Shown here piece after piece: positions 1 to 64,000 of a stretch of 64,000 nucleotides of DNA. Under the pieces are notes generated by a model that was not told the origin of the DNA, searched no databases, and saw only the letters and a list, made by a program, of their open reading frames with translations. The DNA comes from a virus. The translations under genes were made by a program, and so were the position numbers. How positions within the stretch are numbered: the first letter of the stretch is position 1; the number at the start of each line of letters is the position of its first letter. The stretch lies in the IMG/VR virus record IMGVR_UViG_3300044732_000704, positions 1 through 64,000 of that record; one strand, given 5' to 3'.

Positions 1-2
1 AC

Positions 3-506
3 CAAGTAATTCAAACACCGACAACAGAATATGGTTTCACTTATGTTGGTACTATCAGGGTAAAACTTGATAACACCGCAATGACAACTGTAATCAATTC
101 TGATGCCCCTGCTTTTGACCACAGAGGACTGACCTTTAGGTCAGATCCTAACGCTCACCCAGCGTCATCTATTGACACAACTGGCGGTAGAACAGTTCAG
201 CAGATGTTTAGTCTTGCTAAAGTATTGTCTACTTCAGGTGCATTGATTGTCGGTGAGAATAATATTGTTACTGGCAACACTACACAAACATTACCTTCTA
301 TCTCCGGCTTAGCTGCTGGCAGTAAAGTAGAAGTATATAAAGCTTCAGGTAATGTAGTAACAGTCCAATGTAATAATATTGCTACTGAACAAATTAGAGT
401 TGGTAATAGTGCTGCTGACGCAGCGGATTATGACTCTTTTGTATTAGACACAAATTCCCGTTTTGTATTCACATGGACAGGAACTGTATGGGAGTGTAAT
501 TTCTAA
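3..506 (+). CDS. Phage virion (tail fibre-type) protein, 5' end outside window
   Basis: The reading frame is open to the left edge with no stop. The first internal ATG (position 81) has no ribosome site, so this is the C-terminal 167 residues of a longer protein. The sequence is beta-rich and Ser/Thr/Gly-rich, as in tail fibres and tail-associated proteins. The last 70 residues form a module (LPSISGLAAGSKVEVYK ... FVFTWTGTVWEC) that recurs in the next gene, so the two look like paralogous beta modules. Its stop shares one base with the next start (TAATG). Virion role is inferred from composition and context. Confidence 0.6.
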   Translation, partial: QVIQTPTTEYGFTYVGTIRVKLDNTAMTTVINSDAPAFDHRGLTFRSDPNAHPASSIDTTGGRTVQQMFSLAKVLSTSGALIVGENNIVTGNTTQTLPSISGLAAGSKVEVYKASGNVVTVQCNNIATEQIRVGNSAADAADYDSFVLDTNSRFVFTWTGTVWECNF

Positions 507-811
507 TGGCTGGTCAAGGTAAGGCTTCATTAGTTAGAGATAAATATAAAGTATTATCCGCTAACTCAAATACTGTGGCTAGTTGGACATATCATGTTAC
601 AACAGCTTCAACAATTACGTTACCAAATACATCAACATTATCTGTTGGTGACAAGGTAACATTTACAAAGAAAATAGGTGTTGTTCCTACAATTCAGCGT
701 TTCGGCAGTACAGTATTAATCAAGACAAGTCTGGGGACAGATTCTAGTGTTTTGTTTGATATTGAAGCTGAGATTATTTTTGTATGGAATGGTACGGAGT
801 GGGAGGTATAA
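506..811 (+). CDS. Small beta-rich virion protein with repeated fibre module
   Basis: 101 residues, beta-rich. Most of it aligns by eye with the C-terminal module of the preceding protein: LPNTSTLSVGDKVTFTK in the middle and IIFVWNGTEWEV at the end. This points to a domain duplicated as a separate protein, probably in the tail-fibre complex. It is translationally coupled to both neighbours (one-base overlap before; the next ATG follows the stop directly). No enzyme motif is visible. Confidence 0.55.
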   Translation: MAGQGKASLVRDKYKVLSANSNTVASWTYHVTTASTITLPNTSTLSVGDKVTFTKKIGVVPTIQRFGSTVLIKTSLGTDSSVLFDIEAEIIFVWNGTEWEV

Positions 812-1240
812 ATGCCTATTAGTTTAAAAGCAGCGTCAGGTGGCGGAGGTCTTCCTCGCCTTGCCCCAGATCTGAATTTTCCATCTCAGATAGGGAGCTT
901 GGGTACTAAGCAAGTGGTTATCAACAACGCTAGTACAGGACTTCGTACACTGTTGTCTTTGAGCGGTAAGTTCTCTATAAAACAATTATCTATTTCTGGA
1001 TTAACCGCTGCCGAGAATATTATAATACGTTGTGTCATTGATTCTGAAGAAATTTGGAATACTACATTCTCGTCTGGAGGAATTGACCCTTTGTATTTAT
1101 TGTCGCCCGCTACAATATCAGCAGGACAAGGAATGTCAATTTCTGAAGAAATTATGTGCAATTCTTCTTTTAGTTTACAAATACAAACTACTACAGTAAA
1201 TACAGTAACGCTCCAGTACCATGTCAGGCCAATAAAATGA
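812..1240 (+). CDS. Putative virion protein
   Basis: 142 residues. It starts MPISLKAASGGGG, a Gly-rich N-terminus common in small phage tail-associated proteins, followed by alternating hydrophobic and polar beta-type sequence. No catalytic motif or membrane segment is seen. It overlaps the next gene by four bases (ATGA), so it belongs to the same co-translated fibre operon. The function is inferred from position only. Confidence 0.5.
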   Translation: MPISLKAASGGGGLPRLAPDLNFPSQIGSLGTKQVVINNASTGLRTLLSLSGKFSIKQLSISGLTAAENIIIRCVIDSEEIWNTTFSSGGIDPLYLLSPATISAGQGMSISEEIMCNSSFSLQIQTTTVNTVTLQYHVRPIK

Positions 1241-1569
1241 AGAAAATATTTGATAATGGCACTCACGCTATATTCACTGACGGAGAGCCTGCTGAACCAG
1301 AGAAACATCATAGGATTACTATTCAGGCAGCGAAACTTCGATTTACTCCAGAAGAAAGGACCACTATTCGCCTGTTGACCTCCACCAACCCTGCGGTGTT
1401 TGACTTCTACGACATATTGGATTCCGGCTTCTATGTAGACTTGAAACGTAATGAGTTTAAGCAGGGACTTCTCTATTTAAAAAGCATCGAAGTCCTTACA
1501 GAAGAACGTGTAAACCAAATACTAAACTCTCCAATATTAGAAACAGAAATTTATAGAGGTGCTTTATGA
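1237..1569 (+). CDS. Hypothetical protein in fibre operon
   Basis: 110 residues, mixed alpha/beta and charged. It overlaps both neighbours by four bases. The sequence is unlike the flanking beta-rich proteins and may be an assembly factor or fibre chaperone, but nothing in it proves that. Confidence 0.5.
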   Translation: MKKIFDNGTHAIFTDGEPAEPEKHHRITIQAAKLRFTPEERTTIRLLTSTNPAVFDFYDILDSGFYVDLKRNEFKQGLLYLKSIEVLTEERVNQILNSPILETEIYRGAL

Positions 1570-1952
1570 AAGGCTACAAACCCGACGGCGCAGATTTTAA
1601 TTTTGTAAGCGGTGGATATAAATGTGCAGTCGGTATCAACGCAGATACGGATGATGAATGGCATATCTATATGACCAAACAGAAGTCAGCAGGTGGGGCT
1701 ACAGAAACTTATCAAGATTGGGAATTGGTGTATGTGTGGTCAGATGCACAACGCCTGATTGTTGAAAAATACAAAGGTGATTTTAAAGGGATGTTTGATG
1801 CTTTTGGTAAAGAAGCAGCACCTACATTAAAGAAAATGACTGGTGGTACATTACCAGAGATCCCAACAGACGTTATCGGTAAACTGTTCTGGCACGTCCG
1901 TTACAAACTGTCTTTTCGTCCTGACACGTTTGAAGTCTTTCATCAGGGATAA
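1566..1952 (+). CDS. Hypothetical protein
   Basis: 128 residues, rich in Trp, Tyr and Lys (for example DDEWHIYMTKQK and WELVYVWSDAQR). No known motif is recognised. It lies immediately before the NlpC/P60-like gene, so a role in the tail tip or lysis is possible. Confidence 0.5.
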   Translation: MKGYKPDGADFNFVSGGYKCAVGINADTDDEWHIYMTKQKSAGGATETYQDWELVYVWSDAQRLIVEKYKGDFKGMFDAFGKEAAPTLKKMTGGTLPEIPTDVIGKLFWHVRYKLSFRPDTFEVFHQG

Positions 1953-1955
1953 AAT

Positions 1956-2405
1956 ATGCAAACGGTTAGGTTGATTGTTGGTAAAGGTAAGAACCCATTC
2001 AGTTATGCAATCAAAGCTGTAACAGATAGTCGCTGGAGCCATATTGGTTTAGTAGCTGGTGATTATGTATATGAGTCAGCAGCATTCAAAGGGGTTGTTA
2101 AGACTCCTCTGATTGAATTCAAGCAACGCTACAGAGGTGATTGGGAAATCATTGAAGTAGATGTTACTGACGCTAACGAAGTGTACACAACAGCTAAATC
2201 ACTGCTAGGTTGTGGCTATGATTACTTTGGTGTATTCGGTTTAGCTTTCCGACTCAACCTCTCTGTTGATAAGCGGTATCAGTGTGCTGAATACATTGCT
2301 GAATGTTTGGGTATTCGATTAGATAAATGCTACAAAGCCACTCCTGAAGGGATTTGGTTATATAGGGGCAAAACATTATTTAAAGGAGTTAAAGGTGAGT
2401 TTTGA
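1956..2405 (+). CDS. Permuted NlpC/P60 (YiiX-like) cysteine hydrolase
   Basis: 149 residues. The order His (RWSHIGLV, H29) before Cys (YQCAEYIAE, C110) is that of the circularly permuted papain-like NlpC/P60 group (YiiX/LRAT-like). Members cleave amide or acyl bonds, often in peptidoglycan or lipids. Position at the fibre/lysis boundary suggests a cell-wall-acting tail or lysis enzyme. There is no signal peptide. The catalytic assignment rests on the two motifs and has not been tested. Confidence 0.6.
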   Translation: MQTVRLIVGKGKNPFSYAIKAVTDSRWSHIGLVAGDYVYESAAFKGVVKTPLIEFKQRYRGDWEIIEVDVTDANEVYTTAKSLLGCGYDYFGVFGLAFRLNLSVDKRYQCAEYIAECLGIRLDKCYKATPEGIWLYRGKTLFKGVKGEF

Positions 2406-2694
2406 AGTGTTTATGGTAAAGTTTGGACAATGGGGATGGGCCGGTCTCATAGCCGTGGGTGGATGGTTATGGAACAAACAGGATGCTAAAATCAGCAAAC
2501 TGGAAACAGCACATAAAGAATTCATTACCTCTGAAGAAGCTAAGAAAATGGTACAAGAAATTATCGAACCAATCCGAGCTGAACAGAAGGAATTGAAAGT
2601 AGACTTAAAACACGTCCTCACCGCCGTCTTAGAGATTCAGAAAGAGATGGCGGTTCAGACAGCTCTACAGAAAGAAAGAAACCAATCTAAATAA
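2395..2694 (+). CDS. Small membrane protein with coiled coil, holin or lysis accessory candidate
   Basis: 99 residues. GTG start, with AAGGAG at 2383-2388 six bases upstream, and a ten-base overlap with the preceding gene. One N-terminal hydrophobic helix (about residues 10-26, WGWAGLIAVGGWLW) is followed by a long charged coiled coil (about 30-95). A single anchor plus coiled coil is seen in some phage lysis proteins, and the lysozyme lies close downstream. Orientation and role are uncertain. Confidence 0.5.
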   Translation: MSFEVFMVKFGQWGWAGLIAVGGWLWNKQDAKISKLETAHKEFITSEEAKKMVQEIIEPIRAEQKELKVDLKHVLTAVLEIQKEMAVQTALQKERNQSK

Positions 2695-2719
2695 TTTGAC
2701 ACACGAAAAGGAACGGATT

Positions 2720-2797
2720 ATGATTGAATATAAATATAGTTTTCAGCCGGGTGAAGAGCCACCACCAGAGAAAGAAGATCCGCCAAAACAAGACTAA
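2720..2797 (+). CDS. Very small Pro/Glu-rich peptide
   Basis: 25 codons with AAAAGG upstream. The product is acidic and proline-rich (GEEPPPEKEDPPKQD). It lies between two probable membrane-protein genes of the lysis region. It may be translated, but its small size leaves doubt. Confidence 0.35.
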   Translation: MIEYKYSFQPGEEPPPEKEDPPKQD

Positions 2798-2806
2798 GGA
2801 GAAACA

Positions 2807-3199
2807 ATGACACTAATTACTTTATTATTTATGTGCATTATCTTACTTTTAAGTAAGGATGAAGACATTAAGTTAATGATATTAATTAGTGGTTGTATGT
2901 TTTTCTCTGAGTATTTGTTCTGGTTATCAGACAGCCAGTTTTATTATTTTAGGCACATTGTCTTGAATGTAATTCTGGCTGTTATTTGTTTCAAGTTTAA
3001 TCGTACAGATTTCAGGTGGGCTGGTATTATTTGTTTGATGTATTCTTCTGTGTTTCTTTTTGAATTTCTACATGAATACAAATCTCCTATATACCACTAC
3101 CTACATACAATACAAATCGTGATGATGCAGCTATACCTGCTGGCTCTCACATATAAGAGTGAGTGGAAATTACCATGTCGAAGACAGCAGAGAACGTAA
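2807..3199 (+). CDS. Multi-span membrane protein in lysis region
   Basis: 130 residues with about four hydrophobic segments (near residues 3-15, 23-40, 48-62 and 70-85) and a basic C-terminus. AAGGAG lies upstream. It ends 25 bases inside the lysozyme gene and was probably co-selected with it, as a holin/antiholin partner or superinfection-type membrane protein. Topology is read by eye. Confidence 0.5.
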   Translation: MTLITLLFMCIILLLSKDEDIKLMILISGCMFFSEYLFWLSDSQFYYFRHIVLNVILAVICFKFNRTDFRWAGIICLMYSSVFLFEFLHEYKSPIYHYLHTIQIVMMQLYLLALTYKSEWKLPCRRQQRT

Positions 3200-3648
3200 T
3201 CACTATTGAAGAAGGCTGGTCAAGCCGTCAATATTACTGCTCGGAACACTACGTGACTACAGGGTACGGACGTAAGGTTTCAGACAAGAAGAATGCACCT
3301 TTAACAAACGAAGTAACAACAAAAGAAAAAGAGATTATCTTCGTCAAAGAAAAGATTCGTGAGTTATCCTACGCATTAATGTCACGTTATAGTGTTGCTT
3401 GGAATAAATGCAATCAAGCTAGACAAGCGATCCTTATTTCTATGGCATATCAGCTTGGTCTTACTGGCGTATCTCAATTTCAAAAGATGTGGATGGCTCT
3501 AAGCAATGGAGACTTTGGCTTGGCGGCTAAAGAGATGTTAAATAGTAAATGGGCTAAGCAAACTCCTAACAGAGCTAAGCGTCATGTAGAGCAAATGGAA
3601 CGTGGGGAAATCATTCGCTATTATCTCACTAACGGAGAGATTCCGTAA
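3175..3648 (+). CDS. T4-type lysozyme (glycoside hydrolase 24), endolysin
   Basis: 157 residues from ATG 3175; a GTG at 3163 in the same frame is the alternative. The GH24 catalytic pattern E-x8-(D/C)-x5-T is present as E13, C22 and T28 (IEEGW ... YYC ... VTTGYG). Cys replaces the usual Asp, a known natural variant. The protein would hydrolyse the MurNAc-GlcNAc bond of peptidoglycan. There is no signal sequence, so release should depend on a holin. The start lies inside the preceding membrane-protein gene. Confidence 0.85.
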   Translation: MSKTAENVITIEEGWSSRQYYCSEHYVTTGYGRKVSDKKNAPLTNEVTTKEKEIIFVKEKIRELSYALMSRYSVAWNKCNQARQAILISMAYQLGLTGVSQFQKMWMALSNGDFGLAAKEMLNSKWAKQTPNRAKRHVEQMERGEIIRYYLTNGEIP

Positions 3649-3658
3649 TACGCTCTGT

Positions 3659-3743
3659 AACGCTCTACAATCAATTATATTAATTCCCTACACATTCGTA
3701 TTCCCTTCACGAGATAATCTACTGTAGCGCTTCCTAGAGCGTT
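3659..3743. repeat. Structured intergenic element, copy A
   Basis: Bounded by a perfect 9-bp inverted pair, AACGCTCTA (3659-3667) and TAGAGCGTT (3735-3743). It contains the shared block CTACAATCAATTAT. Related elements lie at 32876-32956, 36925-37052, 37634-37729 and 61023-61106. It fills the gap between lysozyme and holin. Here the shared blocks run opposite to the flanking genes. Confidence 0.6.
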
Positions 3744-3771
3744 ATATCGCTATTCAAATAGGAATCCTCTC

Positions 3772-3987
3772 ATGGGTAAAGTATTCACTAAAAGCTTTCT
3801 TACTAAGCTCAAAAAGAGTAAGACGATGCTGTTTAATATGCTCTTAGCATTCATCGGCATCCTAGAATATAACTTACATCTGTTTTATGATGTTCTTGGA
3901 GAGCATTACGGTATCGTATTTGTTATCATCGCTACGGTAGGCGCATATTTAAGGATGGTCACAACGGAGAGTATTGAGGACAAATAA
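3772..3987 (+). CDS. Holin candidate, two membrane segments
   Basis: 71 residues. A basic N-terminus (KSFLTKLKKSKT) precedes two hydrophobic segments (about 19-37 and 46-62) and a short charged tail, TTESIEDK. This layout matches the small phage holin-like family found next to endolysins. It would time lysis by perforating the inner membrane. Its stop overlaps the next start by one base (TAATG). Confidence 0.6.
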   Translation: MGKVFTKSFLTKLKKSKTMLFNMLLAFIGILEYNLHLFYDVLGEHYGIVFVIIATVGAYLRMVTTESIEDK

Positions 3988-6425
3988 TGGCTGATGTAAT
4001 TAAGACGATTGGTGCTGCTGGATCTGGTGCTGATTTCGCAAACTATCAAACTTGGTTTGCTGCTAGAACTGGTGGTGCGGGAGATAGGTACATCGGTGAG
4101 ATTATTACCACAACCGGAGGTCTGAGTACAGGGTTAGCTACCACAGGCAACTATGCGATGGAGGTTGTGATCCGTGCAGCAGCAGGATTAGAGTTTGATC
4201 CTACAGACCCCACAAAAGCCCACGCTATCATCTCTGCCGGTGGCGGTATCAACATACCGAGTACTGGTTCAGCAAAATTAACTATCGAAAACATTGAAGT
4301 ACGTGGTACAAGCACTAACCCAACAACATCGCTGATTAATACCGGCAGTGCTGTAGCGAATGTAACAATTCGTGGTTGTTGGTTGCGCGGCGGCAGGCAT
4401 GGTTGCCAAAATTCTGTATCTGGTGGCACACTACTGGTTGAAAATACGGTTGTTGAGGGTGCGTATCGGGCGGGCATTCAAGCGGCTTTTGCAGGTGTGA
4501 CAGCACGCAACGTGGTGATCGCTGGGTGTAACATTGAAGCCGGCACCACTGCGTCATATTGCGGGATGCGCAAAGACGTCGCGGGCACCGTGATCGAAAA
4601 CGTGGTCGCCTACGGCAACAGTGTGGTGGACTTCTTTGGCGCAACCACAGCAGCTACAGTTAGTTTCATGGCATCAGGAGATACTAGTGCATCTGGTACT
4701 GGTGCATTAACTGGTGTTACCTCAGCGGCGTTCACTAACTACGCTGGTGATGTCTTCACGGCTGCAACTGGTGGCGTGCTGGATGGTACTGGTCCTTCTG
4801 GTAATGACCGTGGTATTGTAACATCATCAAACCCTACCATTCTTTTAGTTACTCCAGCAACAGACGTATTTTTAGCTCGTGATAAAGCAACCAATAAAGG
4901 TAACATTGCCGTATCGGGTACTTGCACTAGCTTAGGTGTTGGTGCAACAATCGAAGCAAGATTTAATGGTGGTGCTTGGCAAGTAGTTGATGCAGCCCCT
5001 ACAACAACGTTCAGTGGTACGCTAACCAACCAAGCCTGTGGTGTCGGTGCTGTAGAAGTACGTGTATCAAACTTCGTGACTGCTACAGATAGTCATGCTA
5101 ATGTTGCAGTTGGTGCTAAATTCTTATTCTGGGGCCAATCAAACTACTCAGGTAGAGCTAACAATCCTCAGACATACACTGGACCAGTAGGTTGGTGGCG
5201 TAAACGCACCATAGAAACTAATACTCAAGTAACAGCCACTGCTGACCCATTTGATACATATACAGTTAACGGTTCTATATTCCCACTACTGGCAACTAAC
5301 CTCACAGCAGCACTTAATTGTCCAGTATTGTTTATCGGCGTTGCTGCGGGCGGTACATCGTTAGCTCAATGGCAACCTAGTCAAGCGCTAAATAACCGAA
5401 TGCTGACATTCTATAATGCAGAAGCAGCTACGGGACACGTTGAAGTAGTATCCAGTTGGATAGGTGAAGGTGATTCAGTATTAGAAACAGCGGAAGCTGA
5501 TTTTAAATCTAGATATAACACTGTAATCGACCAACTGAAAACATTAACCGGTGCGAACAGTTTGTTGGTAGCCCCTTCAGGGGAGAATCTTACAAGCTAT
5601 GCCAATGTACGTCAGTGGATTTCGGATATAGCTGAGACAAGTGCTAATACCGCACCAAATGAAGTGCAGATTTGGCCTCTGTATCAAAAGATACATTATG
5701 AAACAGACACTGAAACACAGTTAGCTGCTACAGCCGTATTCAATGGTTTGATTTCAAGTTTTTATGACCACGGTTTCGATGAAACTTTAACTAAAACCGA
5801 CATCACCACAACGTATGAGAACTTGACACTCAATGCTGGCTATTCAGGTAATGCAGCTAAGACTTCATACACATATGTCGGTAAGCAATTAACCTTAGAC
5901 TCTGGCACTTCTGTAGGTTTTAGTGGTAGTGTAACCAAGACAACCGTTACATTACAGAGTAAGAACCAAACGTTCTCTGGAGGTTATTCAAGTGATTGCG
6001 GGCTTACATCACTGTCCTTGGTAGGTAAGCAGTTAACCCTGTCGTCTGGAAGCGCTATAAGTTTTGAAGGGTCTTTATTAAAGACATCTGTGCCGATTAC
6101 ATTCAAATCGTTAACTTTATCATCAGGTGTCTCTGTGAGCTTCGAAGGTGATGTAGTTAAACTGCCTTTGAATGTTGAGCTGAAGACTTTAGCGCTTGAG
6201 ACCGGCACTAATTTACCATTTGAAGGTAGCGTTGTCAAACGTAATATCACATTACTGAGTAAACAACCGACATTATCTACTGGTTTGGATTTAGACGTAG
6301 TTAAAAACACATACACGTTTGGTTATAAGACATTAGAAATGTCTCAATCAGTTTTTTACCCAATAGACACTGCACGGATATATTTCGTTGGTGGATCTAA
6401 AAACAAAACATTTTACATAAAATAA
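3987..6425 (+). CDS. Large tail fibre/spike with SGNH-type esterase domain and C-terminal repeats
   Basis: 812 residues. Residues 1-290 look like a parallel beta-helix (repeated TIENIEV, VTIRGCWL, LVENTVVEG turns). Residues 380-600 carry SGNH/sialate O-acetylesterase landmarks: FWGQSN, then VAAGGTSLAQW, then IHYETDT as possible His block. Residues 610-790 consist of about six degenerate 35-residue units of the form K-L-T-L-SG-x-F-x-GSV-x-K. The likely job is binding and deacetylating a surface polysaccharide during adsorption. The stretch 4371-4640 is clearly more GC-rich than the rest, a sign of mosaic exchange. The lack of a head-binding motif leaves its exact place in the virion open. Confidence 0.7.
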   Translation: MADVIKTIGAAGSGADFANYQTWFAARTGGAGDRYIGEIITTTGGLSTGLATTGNYAMEVVIRAAAGLEFDPTDPTKAHAIISAGGGINIPSTGSAKLTIENIEVRGTSTNPTTSLINTGSAVANVTIRGCWLRGGRHGCQNSVSGGTLLVENTVVEGAYRAGIQAAFAGVTARNVVIAGCNIEAGTTASYCGMRKDVAGTVIENVVAYGNSVVDFFGATTAATVSFMASGDTSASGTGALTGVTSAAFTNYAGDVFTAATGGVLDGTGPSGNDRGIVTSSNPTILLVTPATDVFLARDKATNKGNIAVSGTCTSLGVGATIEARFNGGAWQVVDAAPTTTFSGTLTNQACGVGAVEVRVSNFVTATDSHANVAVGAKFLFWGQSNYSGRANNPQTYTGPVGWWRKRTIETNTQVTATADPFDTYTVNGSIFPLLATNLTAALNCPVLFIGVAAGGTSLAQWQPSQALNNRMLTFYNAEAATGHVEVVSSWIGEGDSVLETAEADFKSRYNTVIDQLKTLTGANSLLVAPSGENLTSYANVRQWISDIAETSANTAPNEVQIWPLYQKIHYETDTETQLAATAVFNGLISSFYDHGFDETLTKTDITTTYENLTLNAGYSGNAAKTSYTYVGKQLTLDSGTSVGFSGSVTKTTVTLQSKNQTFSGGYSSDCGLTSLSLVGKQLTLSSGSAISFEGSLLKTSVPITFKSLTLSSGVSVSFEGDVVKLPLNVELKTLALETGTNLPFEGSVVKRNITLLSKQPTLSTGLDLDVVKNTYTFGYKTLEMSQSVFYPIDTARIYFVGGSKNKTFYIK

Positions 6426-6436
6426 AGGAAGACAAC

Positions 6437-6880
6437 ATGGCCGTAGGCGCATTTACTTTACTGAACACCGGCAAAGAAGCTTTAACGACTGATAATGCCA
6501 ATCAAATTAACTGGGTATCTGACACCATCGTTGGTGTATTGGTCACTCAAGCACATACTCCAGCATTGACTCATAGCACATACGCTGACATCTCTGCTAA
6601 CATCACTGCTGATGCCAACTACGCCCCTGCTGTTGTTACAGGCAAGACTTGTGTACGTACAGCAGATAAAATCTTGTGGGATTGTGATAACGTTAGCTTT
6701 GGTGATCCTGTCACTATTACCGCTAAATATCTCTACTGGGTGAAACGCGCTGGTGGTGCTTTGACTGGCACTGACCAACTAATTGGTTACGTAGATTTAA
6801 ACGTAGGCGCAGGTTTATCTGGCTCATCTACTAACTCGCTGTTCCGAGTAAACACTCCAGATGGTTTATTCGAAATCTAA
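6437..6880 (+). CDS. Virion/fibre-associated protein
   Basis: 147 residues, beta-rich, starting MAVGAFTLLNTGKEAL. It follows the large fibre by 11 bases with AAGGAAG upstream. Composition (Ala, Thr, Gly, Val) suggests a structural decoration or fibre-associated protein. No enzymatic motif is seen. Confidence 0.5.
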   Translation: MAVGAFTLLNTGKEALTTDNANQINWVSDTIVGVLVTQAHTPALTHSTYADISANITADANYAPAVVTGKTCVRTADKILWDCDNVSFGDPVTITAKYLYWVKRAGGALTGTDQLIGYVDLNVGAGLSGSSTNSLFRVNTPDGLFEI

Positions 6881-6892
6881 CAAGGAGTTTTT

Positions 6893-7204
6893 ATGCTGTA
6901 CATCAACAAAGATGTTCACGAAAAACTGGATTACCTATTCGTTCGGGATGTAGACGAAGACATCACCGGTGTGCAGTATTTCCTTGACCCATCAGCAACC
7001 ATTGTTGTGGAGAGTTGTGTTGTACCGAATCAACCAACCACTGACACACAAGGTAATGAATATCCTGCAAAACGTACAATTCTTTTGTGGGTGAGTGGTG
7101 GTACGGCTGGTACAGTAAGTCAACTGAGAATACAGTACACCACTGCTGGTGGTCGTATTCTGGACGAAGAATTAGCCTTCAGATTGTCAGAAGACGGCTG
7201 CTAA
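6893..7204 (+). CDS. Putative structural protein
   Basis: 103 residues with AAGGAG upstream, beta-rich (YFLDPSATIVVESCVVP, TILLWVSGGTAGT). Its place between fibre-associated genes suggests a virion protein. I do not recognise the family with certainty. Confidence 0.5.
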   Translation: MLYINKDVHEKLDYLFVRDVDEDITGVQYFLDPSATIVVESCVVPNQPTTDTQGNEYPAKRTILLWVSGGTAGTVSQLRIQYTTAGGRILDEELAFRLSEDGC

Positions 7205-7221
7205 TCTAACAGGAGATTGTT

Positions 7222-7452
7222 ATGTCAGCAGAATCTATCGTAGAGATTTATAGAACACAGGAACGCCGTGACGAGCATTTCTTTGTCTCAGCAGTAACAA
7301 TCTCATATTTCGGAAGAACCGCATTCATTCAAGGACTCTCTGGTACATTCACAATCAAGTGCTGGAGAGAACTTACTGAATACTTGATGACTAAAGATAT
7401 TGACCAAGTTCAGTATTACAGACATGGGTTCTTACGTACAATTTATCGTTAA
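7222..7452 (+). CDS. Hypothetical protein, last gene of + strand block
   Basis: 76 residues, AGGAG upstream. It has no recognised motif. It ends just before the convergent terminator at 7456-7480. Confidence 0.5.
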   Translation: MSAESIVEIYRTQERRDEHFFVSAVTISYFGRTAFIQGLSGTFTIKCWRELTEYLMTKDIDQVQYYRHGFLRTIYR

Positions 7453-7455
7453 AAC

Positions 7456-7480
7456 AAAGCCCGCTAAATGCGGGCTTTTT
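7456..7480. terminator. Rho-independent terminator, bidirectional
   Basis: Stem AAAGCCCGC (7456-7464) and GCGGGCTTT (7470-7478), loop TAAAT, T-run on the + side and A-run on the other. It separates converging transcription units. Almost the same sequence recurs at 54515-54540 with the loop reversed. Confidence 0.85.
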
Positions 7481-7488
7481 CATTTGTG

Positions 7489-7677
7489 TTATTTACAGAC
7501 AGTAACCTTCTGTTTAGACTTCTTGTCAACAACAATCTGACAAACCTTCTTCCTTCCAGCTCTATCCTTCATCACAACTGTCTTAACTGGTTTACCTTTT
7601 ACAACAACATCTTTCTGTGCTGCTTCAGATGGAACAGTGTATAACATCAGGGCTAAGATTACAATAGGGATAAACAT
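7489..7677 (-). CDS. Small exported protein with signal peptide
   Basis: 62 residues. N-terminal signal peptide (hydrophobic FIPIVILALMLYTVPSEA, likely cut before AQK), then a Lys-rich domain with two Cys that could form a disulphide in the periplasm. Function unknown. It lies at the 3' end of the replication block. Confidence 0.55.
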   Translation of the reverse strand: MFIPIVILALMLYTVPSEAAQKDVVVKGKPVKTVVMKDRAGRKKVCQIVVDKKSKQKVTVCK

Positions 7678-7678
7678 G

Positions 7679-8392
7679 TTATTTATCCTCCGGCATGCGT
7701 AGGAATCCTAAGTCATATAGTTTTGCTATACCTTCCGCATCACCAAGTGCTGATGCAAATACATCAATAGCTCCATTGATTGTTCTGTTTCTTAATTTCC
7801 GCTCTGCTTCGGCTTTGCGATTCCAGTCTAAAGGTCTAGCTTCACCACTCCAGAATAAGTTACGACCATCAGCTAATTGTTTTTCATAAAACACAGCAAA
7901 CGATCCAGATAACGGATGTTTACTTTTTACTACTTCTGCTACTAACCAATCTTCTTGGTACAATACCTCACATACACAACCTTCTTTCGGGTTTCTCAAC
8001 ATCTTATGGTTGTCATAGTCATACCAATCATCAGTCAAGGATTCCTTGGTAACTGACTCATCATGAGGTTTGTATTCAGTGTCAATGATTTTGAATGAGA
8101 GAATACCGTTCCAGTTTAACATATATACTCTTGTTTCAGCGGAATCTTGCGAATCCGTCCATCTAATTTTTACATTGTCGGGTAAATCAGGCTTCTTGCC
8201 ATTAGTCAGATATTCGATGCCATAACGATAGCCATTCAAACCATTGTTCAATGGTGTTAAGTCTGTACGACAATAGTATCTTCCCCCTGCGGTGTAAACA
8301 CCATTATCTGTTGTTATTTTTTCTATAAACACAAAACACCCTGATATATGCCTAACCACAGCCCCAACTACACACCAATCTTTCTCGCTCAT
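7679..8392 (-). CDS. Hypothetical protein
   Basis: 237 residues, soluble, rich in Trp, Tyr and Asp. It appears to have two internal similar halves around a 'cell-surface width' pattern (CVVGAVVRH ... near the start and CVCEVLYQEDWLVAEVV near 137). No known motif. The start follows the stop of the upstream gene directly. Confidence 0.5.
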   Translation of the reverse strand: MSEKDWCVVGAVVRHISGCFVFIEKITTDNGVYTAGGRYYCRTDLTPLNNGLNGYRYGIEYLTNGKKPDLPDNVKIRWTDSQDSAETRVYMLNWNGILSFKIIDTEYKPHDESVTKESLTDDWYDYDNHKMLRNPKEGCVCEVLYQEDWLVAEVVKSKHPLSGSFAVFYEKQLADGRNLFWSGEARPLDWNRKAEAERKLRNRTINGAIDVFASALGDAEGIAKLYDLGFLRMPEDK

Positions 8393-8608
8393 TTAAATCC
8401 CCTCCAGTAAATATTGTTGTTCATATTTGTCATTGTAATGTTCATCAAAATAACACAAAGCTGGATTACCGTCAAGAGTGCTTAAACGTTTATGTTCTTT
8501 CGTAGCCATCTGACTGCACACAGTACGAATACAAGCACCTAATGTAATAAGCTGACTATGTTCGTGGTATAAGTCCCAAGCTTGTGCTAGGATCTGTTGC
8601 TTAGTCAT
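8393..8608 (-). CDS. Hypothetical protein
   Basis: 71 residues, mostly helical, with three Cys. GAGGAG-type ribosome site upstream. Unrecognised. Confidence 0.5.
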   Translation of the reverse strand: MTKQQILAQAWDLYHEHSQLITLGACIRTVCSQMATKEHKRLSTLDGNPALCYFDEHYNDKYEQQYLLEGI

Positions 8609-8622
8609 GATGTTCTCCTCAA

Positions 8623-8997
8623 TTAAACAAAACGAACGTTAGTTATTACTCGTTGTTCTTCTACGGCATAACCGTGCTGAAGCATTAACTTTAACCAGAA
8701 ACTAGATACTTCATGTTTAGTGCTTGTCATACATTGGTATCTAATCTCCTTTGTGAATTCTTTAACACATTCTTCTAGAGAAGTACATTCAGACATGTTG
8801 ATGCTTGCCCACATGTCTGCATCACCATAAGGGCTGTAGTTTACCCTACCATCCACCAACTCAGTAGCTATGTACATAGGGTATTCTGTTCGTGTAGCTA
8901 AATCGAACACTACGGTTCCATTAACAGCTTTGATTTCGACATCACAACCGCAAAGAACTAAATATTTAACAATATCTAGCACAGTAAAATCAGTCAT
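8623..8997 (-). CDS. Hypothetical protein
   Basis: 124 residues from the ATG at 8997, which has AAGGAGAG at ideal spacing. A longer open frame exists to 9144, but it would run through the upstream gene and has no ribosome site. The protein is acidic and unrecognised. Confidence 0.5.
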   Translation of the reverse strand: MTDFTVLDIVKYLVLCGCDVEIKAVNGTVVFDLATRTEYPMYIATELVDGRVNYSPYGDADMWASINMSECTSLEECVKEFTKEIRYQCMTSTKHEVSSFWLKLMLQHGYAVEEQRVITNVRFV

Positions 8998-9007
8998 AAT
9001 TCTCTCC

Positions 9008-9187
9008 TTAAACTTGTCTAATATGTTTAATATGAATCTCGTACTTCTCGTCTTCATGTAACATCTGACCAAAGAAGAACGCAGCATCGATCTCATCGAA
9101 TGCAGTAATTTGGTATTCTCCAGTTGTAGTAATGATGTTATCATCTACAATGGTGTGTTTAGTGAAATGTATTTCATAAAGTTTCAT
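9008..9187 (-). CDS. Hypothetical protein, first gene after a promoter
   Basis: 59 residues starting MKLYEIHFTKHT. The ATG at 9187 has AGGAG; the frame extends upstream to 9274, but that part overlaps the promoter and is not expected to be translated. Unrecognised. Driven by the promoter at 9215-9243. Confidence 0.5.
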   Translation of the reverse strand: MKLYEIHFTKHTIVDDNIITTTGEYQITAFDEIDAAFFFGQMLHEDEKYEIHIKHIRQV

Positions 9188-9214
9188 CAGGTATCTCCTA
9201 TATTTGTTGAGATA

Positions 9215-9243
9215 AGAATACACACAAGCACATTTAATGTCAA
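9215..9243 (-). promoter_or_regulatory. Sigma70-type promoter
   Basis: TTGACA (9238-9243), 17-bp spacer, TATTCT (9215-9220), read on the - strand. It lies directly after the nrdB terminator. The linking sequence TTATTGCCTAAAATAAA is shared with the terminator-promoter module near 33252-33332. Confidence 0.75.
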
Positions 9244-9264
9244 CATTTATTTTAGGCAATAAAA

Positions 9265-9284
9265 AGCCCCGCATGAGCGGGGCT
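9265..9284 (-). terminator. Terminator after nrdB
   Basis: Stem AGCCCCGC / GCGGGGCT with a TCAT loop and a T-run on the - strand. Confidence 0.85.
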
Positions 9285-9301
9285 AGGTTCTGATAATTCT
9301 A

Positions 9302-10378
9302 TCAGACATCAAAGTTCAAATCTAAATTATCTGTATCATCAACAATGTTACCCACGTTGTAATCACTTAACTGTACTTCTTGAGCAGCCACTTGAATCAC
9401 ACCAGACTTTAGATACTTATTCATGTACGGTAGGGGGTTCTTTTCGATAAATGGTTGTTCTGCAACAAGGTCGAAGCTCTTATACAACGGAGTTGCCATG
9501 TACATTACAAACTCCCGAAGTAATACAGGACTCAACCCTACCACTCTACGACCATCGCTAAATAAATGCTCTGTCCATTTATGTTCCTGCTCAACTACGG
9601 CGTTAATAATAGCGTTGATTTCAGGCTTAATGATTAAGAACTCAGCATACCATTCAGGGTCTTTCAACAAATTCTTCAGCACAGTATAGTCCATCTTGGC
9701 GTGAAGCAACTCATCAAAACAGATCAATCCCACCAAACCGGCAATACCTTGAAACACTCCTGTCTCCGCAATGGCGAATGTCACAGCAAACGATGACATG
9801 AAACTAACTCCCTCAAAAGCCATTAAAGCAAACATCACTCGAAGTAATGCACGAATCTTGTCTTTACGTGGACTGTCTTCTTTCAATCTGTACAACGCAC
9901 CAAAAGCTTCTCCGATCACTTTAGAGCGCTTAATCACTTCTACATTACTATATGTCTTCTCCAACAAATCCTTAGCGTTAGGGATTGTCTGCTTAACGAT
10001 ATGAGCATACGTTCTACTGTGAATAATCTCAAAAAAACTCTGAATAGTCACCATAGCTTCAAGCTCACTGTTTGTGACATAGGGTAGTAGTAGTTCAGCC
10101 AACGACTTAGCCGCAATGCTATCTGCTGTGTATTGCCACATGATTGTCTCAACCATCAAATCTGTTGTTTCTTTAGGTAGAGTGAGCATATCCATTTTGT
10201 CTTGTGTGAGGTCATATTCAAACTCACTCCAGCGCTGACCAAACTGCTGTTGGTAAAGTTCTTCAATGTCGGGATAAGCTACATTCACTGAATCATACAA
10301 GCCTAACTTCTCGCCTAAGAACAATGGGTACTTACCTGTGACATAACCTTTATTATTTACGTTGAATACTTCTAACAT
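9302..10378 (-). CDS. nrdB: Ribonucleoside-diphosphate reductase class Ia, small subunit
   Basis: 358 residues. All di-iron ligands and the radical Tyr are visible with the E. coli NrdB spacing: D86, E117, H120, Y124 (EIIHSRTY), E189 (FEGVSF), E223 and H226 (FDELLHAK). The acidic tail DNLDLNFDV resembles the peptide that docks on NrdA. It makes the tyrosyl radical used to reduce ribonucleotides to deoxyribonucleotides. It lies downstream of nrdA, with a terminator hairpin between them and another after it. GGAGG ribosome site. Confidence 0.93.
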   Translation of the reverse strand: MLEVFNVNNKGYVTGKYPLFLGEKLGLYDSVNVAYPDIEELYQQQFGQRWSEFEYDLTQDKMDMLTLPKETTDLMVETIMWQYTADSIAAKSLAELLLPYVTNSELEAMVTIQSFFEIIHSRTYAHIVKQTIPNAKDLLEKTYSNVEVIKRSKVIGEAFGALYRLKEDSPRKDKIRALLRVMFALMAFEGVSFMSSFAVTFAIAETGVFQGIAGLVGLICFDELLHAKMDYTVLKNLLKDPEWYAEFLIIKPEINAIINAVVEQEHKWTEHLFSDGRRVVGLSPVLLREFVMYMATPLYKSFDLVAEQPFIEKNPLPYMNKYLKSGVIQVAAQEVQLSDYNVGNIVDDTDNLDLNFDV

Positions 10379-10397
10379 ATTTCCTCCAGAAATGAAA

Positions 10398-10418
10398 AAG
10401 GGAGCATTACGCTCCCTT
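10398..10418 (-). terminator. Hairpin between nrdA and nrdB
   Basis: Stem AAGGGAGC / GCTCCCTT, loop GTAAT, followed by TTTTTC on the - strand. It would reduce nrdB relative to nrdA unless read through. Confidence 0.75.
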
Positions 10419-10422
10419 AAAA

Positions 10423-11340
10423 TTATAACTTACAAGATTCGCAACCATCTTCAGCTTCTACTGTGTTGTGTAACGTAGTAGCTCGTTTAGGTTTGGTGTT
10501 GACGTAATACCAAGTCTTGTTGCCTAGCTTGAAGTGAGTGACGAACTCCTTCATCAGAACAGACATAGGCACCTTACCATCGGGATAGTTCTCAGGAGCA
10601 CGGAACATATCACAGCTAGTGGCTTGGTCAGTGAAATCTTGTATTTCAGAATAATACTTCGACATCACATTATTGTCAATATCCCATGCAGTTAAATGTT
10701 TACCTTCAATGAACTCTTTACAAATAAACTGAACCACACCCTTACGGCACTTCTTATACACAATCTTCTCTCTAGGACTGTACACGGAGTTAGGTACACC
10801 GCTCAAAAGACTGCTGCTCTCGGTAGGCATGTGAGCAACAAGAACAGAATGTTTCCGTGGCTTACCTCGCAATACTTCCCAGTCGAACTTACAGTCTTTC
10901 TTTATTGCTGTGTCAATAGGTAGCCATTTCGCATCAATACCTTCCACAGCGAATCCAGAAGCCTCAGAGAGCTTTTGAGAGGCTTTTAGCAGATAGTAGT
11001 AGTGACGTTCAGCTAAATATCTAACGCGCTCTAAAGACTCTACAGACCCATCATAGTCAAGTTTATTGTTGTATAAGTCAACAGCCAATCCCAACATACC
11101 CACACCAACGGAACGGCGAGACATAATATCAGCTTTCATTGAATCTGTCATCATTGGTGCGCTCTCAATCATAATGTCGATAGCTTCCAATGTCAAATCG
11201 GCTATGTGCTCGTATTCATCATCCGTCACAGCAGCTACGTTGATTCCAGATAAAGAACAGAAAGCTGTTTCACCTGTAGCTTTGGACGAATAAAGCTCTT
11301 TCATACCTTTGTAGCCTTTTGTCGGTAATTGTATTTCCAT
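10423..11340 (-). CDS. nrdA: Ribonucleotide reductase large subunit, exon 2
   Basis: C-terminal 305 codons of class Ia NrdA. They begin MEIQLPTKGYK, matching the residues that follow NLC in phage NrdA proteins (T4: NLC-MEI). The exon contains the substrate-loop and beta-barrel region (MSRRSVGVGMLGLAVDLYNN), MPTESSSLLSGVPNS and a C-terminal redox Cys pair (EAEDGCESCKL). It joins in frame to exon 1 after removal of the 298-nt intron. The ATG at 11340 is the first exon codon and need not be a start. Spliced protein: 723 residues. Confidence 0.9.
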   Translation of the reverse strand: MEIQLPTKGYKGMKELYSSKATGETAFCSLSGINVAAVTDDEYEHIADLTLEAIDIMIESAPMMTDSMKADIMSRRSVGVGMLGLAVDLYNNKLDYDGSVESLERVRYLAERHYYYLLKASQKLSEASGFAVEGIDAKWLPIDTAIKKDCKFDWEVLRGKPRKHSVLVAHMPTESSSLLSGVPNSVYSPREKIVYKKCRKGVVQFICKEFIEGKHLTAWDIDNNVMSKYYSEIQDFTDQATSCDMFRAPENYPDGKVPMSVLMKEFVTHFKLGNKTWYYVNTKPKRATTLHNTVEAEDGCESCKL

Positions 11341-11638
11341 CAGTTGTGTTCAGCAGAGTTCGCTAATCTCTACCAGCGGCTTTACCCGCATCTATATGTT
11401 GCCATATAGCTCAGACTATATCATGTAGGTTCTTTCACGTAACCTACCCCTCCGCTTCGCTACGCTTGTAGCTACTCTACTCCATTCTGTCACGTTCACA
11501 GTGTTTCGATAGTCGTTACGGGTTATCGGTATCCAGTAGAACTCCGTCAAGCGGAGGGAACATTCAACCGATCTTCCCACGGTATTGTCTCAAAGAGATG
11601 TTCACCGTTTTCAAAGGGTTTATTCTGTGCCAAGATTA
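11341..11638 (-). ncRNA. Group I (IA2-like) self-splicing intron in nrdA
   Basis: 298 nt without an ORF. The 5' exon ends in U, and the internal guide GCACAGA pairs with exon TCTGTGT, leaving the required U-G wobble at the splice site. Core blocks resemble the T4 td intron in order: AACGGTGAAC ... AGACAAT, GTAACGACTATC (P3/P6 side), GATATAGTCTGAGC (P7/P3'), GATTAGCGAAC...GAACA. It ends in G just before exon 2. Splicing restores TGT-ATG, that is NLC-MEI. Splicing has not been shown here; the match to known introns is strong. Confidence 0.92.
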
Positions 11639-12892
11639 ACACAGATTACTTTGTCTAATTGTATCCAAGAACGGAGTATGTTTATTTGCCCTGCTCACAT
11701 TGATTGCATAGAAACGTCCTGTCTCTTGTCTGATTGTAAGGAAAGCTTTTAACATCTCACGAGCTTTAACTTTCTTGTGCTTCGTATCAACCTTCAGCAA
11801 CTTCTCTACAGCTTTGTTGTAGGTATCCATATCTGCCGTATAGAACAAATCATACAGCTTCGGTGCATCAGACAGACTAAACATATACCAGTCTGTATCA
11901 GTCACTACAGCATTGAAGAATGCGTCATTGAAAGCAAACGAATAATCCAGCTTGTCAATACGTGTTTCAAAATCTGTTAGCTGAGATTTCCAGTTAAACA
12001 CATCCATCACTTCTGGATTGATACACTGCACAGTCACTGTAGCGTTACCACCACGAGTGATTTGTGTTAGTGCTTTCACTTCCCCGTTCAATGCTTTGTA
12101 AATAGGACTCAACCCTAAGTGAGCTACACGACCACCTTTCACCGGAGAATGTTTAGTACGTAATGTGTACTCAATACCAATACCTGCTTTCTTAGCTGTC
12201 ATCCGATAAGCGATGTGATTAGCTACACCAATAGACTCGGTAGAGTCACCAGCACTAATTACACAGCAACTGATTGTATCCCAATCGCCATTACGCAGAC
12301 CATTCAAAGCTGGAGTAGGTAGATTAATCTTACCCTTCACCAACGCTTTCATAAAGTTAAAAGCTTTTTGTGTATCACCGAACAAAGCAACAGAGATACC
12401 GAAGTATGCTAAGTGAGGTGTCTCAATTATTACATCATTAATCTTACAAGCGTACTTGTCCGTGAACTGCTTTACCTGCCAGTACTCTAAACGTGTCTGC
12501 TTAATCTCGTTATACCAATCTTCCCAGACTGGATTGTATGGAGGAATGTAATCACTATCCCATACAGAGAAATCTTCATACGCTTGTAGAATATCTTTCA
12601 AGCTATCTCGATCATCGACACCAAAGACATACTTCATGTTCTTACGAATTGTAGCAAACTCTAAACGGCTCGCTACACGACTATATTCAAGATTCTCTTT
12701 ATCAATACAAACATCAATCATTGTCTGGTGAATGTCAACTGTAGAGATTTTATCTGTCAGCTTTTTATATGTCTCAAATGCAATGTCTGACCAATTACCA
12801 CCAACCTCTGTTGCATATTCAGCCCAGCGATTAAACTTGTCTGTGTCAAACGGAACCACTTCACCATTACGCTTAGTTACTGAACTAATCAT
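11639..12892 (-). CDS. nrdA: Ribonucleotide reductase large subunit, exon 1
   Basis: N-terminal 418 codons. The sequence has an ATP-cone-like start (VTKRNGEVVPFDTDKFNRWAE), the finger-loop region and catalytic Cys area (GDWDTISCCVIS; LNGLRNGD), and ends TIRQSNLC. Without splicing, translation stops at a TAA three bases into the intron. It reduces NDPs together with NrdB. It overlaps the glutaredoxin gene by four bases (ATGA), so electron donor and enzyme are co-translated. Confidence 0.92.
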
Positions 12893-13089
12893 ACAACCAC
12901 CACAACACCATCCTGCATCACTACAGGAACAGAACGAAACCCTTGTTCTTTCAAGAATGCTAACGCTTCTGGGTTTTCTTCTAACTTAATCTCTGTGAAC
13001 TCTTTCCCCTGAGCTTTAAGCTTATTCTTCACAGTAACACAATTAGGACATACGTTTTTACTAAATACTACTAACCCTTCAGAATACAT
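12889..13089 (-). CDS. Glutaredoxin / NrdH-like redoxin
   Basis: 66 residues, short for the family. Redox motif CPNC at residues 14-17 (FSKNVCPNCVTVK) and cis-Pro block SVPVV near residue 53. It would pass electrons to the adjacent ribonucleotide reductase. It overlaps nrdA by four bases. The compact length and CPNC site are seen in phage glutaredoxins. Confidence 0.85.
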   Translation of the reverse strand: MYSEGLVVFSKNVCPNCVTVKNKLKAQGKEFTEIKLEENPEALAFLKEQGFRSVPVVMQDGVVVVV

Positions 13090-13091
13090 TA

Positions 13092-13460
13092 TTACTCCTT
13101 CAATCCTAATGCTTTGAAAAATTCTTCATTGTACTCGAACAGATACTTCACCATATTGTCTTTACCACGTTTCTTCCATGCTTCGTCACTGCGCTCATAC
13201 CCACTATAGATATAACCACCCGTCTGTTCAAGGTTAGTGATAGGAGAACGAAAGGTTTGTCCATCAGCTAACTCTAAACGCTCATAAGGTCGGTTAGTAT
13301 CAACACCAAACAAATGAAGCATTGCCTTAATAAGCTTATCGTCTTGTGTAGCGCAATACCCTTGCTTACATACTTCTGTGTTAGCTAAATCAACTAATGC
13401 TACATTGTAATTAAAATCGAAGTACTTGTCATCAATTTTTGGTAAATCTTTCAGATCCAT
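13092..13460 (-). CDS. Hypothetical protein between thyX and glutaredoxin
   Basis: 122 residues, acidic, no recognised motif. Its start shares a base with the thyX stop region, placing it in the deoxynucleotide synthesis operon; a link to that pathway is inference. Confidence 0.5.
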   Translation of the reverse strand: MDLKDLPKIDDKYFDFNYNVALVDLANTEVCKQGYCATQDDKLIKAMLHLFGVDTNRPYERLELADGQTFRSPITNLEQTGGYIYSGYERSDEAWKKRGKDNMVKYLFEYNEEFFKALGLKE

Positions 13461-14152
13461 TATTGTTGCTCCGTTAATACTTTACTCAGTGAAGGGAAAT
13501 ACTTCAGTAAGAATCCTTTAGCTGCGTCAGCAATGTCACAATGTTCATCTTGCGTTACCCCACGTTCAGAACGTAATCCTGTGTAATGAATCCATGTGCG
13601 AACTGTACCATTCATATACATAGCTGACATAGTAAGACCTTCCGGCATAAATACACGAGTGCATTCTTTTGCAGCATCACGACTGCGCCACTTCTTAACT
13701 TTAGCCTGAATTAGTTGGATGACTTCTTCTTGGTCAGCATACCACTCGGTTTCATCTTCTTGACTGAATGCACCAGCGATTGAATTCTGACGATTCTTTG
13801 TATCTTGTTTACGCAGCTCTCGCAGACAGAACATATCATCTGTTACATCAGCATACCGCTGGCTAAACTCTTGAAACTTAGCTGAGCTATGCCGCAGTAC
13901 TTGGCGGCTAATATCACGAGGAGCTTTAATCTCCAACACTAAGTTAGCCATATCAAACACAGACCAATGACCATTACGAGCGCAATAGGCTAACAGCTTG
14001 TCTGCTGTGTCAAAATCTAGTTGATTGTTTGGATTACTTACACGAGCTTGATAACTGATTAAGCCTTCACTATCGGGGATATAATCAACCAAAGGGACTG
14101 TAATACCGATTGCGTTTACTTCATACTTATCTTTAAAATGTTCTACCTTCAA
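13460..14152 (-). CDS. thyX: FAD-dependent thymidylate synthase
   Basis: 230 residues. ThyX signature region at residues 83-100 (SRQVLRHSSAKFQEFSQRY), giving R87-H88-x-x7-S97 and R99. The usual third residue of the RHR motif is Ser here. It converts dUMP to dTMP using methylene-tetrahydrofolate, FAD and NADPH. It lies in an operon with RNR, redoxin and MazG, forming a dNTP supply unit. The next residues and length fit the family well. Confidence 0.9.
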   Translation of the reverse strand: MKVEHFKDKYEVNAIGITVPLVDYIPDSEGLISYQARVSNPNNQLDFDTADKLLAYCARNGHWSVFDMANLVLEIKAPRDISRQVLRHSSAKFQEFSQRYADVTDDMFCLRELRKQDTKNRQNSIAGAFSQEDETEWYADQEEVIQLIQAKVKKWRSRDAAKECTRVFMPEGLTMSAMYMNGTVRTWIHYTGLRSERGVTQDEHCDIADAAKGFLLKYFPSLSKVLTEQQ

Positions 14153-14156
14153 ACTA

Positions 14157-14345
14157 CTACTCCTTGTTTAGTTCAACAAACTTCACATTCTCTAAACCAA
14201 TCTTACGCCGATACCGATTGAAAAGCAAGCTTAACATTTGTGTATCTCTATTCGCAATACTAACAGCTTTAATCACTCCACGAAATACACTATGATTTGT
14301 TGATACATATTCAAATGACCATTCAGTGATAATTGGTTCAATCAT
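14157..14345 (-). CDS. Hypothetical protein
   Basis: 62 residues, basic C-terminus. Overlaps the mazG stop by four bases. Unrecognised. Confidence 0.45.
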   Translation of the reverse strand: MIEPIITEWSFEYVSTNHSVFRGVIKAVSIANRDTQMLSLLFNRYRRKIGLENVKFVELNKE

Positions 14346-14701
14346 AAGCTCTCCAACACTTCACGTTCAGCGGTTAAGTCACGAGTGAAAGCATCTTCTT
14401 CCGTGAACTTGTCAGGGAAGCGTGTCTTCAGTTTACTAATCACCCGATTCATCTCTGTTTCAAAGTCTGTGTCTAGCTCATCAAACAGAATAGCCAGATA
14501 CCAAAGAATATCACCAGCTTCTTCTTTAATGTTTACAACATCTAATTCTTTGCCATAATACTTTGCTTTCTTCAAAGCATCTTGTAACTCACCAGCTTCA
14601 GTTACACACCCGTCAATAGCATGTTCAATACGGTGATTCTGTGGAAAGTAGTTCGGCGACTCTGTACGAATTGCATCTTTGATAAATTGTTTACTGTTCA
14701 C
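14342..14701 (-). CDS. mazG: MazG-like NTP pyrophosphohydrolase
   Basis: 119 residues. All-alpha NTP-PPase pattern: ExxE (TEAGEL, E35/E38) and ExxD (KEEAGDILWYLA, E61/D64), with a conserved Lys-rich loop between. The family hydrolyses NTPs or dNTPs to NMP and pyrophosphate; phage versions have also been linked to ppGpp or dNTP pool control. It sits in the dNTP operon. No ribosome-site problem. Confidence 0.85.
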   Translation of the reverse strand: MNSKQFIKDAIRTESPNYFPQNHRIEHAIDGCVTEAGELQDALKKAKYYGKELDVVNIKEEAGDILWYLAILFDELDTDFETEMNRVISKLKTRFPDKFTEEDAFTRDLTAEREVLESL

Positions 14702-14713
14702 TAATTCACTCCT

Positions 14714-14884
14714 TTATAAATAAGTGTAATCTTCAGAGATTATTTCACCATTCAACATCACTTGAATAACTATGACATCATCGCAGTTTCGAGAATCTTT
14801 ATATATTCGCACACTCAATTGTTCTAGTAACAACTCTCTTACGTAGTTGTCAAATTCGTCTTTGGTATCTAGTGACAATTTCAC
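14714..14884 (-). CDS. Small hypothetical protein, GTG start
   Basis: 56 codons starting GTG with GGAGAG five bases upstream. The product begins MKLSLDTKDEFDNYVREL and is helical then beta. It fills the gap between mazG and the next gene. Unrecognised. Confidence 0.5.
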   Translation of the reverse strand: MKLSLDTKDEFDNYVRELLLEQLSVRIYKDSRNCDDVIVIQVMLNGEIISEDYTYL

Positions 14885-14895
14885 TAATTCTCTCC

Positions 14896-15600
14896 TTATT
14901 TAATACGAGCTTTGATGAAGTAACTTTTCGGAGCTGCGCTATGTTTTCCATCGACACTGAAGCCAAAGCAATAACCACTGAAAAATACTTCATCCGTAAC
15001 CTTAGTGACAGTATTAACATATCCATAATTGTCTAAGAATTCCCAACCTTCTTCCATAGCCTGTTGCCAATCTTCAAGAGTCATTTCTGAAATTGGTCTG
15101 AATTGTTGTTCTTTCTGTTTACCCGCCAAGCTATCATAGGCAGCAAATAAGGTGTCTAACTGATCCAACAGTTCACCTTCTCGTGTAGAACCACCATCAC
15201 CTTTTTTATAAGAATGATGTTTCAGCATCTTCTCATTCAATGCACGATAGGTAGATGCTTGTTGACCTAAAGCTGTGTAATCTGTTTCTAATGTAATCTC
15301 AGCAACAAGCTCACGAAGCATATTTATTTCGTCAATCAGTGAATCGTATTCCTCTTGAGTGATACGCACAAACGCATCTGATTGCTTGATGATTACTTCT
15401 GGGTCTTGTTCTTCGGCGGTTTCATCAACAACTTTCCAAATACCCTCTTTAATTCTGGAAATAATGTCATCTTCGCTATACACGGTAGTAGACCACCCTG
15501 TCCGTAGGTTAGTTACTTCTGGATACCCATCACCCAACATAACAACGTTGTATGTGTTTCCTGACACAGCAAACTTAAACGGAAACTTTAATTCACTCAT
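14896..15600 (-). CDS. Hypothetical protein, first gene after promoter
   Basis: 234 residues, with beta-rich ends and a helical middle (about 70-150). No recognised motif. It is driven by the promoter at 15646-15674; the 5' leader carries half of a long inverted repeat. Confidence 0.5.
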   Translation of the reverse strand: MSELKFPFKFAVSGNTYNVVMLGDGYPEVTNLRTGWSTTVYSEDDIISRIKEGIWKVVDETAEEQDPEVIIKQSDAFVRITQEEYDSLIDEINMLRELVAEITLETDYTALGQQASTYRALNEKMLKHHSYKKGDGGSTREGELLDQLDTLFAAYDSLAGKQKEQQFRPISEMTLEDWQQAMEEGWEFLDNYGYVNTVTKVTDEVFFSGYCFGFSVDGKHSAAPKSYFIKARIK

Positions 15601-15645
15601 ATTTCTCTCCTCATTATTGACACAGGAACGTGTTGTCAGGCTATT

Positions 15646-15674
15646 ATTCTACACAACTTCAATTCCCGTGTCAA
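15646..15674 (-). promoter_or_regulatory. Sigma70-type promoter within a long inverted repeat
   Basis: TTGACA (15669-15674), 17 bp, TAGAAT (15646-15651). TTGACACAGGAA (15617-15628) is the near-perfect reverse complement of 15663-15674, so the two arms flank the -10 and start site. Confidence 0.75.
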
Positions 15675-15692
15675 GCGTTTGTTTAGGTTTAT

Positions 15693-16658
15693 TTAGCTTA
15701 CTACATTGAGATGCAAAGCATCCCGTTCTTCTTTAGTGAACAAGTTCTTACTGCTTCGTGTAGTTGCGCCACAATCTAAACAACGGTACTGCTGAAACTT
15801 ACTCTTAGACGTAAAAGCAAAACCATCTTCGACAACAGACTTACTACCACAACGACAAACATGCTCACCAATATCGCCAAACAGGTTCAGGTTTGGATGC
15901 GTCTTATCCCAAGGAGCTAACTTGATGTAAAGTTCTTCCAGTGACAACACATCATATTTGTTATATGTCTCGCATTCTTCCCAAGCCTCAATATTATCAT
16001 TAAGCATCTGTTTCCACAACTCAAACCCTGAGAACTTGTTGTGTTTCTGCTTCTTGTATTTGACGCACAATTTATCCGTCATCCACTCCAATTTGTTAGA
16101 AGTGAAACCAAACACAGCTTTAGCAATCTGTAATGTATCAATATGCTTGAATGGTCGTGGTGGCTGATAACCCTTCAGAATGAAACGGGCGTTTAGTTTC
16201 TTAGCATCGAACTTTTTAGAGTTCTGTCCAATCACTACATCAGCTTCATTAATGAGATTCCACATCATATCCAAAATAACACTGTCATCTTCTTGACTGA
16301 CCACACCACGTAAATCTCTATAGAAAATTTCAGACTCATCTGAACCTAACCACTTTGCGGCTGCTGACAGAATAAACCATTCACCTTCGATTTGATTAAG
16401 ACCTACGTTCTGTTGCCACAGCCCCCAAGTGTATGAGCGAAGCGGTGCAGTCTCAATATCAAGAAGCAACACCTTAGCACCTTTCGGCTGAGATAGCGCC
16501 TCAGAATCGTTCTCAGAGCGTTTTAAGCTACTAATGTATTCATTCACCTGCGACTTTCCACGACCCAACATCTTAGCAATCGTTCTGCCTGATTGTACAC
16601 CAGTAGCTAATAACTCGTCAACCTTACTGTGCCACTCTTTACGTTTAATATTAGTCAT
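15693..16658 (-). CDS. RNase H-fold 3'-5' exonuclease (DEDD type) with HTH and zinc ribbon
   Basis: 321 residues. N-terminal HTH (about 18-45, SGRTIAKMLGRGKSQVNEY). The DEDD exonuclease core starts with LLLDIETAP (D, E near 67-69) and ends with YNKYDVLSLEELY. A C-terminal zinc ribbon carries CRCG and CLDCG. The combination of a DNA-binding HTH, exonuclease and zinc ribbon suggests nucleic-acid processing during replication or repair; related proteins are annotated as YprB-like or phage exonucleases. Confidence 0.7.
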   Translation of the reverse strand: MTNIKRKEWHSKVDELLATGVQSGRTIAKMLGRGKSQVNEYISSLKRSENDSEALSQPKGAKVLLLDIETAPLRSYTWGLWQQNVGLNQIEGEWFILSAAAKWLGSDESEIFYRDLRGVVSQEDDSVILDMMWNLINEADVVIGQNSKKFDAKKLNARFILKGYQPPRPFKHIDTLQIAKAVFGFTSNKLEWMTDKLCVKYKKQKHNKFSGFELWKQMLNDNIEAWEECETYNKYDVLSLEELYIKLAPWDKTHPNLNLFGDIGEHVCRCGSKSVVEDGFAFTSKSKFQQYRCLDCGATTRSSKNLFTKEERDALHLNVVS

Positions 16659-16863
16659 TGCGCATTAACTCCCGTTGCAATAAAACAATTTCATTTTCTA
16701 AACTACGAATAGTTCCACGAAGCTCTAAGATTTCTTCATCTTTCTCTAAGAGCTTTTCTTCATACTCATCTTCTAATTCATCTGTAGCTTTCTCAACAGC
16801 TTCTTCAATAAGAATCTTTACAGCAAGTTCAATATCTTCTACGTGTCGAATTGGGATATGCAC
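16651..16863 (-). CDS. Coiled-coil protein
   Basis: 70 residues, almost wholly heptad-patterned, Glu- and Leu-rich (about residues 20-68). Overlaps the exonuclease gene by eight bases, so they may act together. No other motif. Confidence 0.5.
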   Translation of the reverse strand: MHIPIRHVEDIELAVKILIEEAVEKATDELEDEYEEKLLEKDEEILELRGTIRSLENEIVLLQRELMRND

Positions 16864-17172
16864 TTACACATCCTCCCGTAATTTAGCTAATACACCTTCA
16901 ACGTTTAGTTCGTCTGAGTGTTGTAGAATACTCAGAAGTTCTTCTCTGTGTTCAATAAACAAATCGTAGAACTCAGCAGGGTCACAGCCTGTGTATTCTA
17001 CAATGTCAAATAAGAAATTATACAAAGCATCATTCAATTCATATTCTGCTTTCAATACCACAAATTGCTGTACGTTGAATAATCGTCCCTGTAGCTCAGG
17101 GAACAGTTTGTATAATGTTCCATTCTCTAAGAGTTCTGTAAACTCATGTGTTGTTAGTTGGTAAATACTCAT
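16864..17172 (-). CDS. Hypothetical protein
   Basis: 102 residues, helical and acidic. Contiguous with the coiled-coil gene, overlapping the next upstream gene by four bases. Unrecognised. Confidence 0.5.
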   Translation of the reverse strand: MSIYQLTTHEFTELLENGTLYKLFPELQGRLFNVQQFVVLKAEYELNDALYNFLFDIVEYTGCDPAEFYDLFIEHREELLSILQHSDELNVEGVLAKLREDV

Positions 17173-17705
17173 TTATTCTCCTTCAGATATTCTCTGATTT
17201 GTTCTTTACGTTTTGCTGCATTTGAAGCGGGGGTAATTTCCTTTTCAAGAAGAAATTCACGATCCTTTTTTGCCTTACAGATTTCAATGATCGTCTTTTC
17301 AAGAATTGCCTCGTCGTATGTTATTCCTTGTCGTTCTGCATAACTCTTGGCCTTATGCGCTTCTGGGCTGACTAACTGCAAACTGTTTGGTGGCGGAATT
17401 AAGTGCTTGATAAAATCAAGAATGTCTGCTTCGTCATTCAGCGGTACATTACCAATTATGTGATCCACTTGAAGCTTACTTTTTCCTTCCCATTCCCCAG
17501 ACAACGCACAGTAAGCACCAGACTTAGCTCTGCCTGTGTAATCTTCAGGTGGTGGTGAGCAATTCAGATTCTTGAACGTTATCTTAATCGGAGATGTATT
17601 CCAAACAGCTTTACGTAATGAGCCACGTAAGTAGGTGTAGAAACTACTCTTTGTGGGCCATAATTCAGGATACCAAAGCCACGGCTCAAACTCATCATTC
17701 AACAT
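17169..17705 (-). CDS. HNH endonuclease
   Basis: 178 residues from ATG 17705 (AAGGAG upstream). HNH core: CALSGEW, then LQVDHIIGNVPL, then NSLQLVSPEAHKAKS, that is a DH pair and downstream N and H. The frame is open upstream to 17807, but that part lies in the neighbour. A role in recombination or DNA cleavage is likely. It sits next to the 5'-3' exonuclease, now separated from it by a mobile endonuclease. Confidence 0.75.
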   Translation of the reverse strand: MLNDEFEPWLWYPELWPTKSSFYTYLRGSLRKAVWNTSPIKITFKNLNCSPPPEDYTGRAKSGAYCALSGEWEGKSKLQVDHIIGNVPLNDEADILDFIKHLIPPPNSLQLVSPEAHKAKSYAERQGITYDEAILEKTIIEICKAKKDREFLLEKEITPASNAAKRKEQIREYLKENK

Positions 17706-18654
17706 TACGATACTCCTTGTGATGATAAATGTTAGTAAAATATTTAGTAAAACCCTCATATACGCGAGGTAGTTTAAAAGTAAAATTTGATAAGTCAATA
17801 TCAACATTAGTAAATGAAATTCTAGTTTTGTTCACTATACCTTCTACCAAAATATTGTTACCAAACAAGTAGTAAATAAAATCTTCGGTTGATATTCCAC
17901 ACTTCTTTACCAAAGCAAGAAAGTTAGGTGGTGACACAAATACATCTTTGATGTTATACTCCACGCCATCGAAAATTAAAAAATATTTCTTAGTTTTCAC
18001 TGGAAGCACTAACGCATCGGTCAAAGACATACCAAGTTTTGTTATCCTATCATGCAATATTGAAGGGTTAAGATTGTACTTCTCTGCCATAGCGGCCAGA
18101 TGTAATTCTTCCTCACCGTCATTTATAATATGTGGTTTACCTACTTGCCCCTCAGCAAAACGACGATTCACCACCTGCTCAGATCGGGTAGACCATTTGC
18201 AATTACTTTTGTTGTAATCACCATTGTTGTCTATTCTATCAATTTCTAACCCTTCGATAAAAGAATCTTCCATGTCTTCCAGAAAATTATAAAACCCTTT
18301 TGGGTTAGTAAAACCCCACTCATCGCATACCTTAATTCCCCTTCCACCATAATGCTTGTAATCTTTTCTATTTTCATTTAAACATCTTCTGTTCATAGAG
18401 TGCCAAACATCATAAAGTTTGTGTGAAGACAATCCGTGAGTTCTGTTGAGCTTCGACGCTTGTTCAGCCGCAAAACATCCACAGGAAGTGGAGTCGCCAT
18501 TAAGTAAGCTGTCTTGTCTAACTATCTTAGTCTCACCGCAAACACATAAGCATTTTGCCTTATAATACCTACCTAAACGTTGAACATCGGTAATTGTCCA
18601 CCTACCGTATGTTTCACCGATATTTATTTTAGGAGGTAACTGTTGTCTACCCAT
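17695..18654 (-). CDS. Free-standing HNH homing endonuclease
   Basis: 319 residues. N-terminal zinc-binding part (CLCVCG ... SCGC), then HGLSSHKLYDVWHSMNRR, GGRGIKVCDEW and the HNH core LEIDRIDNNGDYNKSNCKW, followed by a DNA-binding tail. It overlaps the exonuclease stop by eight bases and the next gene's start by eleven, so the last codons also supply that gene's ribosome site. This snug fit is typical of an intergenic homing endonuclease. Confidence 0.85.
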   Translation of the reverse strand: MGRQQLPPKINIGETYGRWTITDVQRLGRYYKAKCLCVCGETKIVRQDSLLNGDSTSCGCFAAEQASKLNRTHGLSSHKLYDVWHSMNRRCLNENRKDYKHYGGRGIKVCDEWGFTNPKGFYNFLEDMEDSFIEGLEIDRIDNNGDYNKSNCKWSTRSEQVVNRRFAEGQVGKPHIINDGEEELHLAAMAEKYNLNPSILHDRITKLGMSLTDALVLPVKTKKYFLIFDGVEYNIKDVFVSPPNFLALVKKCGISTEDFIYYLFGNNILVEGIVNKTRISFTNVDIDLSNFTFKLPRVYEGFTKYFTNIYHHKEYRNVE

Positions 18655-19759
18655 AATTCACCCCTAATTTATTAAATGTGTTGACTATGTTATACACACC
18701 AGCTTCATTGTAGTTTCGAAGCATATACAAAAGCATAGCATTCTCCTTTAACATATCCAACCAATTTCGTTTACTAACTTGACCTCTGTGAGATGTAAAC
18801 TCAAACTCACTTTCTCCGTAATACGTCTTATACGCCTCTACAACACGTTCATACATTTGTTTAGGTGTTTCACAATCTTCCAAGATTTGAAGTGCTGTGG
18901 CCTTACCTACACCGCGTGGTTTAGCTAGTCCATACTTAGCGCAAAAATCGGGGTTCAGATTAGGTAGACCTTGTATATTATCAGTTGATAAATCTCCACT
19001 GAGCATTTGTGCAGCAAATGCTCTTGCACAATCCTCTATACTCGGTGTAGTAATCCCTTCCTCAACCTTATCATAATTAAATGATGGACAAGGTGTCATA
19101 CGCAAGTCTTTATCAACAAAGGAGATAACGTATTTATGTTTACCTGTTTTTAAGAAATGTTTATATGACTCCCAACCTTTGATGCTAATTTCGTCATCCA
19201 TTTCTAAGCCATCTTTAGCTACTAATACCTTGTTTCTGTACTTCTGAATAAAAGCCTCTCGCAACTCAAGGAACAAGATTGGTTTAGGTTTCCTAGCACC
19301 TTTATAGGGTAGGATATGTGCTACCTCATACCGAAAATTAGGTTCGAGACTTCCTATTCCGAGAACATAGGTCTTAGCCTTACTTGCCTTCTTAATGTCC
19401 CCAACTTTGTAATCAATCTGACTCAGACCATATTCAATTATTGTCATCTCTGGGTCTGGGGATTCTTTGACTCTTGCTGCTGTTTCAATTACGTAATCAT
19501 CTGCCGAAATTGGTGGTAAGCCTTTCTCCAAGCGCTCTTTATTTTGTTCTCCAATCCATCCACCATCTCTAGCTTTACCTCTGCCATAAAAAGCGGTTAC
19601 GTTTTTAAACTCTTTCTTTTTACCACGTTTGTTCGTTACAACAATATAATCTTCTTGAAGCATCTTGGCTGAACGAAATAACACTGTGTCAAAATCAACA
19701 TAGCAGACTTCATATTCATAAGCAATATCTTCAGAAGATTCGTTTGGTTTAAATACCAT
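18647..19759 (-). CDS. 5'-3' exonuclease / flap endonuclease-like (PIN/FEN fold)
   Basis: 370 residues. N-terminal YVDFDTVLFRSA (first Asp), DGLEMDDEISI (acidic pair near 187), SFVDKDLRM, AQMLSGDLSTDNIQGLP and the helix-three-turn-helix KPRGVGKATALQIL. These are the metal-binding and DNA-binding marks of phage 5' nucleases (T7 gp6, T5 D15 type). It removes RNA primers and degrades host DNA. Downstream of a tiny coiled-coil gene. Confidence 0.88.
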   Translation of the reverse strand: MVFKPNESSEDIAYEYEVCYVDFDTVLFRSAKMLQEDYIVVTNKRGKKKEFKNVTAFYGRGKARDGGWIGEQNKERLEKGLPPISADDYVIETAARVKESPDPEMTIIEYGLSQIDYKVGDIKKASKAKTYVLGIGSLEPNFRYEVAHILPYKGARKPKPILFLELREAFIQKYRNKVLVAKDGLEMDDEISIKGWESYKHFLKTGKHKYVISFVDKDLRMTPCPSFNYDKVEEGITTPSIEDCARAFAAQMLSGDLSTDNIQGLPNLNPDFCAKYGLAKPRGVGKATALQILEDCETPKQMYERVVEAYKTYYGESEFEFTSHRGQVSKRNWLDMLKENAMLLYMLRNYNEAGVYNIVNTFNKLGVNYG

Positions 19760-19921
19760 CTAAATCCTCTCCAATTTACTAAGAAACCCTTTAGCTGTAA
19801 AACTCAATTCTGCAAGAATGCGTTTGAGTCGTTTATTTTCTTTCTCTGAAGCATCTAACAACTGCTCTAATTGATGTACTTTGTTCATGTAGTGCAGTAG
19901 GTCTAATTGTTCTTTACTCAT
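19760..19921 (-). CDS. Small coiled-coil protein
   Basis: 53 codons, ATG with GGAGGAGAG upstream. Heptad-rich (QLEQLLDASEKENKRLKRIL). Its TAG directly precedes the exonuclease ATG, so the two are coupled. Confidence 0.55.
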   Translation of the reverse strand: MSKEQLDLLHYMNKVHQLEQLLDASEKENKRLKRILAELSFTAKGFLSKLERI

Positions 19922-19933
19922 CTTCTCTCCTCC

Positions 19934-20266
19934 TTACCAAACGTGTTGAAAGCTATCTAATTTAGTGTCAGGAATTTCTTCTCCGAGAATGTTTCCAATT
20001 ATTGTTTGTGCTGCGAACAGCGACTCCCACCAAGCAGATTCTTGGTCAATTAAGTCTTCATAAAGTGCAACAGGTAACTCAACACCTATGTCTAAATCTT
20101 CAATGTCTGCATCAAACCAAGGACTGGCGTAATCTAATCCAAGTTCTTCTAAAGTAGTATGGAAGTCGCCGTCGAAGTCTTCATCGGCTTTAGCTTTGAC
20201 AGCTTCGTGTAAAGCGTCTTGATTTCGTGGAACCAACATTAATTTACTTTCAATATCAATACCCAT
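19934..20266 (-). CDS. Hypothetical acidic protein
   Basis: 110 residues, strongly acidic (DEDFDGDF, DADIEDLDIG). No motif. It follows a terminator hairpin, so it may begin a sub-operon. Confidence 0.5.
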   Translation of the reverse strand: MGIDIESKLMLVPRNQDALHEAVKAKADEDFDGDFHTTLEELGLDYASPWFDADIEDLDIGVELPVALYEDLIDQESAWWESLFAAQTIIGNILGEEIPDTKLDSFQHVW

Positions 20267-20291
20267 AATTCTCTCCTATATAAACGAAAAA

Positions 20292-20317
20292 GGCCGAAAG
20301 CATTTCTGCTCCCAGCC
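20292..20317 (-). terminator. Rho-independent terminator
   Basis: On the - strand GGCTGGGAGCA / TGCTTTCGGCC with a GAAA tetraloop, several G-U pairs, then TTTTT. Confidence 0.7.
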
Positions 20318-20335
20318 CGTGTATTAATCTGATTG

Positions 20336-20590
20336 TTACTTCGTTAGGATCTCATGCTCAGCAAGGGCGGTTTGCAAAGTTTCAATCTGGTCTTGAAGTT
20401 TCTGAGCATTATACTCAGCCTTAACCCAACCTGTGAATTCTTTGGGTGCAATATCATATTCTTCTTTGGTGGCAGCACTGAGTTGCTTAATGTCCTCTTT
20501 CAAGGTATCTACTTCTCGCAGATATTGAGCAGCTTCAACCACCCGCTTACGAACTACTTCACGAACTTTTGGATCTGTAGGTAACGCCAT
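20336..20590 (-). CDS. Small helical protein, possibly DsbA-like dsDNA-binding
   Basis: 84 residues, helical. The middle (LREVDTLKEDIKQLSAATKE...) resembles the T4 DsbA type (a small double-stranded DNA-binding protein), which likewise lies beside the single-stranded DNA-binding protein gene. The likeness is weak and by eye. Confidence 0.45.
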   Translation of the reverse strand: MALPTDPKVREVVRKRVVEAAQYLREVDTLKEDIKQLSAATKEEYDIAPKEFTGWVKAEYNAQKLQDQIETLQTALAEHEILTK

Positions 20591-21030
20591 TATTTACTCT
20601 CCTTATTAATTAAACTATCAACGTAATTCTGACCAACTAAAAACAAGTCTTCAGTAGAATGATTCTCTTTGAACATTGCTTCAATCAAAACACCATCACT
20701 GTTCAGGATATTTACTACAGGTAACTTATCACTAACCAATAAAGTATAACCTTCGTATTCTTCGCTTTCATACGATTCTTCAGTGAAATCAATTTCAATA
20801 AGAGTATCAAGCCATTTCTTAGCTTCGTTTCTTACTTCATCCAAGTCGTCAGACATGAACACTTGGTAATCAGCACCGATTCCACTACCTGAATTAACTT
20901 CGGCTTCATATTCAAACCATTCACCATCCAATCCATATTGACGGATAATGTAATTATAATCTTTATCATCTGGGTAGTAATATTCTTCCACTACACGACA
21001 ATCCATTTCTCTAATCTCTTGTTCCATCAC
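20590..21030 (-). CDS. Hypothetical acidic protein
   Basis: 146 residues, acidic, alpha/beta. One-base overlap with the next gene (TAATG). Lies just downstream of the SSB gene; no motif recognised. Confidence 0.5.
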   Translation of the reverse strand: MMEQEIREMDCRVVEEYYYPDDKDYNYIIRQYGLDGEWFEYEAEVNSGSGIGADYQVFMSDDLDEVRNEAKKWLDTLIEIDFTEESYESEEYEGYTLLVSDKLPVVNILNSDGVLIEAMFKENHSTEDLFLVGQNYVDSLINKESK

Positions 21031-21047
21031 AATCTCCTCTTAAACAA

Positions 21048-21067
21048 GGGCTGCTGTTACACAGCCC
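21048..21067 (-). terminator. Weak hairpin after SSB gene
   Basis: GGGCTG / CAGCCC with an eight-base loop followed by TTGTTT on the - strand; a partial terminator at best. Confidence 0.45.
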
Positions 21068-21081
21068 GTACAACATTTACA

Positions 21082-22011
21082 TCAGAATGGGTCTGAGTCC
21101 AAATCATCAGCCGGAATATCATCTACAACGCTTTGAGAAGCCTTTGTAGCAGCTTTCTTGCCCGAGCCTTGTGTAGATGTCACCGAAGGTGCGTCGTCGC
21201 CTGTAGAGCTTCCTGCTGCGTTTGGTGCAGTGTTCTCTACCTCCACCAACTTCTGTAACTTACTACCTTGATACTCAGGGGCAAGCTTCATCATTTGCAA
21301 CACTTTACCACGTAAATACACAACAGTTTGTTCTGTGACATTATTGTGGTCAAGAATCAATGGTTCTACTTGCAAATCTTCTACTTCTAACGGCTTACCT
21401 TTAACCATTGGCAATTTACTTGCACCTTTGAAGTTAACGTTATTATAGATGATTGGTTCACCTTTGTCATTCTTTTTACCAGAGTCAGTACGATTGACCT
21501 GAACATCTGCGTAGAAAGCTTTACCTAACAATTGGTAAATGTCCATATTGTTATCACGATCTACACCAAGAATGTTGTCACAACCAGTTGCTTTAGCAAT
21601 CTTAGTCAGCAAACTGGTTGGATGAAATGTCCATTCACGACCACTGATAATATTACCATCAGCATCACGAGGGGGCATACCGATGAAATCCACACCCTTA
21701 ACATCACCCTTGAAGCTGTTGTTCAGCATCAGACGATATTGTTTCTCTCCGATGTCCCCGCCGTAATCAACCACTTGGTCTACTAAATCAGCAAACACTA
21801 CAACCTGCTGTGCTGGCTTCTTCTCTGTGATTTCCCCAGTGTCTTTATCTTCATAAAAACGTTTCTGTGTACCGATATTTACAATCAAGCTGATACGGGC
21901 TGCTTGGTTTCCACCTTCAGGCACTGGGTATTTGTAAGCTACACCATTAGGCGCGATACCAGTGTTTTGTTTACGTTCAGATTGATTGTTTTGTTGTGGT
22001 TTATAAGCCAT
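21082..22011 (-). CDS. ssb: Single-stranded DNA-binding protein
   Basis: 309 residues. A beta-rich core (about 35-235) is followed by a low-complexity linker (Ser, Thr, Gly, Ala, about 250-290) and an acidic tip (DDIPADDLDSDPF). That is the SSB layout in which the acidic tail recruits replication proteins. It would coat single-stranded DNA for the T7-like polymerase and helicase. The OB fold cannot be proved by eye; tail and context carry the call. Confidence 0.75.
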   Translation of the reverse strand: MAYKPQQNNQSERKQNTGIAPNGVAYKYPVPEGGNQAARISLIVNIGTQKRFYEDKDTGEITEKKPAQQVVVFADLVDQVVDYGGDIGEKQYRLMLNNSFKGDVKGVDFIGMPPRDADGNIISGREWTFHPTSLLTKIAKATGCDNILGVDRDNNMDIYQLLGKAFYADVQVNRTDSGKKNDKGEPIIYNNVNFKGASKLPMVKGKPLEVEDLQVEPLILDHNNVTEQTVVYLRGKVLQMMKLAPEYQGSKLQKLVEVENTAPNAAGSSTGDDAPSVTSTQGSGKKAATKASQSVVDDIPADDLDSDPF

Positions 22012-22095
22012 TCTTAAATTACCTCATATTGATTAATATTAGCCATTAGGCTGCTTTACAAATTAAAATACTCTCGTATTTGATAATGTTCTACG

Positions 22096-22284
22096 TTAAT
22101 TCTGATTATTGAAACGACTCAGCAAAGCGTAAATCTTACTACGACCACTGATTGTTGTTTCAATTAGGTTACGTTTCTTCTGATAATCTGGGGCATTCGC
22201 AAAACGATTGCTACTCAAATCATCATAGAAATTCTCGATATAGATAAGCTGCTGTGTCAATTCAAATTGTTGTAAATCTTGCAT
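22096..22284 (-). CDS. Hypothetical protein
   Basis: 62 residues, helical, no motif. The 84-base gap before ssb holds no clear terminator. Confidence 0.45.
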   Translation of the reverse strand: MQDLQQFELTQQLIYIENFYDDLSSNRFANAPDYQKKRNLIETTISGRSKIYALLSRFNNQN

Positions 22285-22285
22285 G

Positions 22286-22540
22286 TTATACTACCTCCTC
22301 AAATTTTAAAATACCGTTTTCTTCTGTTAAAGAGTCATCTGACTTGTCATCTGTGATAAACCAGCCAATCCCCAGCGTAGCTCCTCTCCAAGTAGAATCT
22401 AATGTGGCGACATCGCCATCTTCGTCAATATCATTCACCGTGAAAGTATCACCAGTGAACTTGAAGTAAGGGTGGAGTTCGCCAGCAACGTGTCGATATG
22501 TTTTACCAACTTGTAAATCTTTAATATCTAACAGCATCAT
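22286..22540 (-). CDS. Hypothetical protein
   Basis: 84 residues, probably a small beta barrel (VGKTYRHVAGELHPYFKF ... GDVATLDSTW), as in phage KOW/SH3-like proteins. Ribosome site AAGGAGAG. Confidence 0.5.
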   Translation of the reverse strand: MMLLDIKDLQVGKTYRHVAGELHPYFKFTGDTFTVNDIDEDGDVATLDSTWRGATLGIGWFITDDKSDDSLTEENGILKFEEVV

Positions 22541-22552
22541 TTCTCTCCTTAA

Positions 22553-22750
22553 TTATAACCAACCCAGCACACCACCAAGAGGTGCTACGAAAATACCAAC
22601 CACTCGCAACACTTCTAGCGTTGTCCATTGAGCTAATTCTGGACCGCCTACAAGAGCTACGATATTCATAATCCAACCAATCACTAAGCCGATTACCGCA
22701 GCGAAGTAAGTTAACGCTAGACCAACAGGCCAATTCTGTGTATTACGCAT
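22553..22750 (-). CDS. Two-span membrane protein
   Basis: 65 residues with hydrophobic helices at about 9-32 and 46-64. An overlapping frame (22521-22733) is a shadow; this one has the ribosome site and membrane character. Confidence 0.5.
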   Translation of the reverse strand: MRNTQNWPVGLALTYFAAVIGLVIGWIMNIVALVGGPELAQWTTLEVLRVVGIFVAPLGGVLGWL

Positions 22751-22767
22751 TTTATTTCTCTCCTTTG

Positions 22768-22896
22768 TTAAACCTGAAACTTACAATAACCTGCAAAAGT
22801 GCAGCCTCCCCACGGAGGATTGTATTCACAAGAACCACCGTATGAACATAACTTTCCGTTTGACATAAAAATAATTCCGACCATATATTTATTCAT
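22768..22896 (-). CDS. Cys-rich micro-protein
   Basis: 42 codons, ATG with AAGGAG upstream and a strong promoter 30 bases before it. Four Cys and many aromatic/Gly residues (CSYGGSCEYNPPWGGC). Could fold round a metal or disulphides. First gene of its transcript. Confidence 0.55.
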   Translation of the reverse strand: MNKYMVGIIFMSNGKLCSYGGSCEYNPPWGGCTFAGYCKFQV

Positions 22897-22925
22897 AAAC
22901 TTCTCCTTTGTTAAAACGTGCAGAA

Positions 22926-22953
22926 ATTATAGCACGTTATTCCGTTGTGTCAA
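22926..22953 (-). promoter_or_regulatory. Sigma70-type promoter with palindrome around the -10
   Basis: TTGACA (22948-22953), 16 bp, TATAAT (22926-22931). A 7-bp inverted repeat AACGTGC/GCACGTT (22915-22921 and 22932-22938) encloses the -10. It lies in the 3' end of the GIY-YIG gene, giving downstream genes expression independent of that insertion. Confidence 0.75.
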
Positions 22954-23977
22954 CATCTTCTTGTGAAGAATTTTCTATAAAAGTTTTAAGTCTCTCCGCT
23001 TCACTGTTTAAGAAATCAAAATCTGCGATTGACTCGTCGAACCGTTCTTTTATAACCTTAAACCCTTTAGCGTTAACTTCAGAAGTTTGGTGCCTACACA
23101 TAGCGGAAGATACCGCAGCAGCTATAACGCCCAGACCTCTATAAAGTACCACAAATTTATTACCATTGCAATAGACTTTATAAACAACCATCGCTTTTGT
23201 AGGAGAGCTTTCTTGCTCGAACAAACTCTTTTCTTGTTTAAACCTTGCGTTACCATAAGAAAACGGTAAATCCGATAAAAGGTGTTCATACTCAGCGGGT
23301 AATGATTCAAACCTCTCCCACTTATAACCCCTATAGGACTTTTTAGATCCGTTGCAAGCCGCATAAATATTTTGAAACTTAAAACCTTGATTGTTCTCAA
23401 TAACTTGATTAATACCTTGCCATAAAGTTATAGGTATATTCTCCATAGTTTTCTGTAGAAAGAAAGAACAATTAGCTGCACTTACTGCAACCTTCATCCC
23501 CTCTTTCACGCAAGGGTTATTCTTCCAGAAATCTGAAAAGAATTCAGATACTTTTTCGGGACTTCGTGTTCCATCTTCAAACTCCTTTAAAATTCTTTTT
23601 GAAATTTTATCTCGTGTTCTGGCATCTACGATAAGTCCGGTGCTTGAGTCTAAACGTAGGTTATACCCGCGCTTAGGGTCTAAAGCACAAAACTCTTGTA
23701 TCCAATACATTTCTCTTTCGGCAGCCAAAGATGGATCGCATACCTCTACAATGCTAAATGTAAAATTTTCTGGACTATGTTTGTTTATAGCGTTAAGAAA
23801 ATACTCATTTATCTTTCTAACATCTTGTTTCTTATACCCTGCTTTATAGTTGGCGTATCTTTTGCGGAAGTTTATAGTTTTCCCAATATAGACTTTGCCA
23901 TTGACGCCATTAACTATTTTATAAATACCTGAAGCGTTATTAAACTCCACCGGTATCTCCTTTTTAAAGAACTCCAT
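22937..23977 (-). CDS. GIY-YIG homing endonuclease
   Basis: 346 residues. GIY-YIG core at residues 17-100: GIYKIVNG ... GKVYIGKT, RKRYANYK (catalytic Arg) and AAEREMYWI (catalytic Glu). Then a helical linker and C-terminal DNA-binding modules of the type found in seg/NUMOD proteins (repeated AAVSAANC and AAVSSAMC helices). Placed directly after the DNA polymerase gene, a common target for intergenic endonucleases. Confidence 0.88.
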   Translation of the reverse strand: MEFFKKEIPVEFNNASGIYKIVNGVNGKVYIGKTINFRKRYANYKAGYKKQDVRKINEYFLNAINKHSPENFTFSIVEVCDPSLAAEREMYWIQEFCALDPKRGYNLRLDSSTGLIVDARTRDKISKRILKEFEDGTRSPEKVSEFFSDFWKNNPCVKEGMKVAVSAANCSFFLQKTMENIPITLWQGINQVIENNQGFKFQNIYAACNGSKKSYRGYKWERFESLPAEYEHLLSDLPFSYGNARFKQEKSLFEQESSPTKAMVVYKVYCNGNKFVVLYRGLGVIAAAVSSAMCRHQTSEVNAKGFKVIKERFDESIADFDFLNSEAERLKTFIENSSQEDVDTTE

Positions 23978-23985
23978 AGTACCTC

Positions 23986-26457
23986 TTAGTGGACATCATA
24001 ATAATTTTCACCCACTTTATAACCTCCATTGAGGTCAATAGCGAACTGTGGTGGTGTGTGGTTAGCAAAGTGTTCAGGAGTTTTTCTGTGATACTTGAAT
24101 ATCTGCTCAGCAGCCCAAGTGTAACAAGAACCTCCAAGTTTACCTGCCTGTTCCTCGTAACCTATTGAAACTTCTAATAAAGTTTCGTCATGCACGTCTA
24201 ATACACGTTTAATATGATTACGTAAACCTAACCTGTCTAACTCTTTACCTAAACGGATTGCTGCCATTTTCTGAGCTAAAGCTTCAAAACCCTGAACGAT
24301 GGTGTTAACACTCTTATGGCTACTGTTATTCCATAACCAATACCCAAAGGCTAATGGTAAATAGAAACCACCCTTGTACTTGAATTTATCTTCATACAAA
24401 GACAATGCTTTAATCGTGTTGTCAAGACCCATCTGTTTTAAGAACTGGTCTTTACGTTTAGCACCTTCTTTCTCAGGGATTCCAATAGTTTTAGCCACCT
24501 TCTTACCTGATGCACCGAAGATTACAGCGAAACTACCACCCTTGCTTGCCTTACGTTTCAAGGTTATTTTGTGGATTAACTCTTTATCTTGAGTCTCCAC
24601 AGCAGATTGCCAATCCACTTCTGACACCATGCCGAACATACGAGCGTTTACACAGTGTGCTGTCTGTCCTAAATATTTACCATCTTCTGAATACTCCATT
24701 CCAGAAGCTACGTTATTATAGTATTCATAGTTATTAGCATAATACGCTGCAATGGATAACTGTGCAGACTTCATATCAATACCTACCAATACTTTACCTT
24801 TAGGACAAATAACACTCTGTCTAATTTCTTTACCATACAAAGCGCTATCTGAAGGGGCATTAACCCAAATCCTCTGGGCACCACGGCCACTACGAGTAGC
24901 GAAATTATTAACTCCTGCTGGAATACGCCCATCCTCACGGACATAGCTTAACAATCCTTTATTCTCAGGGTCTTCCGGATTTTCTAAGAATCTACGTCTG
25001 TGTTGATACGTGTTATACTCCGCGATCTTTTTACCTAAACCTTCTGGGAGCTGGTCGTAATCATCGTCAGTTAATTTAGGACTACTAACCAAGTATTCGC
25101 CTTTCTTAACAAACTTAACTAACTGATGTTCCGGTAACGCCTTTTCAGGCCACCGTACCTCTACATCTTGTTCTGCTTTAATCCAATTGTCATAAGCATC
25201 TTTCCGTATGTTCCAAGAATCCGCATCCTTCCAACCAAGTTTAATTAAAAACGCTTTCACTATATCGGATTGTGTCATGGTAGACGGTTCAATCTCGATA
25301 CGTGTAAATGGCCCAGAAATAATATGCGTATCTGTAGGTTCTACTCCAAACCAATTGCATGTATGTGAGTTAATAACTTCAGTTACCACTTCTTTCTTTT
25401 CAATATCCCAGTCTTTGTTCTTAGTCTCTGGGTAACTTGCTTTAATCCAATCAGTTAAATCTTTCTTCTTATTGAATACTGGTGTAGCGCCGTAAGATAA
25501 ATTAAACCCGTAGTATTGGTTTACCTTCTCCTTAGAAGTAAAGTTAATAGTAGGTTTATAATAAGGTTTATCTACTACTGTAACCACTTCACCATCTTTC
25601 TTCCTTTGAGATGTAGATTCTACAATCTTACTTGAATCAAAACCAAACAACTCTGCCATCTCTTTACGAGATACTTTTGTTGTAGCACCTTTAATCGTAG
25701 GTGGTAGTTGTGGTTCAATCTCCGCACGTAATACTTCAATCTTAATATCCAAGTCATCAATGCAGCGTTTGATATGGTCAATATCTACCATAACACCTGT
25801 GGTTTCTTGTAGAAAACATTCATGTGCGTACAACGCTTCTACTTTAAGAGCGTAGGTAAAATCAATACCGTAGGTGTCTCGTAAGTAGTTACGTTCCTTC
25901 TCTAACATCAAATATGTTTGCGCTTGGATCTTACAGTCTTCAATAACCCTGTGTAATTTGAAAGCATCCATTGTAGACCAATCAGTGATCTCTGGTTTAT
26001 TAATCCCGCACTTAATACCCCAAGCTTTTAACCCATGTGGAGATTTTGCACCTTTAGGGCAAGGACGTTCAAACCACTGTAGTTTACTCTGGATAAACGT
26101 ATCATGGTAACTATCAAAAGGTATTGTATTCTCCGGCCAAATCTTATCAATAACTGGTCTGTCATATGTATGACAGTTATGGATAATTAGCAAGCTACCG
26201 TTATTTGCTGCATTACTCCAAAATGCAATACCTTCATCCAATGTACCTGAACGTTTAGGTATTGTGTACTCTTTATTGTCGTAAGGATCTACAACAACTA
26301 CATTATCAAACTCAGGGTTATTATGAAAGAGTATCACTTTACCTGTGTCAATATCAACAGAACACAGACAGTGAATATCCTCTTTAGAATTTACTACATC
26401 ATAGAAACCCTTTGCTTCTATATCACTGGCTAATTTTAAATTGCGATACTCTAACAT
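23986..26457 (-). CDS. DNA polymerase, family A, T7-like
   Basis: 823 residues. Proofreading domain begins ASDIEAKGF (D12, E14). Polymerase motif A is VGIDMKSAQLS (Asp561), motif B KASKGGSFAVIFGASG, and motif C VHDETLLEV (Asp757). The DIEA start and HDE motif match T7 gp5 rather than bacterial Pol I; it is about 120 residues longer than T7 gp5. It replicates the genome with the gp4-like helicase-primase encoded next to it. Confidence 0.93.
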   Translation of the reverse strand: MLEYRNLKLASDIEAKGFYDVVNSKEDIHCLCSVDIDTGKVILFHNNPEFDNVVVVDPYDNKEYTIPKRSGTLDEGIAFWSNAANNGSLLIIHNCHTYDRPVIDKIWPENTIPFDSYHDTFIQSKLQWFERPCPKGAKSPHGLKAWGIKCGINKPEITDWSTMDAFKLHRVIEDCKIQAQTYLMLEKERNYLRDTYGIDFTYALKVEALYAHECFLQETTGVMVDIDHIKRCIDDLDIKIEVLRAEIEPQLPPTIKGATTKVSRKEMAELFGFDSSKIVESTSQRKKDGEVVTVVDKPYYKPTINFTSKEKVNQYYGFNLSYGATPVFNKKKDLTDWIKASYPETKNKDWDIEKKEVVTEVINSHTCNWFGVEPTDTHIISGPFTRIEIEPSTMTQSDIVKAFLIKLGWKDADSWNIRKDAYDNWIKAEQDVEVRWPEKALPEHQLVKFVKKGEYLVSSPKLTDDDYDQLPEGLGKKIAEYNTYQHRRRFLENPEDPENKGLLSYVREDGRIPAGVNNFATRSGRGAQRIWVNAPSDSALYGKEIRQSVICPKGKVLVGIDMKSAQLSIAAYYANNYEYYNNVASGMEYSEDGKYLGQTAHCVNARMFGMVSEVDWQSAVETQDKELIHKITLKRKASKGGSFAVIFGASGKKVAKTIGIPEKEGAKRKDQFLKQMGLDNTIKALSLYEDKFKYKGGFYLPLAFGYWLWNNSSHKSVNTIVQGFEALAQKMAAIRLGKELDRLGLRNHIKRVLDVHDETLLEVSIGYEEQAGKLGGSCYTWAAEQIFKYHRKTPEHFANHTPPQFAIDLNGGYKVGENYYDVH

Positions 26458-26465
26458 AAATCTCC

Positions 26466-28346
26466 TTAGAAAAGATTGGTTACGTCTATTTCATCATCTT
26501 CACCAGCGGGATAATAATTATCCGTAAAGTCTGGTGGCTGTTGATTAAAGAATGTATTATAATTGTGCATTGTGTGTGTTTGCAAGTCATAATACCAACT
26601 TCCAACTACACCCGTTACCCCTGTCCAACGACACTTACCTAATGTTACTTTAGTTGTGTTTTGAACTATAGGATCTTCTGCGTATTTTGAACGATTTAAG
26701 AAAATATTAGCCCCCGCACTTTTTGTTACGAGCGACAAGCCCGACACGTCATCTTCCGTAAGCTCTCGTTCAATACGCTTACCGTGTTTATCTGTAGATA
26801 CATTACCTTTTCTTACGTGACAAACACAAGAGAATGTAATACCGGATTTCAGCATGGTCTTCATCCATTTGATAAATGCTGTCTGTTCATCCCATGTAGA
26901 AGCATCAAACAAATCGTTAAGCGGGTCTATAACGATCAACTGACAGCCATGTTTCTTAATCAGCCGTTCAATTTGTTTCTTAACATTGTCAAGACTGCCT
27001 TCCCGATCATCTAACAACGCAAAACGTTCTTCTCCGAACTCGTTCATCTTTAAATGATTACGTGCTTCTACTACATGAGGTTGTCTGATAAACTCTACAG
27101 CTTTTTCTGGGGAATCAATCAAGTTAATTTTATACCCAACCTCACGGCTCAGCATTGCAATCATATACTGTGCAGCAGTTAACTCTAGACTAACGATCCC
27201 AACCTTATAGGGTGAAGTATAAATCCATTCACGAATGGCTTCGTTAACCGTAGTAGTTTTACCAGCGCCTGTCCCAGCGATCCAGTTTACCCAATAACCT
27301 AATGGGATTCCACCTGAGAATGCTTTTTGTAAATCAGACATAAACTCTGGTAACTTAATCTTAGGTCTGGATAACTCCGATTCCAACCCATCATCTGCAT
27401 CAATAGAGGAAATAATACCGTCATCGAGATAAGGTTTTGCACTGAAGAAGTCTCGCACAAACTGCTCTTGCTTTCCAGATTCTAACATCTTGTTAGGGTC
27501 TTTCATAGTCCACAATGCAATTTTTACTTTATCTGCTGGCAATACTTTGGCAATCTCTGCCATAGCTTCTTTACCTACATCATCGTTATCTAAACCTAAG
27601 ATAATATTCTCGAATAAATTACAGAAGTCATACTGAGCTGCAATCTGCTTTACTGCACTACCTTCCCCCGTAGTAGGGCTAACTACCGCGATAGGTTCAA
27701 AGTCTTTCTGCCCCCGTTTAATTTGATTGTCACGTAGCATCTGGAATGCGGCTACCTTATCTTCCTCTCCGCCGCAAATAAGTAAATACTTACCACCAGC
27801 TTTAAACTTTACCTGACCAGATAACTCAGACTTAATTCCTGTACGACCTTTGTTCAACATACCGAATTTCTTTGGGAAGATTCTGGATTTATACCCAGTA
27901 ACTTTGCCTTCGGAAGTTTCAGGATAGAACCGGACTACGGGATTACCTTCATTATCAAGTTTAGTTAAATGCCCGTAGAATTGGTTATACTCATCTTTTA
28001 TACCACGAATACCATTACCAATGTAACCAATTTCTTTAATGAAGTTGATGACTTCATCTTTAGTCATAGGTTCTTTTTTAGGCTTAGCGGTAACTTTGTT
28101 TGCGTTTACTACAACTCCACCTTCGATCCCCAAATCTCCAGCAATAGATGAGTTACCAATATCCGTAGATGAATAATATTGGCTACATGACCAACAAAAC
28201 CCGTCATACGTGACTACATCGTTTTCATCTGTGTGTTGATAAATCGCTAACCCGTCACTGCTATGACAGTCATGTTTATTAGAACACTCACTACCTATGC
28301 AGTGGAAATGTCCTACAAAATCCCCACTATCTTTACTCAACTGCAA
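26466..28346 (-). CDS. Primase-helicase, T7 gp4-like
   Basis: 626 residues. N-terminal zinc-binding domain with C-x4-C and CWSC pairs (residues 17-55). TOPRIM primase core (KYLLICGGEEDKVAAF ... ILGLDNDDVGKEA). C-terminal RecA-type helicase with Walker A GTGAGKTTT (Lys363), LIVIDPLND as Walker B and CVCHVRK. It makes primers and unwinds DNA ahead of the adjacent polymerase. It overlaps the small upstream gene by ten bases. Confidence 0.93.
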   Translation of the reverse strand: MQLSKDSGDFVGHFHCIGSECSNKHDCHSSDGLAIYQHTDENDVVTYDGFCWSCSQYYSSTDIGNSSIAGDLGIEGGVVVNANKVTAKPKKEPMTKDEVINFIKEIGYIGNGIRGIKDEYNQFYGHLTKLDNEGNPVVRFYPETSEGKVTGYKSRIFPKKFGMLNKGRTGIKSELSGQVKFKAGGKYLLICGGEEDKVAAFQMLRDNQIKRGQKDFEPIAVVSPTTGEGSAVKQIAAQYDFCNLFENIILGLDNDDVGKEAMAEIAKVLPADKVKIALWTMKDPNKMLESGKQEQFVRDFFSAKPYLDDGIISSIDADDGLESELSRPKIKLPEFMSDLQKAFSGGIPLGYWVNWIAGTGAGKTTTVNEAIREWIYTSPYKVGIVSLELTAAQYMIAMLSREVGYKINLIDSPEKAVEFIRQPHVVEARNHLKMNEFGEERFALLDDREGSLDNVKKQIERLIKKHGCQLIVIDPLNDLFDASTWDEQTAFIKWMKTMLKSGITFSCVCHVRKGNVSTDKHGKRIERELTEDDVSGLSLVTKSAGANIFLNRSKYAEDPIVQNTTKVTLGKCRWTGVTGVVGSWYYDLQTHTMHNYNTFFNQQPPDFTDNYYPAGEDDEIDVTNLF

Positions 28347-28624
28347 TACTCCTTAACCAATTTACAATACAACCAGAATGCACCCTTCACTTTCTCAAAG
28401 TCATTACTACGAATACCTGATAGATTGAAATCGTAAGCATTGCCATTCTTTGACTCAAGTATAGAGAAATAGCCACCATGTTTACCGTACTGATAATTTA
28501 TCTGACAAGTACCATATACACTGTCTCCTACTGTTACGGAGAATATCTCATTACTGAATACCGTTTCAAATCCGAAATATTCTAAGATGTCAAGAATCTG
28601 TTGACGTTTTTGTTCAATGGTCAT
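28337..28624 (-). CDS. Hypothetical protein
   Basis: 95 residues, alpha-beta, with no recognised motif. Ends ten bases inside the primase-helicase gene and starts inside the preceding small gene, so it is tightly coupled to the replication genes. Confidence 0.5.
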   Translation of the reverse strand: MTIEQKRQQILDILEYFGFETVFSNEIFSVTVGDSVYGTCQINYQYGKHGGYFSILESKNGNAYDFNLSGIRSNDFEKVKGAFWLYCKLVKEYCS

Positions 28625-28793
28625 TTGACGTATCCTTGTCTTTTCTCAGCTTCAACTCATGGTCAATCAAATCAATCTCTGCCATCACATCATTAAGTTC
28701 TTTAGACAAATCACGAGCTGTATCGCACCTCAAGGCTCGAAGGGCTGACAGGGTTTGAGTAGACAACTCTTTAATGCTGTTCACTTCCCACAT
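28614..28793 (-). CDS. Small helical protein
   Basis: 59 codons with AGGAG upstream; amphipathic helices (LSKELNDVMAEIDLIDHELKL... type). Its stop lies eleven bases inside the next gene. Unrecognised. Confidence 0.5.
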   Translation of the reverse strand: MWEVNSIKELSTQTLSALRALRCDTARDLSKELNDVMAEIDLIDHELKLRKDKDTSNDH

Positions 28794-28795
28794 GG

Positions 28796-29239
28796 TTATT
28801 CTCCTGAGAAATCTTTACGGTAATACAATGTTGGTTCATCACATTCTTCGTATCGAGAATACCCTAAGAATTCTGTATCTGAGTAAGGAGCAATCCATTC
28901 AAAGAACTGTTGAATCTCACCATCGTAGTTTTTAATGTCACCTTTACCTAACAACGACCAGCTCTCTGAAATGAAGTCATACGAAAGTTCAGCAACTGTT
29001 GTGTTTGGTGTGTAGTAAGAACCATTACAAAACAACCAAGGAAATCTGTTACTAAACTTTGATGTTAATTCTACGAACTTAGCATCATCTGTGTCAACAT
29101 CAGAATGATTGAAGGGTAGGTGGTGATAGTTACTCTTTTCCTTAACACTTCGAACCATCCCTTTCAAGACATACAACACATCTTCAGGGATGTCTTGTTT
29201 CAAATCAACATTCACAAAAATTTCGGTATACATCCCCAT
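28796..29239 (-). CDS. Hypothetical protein
   Basis: 147 residues from ATG 29239, seven bases after GAGGAG. Begins MGMYTEIFVNVDLK; the protein type is common in phages but of unknown function. Rich in aromatic residues. Confidence 0.5.
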   Translation of the reverse strand: MGMYTEIFVNVDLKQDIPEDVLYVLKGMVRSVKEKSNYHHLPFNHSDVDTDDAKFVELTSKFSNRFPWLFCNGSYYTPNTTVAELSYDFISESWSLLGKGDIKNYDGEIQQFFEWIAPYSDTEFLGYSRYEECDEPTLYYRKDFSGE

Positions 29240-29240
29240 A

Positions 29241-29477
29241 TCATTTCTCCTCAATCATCAATTGTTTAGGAAAGCTCATACTACCACGTTCTTTCCATGT
29301 CCACTCATCTTTGATTAGATGGTGGTAAATATAAAACACTTTACCTTTACAGGCCACCTGATACTCTTTGTAAGCACCATCACCATCCACAGCAGATATG
29401 GCAGCAATCTTATACTGCTTGTTCAGTTCTGTCAAGAACTTCTGTAATATTTCTGGCAAGCTGTTGAAATCAATCAT
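29241..29477 (-). CDS. Hypothetical protein
   Basis: 78 residues starting MIDFNSLPEIL at 29477; the start overlaps the stop of the upstream membrane-protein gene. A start at 29501 is possible but lacks a ribosome site. Unrecognised. Confidence 0.45.
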   Translation of the reverse strand: MIDFNSLPEILQKFLTELNKQYKIAAISAVDGDGAYKEYQVACKGKVFYIYHHLIKDEWTWKERGSMSFPKQLMIEEK

Positions 29478-29679
29478 TCTTGTTCCAAATGTGTTCAGCA
29501 AACAACAATGTACCTAACACGACAATAAACTCAAAACATCCATACCACAGATAATATCCATGCACTTCAGGAATATCTGGATTAGGGAACGTAAAGTTAA
29601 ATCCTGATACAGCCATGATGATAGCAACCATCACGTTCATAATTAGAAAAAACACTGTACTATAAGCTAAATTCTTCAT
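29470..29679 (-). CDS. Two-span membrane protein
   Basis: 69 residues with hydrophobic segments at about 5-28 and 44-63. Ribosome site GGAGG. Its ATG overlaps the stop of a truncated coding remnant left by the TnpB insertion. Confidence 0.5.
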   Translation of the reverse strand: MKNLAYSTVFFLIMNVMVAIIMAVSGFNFTFPNPDIPEVHGYYLWYGCFEFIVVLGTLLFAEHIWNKND

Positions 29680-29726
29680 TTCAATTCCTCCAATTCTTTC
29701 TCAACATTAGCTAACTGTTCTTTCTG
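29676..29726 (-). pseudogene. C-terminal remnant of a gene cut by the TnpB element
   Basis: Sixteen codons (QKEQLANVEKELEELK) ending in TGA that overlaps the next ATG. They are immediately preceded by TAA at the TnpB right end. It reads as the coiled-coil tail of a gene whose front has been lost. Confidence 0.45.
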
Positions 29727-29737
29727 TTATGACACCC

Positions 29738-29758
29738 TTCTCCTCTAATCAAGGAGAA
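29738..29758 (-). other. Right-end hairpin of the TnpB element (possible omega-RNA part)
   Basis: TTCTCC / GGAGAA with a nine-base loop spanning the tnpB stop, followed by GGGTGTCA. IS200/IS605-type right ends and the 3' part of omega-RNA are found in this place. Confidence 0.5.
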
Positions 29759-30797
29759 TTCCTTCTTCAAGACGGCGGTGCCCCGCCGCAGCAATGTTCT
29801 TAGACGCATTCACATCCCTATCGTGTTCTGCTCCGCACTCAGAACAAACCCATTGCCGTATTCCAAGACCTGCTCTACCTTTCGGACTACTGTCTGGGAT
29901 AATCCCGCAGCACGAACAAGTCTGGGTGGAGTATGCTTCATTAATAACTTCAAAAATCACACCTGCGTTAGCGCATTTATATTCCAATGTAGATTTAATC
30001 TGTCCCCAAGAAGCGTCTAAAACAGATTTTGCCATTTTAGTTTTAATAAGCTTCCGAGAACTAATGTTACCAACAAAGATTGCAGCACTGGAATCTACCA
30101 AACTGCGTGTAAACTTATGAATAGCGTCCTTACGTCTATTCTTTATCTTTAAGTGAATCGACCTCACTCTGTCTTTCTTATTAGCTCTTTGCGCTAATTT
30201 GAGCTTAGATTCTAACTCACGATACCAACCATTGTCAAGCTTTATTCCTGTTGATGTCACAGCAGCATCTTTACAACCTAAATCTATACCGATTAACTGA
30301 GTTCCCTTAGATTTTACAGCCTCGCATTCAACAGCAATGTTAAGATACCACCGACCTTTAGAATCTTCGTTAAATGAACCTGATTTAAGTTTGTATTGCG
30401 ATATATTATGACAATCCCAAAAGCTAAACAAAACACTATTAAATCTAATTTTACTATCAACCAACTTAATTGTTTGTGGTTGAAAAGGAATCCAACCTAA
30501 CGATCTACCACTTCCTTTGGTTTTCCTCCAACGTAGTCGACGTTTCTTAAATTGCCTACGTCGGGTGACATACTCTTTACTTACTTCTTGTATTGTTTGA
30601 GCAGGAATCCCAAGCTCTTTACTTGAACCTGCTGTGTATTTGTTTATATCAAATTCGGATAAAAACACCCCACGCTCTTTGATTGAGCGTGAGCTAAGTT
30701 CATTGATATAGTTCCAGACAAAATTCACATTAGCTGCAACCTTATTCAAATGTTTAATGTGTTTATCTTTCACCCTGAACTTTAATGTTTTTATCAA
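29745..30797 (-). CDS. tnpB: TnpB-like RNA-guided nuclease (IS200/IS605 OrfB family)
   Basis: 350 residues from TTG at 30797, seven bases after GGAG. The frame opens earlier (30839), but that part overlaps the upstream gene. N-terminal TLKFRVKDKH and NFVWNYINELS, RuvC-I GIDLGCKD (Asp172), zinc finger CSCCG ... CSECG and RuvC-III DRDVNASKN (Asp328). At the usual RuvC-II Glu position the sequence is FVGNISS, with no Glu. It is therefore either a rearranged active site or nuclease-dead. No tnpA nearby, so it is an orphan element. Confidence 0.85.
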   Translation of the reverse strand: MIKTLKFRVKDKHIKHLNKVAANVNFVWNYINELSSRSIKERGVFLSEFDINKYTAGSSKELGIPAQTIQEVSKEYVTRRRQFKKRRLRWRKTKGSGRSLGWIPFQPQTIKLVDSKIRFNSVLFSFWDCHNISQYKLKSGSFNEDSKGRWYLNIAVECEAVKSKGTQLIGIDLGCKDAAVTSTGIKLDNGWYRELESKLKLAQRANKKDRVRSIHLKIKNRRKDAIHKFTRSLVDSSAAIFVGNISSRKLIKTKMAKSVLDASWGQIKSTLEYKCANAGVIFEVINEAYSTQTCSCCGIIPDSSPKGRAGLGIRQWVCSECGAEHDRDVNASKNIAAAGHRRLEEGILLD

Positions 30798-30801
30798 TTT
30801 G

Positions 30802-31017
30802 TTACTCCTCCACTTGAATAAAATGTTCATCAACAACACTCTTATACATGTAATGACAAGATTGTTGATTGTTTTTAGGTGTATACAGCTCAGGGACGTA
30901 GGCAGATTCTTTTCCTACGTAGAAATCATACACATCTCCAGCCTTAAACGCTGGAATATTCCCACTTTCCTCAGATTCATTGAGCATCCAGAAATCTTCA
31001 ATACATTTAAATTTCAT
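30802..31017 (-). CDS. Hypothetical protein
   Basis: 71 residues, acidic and aromatic, unrecognised. Overlaps denV by four bases. Its last codons carry the ribosome site used by tnpB, which probably belonged to the gene that the element replaced. Confidence 0.5.
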   Translation of the reverse strand: MKFKCIEDFWMLNESEESGNIPAFKAGDVYDFYVGKESAYVPELYTPKNNQQSCHYMYKSVVDEHFIQVEE

Positions 31018-31408
31018 TGTTTGTCTCCAAATCTTTCTGCTATACGTTCACGGTTTAATCGCAATGCTTCTTGTGTAACAGTATACCCACCTAAGAATTT
31101 ATTGTCAATACCTTCAATTAAATCTTTACGTTCTACTTGCTGAATTTTATATCCACGATTACGCCACTCACCACACAGTAATTCGTATCTATCAGCGAGC
31201 CATTGTAACTTATCAGCGAAATGAGTCATGTGTCCTGTACCAAGCGTATACTCTTGTGGTTGTTTCTTCAGACGTTTGAAGTTGTAGTAATTTACACCAG
31301 TACCTTTCCAATTCTTTACAAGAGTGAATACACGGGGTAATTCACGTATTCGGCAAGTAAATGTTGTCTGGCCAACTCTACTGGTTCTACGGTGTTTATA
31401 CGTGTAAT
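31014..31408 (-). pseudogene. denV: Pyrimidine dimer glycosylase (T4 endonuclease V-like), frameshifted
   Basis: Two frames together match T4 DenV along its length. Frame 1 gives TRINTVEPVELARQHLLAEY; after one missing base near 31345 the next frame gives RELPRVFTLVKNWK, then YTLGTGHMTHFADKLQWLADR, RGYKIQQ and FLGGYTVTQEAL. The Thr after the start (nucleophile Thr2) and the Glu of AEYRELPR (Glu23 in T4) are kept. The start would be ATT after AAGGAG, because no ATG is present. Either a pseudogene, a sequencing error or a frameshifting gene. The C-terminal 71 codons alone form an open frame (31014-31229). Confidence 0.75.
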
Positions 31409-31418
31409 AAATCTCTCC

Positions 31419-32237
31419 TTATTTAATCCAATTATTTACTATTTCTTCGTAGAAAGGTTGCCAAGTTACCTCATCGAAGAAATCATCTATTTCAGTGAGT
31501 ATAACAAAGTTTTCGTGATGTTTCAATCCAGCATCAATCTTTACATCATTCGGATATACATTTAAAAGTGAGATAGGTTTTATTTCCACTATTGTATGGT
31601 AATTAGGTAAATAAAAATCCGGAAAGTAATGGTGAATTCTCCCATCAGCGGCCATGTAAGGCACTGCAAATTCTTTATTCGCTGCTGATATTACCTCAAT
31701 ATTAAACTTTTTACAAAACAACAAGAATTTTTCCTCATAAGATGACCTGAAGTAGATAGCGTCAACCCTGCCGCTCTTGTGCCAAGATTTTATATCAACT
31801 GCAACGTGAATACTCCTATCTAAATCTGGGTCAGAGTAACGTCTTAGCATAGTCTCTCTTAACCAATCTTTGGTCTTTTGAGTATGTTTATTAGTGCCAT
31901 TTATTTTCCTGTTTTCGGCAATCTTCTTACTATGTTCTGCACTTCTTGGGTCTTTTGGTCTATTTTTAGCAGCTAAAGAAATAGCTTCTTTTACTTCAAG
32001 CAATTGTGCTACATTTTCTACACCATACCTCTCAAGCATAGTGGATCTCAACTTTGCTTGTTTTGCTTTCTGGTCTGTATTCCTTATCCTTTTCTCTATT
32101 GTCTCTTTTGATTGTTTTCTACCAAGACAGGGGTTAGGTTTTGATTTTCTATATAGTGATCTGCACTCATCCGAACAAAACCTAGAGCGTGGTTTAAAAT
32201 GCTCAGTGCCACACCATTCACAGAAATACTTTTTCAT
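31419..32237 (-). CDS. Homing endonuclease, Vsr/EDxHD-like nuclease with zinc finger
   Basis: 272 residues. N-terminal zinc finger (CEWCG ... CSDECRSLY), NUMOD3-like basic repeats (GRKQSKETIEKR), and a C-terminal Vsr-type nuclease: FRSSYEEKFLLFC, HHYFPDFYLP, IVEIKP. This order fits the PD-(D/E)XK/Vsr family of phage homing endonucleases (I-Bth0305I type). It lies between a truncated gene and the damaged denV, implying that its insertion caused both. Confidence 0.78.
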   Translation of the reverse strand: MKKYFCEWCGTEHFKPRSRFCSDECRSLYRKSKPNPCLGRKQSKETIEKRIRNTDQKAKQAKLRSTMLERYGVENVAQLLEVKEAISLAAKNRPKDPRSAEHSKKIAENRKINGTNKHTQKTKDWLRETMLRRYSDPDLDRSIHVAVDIKSWHKSGRVDAIYFRSSYEEKFLLFCKKFNIEVISAANKEFAVPYMAADGRIHHYFPDFYLPNYHTIVEIKPISLLNVYPNDVKIDAGLKHHENFVILTEIDDFFDEVTWQPFYEEIVNNWIK

Positions 32238-32347
32238 TTAAACCCCTTAATTTTAAAAAGGTATTCAACAATCATTTTGACTTGATGCACTTTGTTATGA
32301 TCATAGGCAGCTTCAATTGGACATTTGTTGGTGTAAAACACGTTCAT
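32234..32347 (-). pseudogene. N-terminal fragment of a phage gene cut by the endonuclease
   Basis: 37 codons (MNVFYTNKCPIEAAYDHNK, then VHQVKMIVEYL) with a good ribosome site and promoter. The sequence resembles the start of a phage family with the pattern SP-xx-CA ... HVVKM-xxE-xxQLL, but it stops just after as it meets the endonuclease. Its TGA overlaps the endonuclease ATG. Confidence 0.6.
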
Positions 32348-32379
32348 AAGATTCTCCACAATCTGCTTCAATAAGAGCT

Positions 32380-32407
32380 ATTTTACACGAATGAGTGGTG
32401 ATGTCAA
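32380..32407 (-). promoter_or_regulatory. Sigma70-type promoter
   Basis: TTGACA (32402-32407), 16 bp, TAAAAT (32380-32385). Twenty-odd bases after a terminator hairpin, giving a terminator-promoter module. Confidence 0.7.
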
Positions 32408-32428
32408 TAGCAAATTGCAGATAAAAGA

Positions 32429-32450
32429 AAGCCCAGCGAATGCTGGGCTT
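32429..32450 (-). terminator. Rho-independent terminator
   Basis: AAGCCCAGC / GCTGGGCTT, loop ATTC, then TCTTTT on the - strand. Confidence 0.8.
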
Positions 32451-32457
32451 GTGTGTG

Positions 32458-32823
32458 TTACTCTACTTTAGTATCAGCTTGGTTGATAGCACTCTGAATC
32501 TCAGCAACAAACTCTTTACACTTAATCAATGCTTGATGTTCCTTCTGTTTCATCAAAGCTAAAGCACCTTCCTGAACAGTGTCAATGTTTGCTACAATCC
32601 ATTCCAGCAAACACTTATTAAAAGCTGCGTCAGTCTCCCAGTAATTTTGACCACCCGTTTGATATTGACCACAACGAACAAGCTTGATTGCTGAATGGTC
32701 AACAGAGATAGCGAAACTGTCTCCGCCCATACGACCACCACCACGTTTCTGCATAGTAGCCCAACGATCCGCTGTCTCGTAATTCCGTTTTGCTTCCAAA
32801 TAATCTTGATATACTTTACTCAT
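32458..32823 (-). CDS. Hypothetical protein
   Basis: 121 residues, helical N- and C-termini around a Gly-rich loop (QKRGGGRMGGDSF). GGAGG ribosome site at the end of the leader that contains element copy B. Unrecognised. Confidence 0.5.
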   Translation of the reverse strand: MSKVYQDYLEAKRNYETADRWATMQKRGGGRMGGDSFAISVDHSAIKLVRCGQYQTGGQNYWETDAAFNKCLLEWIVANIDTVQEGALALMKQKEHQALIKCKEFVAEIQSAINQADTKVE

Positions 32824-32875
32824 TTAAAACCTCCTACAACAGCCTATCGGCTGGCAGCAAACATTGCTACAATCG

Positions 32876-32956
32876 TCTACAATCAATTATCTGTGTTCAC
32901 CCACATCAACACACCCTTTCACCTAAATAATCGCTTAGAATGAACCCTAGAGCGTT
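32876..32956. repeat. Structured intergenic element, copy B
   Basis: Shared blocks CTACAATCAATTAT (32877-32890), AATAATCGCTTA and CCTAGAGCGTT (32946-32956); the outer arms pair imperfectly here. On the - strand it lies in the leader of 32458-32823. Confidence 0.6.
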
Positions 32957-32990
32957 TTAGAGAGGAATAGGGTGCTTGTCGGAATGTTTA

Positions 32991-33221
32991 TCATTCCACC
33001 TCCATCAAAGTGTCTTTCCAATCCATCCCTTCAAGGTCTACTTTAACCACTAAATGACTCCACTGCTCCCAATCGTAACACCACCCAAGATCATCATAGA
33101 ACATAGGTTTCTGGTTGGAAGCATAAACATTACCTTCTTTTGATGTAACTAAATATTTAGTATCGTCGGTGACGTTAATCAGAACACCGAAGTAGTTTAC
33201 TGTTTTTCCTAGTAATTTCAT
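32991..33221 (-). CDS. Hypothetical protein
   Basis: 76 residues, beta-rich and Trp-rich (WCYDWEQWSH). Own promoter upstream. Unrecognised. Confidence 0.5.
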   Translation of the reverse strand: MKLLGKTVNYFGVLINVTDDTKYLVTSKEGNVYASNQKPMFYDDLGWCYDWEQWSHLVVKVDLEGMDWKDTLMEVE

Positions 33222-33251
33222 CTCAATCTCCTCATTTGTTTCAATAGATAC

Positions 33252-33280
33252 ATTCTAATGCACATTATCTTGTGCGTCAA
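33252..33280 (-). promoter_or_regulatory. Sigma70-type promoter
   Basis: TTGACG (33275-33280), 17 bp, TAGAAT (33252-33257). A short palindrome GCACA/TGTGC lies in the spacer. Follows the terminator at 33311-33332 with the same linker as the 9215 promoter. Confidence 0.7.
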
Positions 33281-33310
33281 GCATTATTTCACTTTATTTT
33301 AGGCAATAAA

Positions 33311-33332
33311 AAGCCCAGCGAATGCTGGGCTT
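33311..33332 (-). terminator. Rho-independent terminator
   Basis: AAGCCCAGC / GCTGGGCTT with ATTC loop, then TTTTTATT on the - strand; the stem is identical to the terminator at 32429-32450. Confidence 0.82.
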
Positions 33333-33338
33333 AGGTGT

Positions 33339-33563
33339 TTATAAATTTGGATCAGTTAAAGCAGCTAGTGTTCGATCTAGCTCATAAGCTGTAATCAACT
33401 CACACAGTTTAATTCTAGGGCAATAACTGTAATAAGCTACAGTGAACCCCGTCTGTCTAGACATGAGGGATACACAGTGTTGTACATGGTCTAAATCCAT
33501 GTCAGCAATCAGTAGCTTTCTCCCATCACGAGTGTTCCAGTATGTGTTTTGTGGGGTGTTCAT
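33339..33563 (-). CDS. Hypothetical protein
   Basis: 74 residues (MNTPQNTYWNTRDGRKLLIADMD at the start). Overlaps the mini-polymerase gene by four bases, so it may be a partner. Unrecognised. Confidence 0.5.
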   Translation of the reverse strand: MNTPQNTYWNTRDGRKLLIADMDLDHVQHCVSLMSRQTGFTVAYYSYCPRIKLCELITAYELDRTLAALTDPNL

Positions 33564-34858
33564 AGCTCAGCACCTTTCGTTCTAACAACACAATTATTCC
33601 CACCAACAACCACTTCGTAAGCACGTTCCATAATCTTCACTGCCTTATCCTTGTATTTCTCCTGAACAATGATACTATCATGTATTGGGATCATGATCTG
33701 GTCGTCAGACAACACACGTTCAATAATATAATCCATCATCGTAGATTCTATAGCCATGAGGTCTAATGCACTATCACTAAAGAAATACGTGTTCACATAA
33801 TCATTTCTTTCAAGTAATGCTTCCACAACACGTCTTGCTACAGGGAAGTCAGGCCATTGACCTTCGTCCTTCGCTTGGTCAATCTGTTCTTTCAACCACT
33901 TCTGGTTCATTTCTTTGATTAGAGCAAACGTAGCACCTTCTTCGTCTTTACAGTTGAATAAACACATCAGACCAACCTTAGCCAATGAACGTACCACAGA
34001 AGGTTTATAACCTGATATAGTGATTCCATACGGGTCAAAGGACTTATCCAGTGTAACACCAACTAAATCAGCGGCAATCCGAGGAAACAATTGTCCATAA
34101 TCGCACTCAACTGTAGGTTCTCCGTTTATTTCCAGTTTAATACGTTGCTCACGATTAATCATATCACTTAATCCTGCACCAGACATATACACCCTCCCAC
34201 CTTCGTTAAAAGAACCATTGTTGTAAATCTTCTTAACTTGCACAGAATACTTATTATCCTCGATTCTAAACTCAGAGTCAACAAGTTTATAGTTAAATTT
34301 AGTTAAGAGTCTTACTAACTCTTTCTGTCTTTCCGGTAAACGTTTAGCTAACACATTACCTTTAGAATCTCTTACCTCAAGAACTGATTCATTTACAATA
34401 TCAATCTTATTCACAATAGAGTCTATCTCACTAATCCAGTGATCAGGGATCTCAATGTAGCTTGTCTCCCATGTCTTAGCTACCACTTTCTTTATAACAC
34501 CATCCCATTCCCAAGAGGTAACACCACCTTTGTAGAGGTTAAAATCATCCTGAGATGTAATGAAGTTAATCAGCACCTTCATATACGTGTAGCTAACCTT
34601 TCTACCTGTGTTGTTACCATTGTAGATAGCCGGTAATGAGTATACTGTCTGATCTAGTGCAACAGAGAACTTAGTCTGTTTCCTCTTAACTGCGTTGGCT
34701 ATGTTCAACACAAAGCACTTACACACCTTGTCTATTAAATCAAGCTTGTGTTTAGTAATCTTTATACCACTGAACTGGGTTAAGTATTTAACTAAACCAT
34801 TCTTTATCTTATCACTAAATGGTAGTAATTTCTTGTTAATCTTGTAGTCTAATATCAT
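33560..34858 (-). CDS. Stand-alone family A-like polymerase palm protein
   Basis: 432 residues. The C-terminal half carries polymerase landmarks in order: motif A-like VECDYGQLFPRIA (Asp253), motif B-like RSLAKVGLMCLFN (Arg290, Lys294) and motif C-like PIHDSIIV (His393, Asp394). HDS is the motif C form of single-subunit RNA polymerases, whereas DNA polymerases of the family usually have HDE. No exonuclease domain. Proteins with the GGR-x-Y ... R-x-x-I-xx-NG-x-x-x-V-E-D-Y core occur in phages and mobile elements without known function. It could be a primer-making or template-independent polymerase, or a degenerate one. Confidence 0.6.
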   Translation of the reverse strand: MILDYKINKKLLPFSDKIKNGLVKYLTQFSGIKITKHKLDLIDKVCKCFVLNIANAVKRKQTKFSVALDQTVYSLPAIYNGNNTGRKVSYTYMKVLINFITSQDDFNLYKGGVTSWEWDGVIKKVVAKTWETSYIEIPDHWISEIDSIVNKIDIVNESVLEVRDSKGNVLAKRLPERQKELVRLLTKFNYKLVDSEFRIEDNKYSVQVKKIYNNGSFNEGGRVYMSGAGLSDMINREQRIKLEINGEPTVECDYGQLFPRIAADLVGVTLDKSFDPYGITISGYKPSVVRSLAKVGLMCLFNCKDEEGATFALIKEMNQKWLKEQIDQAKDEGQWPDFPVARRVVEALLERNDYVNTYFFSDSALDLMAIESTMMDYIIERVLSDDQIMIPIHDSIIVQEKYKDKAVKIMERAYEVVVGGNNCVVRTKGAEL

Positions 34859-34891
34859 TAAATAACCCTTCTAATACTCCAATAAAAAGAC

Positions 34892-34975
34892 AAAGGCTTC
34901 GCCTTTCAAGCTACAGCTTCTCTGTATAAGTGAAAACTTAATAAAAATACCCCTACAAGCCTTGTCCTGTAAGGG
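34892..34975 (-). terminator. Cluster of hairpins upstream of the mini-polymerase gene
   Basis: First transcribed: CCCTTACA/TGTAGGGG (34950-34975) followed by TATTTTTATT; then TACAG/CTGTA; then AAAGGC-GAA-GCCTTT (34892-34906) followed by GTCTTTTT. At least two look like terminators, so the mini-polymerase gene has either an attenuated or a separate leader. Confidence 0.6.
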
Positions 34976-34995
34976 TTTTATACATAGTTTAGCTT

Positions 34996-35136
34996 CTAAT
35001 TTTCCTCAAACACTTCCCACATCGTTTCAAGATGTTCGATTACTTCTTCCAGATGTTCCTGACTATCAATTTCCAGATAGATACTTCCATCAATAAACAT
35101 CAAAGTTTTCACCACATCATCAATACGAATCTTCAT
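34996..35136 (-). CDS. Small acidic protein
   Basis: 46 codons, ATG with GGAGG upstream. Sequence MKIRIDDVVKTLMFIDGSIY then an acidic helix. It occupies a stretch otherwise free of genes and has a possible promoter (TTAGAC, 17 bp, TACACT) at about 35161-35190. Confidence 0.55.
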   Translation of the reverse strand: MKIRIDDVVKTLMFIDGSIYLEIDSQEHLEEVIEHLETMWEVFEEN

Positions 35137-35223
35137 AGTATTCCTCCATTACTTGCTAATACACCCTTAAGTGTAACATAGATACCTTGTTTGTCTAATA
35201 ACGTTTTGGAATAAGAAAACGTG

Positions 35224-35442
35224 TTAACTAAACAAATATTCCTCAATATCACAAGTTAATATGTCACAAAGATAACTCTTAATCTCTGTCATCTCACTCC
35301 ACAACTTCTTAGCTTTATGTTTATCATTAGCTAAAATAGCTCCTGAAAGCTTAGACACCAATCCAAGCTGTACACGATACATCCCAGACAGGATGATTAG
35401 TTCTTCTAATGCTTCAGCAGGAGCTTTGTTATTATTCAACAA
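35224..35442 (-). CDS. Hypothetical helical protein
   Basis: 72 residues, helical, unrecognised. Overlaps the upstream gene by eleven bases. Confidence 0.45.
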   Translation of the reverse strand: MLNNNKAPAEALEELIILSGMYRVQLGLVSKLSGAILANDKHKAKKLWSEMTEIKSYLCDILTCDIEEYLFS

Positions 35443-35845
35443 TATCTACCCAATTCATAGTTGATACATTTTGACCATAGACACCACCGTAGAAGTAGTT
35501 ATCATCCGGCCAAGATAAATTACCTCCGTAATAACCGTTTGACGAGTTTCGATAGTCAATCACTATTTCACCTTTGGTTGTCGTGATGGAGCAACCATAT
35601 ACTTGTAAACAATCATATTCTGGGTGATTGTCGTCTGAGCCAGATAACTCTAAATCAGCAAAACCTAACACTAATGCAGGAAAGCCCAGCGCAGGTAACT
35701 CAACGTGTTCTATCCAAGTATGTGAACAACAACCAGCATCAACTTTAACAATATGGTCTCCATCGACACACTTAAACAACAACGCTTCCTTATCGTCAGC
35801 AATCATAATTTTGACAATTGTCTTACCAACCAAGAAATCACTCAT
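35432..35845 (-). CDS. Conserved phage protein, DUF7448-like
   Basis: 137 residues. The pattern DAGCCSHTWIEHVE and later ITTTKGEIVIDYRNSSNGYYGG fits a phage-wide family of unknown function that carries a 'CCS-x-W' block. The match is from memory and by eye. Confidence 0.5.
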   Translation of the reverse strand: MSDFLVGKTIVKIMIADDKEALLFKCVDGDHIVKVDAGCCSHTWIEHVELPALGFPALVLGFADLELSGSDDNHPEYDCLQVYGCSITTTKGEIVIDYRNSSNGYYGGNLSWPDDNYFYGGVYGQNVSTMNWVDIVE

Positions 35846-36132
35846 TCCACTTTCTCCTTCTCTAATTGATCAATCTGTTCATAATTATACATATCTTCGT
35901 CGTAAGAGTCAATACGTAAAAGATTACATTCTCTATTAAAGTACCGCTCTCCATCAAGAACACCAAAAGCATTATCAAACTTCATTGGCTTATCCACTCG
36001 CCAATAATCTTTTAATCGGCTATCGGGTAACTGTCCAACGAAGTCACCAACTCTCACCACTTTACCAATGTTCTCAGAGCAACGTCCAGCAACAACAATA
36101 GCTAAACAACCTTTCTCGATTTTGTTATTCAT
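35842..36132 (-). CDS. KOW/SH3-like small protein
   Basis: 96 residues. N-terminal KGCLAIVVAGRCSENIGKVVRV reads as a KOW/SH3-like barrel, often a nucleic-acid- or ribosome-binding fold. It is the first gene of the leftward block, after the promoter at 36165-36193. Confidence 0.5.
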   Translation of the reverse strand: MNNKIEKGCLAIVVAGRCSENIGKVVRVGDFVGQLPDSRLKDYWRVDKPMKFDNAFGVLDGERYFNRECNLLRIDSYDEDMYNYEQIDQLEKEKVE

Positions 36133-36164
36133 CTAAATTTCTCCATACGTTTGAACATGCAGCC

Positions 36165-36193
36165 ACTTTACACACATGCACCTCTCATGTCAA
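36165..36193 (-). promoter_or_regulatory. Sigma70-type promoter for the leftward block
   Basis: TTGACA (36188-36193), 17 bp, TAAAGT (36165-36170), at the divergence point between - and + strand blocks. Confidence 0.72.
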
Positions 36194-36287
36194 CCAGAAT
36201 CGTTTACGAATTTATTTAAAATTCTTGTTGATACAGGGAACAGATGAGCGTAGAGTTGTTCACATCGAAACGAATGAGGATTTACCG

Positions 36288-36662
36288 ATGACTACAAAGA
36301 AACCTGCAAATAAAACCACTAACCGGCATTCTGGCGATGACATCAAGATTGCTATGGCTTATGTAAGTAAAGCACGTTCCAGTAAAGATCGTGGTATTGA
36401 TTTCAATATCTCTTTTGTTAGCTTTAAGAATATGTGCAAAGCTAAGAAATGTTATTTCACAGGGTTGACATTGACAGCAGATACGTTTACAATCGACCGT
36501 ATTGATAGCAACAAGCCTTATGAAGCAGGGAATGTTGCAGCTTGTCATACAACGTTCAATAGTTTAAAGAGCATGATTGAGAATCCTGTAAATGACTTAG
36601 ATTTAGCTAAAACATTAAGAGGATTACAACGTACAGCGAAGCGGATTAAGGAGAACAAGTAA
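36288..36662 (+). CDS. Small HNH endonuclease
   Basis: 124 residues from ATG 36288 (GAGGA upstream); the frame opens at a TTG at 36225 without a ribosome site. Core CKAKKCYFTGLTL, FTIDRIDSNKPYEAGNVAAC and TFNSLKS: the DR-ID-x-N / GNV-x-AC / N-x-x-K pattern of phage HNH nucleases. It lacks the long DNA-binding tail of a homing enzyme. It lies at the start of the + strand early-type block. Confidence 0.72.
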   Translation: MTTKKPANKTTNRHSGDDIKIAMAYVSKARSSKDRGIDFNISFVSFKNMCKAKKCYFTGLTLTADTFTIDRIDSNKPYEAGNVAACHTTFNSLKSMIENPVNDLDLAKTLRGLQRTAKRIKENK

Positions 36663-36925
36663 TGTTAATGCAAGAATACATTAAACTGAAGCATCAAGCT
36701 TGGAAAGCTGTTGAAGAAGGGAGATCTTATCATTACCGTTATGGTCAATCAGTATGGAACTTGCTTCCTAAAGAAGTTTCTGATAAGATTTATTCAACCA
36801 GTTACGACTTCTTTTATTGGCCTGACACTAACGCTTTTGAAATTGATAATATCTGTCATCGTTTGTGTGAAGATTGGGTAGATAAAGAAACATCGTTACT
36901 AATTGAGATTGGACATTCAATTTAA
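36662..36925 (+). CDS. Hypothetical protein
   Basis: 87 residues, aromatic-rich, unrecognised. AAGGAG eight bases upstream; overlaps the HNH gene stop by one base. Confidence 0.5.
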   Translation: MLMQEYIKLKHQAWKAVEEGRSYHYRYGQSVWNLLPKEVSDKIYSTSYDFFYWPDTNAFEIDNICHRLCEDWVDKETSLLIEIGHSI

Positions 36926-37052
36926 ACGCTCTAGGACTGTTCTTCCAGAACAGGCAGACAAAGCCATGCTTTGCTGTATTCATTCTAAGACGTTTTAACA
37001 GCTAAGCTATACGTTGGCTTAGGATAACATAAATAATCGCTCATAGAGCGTT
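36925..37052. repeat. Structured intergenic element, copy D
   Basis: AACGCTCTA (36925-36933) and TAGAGCGTT (37044-37052) pair perfectly. Between them are three hairpins: CTGTTCT-tcc-AGAACAG, CAAAGC-cat-GCTTTG and CTAAGC...GCTTAG, giving a cloverleaf-like fold. The 3' arm runs into the GGAGG of the next gene. Confidence 0.65.
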
Positions 37053-37065
37053 GTAGGAGGAATAA

Positions 37066-37485
37066 ATGAGTGTAGATGCTAAACTGTTTGTATGTGCTGG
37101 TAAAGAAGTGGCTTTGGATTTGTTAAGTAATGTATTGACTGTCATTAAAAATGAGTCTTTAGGGTTTTACGGTGGTCGTAGTAATGAGTATGAACCACAT
37201 TTTATGGGCAGTATTGCTAGTTTCTACATTGGTTTTAAATATCGTCCAGTAGGGTTAGACACCAGCTTTCAGAAGCGTCAATTATCTATCCACTTCGGTT
37301 GTGACTCTGATTATTCAGACACATATGAAGGTGATAAAGTAATCCTCAGCTTAGGTTGTTGGGGTAGTAGCGATGAAATTATGAAAACTTTAGCAAAAGA
37401 GCTTGCACAGTTTGGTGATGTGTATTATGATCATAACGATTGTGATACAGAAGATTTTGTTAAATTGTACAGCAAAGGAGAATAA
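37066..37485 (+). CDS. Hypothetical protein
   Basis: 139 residues, alpha/beta with a beta-rich middle. The ribosome site GGAGG directly follows element copy D, so the element could control its translation. Unrecognised. Confidence 0.5.
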   Translation: MSVDAKLFVCAGKEVALDLLSNVLTVIKNESLGFYGGRSNEYEPHFMGSIASFYIGFKYRPVGLDTSFQKRQLSIHFGCDSDYSDTYEGDKVILSLGCWGSSDEIMKTLAKELAQFGDVYYDHNDCDTEDFVKLYSKGE

Positions 37486-37487
37486 AT

Positions 37488-37634
37488 ATGATTACCTTTA
37501 CATGGATTCTAATGATTGCAAATTTTTGGATCTCTTTAATACCTGAGAACACTTCCATGACCTTAAAAGTTGTTAACTTAATATGTGGGTTAAATTGCAT
37601 GGTGATGTTACTAAGCCATTACAAATTAATTTAA
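37488..37634 (+). CDS. Small membrane protein
   Basis: 48 codons, AAAGGAG upstream, two hydrophobic segments (about 3-19 and 28-44). Its last bases form the 5' arm of element copy E. Confidence 0.5.
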   Translation: MITFTWILMIANFWISLIPENTSMTLKVVNLICGLNCMVMLLSHYKLI

Positions 37635-37729
37635 ACGCAATAGGAAGCGTTCTAGGCCACGATAATTTATCCCAATACATTCGGATAGGATTAAGGAGAA
37701 AGTGGCTTAGAATTAATTGTAGAGCGTTA
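37634..37729. repeat. Structured intergenic element, copy E
   Basis: AACGC at 37634 and GTAGAGCGTT at 37720-37729. Inside, TCTAGGCCAC pairs with GTGGCTTAGA and TATCC with GGATA. The TTAATTGTAGAGCGTT end matches copies A, B and C. Confidence 0.55.
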
Positions 37730-37758
37730 TAGAGCATGTTTGGATGAGGAGAGGGATC

Positions 37759-37959
37759 GTGGTTAGATGTTTTCTAATACTGGTGGCTACATTATCATGT
37801 TTCACTGCAAACACAGCAACAACTGATTTTAAATATAAGAAAGTGGTTGACAAAGAGCTGAGAAGTCAGTACTATCGTGAATGTAAATTAGACAAGGGTG
37901 AAAACTGTCATATGTTTTCATTCAACAAAGCTGTTAAACTTGAAATTGTGGAGGGATAG
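37759..37959 (+). CDS. Small exported protein with signal peptide
   Basis: 66 residues from GTG 37759, after GAGGAGAGG. Signal peptide VRCFLILVATLSCFTANTA, then a basic domain with two Cys (ECKLDKGENC). An ATG at 37744 in the same frame would add five residues but has no ribosome site. Probably periplasmic. Confidence 0.5.
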   Translation: MVRCFLILVATLSCFTANTATTDFKYKKVVDKELRSQYYRECKLDKGENCHMFSFNKAVKLEIVEG

Positions 37960-37962
37960 AGA

Positions 37963-38361
37963 GTGAAGAAAGATAAATTGATTGCACTCTTACAACAGAT
38001 TGACGGTAATCCTGACATCTACCTGTGGAATGGTTTTGTTGATGATTGGGTTGACATTGAACCAAATCTGGTTAAAACAGAATTTGTCAAGCATAGTAAA
38101 AGTCACGTCGCAGGTTTAATTCGATTTCAGTATATGCAGCAAGTTGGGACGTTTGAATTAACTGAGCAACAAGAAGTGGAAGTATCTGTTATTGTGGAGA
38201 ATAGTTATAATAAACATTACAAAGCTTGGGATTTACCTAATCGTTTTGTAAGTGATGAACAGTTCAAACAGTGGTATGATAAAAAGAAAGTTGTCTATCT
38301 GATGAACACTAAAACCAAAGGTGTCACGTATTCCGATAGGATTGGAGACATGAGGTATTAA
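37963..38361 (+). CDS. Hypothetical protein, GTG start
   Basis: 132 residues. N-terminus DKLIALLQQIDGNPDIYLW is the small phage family pattern (also seen in 46059-46268) of unknown role. Unrecognised otherwise. Confidence 0.5.
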   Translation: MKKDKLIALLQQIDGNPDIYLWNGFVDDWVDIEPNLVKTEFVKHSKSHVAGLIRFQYMQQVGTFELTEQQEVEVSVIVENSYNKHYKAWDLPNRFVSDEQFKQWYDKKKVVYLMNTKTKGVTYSDRIGDMRY

Positions 38362-38362
38362 C

Positions 38363-38539
38363 ATGAACAGAAAGAATACAATTAAATACATTCATCCCAT
38401 AGTAGGTGAAGTGTGGATTGATAAGAAAACAACAGCAGTTGAATTGTATTCTGAAAAAGAATATGATAAACTGAATGAGTTGATTCAGACGGAATACAAG
38501 AAATGTTATGGGAACTTAGTTCCTGTTGTTGAACGATAG
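38363..38539 (+). CDS. Small hypothetical protein
   Basis: 58 codons starting one base after the preceding stop; coupled translation is likely. Alpha-beta, Lys- and Glu-rich. Confidence 0.5.
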   Translation: MNRKNTIKYIHPIVGEVWIDKKTTAVELYSEKEYDKLNELIQTEYKKCYGNLVPVVER

Positions 38540-38565
38540 AATATTTAAACTTAAAGGAGAATATT

Positions 38566-39195
38566 ATGAAACCATTTAATACATTAAACCAAATCGAACT
38601 GGCTACTCTGACAGATGAACAAGTGCAAGAATATGTTGACTATGCTTGTGCTGAGAAAGGAATTCCGTCAGTGTTCACAGTGATTGAACAACCAGAATCG
38701 TTGAAATCGCAATCTGACATTACACTGATGAGTTTTTCAGAATTTGTTGTAGACGAAGAAACTGGTAAGAAGATTGCTCAAATCTTGGCTGATTCTAATC
38801 AGTATAGGAAAGAATACAATAGTAATGCTTATGAAATTACAACAGCGGATTACTACACTGTTAAACCAAAGCTAATTCGCACTAAGTCACCACAGCTTGT
38901 TGCTAAAGAGGCTGTTGAGAATGCTAAACTTACTCGTGAGTGGAAAGCATATAATGAAGCTTCTGAAGTTCAGAGCCAAGCCATGAATGACCGTCAGAAA
39001 TTGATTGATGAATTATATGATACGATTTACGAAGCACGTTCATTTGTTAATAAGAAAGACTCACTGATTTCTGCATACGATAAGTATCTGTCTATGGCAG
39101 GCGGTGATCGAGAAATCGCTACACGATTCTTTGAGAACACGTATAGTGCTACACAATATGAATTAATCCGAGATTACATTTTAGGAAATGTTTAA
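38566..39195 (+). CDS. Hypothetical protein
   Basis: 209 residues, helical, acidic; strong AAAGGAGAA ribosome site. No motif. Last gene before a terminator. Confidence 0.5.
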   Translation: MKPFNTLNQIELATLTDEQVQEYVDYACAEKGIPSVFTVIEQPESLKSQSDITLMSFSEFVVDEETGKKIAQILADSNQYRKEYNSNAYEITTADYYTVKPKLIRTKSPQLVAKEAVENAKLTREWKAYNEASEVQSQAMNDRQKLIDELYDTIYEARSFVNKKDSLISAYDKYLSMAGGDREIATRFFENTYSATQYELIRDYILGNV

Positions 39196-39217
39196 ATTTA
39201 TATCTAATATTCCAATA

Positions 39218-39240
39218 GCCCGCATTAGCGGGCATTGTTT
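39218..39240 (+). terminator. Rho-independent terminator
   Basis: GCCCGC-ATTA-GCGGGC followed by ATTGTTTTAT. Confidence 0.78.
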
Positions 39241-39652
39241 TATGTAGGAAATGATCAATCCGTCATTTCAATCTGCACGGATAAATTTAGAAATTGAGAA
39301 TAATTTAGTTGGAATGTTGACAGATGCAGGTAGAACTCGTTAAGGAATTCAGTGCAAAACTCGACCATTAAAATACGCATCGGCAACTTTTTCATTCTAT
39401 CCTCGACACGAAAATAGTTGGAAAATCAACAAGTAATGATTGAAATCCCATTCAATATCCCACACGATCACTAACCCAGTGATTGCATCACTATCAATTC
39501 AGCCAGCAACACAGCCAGAAAATTCCAGCAAACGCAAATGGGAATGATTCTCAATAACAAACAACACTGTCGATAAATTTTACACACGCTGTAATGAAAG
39601 TTGACATAGCCTGTCAAAATAATTTACACGATAAATAAATACATAAAAGCTA

Positions 39653-39681
39653 TTGACAAAGCTTGTTAGCTTGTGTTATTC
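39653..39681 (+). promoter_or_regulatory. Sigma70-type promoter
   Basis: TTGACA (39653-39658), 17 bp, TTATTC (39676-39681). Confidence 0.6.
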
Positions 39682-39766
39682 GCGTATACGTTCATTTACA
39701 AGGCGTCAAATAAATTGACAAACAATTCAGCCAGTGGAAATAATTTAAAATAAATAGAAATAAAGC

Positions 39767-39794
39767 TTGTGTTATGTTTTAGCTGTGATAGATT
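39767..39794 (+). promoter_or_regulatory. Probable promoter for the following cluster
   Basis: TTGTGT (39767-39772), 16 bp, TAGATT (39789-39794), about 40 bases before the gene at 39833. Confidence 0.5.
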
Positions 39795-39832
39795 GAACGT
39801 ATTGAAACAACACAAAGCAAGGTAGAAACAAG

Positions 39833-40141
39833 ATGAAAGATAAATTCAGAAACAAAGACGGCTCATTGACAGTATATTCTCTGCGTTGTGGGAATATCCA
39901 ACGTTATGAGAAAAATCAATTTAGTGTTGAACTGTATCACGAAGATTGTGTTTACCATGTACGTTATTTTAACCGCAATGGTGATTTTGGTAAACCGTTT
40001 AACGACTTATCCGGCGGTCGATTCTGGTTAAGCTTTGACGATAACAATTTAACGCAAGCGAAAAAAGTATATAATAAGCTTGCAAAAGCTGTTGAATGCG
40101 GTTATTTTGATTCTAATGTTTTAAATTATGGTGGTGTTTAA
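39833..40141 (+). CDS. Hypothetical protein
   Basis: 102 residues, basic and aromatic. Leader AAGGTAGAAACAAG before ATG rather than the AAGGAG used elsewhere; the same leader precedes 40352. First gene of a cluster with distinct style. Confidence 0.5.
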   Translation: MKDKFRNKDGSLTVYSLRCGNIQRYEKNQFSVELYHEDCVYHVRYFNRNGDFGKPFNDLSGGRFWLSFDDNNLTQAKKVYNKLAKAVECGYFDSNVLNYGGV

Positions 40142-40142
40142 G

Positions 40143-40355
40143 ATGATTAAACAAGGTGATTATTACAAAGCCAAACAAGCGCTTGTTATTGGTCGTTGCA
40201 AACCAAAACAAGGTGATATATTCTGGATTACTAGCCCGTCATATTCTAATAATGAATTTGTGACGATTGCCAGAAAGGGTAAAACCGCAGCAAACGGGTA
40301 TAGTGTACCAGTCCAACAATTTTTAGAATTCTTCGATAAGGTAGAAACAAGATGA
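40143..40355 (+). CDS. Hypothetical small beta protein
   Basis: 70 residues from ATG 40143 (MIKQGDYYKAKQ); the frame opens earlier at 40128 but there overlaps the previous gene. KOW-like sequence GRCKPKQGDIFWI. Unrecognised. Confidence 0.45.
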   Translation: MIKQGDYYKAKQALVIGRCKPKQGDIFWITSPSYSNNEFVTIARKGKTAANGYSVPVQQFLEFFDKVETR

Positions 40356-40564
40356 AAGCATCAAAAGAAATCCGCGATCAATTGCATCCGGTGATCCGGC
40401 AATTATTCCCAGTGTTTGCAGAGTTGGATATTGATGATCAATTCATGGTAAACGGCAATACTTACAAAAAGATCAGTAGTCGGACCGCTAGAATTGTTGC
40501 ACCGGTGGAATACTCGAATCGTTGGTTTTATTTTGGACAGAATGACAAGGTAATGAAAGTATGA
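40352..40564 (+). CDS. Hypothetical protein
   Basis: 70 residues, leader AAGGTAGAAACAAG. Overlaps both neighbours by four bases. Unrecognised. Confidence 0.45.
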   Translation: MKASKEIRDQLHPVIRQLFPVFAELDIDDQFMVNGNTYKKISSRTARIVAPVEYSNRWFYFGQNDKVMKV

Positions 40565-40659
40565 AATTATCAAAGCAATCTGTTGACAACGCAATATTCC
40601 TTGTTGTAAGCTTTACGTGTTCTTTAATTGGTGGGTTTATGGCCTTGGCTGGATTCTGA
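40561..40659 (+). CDS. Single-span membrane micro-protein
   Basis: 32 codons, ATGA overlap with the previous gene. One hydrophobic helix (IFLVVSFTCSLIGGFMALAG). Confidence 0.4.
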   Translation: MKLSKQSVDNAIFLVVSFTCSLIGGFMALAGF

Positions 40660-40675
40660 ATTAATAGGTGATAAT

Positions 40676-40822
40676 ATGAGCTTAGATAAATTTGTTACAA
40701 TGTATCTTGATTGGGTAAATAATTTTATATCGGTTCAACGTTTTGCAGATCATTATCAGATCAGCGTTGATACTGCTTGGAAAATTATTGAGATTGGTCA
40801 CAGTATCGGAGAATTAAAATGA
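40676..40822 (+). CDS. Small protein with HTH-like helix pair
   Basis: 48 residues from ATG 40676. VQRFADHYQISVDTAWKIIE reads as a helix-turn-helix. May be a small regulator. The frame opens earlier but overlaps 40561-40659. Confidence 0.4.
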   Translation: MSLDKFVTMYLDWVNNFISVQRFADHYQISVDTAWKIIEIGHSIGELK

Positions 40823-40983
40823 ATCGTTTACAATTAATCGCACAAGCTGCTAAAGTAGTTCAATCTGAGAACAAAAACAGCTTTAAGGGTATTGAAAGAC
40901 AAGTGCTGTCAATCGTTGATCGGGAATATGTCAACAAACAAAAAGACGTTGACAATGTGACAGAACTCGATTTTAATAATTAA
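40819..40983 (+). CDS. Small hypothetical protein
   Basis: 54 codons, four-base overlap with the preceding gene; helical N-terminus, acidic tail. Confidence 0.45.
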   Translation: MNRLQLIAQAAKVVQSENKNSFKGIERQVLSIVDREYVNKQKDVDNVTELDFNN

Positions 40984-40986
40984 AGC

Positions 40987-41016
40987 TTGTTTCTTTATAT
41001 ACTACTGGCTTATAAT
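40987..41016 (+). promoter_or_regulatory. Probable promoter
   Basis: TTGTTT (40987-40992), 18 bp, TATAAT (41011-41016), about 60 bases before 41078. Confidence 0.5.
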
Positions 41017-41077
41017 TTGAGTCAGTAGCAATAAGCAAACAATCGGCAATATTGCCAACAAAACAAGGTAAAACATC

Positions 41078-41485
41078 ATGCAATTATCAAGCGTAGAATA
41101 TTGGAAAGAAGTTTCAGCACTGGCGCAAATGATTGTCAGCGAAGCAGCAGACTATGCTGGTTGTAATACGGCGGATACTTTTGATCGGGATACTGTTTTA
41201 GAAAAAATACATGACTTTGTATTACCTGAAACAATCGACGGCCATCAGTGGGTTGTTTACTACGCATACAATCTTTCAGTGTTGGAAAATTCCGACAATT
41301 CAGATTACATGGTTGATAACTTAGGTGCTGAAAGTGCTGGTGAAGTGCTGAAAGAATCTGGTTTATCTGGTTTGCATTCTGCCTTAGCTTTTTGGGCTTT
41401 GTATGCTGACGTTCAAGATCGTATTGAGTCAGCGTTAGATCAATACGAAAGCAATTTAGAATCAGAAGAAGGGGATCAGGAATGA
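41078..41485 (+). CDS. Hypothetical acidic protein
   Basis: 135 residues, helical and acidic; begins MQLSSVEYWKEVSALAQMI. A partial ribosome site, AAGG, lies 12 bases upstream. The family is not recognised. Confidence 0.5.
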   Translation: MQLSSVEYWKEVSALAQMIVSEAADYAGCNTADTFDRDTVLEKIHDFVLPETIDGHQWVVYYAYNLSVLENSDNSDYMVDNLGAESAGEVLKESGLSGLHSALAFWALYADVQDRIESALDQYESNLESEEGDQE

Positions 41486-41733
41486 TCCCAGTAATCCAAG
41501 CAATCGAAGCAACAGCACAAAGCGATTTAGACCTTATTCTGGCTATCAAGGCATTAAGCTTTGAGGAAATTGAACAATTGACAGACCATTTGATTATCTG
41601 TCATAAAACAGGTAATCAGTTTACAGTGAAAGCAACACGGAAAAGTTTTATAAATATTCTTGCTGAGCTGTTGACAGGCAAGTTAAGATCTTGCTACTCT
41701 TTACGCATTGAACGTTTTCAATATAAATTCTAA
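41482..41733 (+). CDS. Hypothetical protein
   Basis: 83 residues, helical then basic beta tail. ATGA overlap with the previous gene. Confidence 0.45.
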   Translation: MIPVIQAIEATAQSDLDLILAIKALSFEEIEQLTDHLIICHKTGNQFTVKATRKSFINILAELLTGKLRSCYSLRIERFQYKF

Positions 41734-41754
41734 TTCAATTACAAGGGCTTTATC

Positions 41755-42114
41755 ATGAACAAACAAGCAATCAAAACAGCATTACAACAGCAAGTGGACA
41801 GCCTGATCAATCGTGGTCGTATTCCTTGCTTTGAATTTGAACGCATGATCGATAACGAAAAAGAATGGTTTGTTGTTGACTTCGAAGTCACAGATAAAGG
41901 CGTAGAATTCAGCTTTGACCAAGCAAACCTTGCTGTTTCTTTTGACGGGAACATCGAACAATTATCAGAAAACTATTTTCTCATCCCGTTTGACAATGCG
42001 GAATATCTGGTAAATAATGTTGAAAGTTTAGATGAATATCTGTATGTTATTTCAGATAACATCCGTGACGGGTATTTGTATTCGAATGGTATTGCAACAG
42101 ATTCTGAGGAATAA
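41755..42114 (+). CDS. Hypothetical acidic protein
   Basis: 119 residues; ACAAGGG upstream. Strongly acidic C-terminal half could mimic DNA, but this is only a compositional hint. Confidence 0.45.
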   Translation: MNKQAIKTALQQQVDSLINRGRIPCFEFERMIDNEKEWFVVDFEVTDKGVEFSFDQANLAVSFDGNIEQLSENYFLIPFDNAEYLVNNVESLDEYLYVISDNIRDGYLYSNGIATDSEE

Positions 42115-42119
42115 ACAAG

Positions 42120-42260
42120 ATGTCAAAAAGTTTTAAATTCAATCCAGACAACACAAAGCAGGATAACAAGCAAACCAAGCTCAAAGCAAAAGAGCAAGGC
42201 AAGCAAACTAAGCAATTTTGGCGCAATGTAGCAAGCCAACAACACAAGGATACAATCTAA
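42120..42260 (+). CDS. Small Lys/Gln-rich protein
   Basis: 46 codons, highly polar (NTKQDNKQTKLKAKEQGKQ). One-base overlap with the next start (TAATG). Possibly nucleic-acid-binding. Confidence 0.4.
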   Translation: MSKSFKFNPDNTKQDNKQTKLKAKEQGKQTKQFWRNVASQQHKDTI

Positions 42261-42376
42261 TGGTTATTTACTTCCGTACAAGAACTCAAGCTCGGGTTCA
42301 TGCTGTAAAGACGGGCAACAAAGCCACGACAACCAAGGCGGAAAAGGGCTGGGCTGTTAGCTTGAAAAAGAAATAA
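42260..42376 (+). CDS. Small basic protein
   Basis: 38 codons, Arg- and Lys-rich (FRTRTQARVHAVKTGNK). Coupled to the preceding gene and followed by a terminator. Confidence 0.4.
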   Translation: MVIYFRTRTQARVHAVKTGNKATTTKAEKGWAVSLKKK

Positions 42377-42387
42377 ATAATTTTATA

Positions 42388-42416
42388 AAAAGGGCTTTAC
42401 AGCCCTTTTGTTTTGT
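42388..42416 (+). terminator. Rho-independent terminator
   Basis: AAAAGGGCT-TTAC-AGCCCTTTT followed by GTTTTGTT. Confidence 0.8.
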
Positions 42417-42478
42417 TCTAAGATTGTTTTATCAAGTGCTGAAATTGGTTCAGCGCTAGAATCTGAAAGGGTAGAACC

Positions 42479-42739
42479 ATGTTAGTATTAATTTTCGTTT
42501 TTATTGCTGTAGCTTTACCGATTATTGTTATCTGGACAAGCCATGCAATTATCGCTTGGCAAGATGAGAAGCAATCAACAAGCTTTTCAGCAATTTATGC
42601 TGAAATGCAACGGGAAATTAAATTGAAAGAGATTCACCGCCAAGCTTCAGCTGTAGCAATGACAAAGAAATTAGACTGGCAACAAGATAGAGCATACAAA
42701 GACGAATACCGCCGTTTATTCTTGGAAAATTGCTTATAA
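42479..42739 (+). CDS. Membrane protein with cytoplasmic helical tail
   Basis: 86 residues. One N-terminal membrane helix (about 2-24) followed by a charged helix with paired KEIHRQAS and YKDEYRRLF segments. Leader GGGTAGAACC. Unrecognised. Confidence 0.5.
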   Translation: MLVLIFVFIAVALPIIVIWTSHAIIAWQDEKQSTSFSAIYAEMQREIKLKEIHRQASAVAMTKKLDWQQDRAYKDEYRRLFLENCL

Positions 42740-42747
42740 AATATCGG

Positions 42748-42782
42748 TTGACAGCATAACGCCAGCATTCTAAAATGCTGGC
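42748..42782 (+). promoter_or_regulatory. Promoter with palindrome across the -10
   Basis: TTGACA (42748-42753), 17 bp, TAAAAT (42771-42776). GCCAGCATT (42761-42769) pairs perfectly with AATGCTGGC (42774-42782) over the -10. Confidence 0.6.
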
Positions 42783-42809
42783 TATTCCTAACAAAGTAAG
42801 GGTTTTAAA

Positions 42810-42941
42810 ATGAAAATTGACAATGCATTAATCGTTTTATCTGTTGCACTGGGTACGTTTGGTATCTATAGCGTAGAATCTGCAATTACTTGGTTTTGTG
42901 GTGCTGTAATGGCTGGCGTTTTAATTGCTTTAAATGATTAA
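42810..42941 (+). CDS. Small membrane protein
   Basis: 43 codons, two hydrophobic segments (NALIVLSVALGTFGIY and GAVMAGVLIAL). Leader AAGTAAGGG. Confidence 0.45.
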   Translation: MKIDNALIVLSVALGTFGIYSVESAITWFCGAVMAGVLIALND

Positions 42942-42953
42942 GGGATAGAACCA

Positions 42954-43058
42954 ATGACAACAAACGATTATATCATCTTAGGGATGATCATCTATGCGGT
43001 AGTGCTGGCATTCTTGATTGGCGCTATTGCTAACAATGTAAGAAATAATAAGGACTAA
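42954..43058 (+). CDS. Single-span membrane micro-protein
   Basis: 34 codons, one helix (ILGMIIYAVVLAFLIGAIA). Leader AAGGGATAGAACCA. Last gene of the cluster. Confidence 0.45.
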   Translation: MTTNDYIILGMIIYAVVLAFLIGAIANNVRNNKD

Positions 43059-43086
43059 AGTATAAACATCAAATATAACACACTCA

Positions 43087-43110
43087 AAAGCCCGCATAGC
43101 GGGCTTTGTT
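43087..43110. terminator. Rho-independent terminator
   Basis: AAAGCCCGC-ATA-GCGGGCTTT followed by GTTGTTT. Confidence 0.82.
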
Positions 43111-43898
43111 GTTTATGTAGGGTTATCCTACAGTGTGCACACTGAAAGCGAATAAACTCTGCTTATGAGCGTTATTTACTACTAATTACATTCCAATAAT
43201 ATCCCTCAAATTATCATCAGGCGAAGTGGTAGCAATCGCAAGATTGTCTAACACGAAGCAAAGCTTGTTCCTAATCAATAAAATCAATTAGTCAAATCCA
43301 CTAACTATTAGTCTATCTCACCACTACAATTATGCCTGTCAATATAAACATAAATGATAGTGATAATTATTCTCATTCAGCTAATCAATAATACTAATAT
43401 TAAAGTAAATAATAATTATTCTCATTCTCATTCATTCTGTAATTTTCCTACAATGCAATTGATAATAGAAATACAAATGAGAAGCATTATCAGTGATATT
43501 TCAAAGGATTCGGAGGTTTTAGTTGGGAGGTAGTGGTCGTGTTAAACCATCACATAGCTCTAAACTGATTTTAGAATACCCTTATAGGGTGTATATTTTG
43601 GGTATGATATTTTCGATGTTAAATTAACAGGAAGGGACACTGATATTTGCACTATAATTTTTACAAATAAATTCTAATTAAATGAAGTATTTATAGTATT
43701 TTTACAAGGATATTTCATACACAAGGTAGAAACAGGAAGTATACAGGAAGATGTTACAAGGATAGGGGATATTTGAGGTAGAACACTGAGGTTGATATTT
43801 GATAAGAGAATGGCTCACTTCTGGGTCAAAATGAGCCATGTATTTAGTCTAATATTTCTAGGGGAAATCCTAAAAAGTGTGACATTGTGTGACATTGC
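43111..43898. other. Long non-coding region between convergent genes
   Basis: Nearly 790 bases with no supportable gene. It holds three Fur-box-like segments (43356-43374, 43410-43429, 43475-43491), the hairpin-forming ATACCC/GGGTGTAT near 43577, an orphan leader AAGGTAGAAACAGG (43723), the palindrome ATGGCTCA/TGAGCCAT (43810-43839), and a tandem GTGTGACATT repeat (43877-43896) beside the regulator gene. Confidence 0.5.
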
Positions 43899-44681
43899 TC
43901 ACACAGCATTAATCCATCTACTAACTGTTTCTCTCCTTACACCTAACTTCTTAGCTATTTGAGTGTTGTTATATCCATCAGCTTTTAGTTTTAGGGCGGC
44001 TACCTTGTTGGCATCCGTTATACTAAGTTCTGCACCTAGGTTATCTAATCTAAATTCAGTGATAGTTTGTCTCATCTCTAATTCACTCACCCTGCTTCTA
44101 AGAGAATCTAGTTCTCCTAATATTTTCATTGTAGTGTATGTGTTATCAAACATACTGTTGATTGTAGTCTTACTTGTAATCATGGAATATAAACCCTCAT
44201 CTGCAATCTTAGTTATTTCCGCTGGTAATAGCTTCTCGGTACTTTCTATAATTTCGTGACGATTGTAGTGTTCCTTGGTGGACATTTCTTTCAGGGAATT
44301 TAATCCTTTGTTGTGTTTCTCTGCCACTACATTATAAGCATCCTCTACAGTTCCTTTATCCCTTATTATATGCACCATACCATCTACACCCATCTCGGTA
44401 GTAAATCTTTCTATAGGGACATAGTCAGGGTCTAGTTTATTAGCTTCCTTGATATTTTGTGCAGCCTCAATCCTGAAATCTTTACTGAACTTAGCTACCT
44501 CATAATAGTTAGAGAATGAAGTAGCAGCTTCTTGCTTGATAAAGCGTAGCTTATCTTCTGGGGCTAATAGGTTTAACTTCTCGGATAATTCTATCTCTAA
44601 GTCTATAACACTATCGAGATATTCCTGTGTTGTTTGTGTAATACAAAAAGCCCCTGACGGGGCTAATTCTTTTTCTTCCAT
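43899..44681 (-). CDS. HTH DNA-binding protein with helical body
   Basis: 260 residues. Long helical N-terminal and central part with coiled-coil stretch (about 190-215), and a C-terminal resolvase-type HTH (ALKLKADGYNNTQIAKKLGVRRETVSRWI, shown here in part: ADGYNNTQIAKKLGVRRETV). A likely transcription regulator. The ATG has AGGA upstream. Codons 6-11 form a terminator-like hairpin (44649-44664). A direct repeat that could be its operator lies just past the stop. Confidence 0.6.
   Translation of the reverse strand: MEEKELAPSGAFCITQTTQEYLDSVIDLEIELSEKLNLLAPEDKLRFIKQEAATSFSNYYEVAKFSKDFRIEAAQNIKEANKLDPDYVPIERFTTEMGVDGMVHIIRDKGTVEDAYNVVAEKHNKGLNSLKEMSTKEHYNRHEIIESTEKLLPAEITKIADEGLYSMITSKTTINSMFDNTYTTMKILGELDSLRSRVSELEMRQTITEFRLDNLGAELSITDANKVAALKLKADGYNNTQIAKKLGVRRETVSRWINAV
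44649..44664 (-). terminator. Terminator-like hairpin inside the regulator's first codons
   Basis: AGCCCC-GTCA-GGGGCT followed by TTTTTG on the - strand, inside codons for LAPSGAF. Suggests attenuation of the regulator gene or termination after the helicase gene. Confidence 0.6.
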
Positions 44682-44693
44682 TCGTATTTCTTC

Positions 44694-45923
44694 CTATGAG
44701 ATATTCAAGTAAAATTCTTTTACGTGTTCACTGGTTTTGATATTCTTCTCTCCTACGTGAGTAACGAAGCTGATATTGTTTAAATCCTTCAGTCTTGATA
44801 GGGCTACATACAACTGACCATTGCTGAAACATCCTTTACCGACATCAATAGCTGCTTTCTCTAAAGTCATCCCTTGTGATTTATGAATACTGATAGCCCA
44901 ACCTAATTTCAGAGGTAATTGGATATACACACTGTCGATAACGTGTTTGTATTTACCGTCCACTTTCTGTAGCTTGTATTTCTCCCATGTGAAAGGGATA
45001 ACATTTACTAAATCTCCGTTATCTTTTCTCACTTCAACAGCATTGGGGAACAGACGTTCCACTGTACCGCGTTCTCCGTTCGTGTAACCACTCTCATTAT
45101 CGTTGGCTGAGATAATCACCTTTGTCCCTACCTTCAATTTCAGCAGTTCTGATACACCACAGCCGTTCTCTTTACCTACTGCCTTATATACCTTTTCTGG
45201 AGACATTATCTGACTATACCAGTGATGGTTGATTGCTTCTGCATCTTGGTTATAAGCGCACAGGTGCAACGTAGAGGCTTCGTTTACATAAGGCAGTGCG
45301 TTAGCTTGGATTGTAGCTAAAGCTTCTCCTGCTGTGTCTGAGCCTTTCCTAATTGCGTTTAGTAATTCCACCTGTGTCTTGTCTGATTGACGCACTACAT
45401 CTGTGAGTTCAACGGTCTTGAAGTTCCATGCACGGCTATGGAAACAGAACGGAGACTGGTATTCATTATCTAACAACAGTTTGTCTTGCTTACTTACAAT
45501 TGGTTCTAATTGGAAGAAGTCCCCTACCAACACCAATTGTAAACCACCGAAGGGTTTCTTGTTTCGTCTTACCAGCTTCAAACGATGGTCAATAATGTCC
45601 AACTGCTCCGCTCGTAACATACCAGCTTCATCAATAATGATGCGTTTGATATTTGAGCCAAGACCGAATATCTCCTTGAATGCTTTACCCACCTTTCCCC
45701 AGTCAGATAACAGAGGGTAATGTAAAGGTAAAGCGAATGTCGAGTGGCATGTAACACCACCAATGTTAATTGCTGCAATACCTGTTGGGGCACACAGTAT
45801 AGTGTCGTCATCCAGCACTTGTCGGATTACGTGGGACTTACCCACGCCACCGCTTCCTGTCAGGAACAAATTAACTCCATCTCGGATTAGTTTTAGTGCA
45901 TACTCTTGTTTTTCAATGATCAA
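44694..45923 (-). CDS. Pif1/RecD-like (Dda-type) SF1B helicase
   Basis: 409 residues from TTG 45923, seven bases after AAGGGG; the frame opens at 45977, but that part overlaps another gene. Walker A GSGGVGKS, CAPTGIAA (Ia), IIIDEAGM (II), VLVGDFFQLEP (III), VVRQS, AISIHKSQGMTL (V) and YVALSRLKD (VI). A 5'-3' DNA helicase of the Pif1/Dda group, acting in replication start, fork rescue or recombination. Confidence 0.88.
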   Translation of the reverse strand: MIIEKQEYALKLIRDGVNLFLTGSGGVGKSHVIRQVLDDDTILCAPTGIAAINIGGVTCHSTFALPLHYPLLSDWGKVGKAFKEIFGLGSNIKRIIIDEAGMLRAEQLDIIDHRLKLVRRNKKPFGGLQLVLVGDFFQLEPIVSKQDKLLLDNEYQSPFCFHSRAWNFKTVELTDVVRQSDKTQVELLNAIRKGSDTAGEALATIQANALPYVNEASTLHLCAYNQDAEAINHHWYSQIMSPEKVYKAVGKENGCGVSELLKLKVGTKVIISANDNESGYTNGERGTVERLFPNAVEVRKDNGDLVNVIPFTWEKYKLQKVDGKYKHVIDSVYIQLPLKLGWAISIHKSQGMTLEKAAIDVGKGCFSNGQLYVALSRLKDLNNISFVTHVGEKNIKTSEHVKEFYLNIS

Positions 45924-46059
45924 TAGCTTTCCCCTTATTATAATCCTTCGGAATCCCCAGATATTCCCCAATCTCATCTGCTGTTCGCTTTACGTGTATC
46001 TTATTGAAGGCTTTCATAGCTGCTTCAAATGTGCCTGTTTGTTCTTGTGTTGGTTTCAT
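45913..46059 (-). CDS. Small protein upstream of helicase
   Basis: 48 codons; ends eleven bases inside the helicase gene and supplies its ribosome site. Sequence MKPTQEQTGTFEAAMKAF. Possibly a helicase partner. Confidence 0.5.
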   Translation of the reverse strand: MKPTQEQTGTFEAAMKAFNKIHVKRTADEIGEYLGIPKDYNKGKAIDH

Positions 46060-46268
46060 TAATTCCCCCTGAACAAAACATACTCTGTTGATTCTTTATC
46101 TTGCCGATAGTTCTGTACCCAACCATCTGGTCTAGGGAGACATAACCTCGTTACACTAATATCTTTAGGTGTAACAAGATATTGTTCGCTATACATCTCC
46201 GCAGCCACTAACATATGTGGCGGATATGTCTTTAATAACTCAATCAATTCATTTACTGTCATTCCCAT
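46059..46268 (-). CDS. Small hypothetical protein
   Basis: 69 residues (or 67 from ATG 46262). VNELIELLKTYPPHMLVAAE is the widespread phage pattern of unknown function also seen at 37963-38361. Overlaps both neighbours. Confidence 0.5.
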   Translation of the reverse strand: MGMTVNELIELLKTYPPHMLVAAEMYSEQYLVTPKDISVTRLCLPRPDGWVQNYRQDKESTEYVLFRGN

Positions 46269-46492
46269 TTCACTCCTGCATCATCTAATGCTTCTTTTAA
46301 AGCATCCATCATCTGTCTTGTGCAATCATACTCATCCCAAGATGGAAGCTTCACCACTAAACCTTCGGTGTACTTCTCATGCGATGCCATCCAACCATCC
46401 CAAGCACCTTCTTCATCTAGGTAGACCAGCTTGTCGTGTGATAGAGACACCAACCATTTCTCAAAGTCTTCTTTGGTTTGTTCTTGTGTCAT
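46259..46492 (-). CDS. Hypothetical protein
   Basis: 77 residues, acidic, helical; begins MTQEQTKEDFEKWLVSL, a common start of small phage proteins. Unrecognised. Confidence 0.5.
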   Translation of the reverse strand: MTQEQTKEDFEKWLVSLSHDKLVYLDEEGAWDGWMASHEKYTEGLVVKLPSWDEYDCTRQMMDALKEALDDAGVKWE

Positions 46493-46668
46493 TCCTTCTC
46501 CACCTCCCTACAAATAAACTCATCAGCTAATGTTGTACAGACAATTTTATCTTCTGTGTACATCTTGATAATCCCTGTGTCTCGAATGTGTACTGTGCTG
46601 AGAACTAATAATCCCATCACCATCATACCTAATAAGAATGTGATTACATTACTCTCAAATTTACTCAT
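46489..46668 (-). CDS. Single-span membrane protein
   Basis: 59 codons, GGAGGG upstream. N-terminal helix (about 8-26, VITFLLGMMVMGLLVLSTV), then a soluble part with two Cys. ATGA overlaps at both ends. Confidence 0.5.
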   Translation of the reverse strand: MSKFESNVITFLLGMMVMGLLVLSTVHIRDTGIIKMYTEDKIVCTTLADEFICREVEKE

Positions 46669-46907
46669 AAATTCCCTCCATCAATAACCCTCTTAACATA
46701 AGCCAACATCTTTTCTTGTGTCTCTACACCACTCCAAAAGATTTCATCTGTATTGAAATAACGTTCATACACAACTGTTCTGTCTGGTGCCCACACCATC
46801 ACTTGCTGGCTATATGTATCTGGACAACGTAATGTCTGTTCAATTGGATAGAAGCATATTTGATAATCTTTATACCAATGAGATTCTTGGTGTTTGTTGT
46901 TAGCCAT
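46665..46907 (-). CDS. Hypothetical protein
   Basis: 80 residues, aromatic, unrecognised. Shares overlaps with both neighbours. Confidence 0.48.
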   Translation of the reverse strand: MANNKHQESHWYKDYQICFYPIEQTLRCPDTYSQQVMVWAPDRTVVYERYFNTDEIFWSGVETQEKMLAYVKRVIDGGNL

Positions 46908-47092
46908 TAAGTAATACCTTTAATCTGTTCATAACCCTGACGACTGATCTTGTATGAATCTCCATTCATCATTGTAATTACAAGGCTAAACTCATCTCTT
47001 AATCCATATTGGCGATACGGTCTAATAGAGCATACAAGGTTCCTGTTAACTTCGATGACTCCGTGGTCTTTTGTTACAATCTCTACAAACAT
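46907..47092 (-). CDS. Small beta protein, paralogue of 47770-47964
   Basis: 61 residues ending SYKISRQGYEQIKGIT. The C-terminal pattern V-xx-M-x-x-G-x-x-x-x-I-xx-QGY-x-x-I also occurs in 47770-47964, so the two are probably paralogues. Role unknown. Confidence 0.48.
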   Translation of the reverse strand: MFVEIVTKDHGVIEVNRNLVCSIRPYRQYGLRDEFSLVITMMNGDSYKISRQGYEQIKGIT

Positions 47093-47329
47093 TTAATCCT
47101 TCCCTCCAAGTTCTAAGATACGTTTATTGTAATAATAACTATCTTCCACTAACCACGTATTCCCATTATAATCTGTGTAATCGTAATCATCAAATCGCTC
47201 TCCTTTGAACTTCTCATATACTACTTCACCATAAGGACAATACGATGGTGCCGATTGTTGAATTCCTACATGAATCTCTGTGTCTTCTGGAAATTGTTCT
47301 AACCATTGTTGAAAGTCTTTTCTATTCAT
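47093..47329 (-). CDS. Hypothetical protein
   Basis: 78 residues, Tyr- and Asp-rich (DDYDYTDYNGNTW). N-terminus MNRKDFQQWLEQFPEDTEI resembles the VNELIELL-type small phage family. Unrecognised role. Confidence 0.48.
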   Translation of the reverse strand: MNRKDFQQWLEQFPEDTEIHVGIQQSAPSYCPYGEVVYEKFKGERFDDYDYTDYNGNTWLVEDSYYYNKRILELGGKD

Positions 47330-47526
47330 TTATTCACCCTCCGACTTTCAGACCAACAATCCCACAATCTTTGTGTAAGGCTGTTCAAGTAGAACCCTTC
47401 TTCATCTGTGGATAAATCATAGTTCCACTTCTTAGCAAATTCCTCAAATTGCTTATTACTCTCAAAATGTTGCTGTGCTGAAGATAAGTCAATATTTACA
47501 GTATGTATTTCAGATAGATCGCTCAT
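47326..47526 (-). CDS. Hypothetical protein
   Basis: 66 residues, acidic/aromatic; ATGA overlap with the next gene. Confidence 0.48.
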   Translation of the reverse strand: MSDLSEIHTVNIDLSSAQQHFESNKQFEEFAKKWNYDLSTDEEGFYLNSLTQRLWDCWSESRRVNK

Positions 47527-47546
47527 TTACTCTCCTCAAATTATTA

Positions 47547-47765
47547 CTATTTCTTTTTCCGAAGTGTTTTAGAGAATAATCCCCTCATACTGAGTTCATC
47601 CAAAACAGCCCATATTACGAAAAGAATATTAAATATAGGTATTACAGCAAGTATTACAGTACCTACCACCTCACCAACCGTCACGGCACCTCTCCGGTAG
47701 AAATCAATACCACATATTACGAGTGTAAGTAAAGCAGGTAGAACATATAAAATAAATAATTCCAT
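47547..47765 (-). CDS. Two-span membrane protein
   Basis: 72 residues from ATG 47765 (GGAG seven bases upstream). Hydrophobic segments at about 3-20 and 30-55, basic C-terminus KTLRKKK facing the cytoplasm. The frame opens at 47783 but there overlaps the upstream gene. Confidence 0.5.
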   Translation of the reverse strand: MELFILYVLPALLTLVICGIDFYRRGAVTVGEVVGTVILAVIPIFNILFVIWAVLDELSMRGLFSKTLRKKK

Positions 47766-47769
47766 ATCA

Positions 47770-47964
47770 TTACTCCACATCAATAATCTTTAAGATTTTA
47801 TCATAACCTTCTTGGTCTGTAATTAGCCAGCAGTTTCCATCCAAGATAACTTTATAATTACCGTCACCATATTCTGTAATGCTTGAAATTGTAGATACTC
47901 TAAGCAGTGCTAATGGAGACATTTCTTCCCCAAACTTCTCAATAGATTTAACTTTTACAAACAT
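47770..47964 (-). CDS. Small beta protein, paralogue of 46907-47092
   Basis: 64 residues from ATG 47964 (GAGGAG upstream). Shares the pattern YKVILDGNCWLITDQEGYDKI with the end of 46907-47092. Unknown function. Confidence 0.48.
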   Translation of the reverse strand: MFVKVKSIEKFGEEMSPLALLRVSTISSITEYGDGNYKVILDGNCWLITDQEGYDKILKIIDVE

Positions 47965-47966
47965 AA

Positions 47967-48173
47967 TCAATTCTCCTCTTGTTCAAATACTGGAATTAAG
48001 AATACCCCACCTTCACCTAATCTGTCAATGTCTTTCTGTGCAGCTTATTGTGTTTCGTAGCAGGGTGTATAACACTTGTCAGGAGAAGCATAGCACACCC
48101 ACTCATCGACTTCCTCATCAAGAAAGATGTCATAATAATCATCTGGACTATGTTTCTGTTTGACATGCCACAT
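47967..48173 (-). pseudogene. Small gene with in-frame stop
   Basis: ATG at 48173, then 42 codons (ending PDKCYTPCYETQ) to a TAA at 48045-48047. The same frame continues without interruption for 25 codons (AAQKDIDRLGEGGVFLIPV...) to a TGA that abuts the next gene. It reads as one 67-residue gene with a single nonsense codon. Confidence 0.5.
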
Positions 48174-48182
48174 ATCTACTCC

Positions 48183-48605
48183 CTAGTTTATCTTATGACC
48201 ATTCTTACGCCAATAGTCAAGAACATTAGATTGTTGTTGTGTCAACAATAACTCACTACCGGATTTACTCAGCTGGTAAATGTTTCTTAACGTGTACCAT
48301 TTCTCTGTATAACCAATATAGAACACTTCACTTGGTGGACGATCATCGTTGTATGGATAAAACCAAGGGTAGCAAGGCTGAAGCCATTCAGAGATTTCAT
48401 CTTTCAGAACACCTGTGACATCCACATATTCCTCTTTACGTATCCACAATAGCCACCAAACCCTCACCTGCTTGTATGTCTGGATAGTTTTCCAAATAGA
48501 CGCACAGGTGGTTAGTTCTTTTGTCTTTTCTAAGAACTCTTTAATGCGTTGCTTTTCCAGATCAGACATCACAACTTTTACAGCTCCAGCAAAACAATCA
48601 CTCAT
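48183..48605 (-). CDS. Hypothetical protein
   Basis: 140 residues, Trp-rich, with helix 14-45 and a WWLLWIRKEEY segment. Unrecognised. Confidence 0.48.
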   Translation of the reverse strand: MSDCFAGAVKVVMSDLEKQRIKEFLEKTKELTTCASIWKTIQTYKQVRVWWLLWIRKEEYVDVTGVLKDEISEWLQPCYPWFYPYNDDRPPSEVFYIGYTEKWYTLRNIYQLSKSGSELLLTQQQSNVLDYWRKNGHKIN

Positions 48606-48808
48606 TAGTTAGTCTCCTTCTCAATATCATTAGACCAAGCAATAAGCTCGTCAGTGTTGTAAGCGTATTCGTTTGGTGCTTTCTCATCTGTTTTGATGAT
48701 GTACAACAACGTACCAAATCCCGAATTCATCACTTTCAGAACATAACCGTTAGAAAGGAAAGGTTTATCTTTCCATTTCACTCTATCCCTTACTTTGAAT
48801 CTAGTCAT
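48605..48808 (-). CDS. Small SH3/KOW-like protein
   Basis: 67 residues beginning FKVRDRVKWKDKPF, the start of a small barrel of the KOW/SH3 sort. One-base overlap with the next gene. Confidence 0.48.
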   Translation of the reverse strand: MTRFKVRDRVKWKDKPFLSNGYVLKVMNSGFGTLLYIIKTDEKAPNEYAYNTDELIAWSNDIEKETN

Positions 48809-49028
48809 AATAATCTCCGTCGAATTCTATATGATAACCTTCATGCTCAAGGAATTGCATTAACACATCTTTTAGTGATGTATTTTCGCAACCAAAACAG
48901 TAAGCATGTGCCTCATTACCGATCACAACGTCCTTGTAAAATAACTGGTAGGATTCTTCCCAAGTACCACCACAAGTTTCACAATCATGTTCGTCTGTTG
49001 TATATTTGATAACTATTTTCTTGGTCAT
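48801..49028 (-). CDS. Small zinc-finger protein
   Basis: 75 residues with CETCGGTW and CFGCEN, spaced 27 residues apart, a probable four-Cys zinc site. Could bind nucleic acid or a host protein. Confidence 0.55.
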   Translation of the reverse strand: MTKKIVIKYTTDEHDCETCGGTWEESYQLFYKDVVIGNEAHAYCFGCENTSLKDVLMQFLEHEGYHIEFDGDYYD

Positions 49029-49930
49029 TTCACTTCTCCTAATTTCTTCATCAGAGCATTAATAGCATTCTTTGTGTATTGTTTGTTATCCTGTGCTTTA
49101 CGCATAACATCCAACCCTTCCACTTTCTTCAGGATAGCTTGTAAATCAGCAAAGATTTCAGCAGCAACAAACTTACCAATCACTGTCATGTTAAACTTAG
49201 CAGCAAGATACTCATGTAGCTCGCTACGAATATCGTCTTCGTATTTCTGTGCATCTTGTAACGATGGAAAATACTTGAAACTGTTTTCTGATTGTTTTTC
49301 CCATTTGCTTCCACTACCAATAACATATTGGTCTTTAATCTTAGCGTATTTATAACCGCTATGAGTACCGTTGACGAATGGTAACTCAGCTTCAGCAGCG
49401 AACTTCTTCAACGTATCACCAATTACTTCTGATACACTCAGTTTAAAGAAACTATTATCACTTGTAGAGAAACGACCTTTGCCGTATGACACAGCAGTTT
49501 CTACAAATGGATTACCTGTGTCTTTCAATTCGCCGACGATTGTATATTCTACTGGAGTAAGAATAGCTTCTTCTTCCAGATATACTTTCTCACCCTCGCC
49601 AAGTTCTAATAGACGTTCCCGATGTGCAAATTCTTCTTTCAGAGAAGGATACACTATCTTTTCTTCATCAACATCATAATACTGATTGTGAATTGCATTC
49701 ACTTCTTGTGCAGAAAGCTCTGTACCATCTTTCAGGATTGTTTTAACCCATGTGCGTTTAGGTGCTGTGTATGTGTATAAGGTTTCATCTTTATTGATTG
49801 TGATTTGTGTACCATTTAATTGACGATTACCAACCATGTAACCACCCCAACGATGAGGTAGTTGAATGATTATTGTATCACCAGCTTGTACCGCTTCAAA
49901 ATCTTTTAAGTTATCAATTTTAAATGTCAT
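49025..49930 (-). CDS. Hypothetical protein
   Basis: 301 residues. N-terminal beta-rich domain (about 1-60), central helices, and a C-terminal helical, basic end. No known motif. Four-base overlaps with both neighbours. Confidence 0.5.
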   Translation of the reverse strand: MTFKIDNLKDFEAVQAGDTIIIQLPHRWGGYMVGNRQLNGTQITINKDETLYTYTAPKRTWVKTILKDGTELSAQEVNAIHNQYYDVDEEKIVYPSLKEEFAHRERLLELGEGEKVYLEEEAILTPVEYTIVGELKDTGNPFVETAVSYGKGRFSTSDNSFFKLSVSEVIGDTLKKFAAEAELPFVNGTHSGYKYAKIKDQYVIGSGSKWEKQSENSFKYFPSLQDAQKYEDDIRSELHEYLAAKFNMTVIGKFVAAEIFADLQAILKKVEGLDVMRKAQDNKQYTKNAINALMKKLGEVK

Positions 49931-50451
49931 TGTTTCTCTCCATTAATTACACGTTTCACTGAATTGTATTCGTTGACACAGGTTGTGTTGCTAAGTCTGA
50001 GCGAGTCAGCTTCTCTCGATAAATCTTGAGCTGCTCGGAGACTCCATCGGAGCAACTCTTGCTGCACAATAAGATTGGTTTCTTTGGTTGCGCTCTGTCT
50101 GTCAACTCCGGCACTACCATCTTCTCCACCTTCGGGCATTGGATCGAGCTGTTTGACGAGCAGCTCGTATTCATTAGACAGCTCAGTAAAAGCAACGTCA
50201 AGCTTAGCTTGTTCTTGTTTGTGATATTGTTCATTTTTTGTTTTCTCCTCAACCAGTTGTTGTTGTTTATCAAGTTCTCTTTTCTGTTCTTCAATTGTTG
50301 ATTTTAAGGCATCTACACGAGCTTCTGACCACTTCAATTCCCAAGCAGTGTTCACATGCAAGGATGTTCGCTGATATGTCGCTACGTTCGTTAGAACGAG
50401 CAATAGCACAATAGCGATAGCCTTCCAATATTTTTGCAATAGTAATAACAT
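49927..50451 (-). CDS. Rz-like inner-membrane spanin
   Basis: 174 residues. One N-terminal membrane anchor (about 8-25, KAIAIVLLLVLTNVA) followed by a long coiled coil (about 45-105) and a soluble end, the i-spanin layout. A second gene encoding a lipoprotein lies wholly inside it in the +1 frame, as in lambda Rz/Rz1. It would join inner and outer membranes in the last step of lysis. Unusually far from the lysozyme and on the opposite strand. Confidence 0.75.
   Translation of the reverse strand: MLLLLQKYWKAIAIVLLLVLTNVATYQRTSLHVNTAWELKWSEARVDALKSTIEEQKRELDKQQQLVEEKTKNEQYHKQEQAKLDVAFTELSNEYELLVKQLDPMPEGGEDGSAGVDRQSATKETNLIVQQELLRWSLRAAQDLSREADSLRLSNTTCVNEYNSVKRVINGEKQ
49956..50234 (-). CDS. 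Rz1-like outer-membrane lipoprotein spanin, nested
   Basis: 92 residues from ATG 50234 (GAGGAG about ten bases upstream), in another frame inside the Rz-like gene. Signal LSLTLLLLSCLMNTSCSS offers lipobox Cys at LLSC or NTSC. The rest is Pro-containing and soluble. Nested architecture plus lipobox make the o-spanin call good; which Cys is lipidated is open. Confidence 0.7.
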   Translation of the reverse strand: MNNITNKNKLSLTLLLLSCLMNTSCSSNSSIQCPKVEKMVVPELTDRAQPKKPILLCSKSCSDGVSEQLKIYREKLTRSDLATQPVSTNTIQ

Positions 50452-50472
50452 TTCTTTCTCCCAAATAATTAA

Positions 50473-50512
50473 GCCGTAAAGACATATTAATCTTTACGGC
50501 TATTGTTGTCAA
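50473..50512 (-). promoter_or_regulatory. Promoter with perfect 10-bp hairpin over the -10
   Basis: TTGACA (50507-50512), 17 bp, TAATAT (50484-50489). GCCGTAAAGA (50473-50482) and TCTTTACGGC (50491-50500) are perfect inverted repeats with the -10 in the loop. TGA of the upstream gene lies inside the -35. Expected to drive the spanin genes. Confidence 0.7.
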
Positions 50513-50685
50513 GCGTTATCTTTCTTAAATTCTTCCCATTGAGCTTTTGTGCTGTAAAACTTAATCACTTGATACAAAGCTTTCTTCACTTTATCATCCT
50601 CTACAGGACAACGATACATCTCAATTAAATCATTACGAACAATTGATTCCACTTGGTCTGGGTCTAACTTTAAAAATACGTTCAT
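50509..50685 (-). CDS. Small hypothetical protein
   Basis: 58 codons, AAAGGAG upstream; helical, basic end (KAQWEEFKKDNA). Its stop codon lies within the -35 of the next promoter. Confidence 0.5.
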   Translation of the reverse strand: MNVFLKLDPDQVESIVRNDLIEMYRCPVEDDKVKKALYQVIKFYSTKAQWEEFKKDNA

Positions 50686-50699
50686 TTGTTTCTCCTTTG

Positions 50700-51563
50700 T
50701 TATTTAATGATTCGTTCTTTTGCAATTTTGAAATAACCTTCATCCATCTCGATACCTATAAACTTCCGGTTTAGATTTACACAAGCCACACCTGTTGTAC
50801 CGCTACCCATGAACATATCCAAAATTGTTTGATGCTCAGAAGACACAAGTTTTATTAAAACCTCCATTAATTCTACAGGCTTTTGTGTTTCATGCTCTTT
50901 TTCTTGTACTGAAGAAGATATACTTAATTTGTTTGACTGTAAAACACTACAATCAAATACACCAAGATTATCTTTGATAAAACAATCAGTAACTGTTGTT
51001 CCAACAGGGTACGGTTTGAATAACCAAACTATAGGTTCACACACCGGAGCTAGATTACCTAAACGGATGTTATCACTCACTTCGCAGATGCCTCTTTTAT
51101 TTAAGACACAGTTTATTTTCTGTGCCCTAAAAGGAGCTTTCTGTTTATCCCAAGTGATGTAATCTTTAAAGATAAACCCAACATTTTCAGCAGCACAAGT
51201 AAACCTGTGCTGTAATTGCCTACCACACATGACCATCACAGGACTACAAGGCTTAGTTACTCTGTAAACCTCTGTCAACCATTTAGTGCAAAAATCTTCA
51301 AACTCCTTACCACGCTGTTTATCAGCAGAAGACCAACCATTAAGCGGTTTACCTCTGGACTTAAACAACTTAGATTCTTTTTGAGCAGGAGAACTTCCAA
51401 GTAGTGCTGAATTTGTGTTGTTATGGGTAACGTCCCAGTGTGAAAAATCAATACCGTAGGGTACGTCTGAGATAACCACATCAACGGAACTATCTGGAAT
51501 TGCTTTCATTCGTTCCAGACAATCGCCTTGCATAAGCCACAAATTGTCTGTTTTAAAATCCAT
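50700..51563 (-). CDS. DNA methyltransferase, beta class (N6-adenine or N4-cytosine)
   Basis: 287 residues. Motif IV SDVPYGIDF (D33-Y36, Pro-to-Val variant of DPPY) comes first; a variable target-recognition region follows; then motif X-type ETQKPVELMEVLIKL and motif I DMFMGSGTTGVAC, ending GIEMDEGYF. This order defines beta-class amino-methyltransferases. No linked restriction gene, so it probably protects phage DNA from host restriction. Confidence 0.85.
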   Translation of the reverse strand: MDFKTDNLWLMQGDCLERMKAIPDSSVDVVISDVPYGIDFSHWDVTHNNTNSALLGSSPAQKESKLFKSRGKPLNGWSSADKQRGKEFEDFCTKWLTEVYRVTKPCSPVMVMCGRQLQHRFTCAAENVGFIFKDYITWDKQKAPFRAQKINCVLNKRGICEVSDNIRLGNLAPVCEPIVWLFKPYPVGTTVTDCFIKDNLGVFDCSVLQSNKLSISSSVQEKEHETQKPVELMEVLIKLVSSEHQTILDMFMGSGTTGVACVNLNRKFIGIEMDEGYFKIAKERIIK

Positions 51564-51566
51564 TAT

Positions 51567-51779
51567 TCATTTTCTCCTGTGTTGTCGTTTAATAAATCTA
51601 ACTAATCTTCCTGTCAGTATTAAGACATTAATCCACCACGTTACAATATTAACCAGTAAGTATCGCCAATATGCTTTTGGATTGTCGGCATCTTCTGAAT
51701 ATTCAAAGTCTAGTACACTAACAAATGCAGCACAACTAAAATAAAAGATTAGGATACTTATGTTAGAACTCAAGAGCAT
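51567..51779 (-). CDS. Two-span membrane protein
   Basis: 70 residues with hydrophobic segments at about 5-22 and 40-60, and a basic tail RLVRFIKRQHRRK. Overlaps the upstream gene by 17 bases. Unrecognised. Confidence 0.48.
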   Translation of the reverse strand: MLLSSNISILIFYFSCAAFVSVLDFEYSEDADNPKAYWRYLLVNIVTWWINVLILTGRLVRFIKRQHRRK

Positions 51780-51963
51780 TGTAGTACCCTGTCTCTAATC
51801 TGTGTTCAGCTAGAATTATAATGTCGTCTTCACTCATATGCGGATTCTCTTGTCGAATTAAACTCTCAGCCCACTCCTGTAAGAATATGGCATCCCAAGC
51901 TAACTGACCAACTACGTCTGTTGTTAACCAATCATCGTATACATCAATATTAAAACTACCCAT
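51763..51963 (-). CDS. Small acidic protein
   Basis: 66 residues from ATG 51963 (GAAGGAG upstream). Acidic and helical. Unrecognised. Confidence 0.5.
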   Translation of the reverse strand: MGSFNIDVYDDWLTTDVVGQLAWDAIFLQEWAESLIRQENPHMSEDDIIILAEHRLETGYYNALEF

Positions 51964-51965
51964 TA

Positions 51966-52097
51966 CTACTCCTTCTCTAAACTTAATAAAGCTAATGCTG
52001 CACCAAGTGCTGCCCACCCTGAGTTATGCTCAAAACAAAACCATGTGAGACCTAAGCATACCACAGCGCAACATACATTGTAAACACTATTTTTCAT
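51966..52097 (-). CDS. Small membrane protein
   Basis: 43 codons, GGAGAG upstream, hydrophobic (NVCCAVVCLGLTWFCF and AALGAALALLSL). Four Cys. Four-base overlap with 52094. Confidence 0.5.
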   Translation of the reverse strand: MKNSVYNVCCAVVCLGLTWFCFEHNSGWAALGAALALLSLEKE

Positions 52098-52405
52098 AAT
52101 TTCTCTCCATACCAAACGTTATTCCTAATCAATGTCTCAGCATCCCTGACAATAAACATTGGATACTGATTCGACTTCACATCAAACAAACTACCAGCAG
52201 ACATCCTATCGTCTGTTATTAAGTGCGATAATAGCTTATGCTTAATATTCTTGTCAATAACTAATTTGCATAGCTTGTCAAATACTTCATCGGATAAGAA
52301 TGATTCCGACCTTATATAATACCCATAACTGGATAATACTATAAAATAAATCACACTGGAAGCAGATTCTTTGTATGATTTACGTGCTTGATTGTCGAGG
52401 TTCAT
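52094..52405 (-). CDS. Hypothetical protein with ligase-N-terminus-like helices
   Basis: 103 residues. YYIRSESFLSDEVFDKLCKL recalls the Ia helical domain of NAD+-dependent DNA ligases (Y-x-x-D-x-P-x-x-SD-x-x-YD-x-L), but no adenylation domain exists. A domain fragment or an unrelated helical protein; weak call. Confidence 0.45.
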   Translation of the reverse strand: MNLDNQARKSYKESASSVIYFIVLSSYGYYIRSESFLSDEVFDKLCKLVIDKNIKHKLLSHLITDDRMSAGSLFDVKSNQYPMFIVRDAETLIRNNVWYGEKL

Positions 52406-52407
52406 AA

Positions 52408-52854
52408 TTATTCTTTCACAAGGTCAGCAGCATCACTCAGTAAATCTAACTGGCGACTATACTTCTGAATACGTTTATAATCCACATCCACAGCAGACTG
52501 TGAAAGATTAGCCAATGTGTCACAATACTTCACTTTCAGTGCAATCTCATTGGACTTTACTTTCTCGATATACTCTTTGTAGGTTTGATTGAACTGTGGG
52601 TATTTTGTCAGTGTATCCACAGCACCTAATACATCACCACCAAACAACTCAAGTAGTATAGCAGGGTCACAATTAGTATCTTCTAGAATATCATGCAGAT
52701 ATGCCACACATACAATTGTTTCATCGTCACCATAGTACATTCTACAATTATCTACTACATCGTTCAAGTGAACAGTGTATGGATTGTTCCCGTATTTCTG
52801 ATCTTTGTGATAATGAAAAGCTAATGCTTTTGCTAAATTTACTAATGTACTCAT
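52408..52854 (-). CDS. HD-domain hydrolase, MESH1/SpoT-like
   Basis: 148 residues. Metal and catalytic set of the (p)ppGpp hydrolase group: YTVHL (H29), AYLHDILEDT (H54, D55, E58, D59) and YCDTLANLS (D112, N116), with the usual GNNPY-type loop. The family removes pyrophosphate from (p)ppGpp; phage copies may keep host growth functions on. The exact substrate is not proved, since some relatives act on NADPH or other nucleotides. Confidence 0.75.
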   Translation of the reverse strand: MSTLVNLAKALAFHYHKDQKYGNNPYTVHLNDVVDNCRMYYGDDETIVCVAYLHDILEDTNCDPAILLELFGGDVLGAVDTLTKYPQFNQTYKEYIEKVKSNEIALKVKYCDTLANLSQSAVDVDYKRIQKYSRQLDLLSDAADLVKE

Positions 52855-52855
52855 A

Positions 52856-53359
52856 TCAAAACCCCTCTCTCAAATAAAACGGATCAGTAATTACAGGAAC
52901 ATCGCCACGAAACATGATATTAGTAAAACGTAGATCCCATTCTAAGTCTTGTTTCAAATACTTCTCGTAATAATATTCCAAATAATCTAAAGTTGTGTCA
53001 AAACTTTTAGAATAAACACCTTTCCAAAGTTCGTTGTTATACGTTTGCCAACCTTGACTTTCTGCATAAAACTGAACCTCGCTGTGAACATCATCCCCAA
53101 AAGATAGTCGTTCCATCAATACATAATGACAGTCGTTTATTACGACAACATCATACACTGTTGGAAAATGTTCTGAGTTACTAGATAACACATATTCTAA
53201 GAATTTTAAATAGGCTTCGTCTTCAGTTTCTTTTATTACCAAGTCTTCATCCAGTAAGTACACTGTGGAAAATGACCCACGAAATTTAGTGTTGTGTCCA
53301 CGAGATTCTAACCAATCAGCTAAGCCGTCTTCATCTTTAAATATATCAAAAATCTTCAC
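52856..53359 (-). CDS. Protein kinase-like fold protein
   Basis: 167 residues. A Gly-rich-type strand (GSFSTVYLLDEDLVIKE, with Lys in IKE), hinge HYVLMERLS, and catalytic-loop-like LEWDLRFTNIMFR followed by VITDPF (Asp in place of DFG). A compact kinase- or aminoglycoside phosphotransferase-like protein, lacking the C-lobe's later helices. May phosphorylate a host target or be a pseudokinase. Confidence 0.6.
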   Translation of the reverse strand: MKIFDIFKDEDGLADWLESRGHNTKFRGSFSTVYLLDEDLVIKETEDEAYLKFLEYVLSSNSEHFPTVYDVVVINDCHYVLMERLSFGDDVHSEVQFYAESQGWQTYNNELWKGVYSKSFDTTLDYLEYYYEKYLKQDLEWDLRFTNIMFRGDVPVITDPFYLREGF

Positions 53360-53374
53360 ATTACACCTCCCGAA

Positions 53375-53614
53375 TTATTCATCTGGGTTCCAAACCCATA
53401 AGGTAGTAGTTTTATTTCCTTTAAACTCTGTCCAACCTAAAGGAATATCACCAACCCTACCTGCTGCTCTCGCTTGAGACTTAGACCTAAACAGCTTTAA
53501 TTCAACTACTAAATCTGTGATGTTATTGGCTTCACTAAAAATAACATCTTCGTCACCGAACAAACAACGTAAATCTCTTTTTGTCCACTTAGAGTTCTTT
53601 ATTACAACGTTCAT
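53375..53614 (-). CDS. Small protein with S4-like helix
   Basis: 79 residues from ATG 53614 (GAGG upstream; a GTG two codons earlier is possible). FRSKSQARAAGRVGDIPLG resembles the start of S4 RNA-binding domains. Weak evidence; role unknown. Confidence 0.45.
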   Translation of the reverse strand: MNVVIKNSKWTKRDLRCLFGDEDVIFSEANNITDLVVELKLFRSKSQARAAGRVGDIPLGWTEFKGNKTTTLWVWNPDE

Positions 53615-53817
53615 ACACACCTCAACCCATACATACCATCATAATTGTCCTTGATATATTTCTCAGCAGCTTCCCGCTTCTGTACTTTGATGAAAACGAA
53701 ATCTCCATTAGCATCTCTAAACATCCACTTACTCGGAAAACAAAATTCGGGGCTATGATATTGCTCTAACGTCACAACAACAGTCTCAATCACTTTCTCT
53801 TTCTTTTGCTTAGTCAT
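53611..53817 (-). CDS. Small hypothetical protein
   Basis: 68 residues, alpha-beta, ends CV; first gene of the leftward operon after the promoter at 53849-53877. Unrecognised. Confidence 0.48.
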   Translation of the reverse strand: MTKQKKEKVIETVVVTLEQYHSPEFCFPSKWMFRDANGDFVFIKVQKREAAEKYIKDNYDGMYGLRCV

Positions 53818-53848
53818 TCATTACGCTCCTTCCTGATAAGATGAAACA

Positions 53849-53877
53849 AGTGTACAGGTGATTCTGTTTGGTGTCAA
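53849..53877 (-). promoter_or_regulatory. Sigma70-type promoter (leftward)
   Basis: TTGACA (53872-53877), 17 bp, TACACT (53849-53854). Confidence 0.68.
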
Positions 53878-53890
53878 CATAAATTTCCTA

Positions 53891-53919
53891 TTTACAAATT
53901 ATTAATGTTCGTGTATACT
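53891..53919 (+). promoter_or_regulatory. Sigma70-type promoter (rightward)
   Basis: TTTACA (53891-53896), 17 bp, TATACT (53914-53919), preceded by TG-rich bases; drives the single + strand gene 53952-54500. Confidence 0.7.
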
Positions 53920-53951
53920 GATGGAAGGGATGTACCCTGTCAAGGAATAAA

Positions 53952-54500
53952 ATGAAAGTAATAGAATATTTCCATGAACTCGTTTCTCTTGGAAAGAAAC
54001 AAATCAAGCGTAGCTTAGACAACTTGTTTTCTCAAGGTGACTGGCAGTTCTTACAACTAAACAATTACACTTCTGCTTCTCCTTTAGTGGTGAATCAGGG
54101 TAGTACAACAAAGTTGCAATTCCAACCTGCTGATATATTCTTTCAGGCAGGAAGGGATTTGTCTCTGAACTATAACTTCGTGTCTCAGAAGTTTCAACCA
54201 CAAACATTAAATGATGTGTTCTTAGTGGAAGTGCGTATGAAGATGAAGTGTTCATCTCAAAACGGATATGGAGACTTGTTGTTAGAGTCTCCTTCGTTCC
54301 TGTATAATCCTATACAAGCTCGCACAGTAACTTCACCGAAACTAGCTAACACTGAGCAATTCATTTCCATTGCTGCTCCAGTGTTTATTGGCCCTGATGT
54401 GTTAACGAATGGACTTGAAGTTAAGTTTGCTGCTGGAACCGGTAATTTTAGTTTGTATGACGTGAGTTATATGATTACAAGATTAGCTTCTGGATTGTAA
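53952..54500 (+). CDS. Isolated + strand gene (moron-like), beta-rich protein
   Basis: 182 residues. Helical start (IEYFHELVSLGKKQIKRSL) and then a beta-sandwich-like body of capsid or fibre type. AAGGAATAA before the ATG. It alone reads rightward inside an 18-kb leftward block and has its own promoter and terminator, the signature of an acquired moron. A virion or cell-surface role is possible. Confidence 0.6.
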   Translation: MKVIEYFHELVSLGKKQIKRSLDNLFSQGDWQFLQLNNYTSASPLVVNQGSTTKLQFQPADIFFQAGRDLSLNYNFVSQKFQPQTLNDVFLVEVRMKMKCSSQNGYGDLLLESPSFLYNPIQARTVTSPKLANTEQFISIAAPVFIGPDVLTNGLEVKFAAGTGNFSLYDVSYMITRLASGL

Positions 54501-54514
54501 ATTGCACATAAAAC

Positions 54515-54540
54515 AAAGCCCGCATTTAGCGGGCTTTTTC
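54515..54540. terminator. Rho-independent terminator, bidirectional
   Basis: AAAGCCCGC-ATTTA-GCGGGCTTTTTC. Same stem and flanks as 7456-7480 with the loop in reverse orientation. The leftward gene 54526-54702 ends in its loop. Confidence 0.85.
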
Positions 54541-54702
54541 ATTTGTATCATATGTTCCTTTATACACTTCTTGCATACACTCCTCAATCTCTTTAGGAGA
54601 CAGAAAGCTACATAAGATGACATACAATGCGTTACGTTCTGCTAATAGATCAGGAACGCGCATAGGCGGTCTATCGTCGATGTCTGTGTAGTGGTATGAC
54701 AT
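54526..54702 (-). CDS. Small hypothetical protein
   Basis: 58 codons, ATG with GAGAGGA upstream; ends ...NEKAR inside the terminator loop, so its last codons form half the stem. Helical, unrecognised. Confidence 0.5.
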   Translation of the reverse strand: MSYHYTDIDDRPPMRVPDLLAERNALYVILCSFLSPKEIEECMQEVYKGTYDTNEKAR

Positions 54703-54986
54703 TATTTATTCCTCTCACTAATTAAATCTGCAACATATACCCCACCTAATGCACCAACACTTGCACCAATAGCTAAGATGAAGATGGGCCATGTAGACGA
54801 TGTAACAATAGCTGTTCCCACAGCAGTAGAATATACTGTCAGTTCAAGAACAGCAATTAGATAACTGATAAATGGAATTGCTTTGTAATTGCGTAATGCG
54901 ATTGTTCTGGATTGCATCGTTTTCAGAGAGGTAGAGACTGCGAACGCTGCCGTTGTAGCAATTAAACTAAAACTCAAGATGCTCAT
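54702..54986 (-). CDS. Three-span membrane protein
   Basis: 94 residues with hydrophobic segments at about 3-18, 38-58 and 64-86. One-base overlap with the next gene; its start lies inside the endonuclease gene's end. Unrecognised. Confidence 0.5.
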   Translation of the reverse strand: MSILSFSLIATTAAFAVSTSLKTMQSRTIALRNYKAIPFISYLIAVLELTVYSTAVGTAIVTSSTWPIFILAIGASVGALGGVYVADLISERNK

Positions 54987-55593
54987 CTCCTGTAATTATA
55001 AACCTTTTTCGTAAGGCATCCGCCACCCTAGGGTCAGTCACCTTTTCCGCCAACAGTTGACTATATTCGTGTTTTCTAACTTTCCAAGCAAGATGCGCTT
55101 CGAGAGCTGTGTCAAACGCCCCTATAAATTTTTTAGATTGATTGTCATCTAGCAGTTTAGGGCGTCTACATACAGCGTTAAATCTTCCATTTCTTTTATC
55201 ATACTCTACCCCTGTGTGTTTTCCGTTTCTTTTGTAGGAAAACCAAAGATTAATACTCTGATCCACAAAACAACACGTCTCTGGTGAGTATATCTTATTG
55301 TTCATCACTAAAATATCCTTGTCTAGTTGAAGTCTCTCCCAATCTTTTTCTACTTGGATATCTAAAACCCATTTTTTAAAATTAGAGAAAATCAACCACT
55401 CATCACATACAGTGGTTCCGACATAGGTCGGCTGTCTATCCTGATAATATTTTCCATAACTTCTACTGAGCATGTCTTTCCACTTTGAATACACTGGGCA
55501 AACCCACACTACATGTCTCTTACCTTCAATATATTCATGTTTATAATTTTGACCAACATCGTTTACCCCTACCCCACATACAGTCTTAGTCAT
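54967..55593 (-). CDS. AP2/HNH-type homing endonuclease
   Basis: 208 residues. Family marks: TVCGVGVND at the start, CPVYSKWKDMLSRSY, TTVCDEWLIFSNFKKW, QLDKDILVMNNKIYSPETC, then an AP2-like DNA-binding part (GVEYDKRNGRFNAV ... KFIGAFDTALEAHLAW). Same family as 56454-57263. It overlaps both flanking genes, as intergenic homing endonucleases do. Confidence 0.8.
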   Translation of the reverse strand: MTKTVCGVGVNDVGQNYKHEYIEGKRHVVWVCPVYSKWKDMLSRSYGKYYQDRQPTYVGTTVCDEWLIFSNFKKWVLDIQVEKDWERLQLDKDILVMNNKIYSPETCCFVDQSINLWFSYKRNGKHTGVEYDKRNGRFNAVCRRPKLLDDNQSKKFIGAFDTALEAHLAWKVRKHEYSQLLAEKVTDPRVADALRKRFIITGDEHLEF

Positions 55594-56177
55594 ACCACCC
55601 CTCCACTTGTTCCACTGATTCCTACCACATCATCCACAATATTTCCCACTTTATTCAAGAACTGTTCCAATGTTCCATTGTTATTCACCAAGAATGTGTG
55701 ATATAATGGTGATGTCGGTAAATAGTTTCGACTATCACCGGCAAAAGTATAACCTTCACGTTCAATACGGATAACACAAACGTAATGTCCAGCTTCCAGT
55801 AGTGGAACAATCTCTGATTCAAAACCACTGTCGGAGATCACCACTAAGTCAGATGTAATTGACTGAGCTAATTGCTTACCGAAGAAGTCTTTACCTAATA
55901 ATGGCTTTACAATATTCTCAGAGCAATGGATCAGCCATTGTCGAGGACTAGCTTGTTCACCCCCTACTGAGAAATAGTGAGATGGTGTTTCCTTGGTTGG
56001 TCGGAATGTAGCTAACTGCTTCATTTGAAACTCGGTAATCCCTGCCACCATAGCAGCCACTTTGTACAAGCCATCTTTGAATCGAAGATGTTGTGCATCA
56101 TACTTCTCAGCAATATAGTCAGCAGCAGTATCCTTCCCACTAAAAGCGGGAGAATTCATTACGATAATTTTAGCCAT
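55590..56177 (-). CDS. Deoxynucleoside monophosphate kinase
   Basis: 195 residues. P-loop near the N-terminus (MNSPAFSGKDTAADYIAE), in the style of T4 gp1/T5 dNMP kinases with Asp after Lys. A lid-like Arg/Lys segment and DLVVISDSGFESEI follow. It phosphorylates dNMPs for DNA synthesis. Four-base overlap with the endonuclease gene. Confidence 0.8.
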   Translation of the reverse strand: MAKIIVMNSPAFSGKDTAADYIAEKYDAQHLRFKDGLYKVAAMVAGITEFQMKQLATFRPTKETPSHYFSVGGEQASPRQWLIHCSENIVKPLLGKDFFGKQLAQSITSDLVVISDSGFESEIVPLLEAGHYVCVIRIEREGYTFAGDSRNYLPTSPLYHTFLVNNNGTLEQFLNKVGNIVDDVVGISGTSGGVV

Positions 56178-56457
56178 TTTGTTTCTCCTCTCTGATCATA
56201 CTATTTAAAGCTTCATTTAAATCACCATCAATAAACCCAGCCATATTCGTAACTCCGTACCACTCTCTACCACGTAGCTTCGGGATACTTGACCAGTGAT
56301 TATTAATATAGACATATTTCACTTGCTTTGTTAAATCTACCATAGCTTCTGCGACAGTTTTGTATGGCAGATTCTCCTTAGAAAGTGTAAACTGTAATGT
56401 GTCTACGAACAACCTCCATTCGGTACGGTTGTTACACAAAACTGCAATATTTCTCAC
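56170..56457 (-). CDS. Hypothetical protein with rebuilt start
   Basis: 95 residues from GTG 56457 (RNIAVLCNNRTEWRL). Its start overlaps the stop of the endonuclease gene. A near copy of its first codons lies upstream of the endonuclease at 57284-57309, so the original start was displaced. The sequence is Rossmann-like; role unknown. Confidence 0.5.
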   Translation of the reverse strand: MRNIAVLCNNRTEWRLFVDTLQFTLSKENLPYKTVAEAMVDLTKQVKYVYINNHWSSIPKLRGREWYGVTNMAGFIDGDLNEALNSMIREEKQNG

Positions 56458-57263
56458 AAATCACCCCCGTAAGCATTCATATAGTAATCTACATAAATTT
56501 CTGTACCGGTATATAATTTAAAGAATAAATCAGGAGGTAACTGCTCTTGATATTTAATGACAGTTTCTTTTACGTGATTTATTTTAGCCACCTTGTAAAC
56601 ACTAGAAGCTTCCACATACGAGTCAAATTGCCCTAAATTTTTTGATTTTCTATTGCCTTTGCTTGTTATAGTCCCTTTGTGTATTTGCGCTATGAATTTT
56701 CTTCTTGACTTTGAGAAACAGACACCAGTTATGTGTTTAGATGTACCTGAAAACAAGACATTTACTGCTTTGGGTATATATCTTGCTGTTTCTGGGCTAT
56801 AGTGTTTGTTCCCCAAATGTAGTAAATCCTTATCTACACAACCACCTTTACCATATAGTCTTTCTTGGTCATAATACCACTTAGCGAAATTCTGAAAATT
56901 GTGCCACTCTTCACAAATTGTTGCGTTTATGTATAGATGTTTAGATTTAGTATCCGTATAACAATCTTTTATTCTATTGCGCCAAGCTGTATATGCCGAT
57001 GTTGTCCTAGATTTACCAAGCCTCGTATAACTCGGAGAATAAGGTCCGACACCGCAGAATCCCACCCCGCACACTGTAGGGAAATACGGGTCTCTTATAC
57101 TTCCCCTTTTAACATCAGAAAAATCAGTTCTTATGCAAAACCCTGTTTTTAAGAATTTTACTACTACATCGTCATAATTATGGTATTCTGATATTACGAA
57201 TTCACCACATCTTTTACTTTTGAAAATTTTACCTTCATATAAAGTTTTATTCTTTACTAGCAT
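56454..57263 (-). CDS. AP2/HNH-type homing endonuclease
   Basis: 269 residues. TVCGVGFCGVGPYSPS, AYTAWRNRIKDCY, ATICEEWHNFQNFAKWYYD, VDKDLLHLGNKHYSPETA, then an AP2-like DNA-binding C-terminus (GVCFSKSRRKFIAQI). Inserted in the start of the gene at 56170, carrying a replacement start in its last bases. AAGGAG lies eleven bases before ATG. Confidence 0.8.
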   Translation of the reverse strand: MLVKNKTLYEGKIFKSKRCGEFVISEYHNYDDVVVKFLKTGFCIRTDFSDVKRGSIRDPYFPTVCGVGFCGVGPYSPSYTRLGKSRTTSAYTAWRNRIKDCYTDTKSKHLYINATICEEWHNFQNFAKWYYDQERLYGKGGCVDKDLLHLGNKHYSPETARYIPKAVNVLFSGTSKHITGVCFSKSRRKFIAQIHKGTITSKGNRKSKNLGQFDSYVEASSVYKVAKINHVKETVIKYQEQLPPDLFFKLYTGTEIYVDYYMNAYGGDL

Positions 57264-57309
57264 GACTGACGAGTCTCCTTATCTTACAAATTACCGCAAT
57301 ATTTCTCAT
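57247..57309 (-). pseudogene. Displaced 5' fragment of gene 56170-56457
   Basis: ATG AGA AAT ATT GC... with GGAGG upstream encodes MRNIAVICK and stops after twenty codons. It matches the first eight codons of the downstream gene (MRNIAVLCN). Confidence 0.6.
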
Positions 57310-57330
57310 ACATCCTCCACATAAAATAAA

Positions 57331-57355
57331 AGCCGCCTACACCAGTAGAGCGGCT
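57331..57355 (-). terminator. Terminator hairpin right after a promoter
   Basis: AGCCGC-T-CTAC-TGGT-GTAG-GCGGCT followed by TTTATTTT on the - strand; starts directly after the -10 of the promoter at 57356-57384. Confidence 0.7.
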
Positions 57356-57384
57356 ATCATATCAAACTAATTGTCTATTGTCAA
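57356..57384 (-). promoter_or_regulatory. Sigma70-type promoter on the clpP stop codon
   Basis: TTGACA (57379-57384) contains the TGA of the ClpP-like gene; 17 bp; TATGAT (57356-57361). Confidence 0.68.
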
Positions 57385-58127
57385 TGTAATTTTGGAGGTT
57401 CTTCATCTTCGATTTCAATAATCTCAAATGTCTCGCCGTCCTCTCCGACTTCAACAATAATATCACCTTGAATATAAGCGATTAGTTGAAGCTTAGATAG
57501 TTTCTTCAGAATTGCTTCTGGTAATTCATCAGCTTCCATTGAGGCTAGGAAGTCTTGTTGAGCTTTATCTACAGCTTCTTTGTGTTGTTTCTGAAGTTTC
57601 TCAGCACGAGATTCAAGACGTTTGATAATTTCCGGATCATTCAGCCAAAAGTCTTTACCTTCCAACACAGAATCAATTTCTTCCTGTGTCAAGAAAAATT
57701 CAAACACATCGTTGTATAAACTCTTAGTTCTTGCCAACTCTGCCTGAATACGAGAAGGTGCATCACTGAGCTTCCCATAATTTCCTCCAATTGCTTGGTG
57801 GATCATTAACATTGTATGCTGACCAACTTCCTGAGAATGGCAAGCCATGAAGATAATACCAGCAGCACTACATGCTTCACCTGCAAGAACACCAATTACA
57901 TGACCTTTACATTCACGAATTGTATTCACAATCTGAACACACGTACCGGCTTCACCACCGTAGTTATTAATAATAATACGGATTGTATCATTCTCTGTGG
58001 CCGTATCAAGAAGCTGTAAGAATTCATGGTACTCATGCGAGTCTTGCACGATGTCAGACAGGTAATACGTGAACTCGAAAGCTAAAGGTTTAGCGTATAC
58101 AACATCTTTATTTGGTTTATCACTCAT
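57381..58127 (-). CDS. ClpP-like serine protease
   Basis: 248 residues. Catalytic triad of the ClpP fold: Ser87 (GEACSAAG), His110 (MLMIHQAIGG), Asp164 (WLNDPEI), and the NNYGGEA oxyanion block. The acidic C-terminal extension (about 215-248) is not in bacterial ClpP. It lies with PhoH in a leftward early-type operon, not with capsid genes, so a role other than prohead protease is likely. A substrate is not evident. Confidence 0.85.
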   Translation of the reverse strand: MSDKPNKDVVYAKPLAFEFTYYLSDIVQDSHEYHEFLQLLDTATENDTIRIIINNYGGEAGTCVQIVNTIRECKGHVIGVLAGEACSAAGIIFMACHSQEVGQHTMLMIHQAIGGNYGKLSDAPSRIQAELARTKSLYNDVFEFFLTQEEIDSVLEGKDFWLNDPEIIKRLESRAEKLQKQHKEAVDKAQQDFLASMEADELPEAILKKLSKLQLIAYIQGDIIVEVGEDGETFEIIEIEDEEPPKLH

Positions 58128-58930
58128 TGTGTTTCTCCTTCTTCCCAGTGATTAGCATAATTACCTGTATCGTTCTCACGAGCCTGCACAATGCGTTTAA
58201 CGAACTCTGAACGAACAATATCTTCGCTGTCACCTTCAATGAACTCTACAGTGTCCCACAGGTTGTGCCTTGCAACAAACTCGCGCAACCAAGTAAGACC
58301 GTCTTTACCTTTCACATCAGATTGTGTCTTATCTCCAAGGAGAATCAACTTACCGTCTTCAGTAATACGTGTAAGAATTGAATATAATTCTGTAGCACTA
58401 CACCCTTGCACTTCATCAACTACAGCCCAGCCTGAAATATTGCGACCGCGCAGGTATTCAAAAGGCAGTAGTTCAATCGTTCCTGTGTTCAGACCTGATT
58501 CGTATACACCGATACCGTATCGGTCTTTAACAACCTCAATCAGCGGCATTAGATATGGTTCATATTTCTGACGTAAATCCCCTTTAAGGAAACCTAATGT
58601 GTTCCCCATACCAACAGCAGGACGAGCAAGGAATAACTTGTTTGTTTTACCTTGCATTAAAGCGTCAGATGCTGTAGCAACACTTAGTAAACTTTTACCG
58701 GTTCCTGCTGGGCTACTAATTACAATAACTTGTTTCGTAGCTAACGCACGAAGAACTTTCTTTTGGAATTCGTTCTTAGCTTGAACAGGTTTCACTTGTT
58801 TACGTTCTTCTAAGAACTTTTCCTTAATCTGACGCTGACCCTCGTTCACTCGGTCTGCACGAACATCATCTTTGGATTTGCGTGTACGACGAACACGTTG
58901 TTTAGCATTCGTGCTATGCTCTAAAGTCAT
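58124..58930 (-). CDS. phoH: PhoH-like ATPase
   Basis: 268 residues. Basic N-terminal tail (QRVRRTRKSK), Walker A SSPAGTGKS (Lys79), LARPAVGMG, GWAVVDEVQGC (Walker B), and KLILLGDKTQSD. A PhoH-family P-loop ATPase, often in phages; RNA or DNA helicase activity has been suggested for the family. Four-base overlap with the ClpP-like gene. Confidence 0.88.
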   Translation of the reverse strand: MTLEHSTNAKQRVRRTRKSKDDVRADRVNEGQRQIKEKFLEERKQVKPVQAKNEFQKKVLRALATKQVIVISSPAGTGKSLLSVATASDALMQGKTNKLFLARPAVGMGNTLGFLKGDLRQKYEPYLMPLIEVVKDRYGIGVYESGLNTGTIELLPFEYLRGRNISGWAVVDEVQGCSATELYSILTRITEDGKLILLGDKTQSDVKGKDGLTWLREFVARHNLWDTVEFIEGDSEDIVRSEFVKRIVQARENDTGNYANHWEEGETQ

Positions 58931-58941
58931 TCAACTACTCC

Positions 58942-59112
58942 TTATTTGAAATAAATATCTTCTTTCATTTCTGATACCAAATGTTTTGCGTAGGTAATAA
59001 TTGATTCTCTGTCACTCCACAGAATCAACTTAATAAGTAGCCCAGCAGGTACGTATACAAATAACACCAATAAAACACATAAAGTAAAACGTAGATGATT
59101 TAACCACATCAT
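58942..59112 (-). CDS. Small membrane protein
   Basis: 56 codons (ATGATG), AGGAG upstream. Membrane segment at about 9-31 (TLCVLLVLFVYVPAGLLIKLIL). Unrecognised. Confidence 0.5.
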   Translation of the reverse strand: MMWLNHLRFTLCVLLVLFVYVPAGLLIKLILWSDRESIITYAKHLVSEMKEDIYFK

Positions 59113-59339
59113 AAAAACTCCTGTAACGTTTCTAATTCAAAATCAGATAATAAAACCTTAGTAGGTTTTGTCTTAGCTCGCAGAACTGATTCATACTGCC
59201 TTGATAAATGAACATAAGCTAAATAATCTGGGTCAATTTGTGTTAACAAATTATCATCCACAGGATTACCTCCACGAAATTGCTCAAGCCATTGTTCTAC
59301 AGCAAGAATGAATGAATCTGTTTGATATTCATAGAGCAT
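59109..59339 (-). CDS. Hypothetical protein
   Basis: 76 residues from ATG 59339 (GGGGAG upstream). The frame opens at 59462 but there overlaps the membrane protein 59339-59476. Helical, acidic; unrecognised. Confidence 0.48.
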   Translation of the reverse strand: MLYEYQTDSFILAVEQWLEQFRGGNPVDDNLLTQIDPDYLAYVHLSRQYESVLRAKTKPTKVLLSDFELETLQEFL

Positions 59340-59476
59340 TATGCTTTCTCCCCAAAGTAAACCCCAGCCAGATAAGCAGCCCCTAGCACCATACCTGCTG
59401 CAAAATACCAACCAAGTTTTAATGCCATTAATTGCACAATACCTAGCGGAATCATAATACATAAATTTTTAATCAT
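59339..59476 (-). CDS. Small membrane protein
   Basis: 45 codons, GAGGAGAG upstream. Two hydrophobic stretches (MIPLGIVQLMAL and GWYFAAGMVLGAAYLAGVY). TAATG junction with the next gene. Confidence 0.5.
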   Translation of the reverse strand: MIKNLCIMIPLGIVQLMALKLGWYFAAGMVLGAAYLAGVYFGEKA

Positions 59477-59508
59477 AATTTCTCTCCTCAATAATTAATC
59501 ATTATTCA

Positions 59509-59536
59509 ATACTACCACTAAATTCCTATTTGTCAA
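59509..59536 (-). promoter_or_regulatory. Sigma70-type promoter on a stop codon
   Basis: TTGACA (59531-59536) contains the TGA of 59533-59748; 16 bp; TAGTAT (59509-59514). Confidence 0.65.
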
Positions 59537-59748
59537 TAGACTGCGCCGAAATTATCCAGATATGCTTCCAGATCATCAATAATCTCTTGTCTACAACGTT
59601 CTCCATTCCAGCGTATTGGTGTTCTGTATTTAAGATTATTCTTATAATACACATATCCAACATAAGCTGTTTCTTCGTAATTACCTGCAACTTCTACAAC
59701 AAGGTCAAATCCGTTGTGATTGTCGTAGGAATAAATGTTGTCTTGCAT
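59533..59748 (-). CDS. Hypothetical protein
   Basis: 71 residues with AAAGGAG upstream. Overlaps the end of the methyltransferase gene by 44 bases. Beta-rich then helical; unrecognised. Confidence 0.48.
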   Translation of the reverse strand: MQDNIYSYDNHNGFDLVVEVAGNYEETAYVGYVYYKNNLKYRTPIRWNGERCRQEIIDDLEAYLDNFGAVY

Positions 59749-60331
59749 GTTGTTCTCCTTTAGTTAACCAGTGTAATCGGGGTTGACCACAGTATTTATT
59801 ATCAAACCGATACCAAGCATAGCACACACTATTTGCGGTTTCTTCACGATATACACCTTTAGGACAACTCACTCTGTAAGTAAATACATAAACATCCGAT
59901 AATTTACCTAAATTAAATAAGTTATCAAATCGCTTCTGTCCTTCTAAAAACGATAGTCTTAAAAAGTGCCATTGAACGGCTGCATGTTCAAAGCCTTTCA
60001 GGATAAACTCCGCAGCTTTGTTATAAGGCGGATTTGTTACAATAAGATCGTGTTTGCCTATACCGTTATCTTCGGATAAGAAATCTACAGTGTTGTCGTA
60101 ATAAACCCCTTTAACTGGATGTAATTCGTTCACATATATTTTCGCATCAATCACTTGACTCTCTAAATAATCAGCAATATCTAACATACCAGCGCAAGGT
60201 TCTAATACTGATTTACTTCGTAAAACATCTTTCAGCATGTGTGACCAAATAGCATCCAAAGCTTCTTCAGGTGTAACATATAAATCATTAGATGATTGTT
60301 TCTCATCTCGTTTTGTATTTGGTGTTGCCAT
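59705..60331 (-). CDS. N6-adenine DNA methyltransferase
   Basis: 208 residues. Motif I-like SVLEPCAGMLDIADYL, acidic INDE-like YVNELHP, and motif IV DLIVTNPPYNKAAE (N100-Y103). NPPY is the adenine amino-methyltransferase form. No target-recognition domain of the usual size. Possibly Dam-like or for phage DNA marking. Confidence 0.75.
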   Translation of the reverse strand: MATPNTKRDEKQSSNDLYVTPEEALDAIWSHMLKDVLRSKSVLEPCAGMLDIADYLESQVIDAKIYVNELHPVKGVYYDNTVDFLSEDNGIGKHDLIVTNPPYNKAAEFILKGFEHAAVQWHFLRLSFLEGQKRFDNLFNLGKLSDVYVFTYRVSCPKGVYREETANSVCYAWYRFDNKYCGQPRLHWLTKGEQHARQHLFLRQSQRI

Positions 60332-60663
60332 TATTCCAATTCCTCCAATAGTTCTGTCAACAATTGCATCTGACGTTTAATTCTCGCTACAGGACATTTA
60401 GGGTTAGGCATAGTAGAGAACCCTCTAAATGTTACTTCCTCGCACCACCAATCAGCAATATCAAATAATTCAATGACTTCGTTCTCAGTCAGTCGCATTA
60501 CATTGCCGAAATCAGTTAACACATGGAACAAGTGAAATGTTTCTACACCACCGTAATTCTCATCTTCTTCTTTAATAATAAAAGCATTCCCACAACGCTG
60601 ACCATCTTTAGTTGCTAAAGCCATACCTACTTCTGGGGTAAATTTACGATTAATTGGTTTCAT
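60331..60663 (-). CDS. Hypothetical protein
   Basis: 110 residues from ATG 60663 (GAGGGGG six bases upstream); upstream ATGs in frame are closer to or inside the ribosome site. No motif. One-base overlap with the methyltransferase gene. Confidence 0.48.
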   Translation of the reverse strand: MKPINRKFTPEVGMALATKDGQRCGNAFIIKEEDENYGGVETFHLFHVLTDFGNVMRLTENEVIELFDIADWWCEEVTFRGFSTMPNPKCPVARIKRQMQLLTELLEELE

Positions 60664-60674
60664 TCTCATCCCCC

Positions 60675-60980
60675 TCAAAAACTTGGTTTCTTAAATTTAA
60701 TAGTCAAGCGTTCATACTCGGCTTTCTCTTTTTCTTCTAGCATTTTAACATAATACGCTTCTCTCCCCAGTCTCCCTTGATATTCTTCATCAGTTTCTTC
60801 TCTGTTGTGATAAACTACAAATTCTTTATACTCATCACCCCAAGAATACCGTGTTTCAACCTCGTAGTCCAATGTGTTACCGTACTGTGTAACTAACTCT
60901 TGCAGTTCAAGAATTAAATCCGGAACATTGCCCTCTGTTTGAAGTGTTGTCAGCTCTACTCGAACCATCTGTTTACTCAT
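60675..60980 (-). CDS. Hypothetical acidic protein
   Basis: 101 residues from ATG 60980 (AGGAGG upstream). Glu-rich helical C-terminus. Its leader carries element copy C and a possible TTGTAG-16-TATAAT promoter. Confidence 0.48.
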   Translation of the reverse strand: MSKQMVRVELTTLQTEGNVPDLILELQELVTQYGNTLDYEVETRYSWGDEYKEFVVYHNREETDEEYQGRLGREAYYVKMLEEKEKAEYERLTIKFKKPSF

Positions 60981-61022
60981 TACCTCAATCCTCCTGTTAA
61001 AATCAATTATAACCGCCCTATA

Positions 61023-61106
61023 AACGCCTACAATCAATTATATTCATAAAGTCATACATACGTAGCCATAAATAAAATAATCGCTTATAATCGTTCCTAG
61101 AGCGTT
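61023..61106. repeat. Structured intergenic element, copy C
   Basis: AACGCCTACAATCAATTATA (61023-61042) to CCTAGAGCGTT (61096-61106), with AATAATCGCTTATAA between. Outer arms pair with one bulged base. On the - strand it lies in the leader of 60675-60980. Confidence 0.6.
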
Positions 61107-61121
61107 TAAATGTGGATTACG

Positions 61122-61763
61122 TCAGTATCCACTACTACAACTAACTTTACGCGGTTTAATCTTACGATAAACACTGCTGATAACTTCGATTGGTGATTCG
61201 ATGAAGTCATTAAACCCAACCGTAGGTTTACCAACACACTTAAAGTCTGGAAACTTACGTTGCATTCTGTCAAATCGTTCAATCATGCGGTATTTGTCGT
61301 ACTTATGATAACAGCGGATCTCTTTAGCTGCAACATCTTTCTTAAAATTCTCAGATACGTAGAATTTACCAGAGAAAATGTGATACATGATTTGACAAAT
61401 ACCAATATCCATGTCTTCAGTGAGTTCTTCTGCTGTCAACGTTGTCCCATACACGATAAACTGAAGCTCAGGCACCGCTAACGATGGAGTTTTAAAACCA
61501 ATCAGTTGTTCAACACCTCGTTGATACAGAGATTGTGTCTCGTTTGTTTCCATTCGATAACTATACTGTAAGTTACGATGTGTGTCATATAACAAGTATT
61601 GAGGTGCATTCTCAACTGGGACAAAGAATAAATCAATGTCCTTTGGTTTTACACCAAGATACACATCGCGGCAAAGACCGCCCCCAAGATACACTTCGTA
61701 ACCAATCGTATTCTCAGCAATACTCTCAATTGTCGCTAAGATGTCTTCATCAATTTTGATCAT
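61122..61763 (-). CDS. Pol beta-like nucleotidyltransferase
   Basis: 213 residues. YLGGGLCRDVYLG and KDIDLFFV form the GG ... R-D ... D-x-D core of the nucleotidyltransferase fold (CCA-adding/poly(A)-polymerase type), with a later DMDIGICQI acidic block. The C-terminus is basic. It may modify RNA ends or a host target. No tRNA-binding domain is obvious. Confidence 0.68.
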   Translation of the reverse strand: MIKIDEDILATIESIAENTIGYEVYLGGGLCRDVYLGVKPKDIDLFFVPVENAPQYLLYDTHRNLQYSYRMETNETQSLYQRGVEQLIGFKTPSLAVPELQFIVYGTTLTAEELTEDMDIGICQIMYHIFSGKFYVSENFKKDVAAKEIRCYHKYDKYRMIERFDRMQRKFPDFKCVGKPTVGFNDFIESPIEVISSVYRKIKPRKVSCSSGY

Positions 61764-62350
61764 TTTAATAACTCCTGTAGTTCTAACTCTGTTGCTGCTC
61801 GACGTTTTTCTTCATTTTCTTCACATAAGGTTCTCAGACGATAGTGGAAATACTGACTAATCCAGAAATGTTCGTCTTGCGTTAAGAAATTCAAACTTTC
61901 TGGGAACCGAATAGGGCAATTCACGTACACTAAGTCATTACTGAAACGCAGGAGCGAGGATTCTGTACTAAACACCAAATCTAACAACCGTTTCTCTTTG
62001 TACTTTACCGTAACTGTTCCAGTTTCCAGATCTCTTGTTGGAAAGTAAATACCGCCATCGTCAAAAGCTTGCTTGATTACTTTCAGCAGTGTAGCTACTG
62101 GGACATTAAGTTGTCTATCAAGTAATTCATTATTGTTACCATATAGACTGAAAGTATCCACACCTAGTTTAATGCGTAAATAAAATTCCTCACCTTTGAG
62201 ACTACTACCCAAATATTGAGATTTAGTTAGTACATTCTCAGGTAAGTCTGGCAGTGTAGCTTTAACACTTACATCTTCCTGATACTTAATTTGACTCTCA
62301 CCTTCAGCAAGAAATTGATTTTTCCACCACGAAATAATTGATTTAAACAT
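61760..62350 (-). CDS. Hypothetical protein
   Basis: 196 residues from ATG 62350 (GAGGAG seven bases upstream). Alpha-beta with a Glu-rich helical end (CEENEEKRRAATELELQ). No motif. First gene of the leftward block. Confidence 0.5.
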   Translation of the reverse strand: MFKSIISWWKNQFLAEGESQIKYQEDVSVKATLPDLPENVLTKSQYLGSSLKGEEFYLRIKLGVDTFSLYGNNNELLDRQLNVPVATLLKVIKQAFDDGGIYFPTRDLETGTVTVKYKEKRLLDLVFSTESSLLRFSNDLVYVNCPIRFPESLNFLTQDEHFWISQYFHYRLRTLCEENEEKRRAATELELQELLK

Positions 62351-62383
62351 TAATTTTCTCCTCATATGTGTTAATGTCTGCAC

Positions 62384-62412
62384 AGATTACAGTGTTGTTG
62401 ATTGGTTGTCAA
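62384..62412 (-). promoter_or_regulatory. Sigma70-type promoter (leftward)
   Basis: TTGACA (62407-62412), 17 bp, TAATCT (62384-62389). Confidence 0.68.
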
Positions 62413-62447
62413 TAGGTATTTGTGGAATTTGTCAAATGAGAAATAGG

Positions 62448-62476
62448 TTGACAACATTATTTATTCGGTGTAATGT
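62448..62476 (+). promoter_or_regulatory. Sigma70-type promoter (rightward)
   Basis: TTGACA (62448-62453), 17 bp, TAATGT (62471-62476). An inverted repeat AAACGCAA/TTGCGTTT (62493-62518) lies just downstream and may be an operator. Confidence 0.62.
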
Positions 62477-62552
62477 GTATAGCTGTTGAGGTAAACGCAA
62501 TTTTAGAGATTTGCGTTTGGTCTTGTGGAATCGGTTGTTCATCGCATCTGAG

Positions 62553-62580
62553 TGGACATGATATACAGGTGTGGTAAGAT
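62553..62580 (+). promoter_or_regulatory. Second rightward promoter
   Basis: TGGACA (62553-62558), 16 bp, TAAGAT (62575-62580), 33 bases before the gene at 62613. Confidence 0.5.
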
Positions 62581-62612
62581 ATTAGAGTAAAGGTTAACAA
62601 AGGAGATTGACA

Positions 62613-62771
62613 ATGAAAGATGAAGAAATGATTAAACAGATTGCTGAGCATTACGAGCTTCCTGTTGAGCAGGTTGCTTTGATTTGGAGTGTTATCGACT
62701 GGTCGGAGTGGGCGGATAGTGAGCATATAGCACTTCTTGTTGATGAGTTTATTCAGGAAAAGATGAGGTAA
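62613..62771 (+). CDS. Small acidic helical protein
   Basis: 52 codons, AAAGGAG upstream. Helical and acidic (LPVEQVALIWSVIDWSEW). Precedes the iteron array. Confidence 0.52.
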   Translation: MKDEEMIKQIAEHYELPVEQVALIWSVIDWSEWADSEHIALLVDEFIQEKMR

Positions 62772-62774
62772 TGA

Positions 62775-62876
62775 GGACTTTTTGTCCTTTCTGGAATAGA
62801 CTTTTTGTCTTCATAGAAAAGACATTCTGTCACCACAGGTAGGACAATTTGTCCACAGAGATAAGACATTTTGCAC
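62775..62876. repeat. Five-copy iteron array, about 22-bp phase
   Basis: Imperfect 13-bp palindromes starting at 62775, 62798, 62820, 62842 and 62864: GGACTTTTTGTCC, AGACTTTTTGTCT, AGACATTCTGTCA, GGACAATTTGTCC, AGACATTTTGCAC. Starts are 23, 22, 22 and 22 bp apart, two helical turns, so all sites face the same side of the DNA. Followed by an A/G-rich tract. Confidence 0.8.
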
Positions 62877-62968
62877 CTTCCATTAGTAAGATAGAAGTAA
62901 GATAAAAAGAAACAAAGAAAAGAAAGATAGAATAATTAATTTAATCAAGTAGAGAGTAGGAGATTATT

Positions 62969-63088
62969 ATGGAATTATTACTACCTAAACACGTTCTTGT
63001 GTGGATAGATAGTCGTAGGGGTGAGCTTAGCCGTCAGGCTTTTATTGTTAACTGTTTGGTTAAGCTTAGAGAAATAGAAAAGATGTAG
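62969..63088 (+). CDS. Ribbon-helix-helix (CopG/Arc-like) protein
   Basis: 39 codons, TAGGAG upstream. LLPKHVLVWIDSRRGELSRQ then AFIVNCLVKL is a short strand followed by two helices, the RHH fold used by plasmid copy-control and arc-type repressors. It lies 90 bases after the iterons, which it may bind as dimers. Confidence 0.6.
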   Translation: MELLLPKHVLVWIDSRRGELSRQAFIVNCLVKLREIEKM

Positions 63089-63115
63089 AGATACATTAGA
63101 ACTTTAGGAATAGAA

Positions 63116-63586
63116 ATGAAAAAGAAAGAAGATAAAGAACCAAGCTTCGTACAACTTCACCACAACATACTGAAACAGAGGCACACTCTGTCTCGTTGTG
63201 TATTCATTGATGGAGATCCAGAAGAAGTAGAGATCACAATTCTTGATAAGGTTTTGTTTGTGTACATGAGATCTAGGTATGTATATTTCATCACAAAGAA
63301 CGGTTACTATGAAACTTATCAGCAGATAGCTGATGCTGTTGGTGTAGATAAAAAGACTGTAACTCGTTTCGTGCAGAAATGGAAAACACATGGATACATT
63401 GACTACTTCAACGGTGGTGGCAACAGGCTGAACTACACAAAGTTTGATTCTATATTTGATGTGGTTAATACCGGTAAGGAATCAGTACCAAGTCATTTGT
63501 TGGATGTTCCTGTGGACATGAGTGGTTACATACCTGAATTCAGCGAACCTGATTATGAGTATGAAAGAAGTATTGGTTTAATTTGA
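63116..63586 (+). CDS. Winged-helix protein, replication-initiator or regulator-like
   Basis: 156 residues. YYETYQQIADAVGVDKKTVT followed by RFVQKWKTHGYID is a winged HTH, as in phage and plasmid replication proteins (N-terminal domains) and GntR-like regulators. An acidic tail follows. Placed in cis to the iterons with an RHH protein. No nicking or ATPase domain. Confidence 0.6.
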   Translation: MKKKEDKEPSFVQLHHNILKQRHTLSRCVFIDGDPEEVEITILDKVLFVYMRSRYVYFITKNGYYETYQQIADAVGVDKKTVTRFVQKWKTHGYIDYFNGGGNRLNYTKFDSIFDVVNTGKESVPSHLLDVPVDMSGYIPEFSEPDYEYERSIGLI

Positions 63587-63600
63587 GATAGGAAAATAGA

Positions 63601-64000
63601 ATGACTAAATATTATGTTTATTGTCTTAAAAATAAAGGCGAGTTAGTGTACATTGGTTCTACCACTAAAATTATAGATAGGTTGAAAACTCACAAACGGG
63701 ACAAGGAATTTGATGAGGTAGTTTACTGTGAGTTACCAGACAAAGAAACCATGCTGGAAGTTGAAGCTTTTGGTATTTCTAAAAAGAACCCTTTACTGAA
63801 CAAAGACAAACCGAACTTTTCCATAAAAGAGCTACCAGAGTTTATCAAATGGAAATGCGCTGATCTGAATTTTCTCAGGCATGATGATGTTGACTGGGAT
63901 TATGGTTTTGAAGTGGATGCCAGTTGGGGGTATTACAGTAATGCTATGGATGAGCTTGGGATACCGATTGAATTGGCTACGACAGGGCTTTGTCTGAAAC
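63601..64000 (+). CDS. GIY-YIG-like protein, 3' end outside window
   Basis: At least 133 residues. YYVYCLKNKGELVYIGSTTK is a GIY-YIG-like core with Arg in DRLKTHKRD and a Glu helix (ETMLEVEAFGI), ending NPLLNKDKP. The later part is not a known homing module. Could be a phage-borne small nuclease rather than a homing enzyme. Confidence 0.6.
   Translation, partial: MTKYYVYCLKNKGELVYIGSTTKIIDRLKTHKRDKEFDEVVYCELPDKETMLEVEAFGISKKNPLLNKDKPNFSIKELPEFIKWKCADLNFLRHDDVDWDYGFEVDASWGYYSNAMDELGIPIELATTGLCLK

Follow-up and report, generated by a model that had tools for sequence, protein, structure and literature searches.

The gene reported here has two described systems close to it. The first is divPolA2, the name given by Yutin et al. 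(2024) to an additional and strongly diverged PolA that was first found in barbaviruses (PMC11348598). The published description gives divPolA2 a palm that looks active and an N-terminal domain of unassigned kind, with neither an exonuclease nor a recognisable thumb; the authors suggested that it acts in DNA repair or RNA synthesis (PMC11348598). Our literature search found the name only in that paper and its preprint, and found no experiment on any divPolA2 member.

The second system is the Transposon-Virus polymerases (TV-Pol) of Iyer et al. (2008), which were described in neighbourhoods containing a D5 helicase, integrase, resolvase or transposase and whose list includes many Rhodobacterales (PMC2579912). 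Biochemical work is available for CCPol of SCCmec, classed as TV-Pol, which primes and extends DNA together with its partner MP (PMC7581432) and, in complex with its SSB partner, synthesises DNA primers de novo (PMC7581432, PMC10061031).

Here we analysed the first 64,000 nucleotides (the window) of a 93,434-base phage record, in which a 432-aa protein had been predicted from the letters alone to be a polymerase. We find that this protein is divPolA2, a new member of the published kind and not new in kind. The resemblance extends over the full length: the protein has a PolA palm with motifs A to C, lacks a 3′-5′ exonuclease and carries an unrelated, non-homologous N-terminal domain in place of the thumb (PMC11348598). 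As in its relatives, it is encoded in a variable neighbourhood as a second polymerase, here in addition to the regular PolA at 23986-26457. The phage nonetheless differs from those of the relatives in three ways: its regular polymerase is a T7-like PolA whereas theirs is PolB, it has one copy of the gene where many of them have two or three, and its sugar-gate residue is Phe (Trp in Barba) instead of His.

The polymerase genes of the phage

The divPolA2 gene is intact and present in a single copy in the record (Table 1); a search of the same genome for a paralog found none. An identical protein (100%) is encoded by two other IMG/VR contigs. The residue numbers given in the original prediction are exact (Asp253, Arg290-x3-Lys294 and His393-Asp394-Ser395), and the full T7-like DNA polymerase that it reported in the same phage is real, with HDE at 756 as its motif C.

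No family match was found for the 74-aa ORF that overlaps the end of the gene, and no D5 helicase, integrase, resolvase or transposase gene adjoins divPolA2. The closest gene of these kinds encodes a transposase-family protein and lies 2.7 kb off, at 29745-30839 (PHROG_506, E 1.8e-73).

The window also holds a separate 'DNA polymerase exonuclease subunit' gene at 15693-16658 (PHROG_403, E 1.6e-104; RNase_H_2), besides the gene for the 823-aa polymerase. Homing-endonuclease-like genes of the GIY-YIG and HNH types are found at 22937-23977, 17695-18654, 31419-32237 and 54967-55593, one of them directly adjoining the phage polymerase gene.

Table 1. Features of the divPolA2 locus, the replication genes and the intergenic repeats, in window positions.
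Feature	Position	Strand	Details
divPolA2 coding sequence	33560-34858	minus	432 aa, ATG start, ORF intact
N-terminal domain	34409-34858	minus	residues 1-150; AlphaFold2 secondary structure
Beta hairpin before motif A	34181-34240	minus	GGR with Arg222; model strands 207-212 and 222-226
Motif A	34073-34117	minus	residues 248-262 (PTVECDYGQLFPRIA); catalytic Asp253, sugar-gate position Phe258
Motif B / O-helix	33953-33991	minus	residues 290-302 (RSLAKVGLMCLFN); R290, K294
Motif C	33668-33688	minus	residues 391-397 (PIHDSII); catalytic Asp394
74-aa ORF	33339-33563	minus	ATG overlaps divPolA2 stop (ATGA)
Terminator-like hairpin	34949-34976	minus	upstream of divPolA2; gene start about 90 bases after the hairpin
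T7-like family A DNA polymerase	23986-26457	minus	823 aa; PHROG_17 E 1e-88, PF00476 E 2e-12
T7 gp4-like primase-helicase	26466-28346	minus	Toprim and DnaB_C
AACGCTCTA ... TAGAGCGTT repeats	3653-3749, 32867-32962, 37044-37058, 37720-37734, 61018-61112		

Relatives in phages and bacteria

The 432-aa protein matches PHROG_4756 (E 1.8e-80). It is 43.9% identical to the Barba19A protein over 97% of its length (E 5e-111), and more than 100 other barbaviruses also match. In a tree of 47 sequences, the query is the sister of Barba with a support of 100/100. Using tblastn, we matched about 245 phage records, of which 115 are Rheinheimera barbaviruses and about 100 are Vibrio phages; the remainder are Aeromonas, Pseudoalteromonas and Shewanella phages together with single Klebsiella and Pseudomonas phages. 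Among the annotated matches listed, the homologs are called 'hypothetical protein' throughout. The published family is the second polymerase of many Vibrio phages, including the cholera phage ICP1.

For the 432-aa protein, Pfam gave no match at E 10 (neither PF00476 nor PF00940), NCBIfam gave none, a PDB sequence search with the single protein returned a chance match only, and several single-protein scans for relatives found few or none. Searching the PDB with a family profile (A1) gave the Pol I of Aquifex as the sole match (E 0.47), with motifs A and C in register.

Vibrio, Aeromonas and Pseudoalteromonas phages carry two or three diverged copies of divPolA2. We compared 21 loci and found no gene that recurs beside divPolA2 in more than 4 of them, nor any conserved partner such as an SSB or helicase. 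The divPolA2 gene behaves as an accessory gene and not as a core replication gene. In four of these loci (L005, L006, L012 and L016), from related phages including ICP1, divPolA2 is preceded, at a distance of about 380-413 bases, by a small gene of the HTH antitoxin-like type; no toxin is visible.

The family extends into bacteria. The tblastn search with the phage protein also reached Thioclava and Paracoccus plasmid genes (E 4e-9 and 1e-4), and the reverse search with the Thioclava atlantica protein returned 274 phage records, with E 5e-16 among the matches listed. The family profile matched in 39 of 298 genomes of the bacterial family to which Thioclava belongs, and PF00589 phage-type integrases were found near six of the ten bacterial copies examined. 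Phage divPolA2 and the bacterial proteins are joined into one family by sequence comparison; in the unrooted 47-sequence tree the phage and bacterial members occupy two well separated sides (99/99). Our literature search found no paper joining the two groups.

In two Thioclava species the bacterial relative adjoins a restriction-modification-like pair (L010, 5992-11579; L030, 5593-11594), consisting of a site-specific DNA methyltransferase and a DEAD/DEAH helicase.

Predicted fold and conserved residues

The original prediction had called for a structure model and had read the protein as a stand-alone, extra family A polymerase. Both the model and the conserved motifs bear this out. An AlphaFold2 model built from 13 sequences reached a pLDDT of 87.1 and a pTM of 0.78, and in a Foldseek search of the PDB all 50 matches listed are of the DNA polymerase I family (best E 2.3e-6, probability 1.00), including the Plasmodium apicoplast Pol, Aquifex, Bst, Klenow, Taq and variants. 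Whole-chain TM-scores are low (~0.3) because the domain arrangement differs from that of Pol I. The best match in BFVD is the Barba31A protein, which is named 'DNA polymerase' in UniProt (E 5e-45). These matches of a confident model support the reading of a polymerase palm; the fold assignment is thus supported by structure prediction and conserved motifs, and not by curated sequence models. An hhalign profile comparison with Pol A and T7 RNA polymerase was weak and was discarded, being uninformative because the control of Pol A against RNA polymerase failed too.

The protein shares with DNA polymerase I the overall palm and fingers fold and differs from it in having no exonuclease, no typical thumb and no PF00476 match. 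Two absences had been anticipated and are seen here: no exonuclease domain is recognised, and the stretch linking the N-terminal domain to the palm, where Pol I has a thumb, is modelled as only a single long helix (176-193). Where TV-Pol has a bi-helical antiparallel coiled-coil thumb, the model shows this helix and an N-terminal domain with two long helices.

We next aligned 47 members of the family (27 phage and 20 bacterial proteins). D253, D394, R239 and Y277 are invariant in all 47, while R222, R290 and K294 are each kept in 46 and the fingers residue D275 in 40. Conservation across the family thus covers both metal-binding aspartates as well as R-x3-K in the fingers, and the motifs are no chance occurrence. 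Since the catalytic residues are kept while the proteins have diverged to 15-30% identity, selection for catalysis has been strong. The hairpin carrying Arg222 is expected to contact the template strand.

These residues are also those of TV-Pol: two metal-binding palm aspartates, a beta hairpin with a conserved Arg before motif A, and a fingers Asp with R-x3-K. Further likenesses are the minimal palm and fingers, the lack of a nuclease domain, a length in the range of 400-600 aa with an often added N-terminal domain, and the position of the alphaproteobacterial relatives near integrases. Unlike TV-Pol genes, the phage gene has no D5 helicase, integrase or resolvase beside it, and the phage that carries it also encodes a primase and a polymerase. 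On size, residues and setting we call the family TV-Pol-like and regard it as probably TV-Pol. The record of the TV-Pol-bearing phage Ma-LMM01 gave no match to the combined profile (A5) at E 10, in a search that had no positive control.

The substrate-selecting positions are less uniform. The position five residues after the motif A aspartate corresponds to Glu710 in E. coli Pol I and Gly542 in T7 RNA polymerase, and the position eight residues after the motif B lysine to Tyr766 in Pol I and Tyr639 in T7 RNA polymerase. At the first of these, residue 258, we found His in 36 members, Glu in 6, Asn in 3, Phe in the query and Trp in Barba, and never Gly (n = 47). The second, Asn302 here, is Asn in 43 of the 47. 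Compared with Pol I, the phage protein thus has Phe for Glu710, Asn for Tyr766 and HDS for HDE; both dNTP-sugar contacts being replaced, its preference for dNTPs is a guess. In family B polymerases, ribonucleotides are kept out by the aromatic residue of motif A, D-x-x-S-L-Y-P-S-I. In its spacing and in its bulk at 258, the phage sequence D-Y-G-Q-L-F-P-R-I recalls this motif by analogy.

The N-terminal domain is modelled as two long helices followed by strand-helix-helix-strand-wing-strand-helix, and residues 1-160 modelled alone kept a fair confidence (pLDDT 82). With the combined phage and bacterial profile (A5), the best PDB match is the PadR-type winged-helix protein 1xma (E 0.008); the bacterial N-termini alone gave a MarR regulator at E 0.29, and the N-terminus of one bacterial member gave PadR at E 0.15. 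In Foldseek the isolated domain had no match at E 0.001, so the winged helix is put forward as a hypothesis. Small-subunit ribosomal chains, in our reading the winged-helix protein eS10, had the best probability (0.35) and TM-score. A winged helix is compatible with the order of the secondary-structure elements, and the domain may be one; it is probably DNA-binding.

Possible roles, promoters and intergenic repeats

We think it probable, with some reserve, that divPolA2 is a family A polymerase that stands alone, lacks an exonuclease and serves accessory DNA synthesis. It would be the phage branch of a family to which TV-Pol-like proteins from mobile elements of bacterial chromosomes also belong. 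Priming or gap-filling and repair synthesis of DNA are favoured, and RNA synthesis is possible but less likely. The protein would be catalytically active, judging by its residues, and would select dNTPs through its bulky sugar-gate residue. On phage DNA it would assist the replicative T7-like polymerase, either making or extending primers, or filling gaps and repairing. With thumb and exonuclease missing, it would fall to the N-terminal domain to hold the template.

The TV-Pol-like link makes an accessory role in copying DNA or making primers more likely than one in copying RNA. It also supplies a concrete candidate activity, primer-independent DNA synthesis, next to the earlier suggestion of repair or an RNA polymerase. 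Like CCPol-MP and other PolA-SSB primases, divPolA2 is a small, accessory family A polymerase with a shortened thumb and no complete exonuclease (PMC7581432, PMC10061031). It differs from CCPol-MP in that no SSB-like partner gene adjoins it and in that its N-terminal domain is not an exonuclease remnant. Against the accessory-synthesis reading stand the lack of a conserved SSB or helicase partner, the conjectural dNTP preference, the uninformative profile comparison and the negative search of Ma-LMM01; nor is a priming role required, since a Toprim primase-helicase and a replicative polymerase are already encoded by the phage.

A bolder version, which we consider rather doubtful, is that divPolA2 and the integrase-linked bacterial proteins are self-guided primase-polymerases, minimal family A palms with a winged helix of their own instead of thumb and exonuclease, which could start DNA strands at chosen sites with neither primer nor SSB. 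The family provides a widespread natural set for studying what a family A polymerase minimally needs in order to work or to start strands.

The protein could instead be a DNA-dependent RNA polymerase, a minimal relative of the T7 and mitochondrial enzymes that transcribes a subset of phage genes or makes RNA primers. It shares with them the family A palm and the HDS of motif C, and the original prediction took HDS to be RNA-polymerase-like. This part of the prediction is not supported. Across the family, no motif C is more frequent than HDS (19 of 27 phage and 17 of 20 bacterial members, 36/47), H393 being kept in 45/47 and S395 in 36/47, and other members have HDA, HDD, YDE or FDE. As HDS is common throughout the family, with A, D or E replacing S elsewhere, it is on its own no mark of an RNA polymerase. 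The residue at 258 is moreover a bulky Phe, and Phe, Trp, His, Glu or Asn in the family but never the Gly of T7 RNA polymerase, while Asn302 replaces its Tyr639. Other observations agree better with RNA synthesis: most members have not kept the Glu710 of Pol I, and the authors of divPolA2, who reported DALI matches to mitochondrial RNA polymerase (z ~12) and N4 RNA polymerase (~9), keep the option open (PMC11348598). In our own data, all the Foldseek matches listed are DNA polymerases, PF00940 is not matched, no promoter-binding N-terminal domain is recognised, and the protein is half the size of the T7 and mitochondrial enzymes. Shewanella phage KASIA has a divPolA2 relative in addition to its own annotated RNA polymerase.

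The promoters of the phage bear indirectly on the same question. We searched 61 upstream regions of the whole 93,434-base record, where the best motif is the ribosome-binding site. Once this was removed, the search gave AAAATAnCTnTTGACAA, a sigma70 -35 hexamer preceded by a conserved A-rich block, in about 23-29 regions, with a log-likelihood of 157 compared to 79-106 for shuffles (width 29). For example, it occurs at 88361, 64172, 62422 and 9253 of the whole record. A strict scan gave 16 sites, at which the -10 hexamer has 3.75 matches versus 2.8 at random. The detectable promoter class is host sigma70-like. No second, phage-specific class emerged from the 61 regions, although a class of few sites could escape such a search. 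With a main motif of the sigma70 -35 type and no T7-like promoter class found among these regions, there is no evident set of promoters that needs a second RNA polymerase. We consider the RNA polymerase reading unlikely.

Quite improbable, in our judgement, is an active polymerase used for interference, whose short DNA or RNA product, or template-independent extension, would act in phage-phage or phage-host conflict. The accessory distribution, variable neighbourhood, rapid divergence and one to three paralogs per genome (partly PMC11348598) are in keeping with such a use, as are the HTH antitoxin-like genes just upstream in four homologous loci. A PADLOC search, however, gave only weak and implausible matches, no effector partner is conserved, and the family retains the catalytic and template-binding Arg residues that template-dependent enzymes have. 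That the protein merely binds DNA through a retained polymerase fold, its activity lost, is very improbable: the replaced Pol I sugar contacts and a plausible DNA-binding N-terminal domain would suit it, but the catalytic aspartates, R290 and K294 have outlasted the divergence of the family.

Finally, AACGCTCTA ... TAGAGCGTT units spaced by about 80 bases make up a set of intergenic repeats in the window. The record shows no excess of these repeats outside the window, and their single-strand folding is not remarkable. TAGAGCGTTNTAGAG has 18 matches compared to 5.3 expected, a number reached in 0 of 100 shuffles, and the repeats appear to keep one orientation with respect to the genome, irrespective of the genes beside them.
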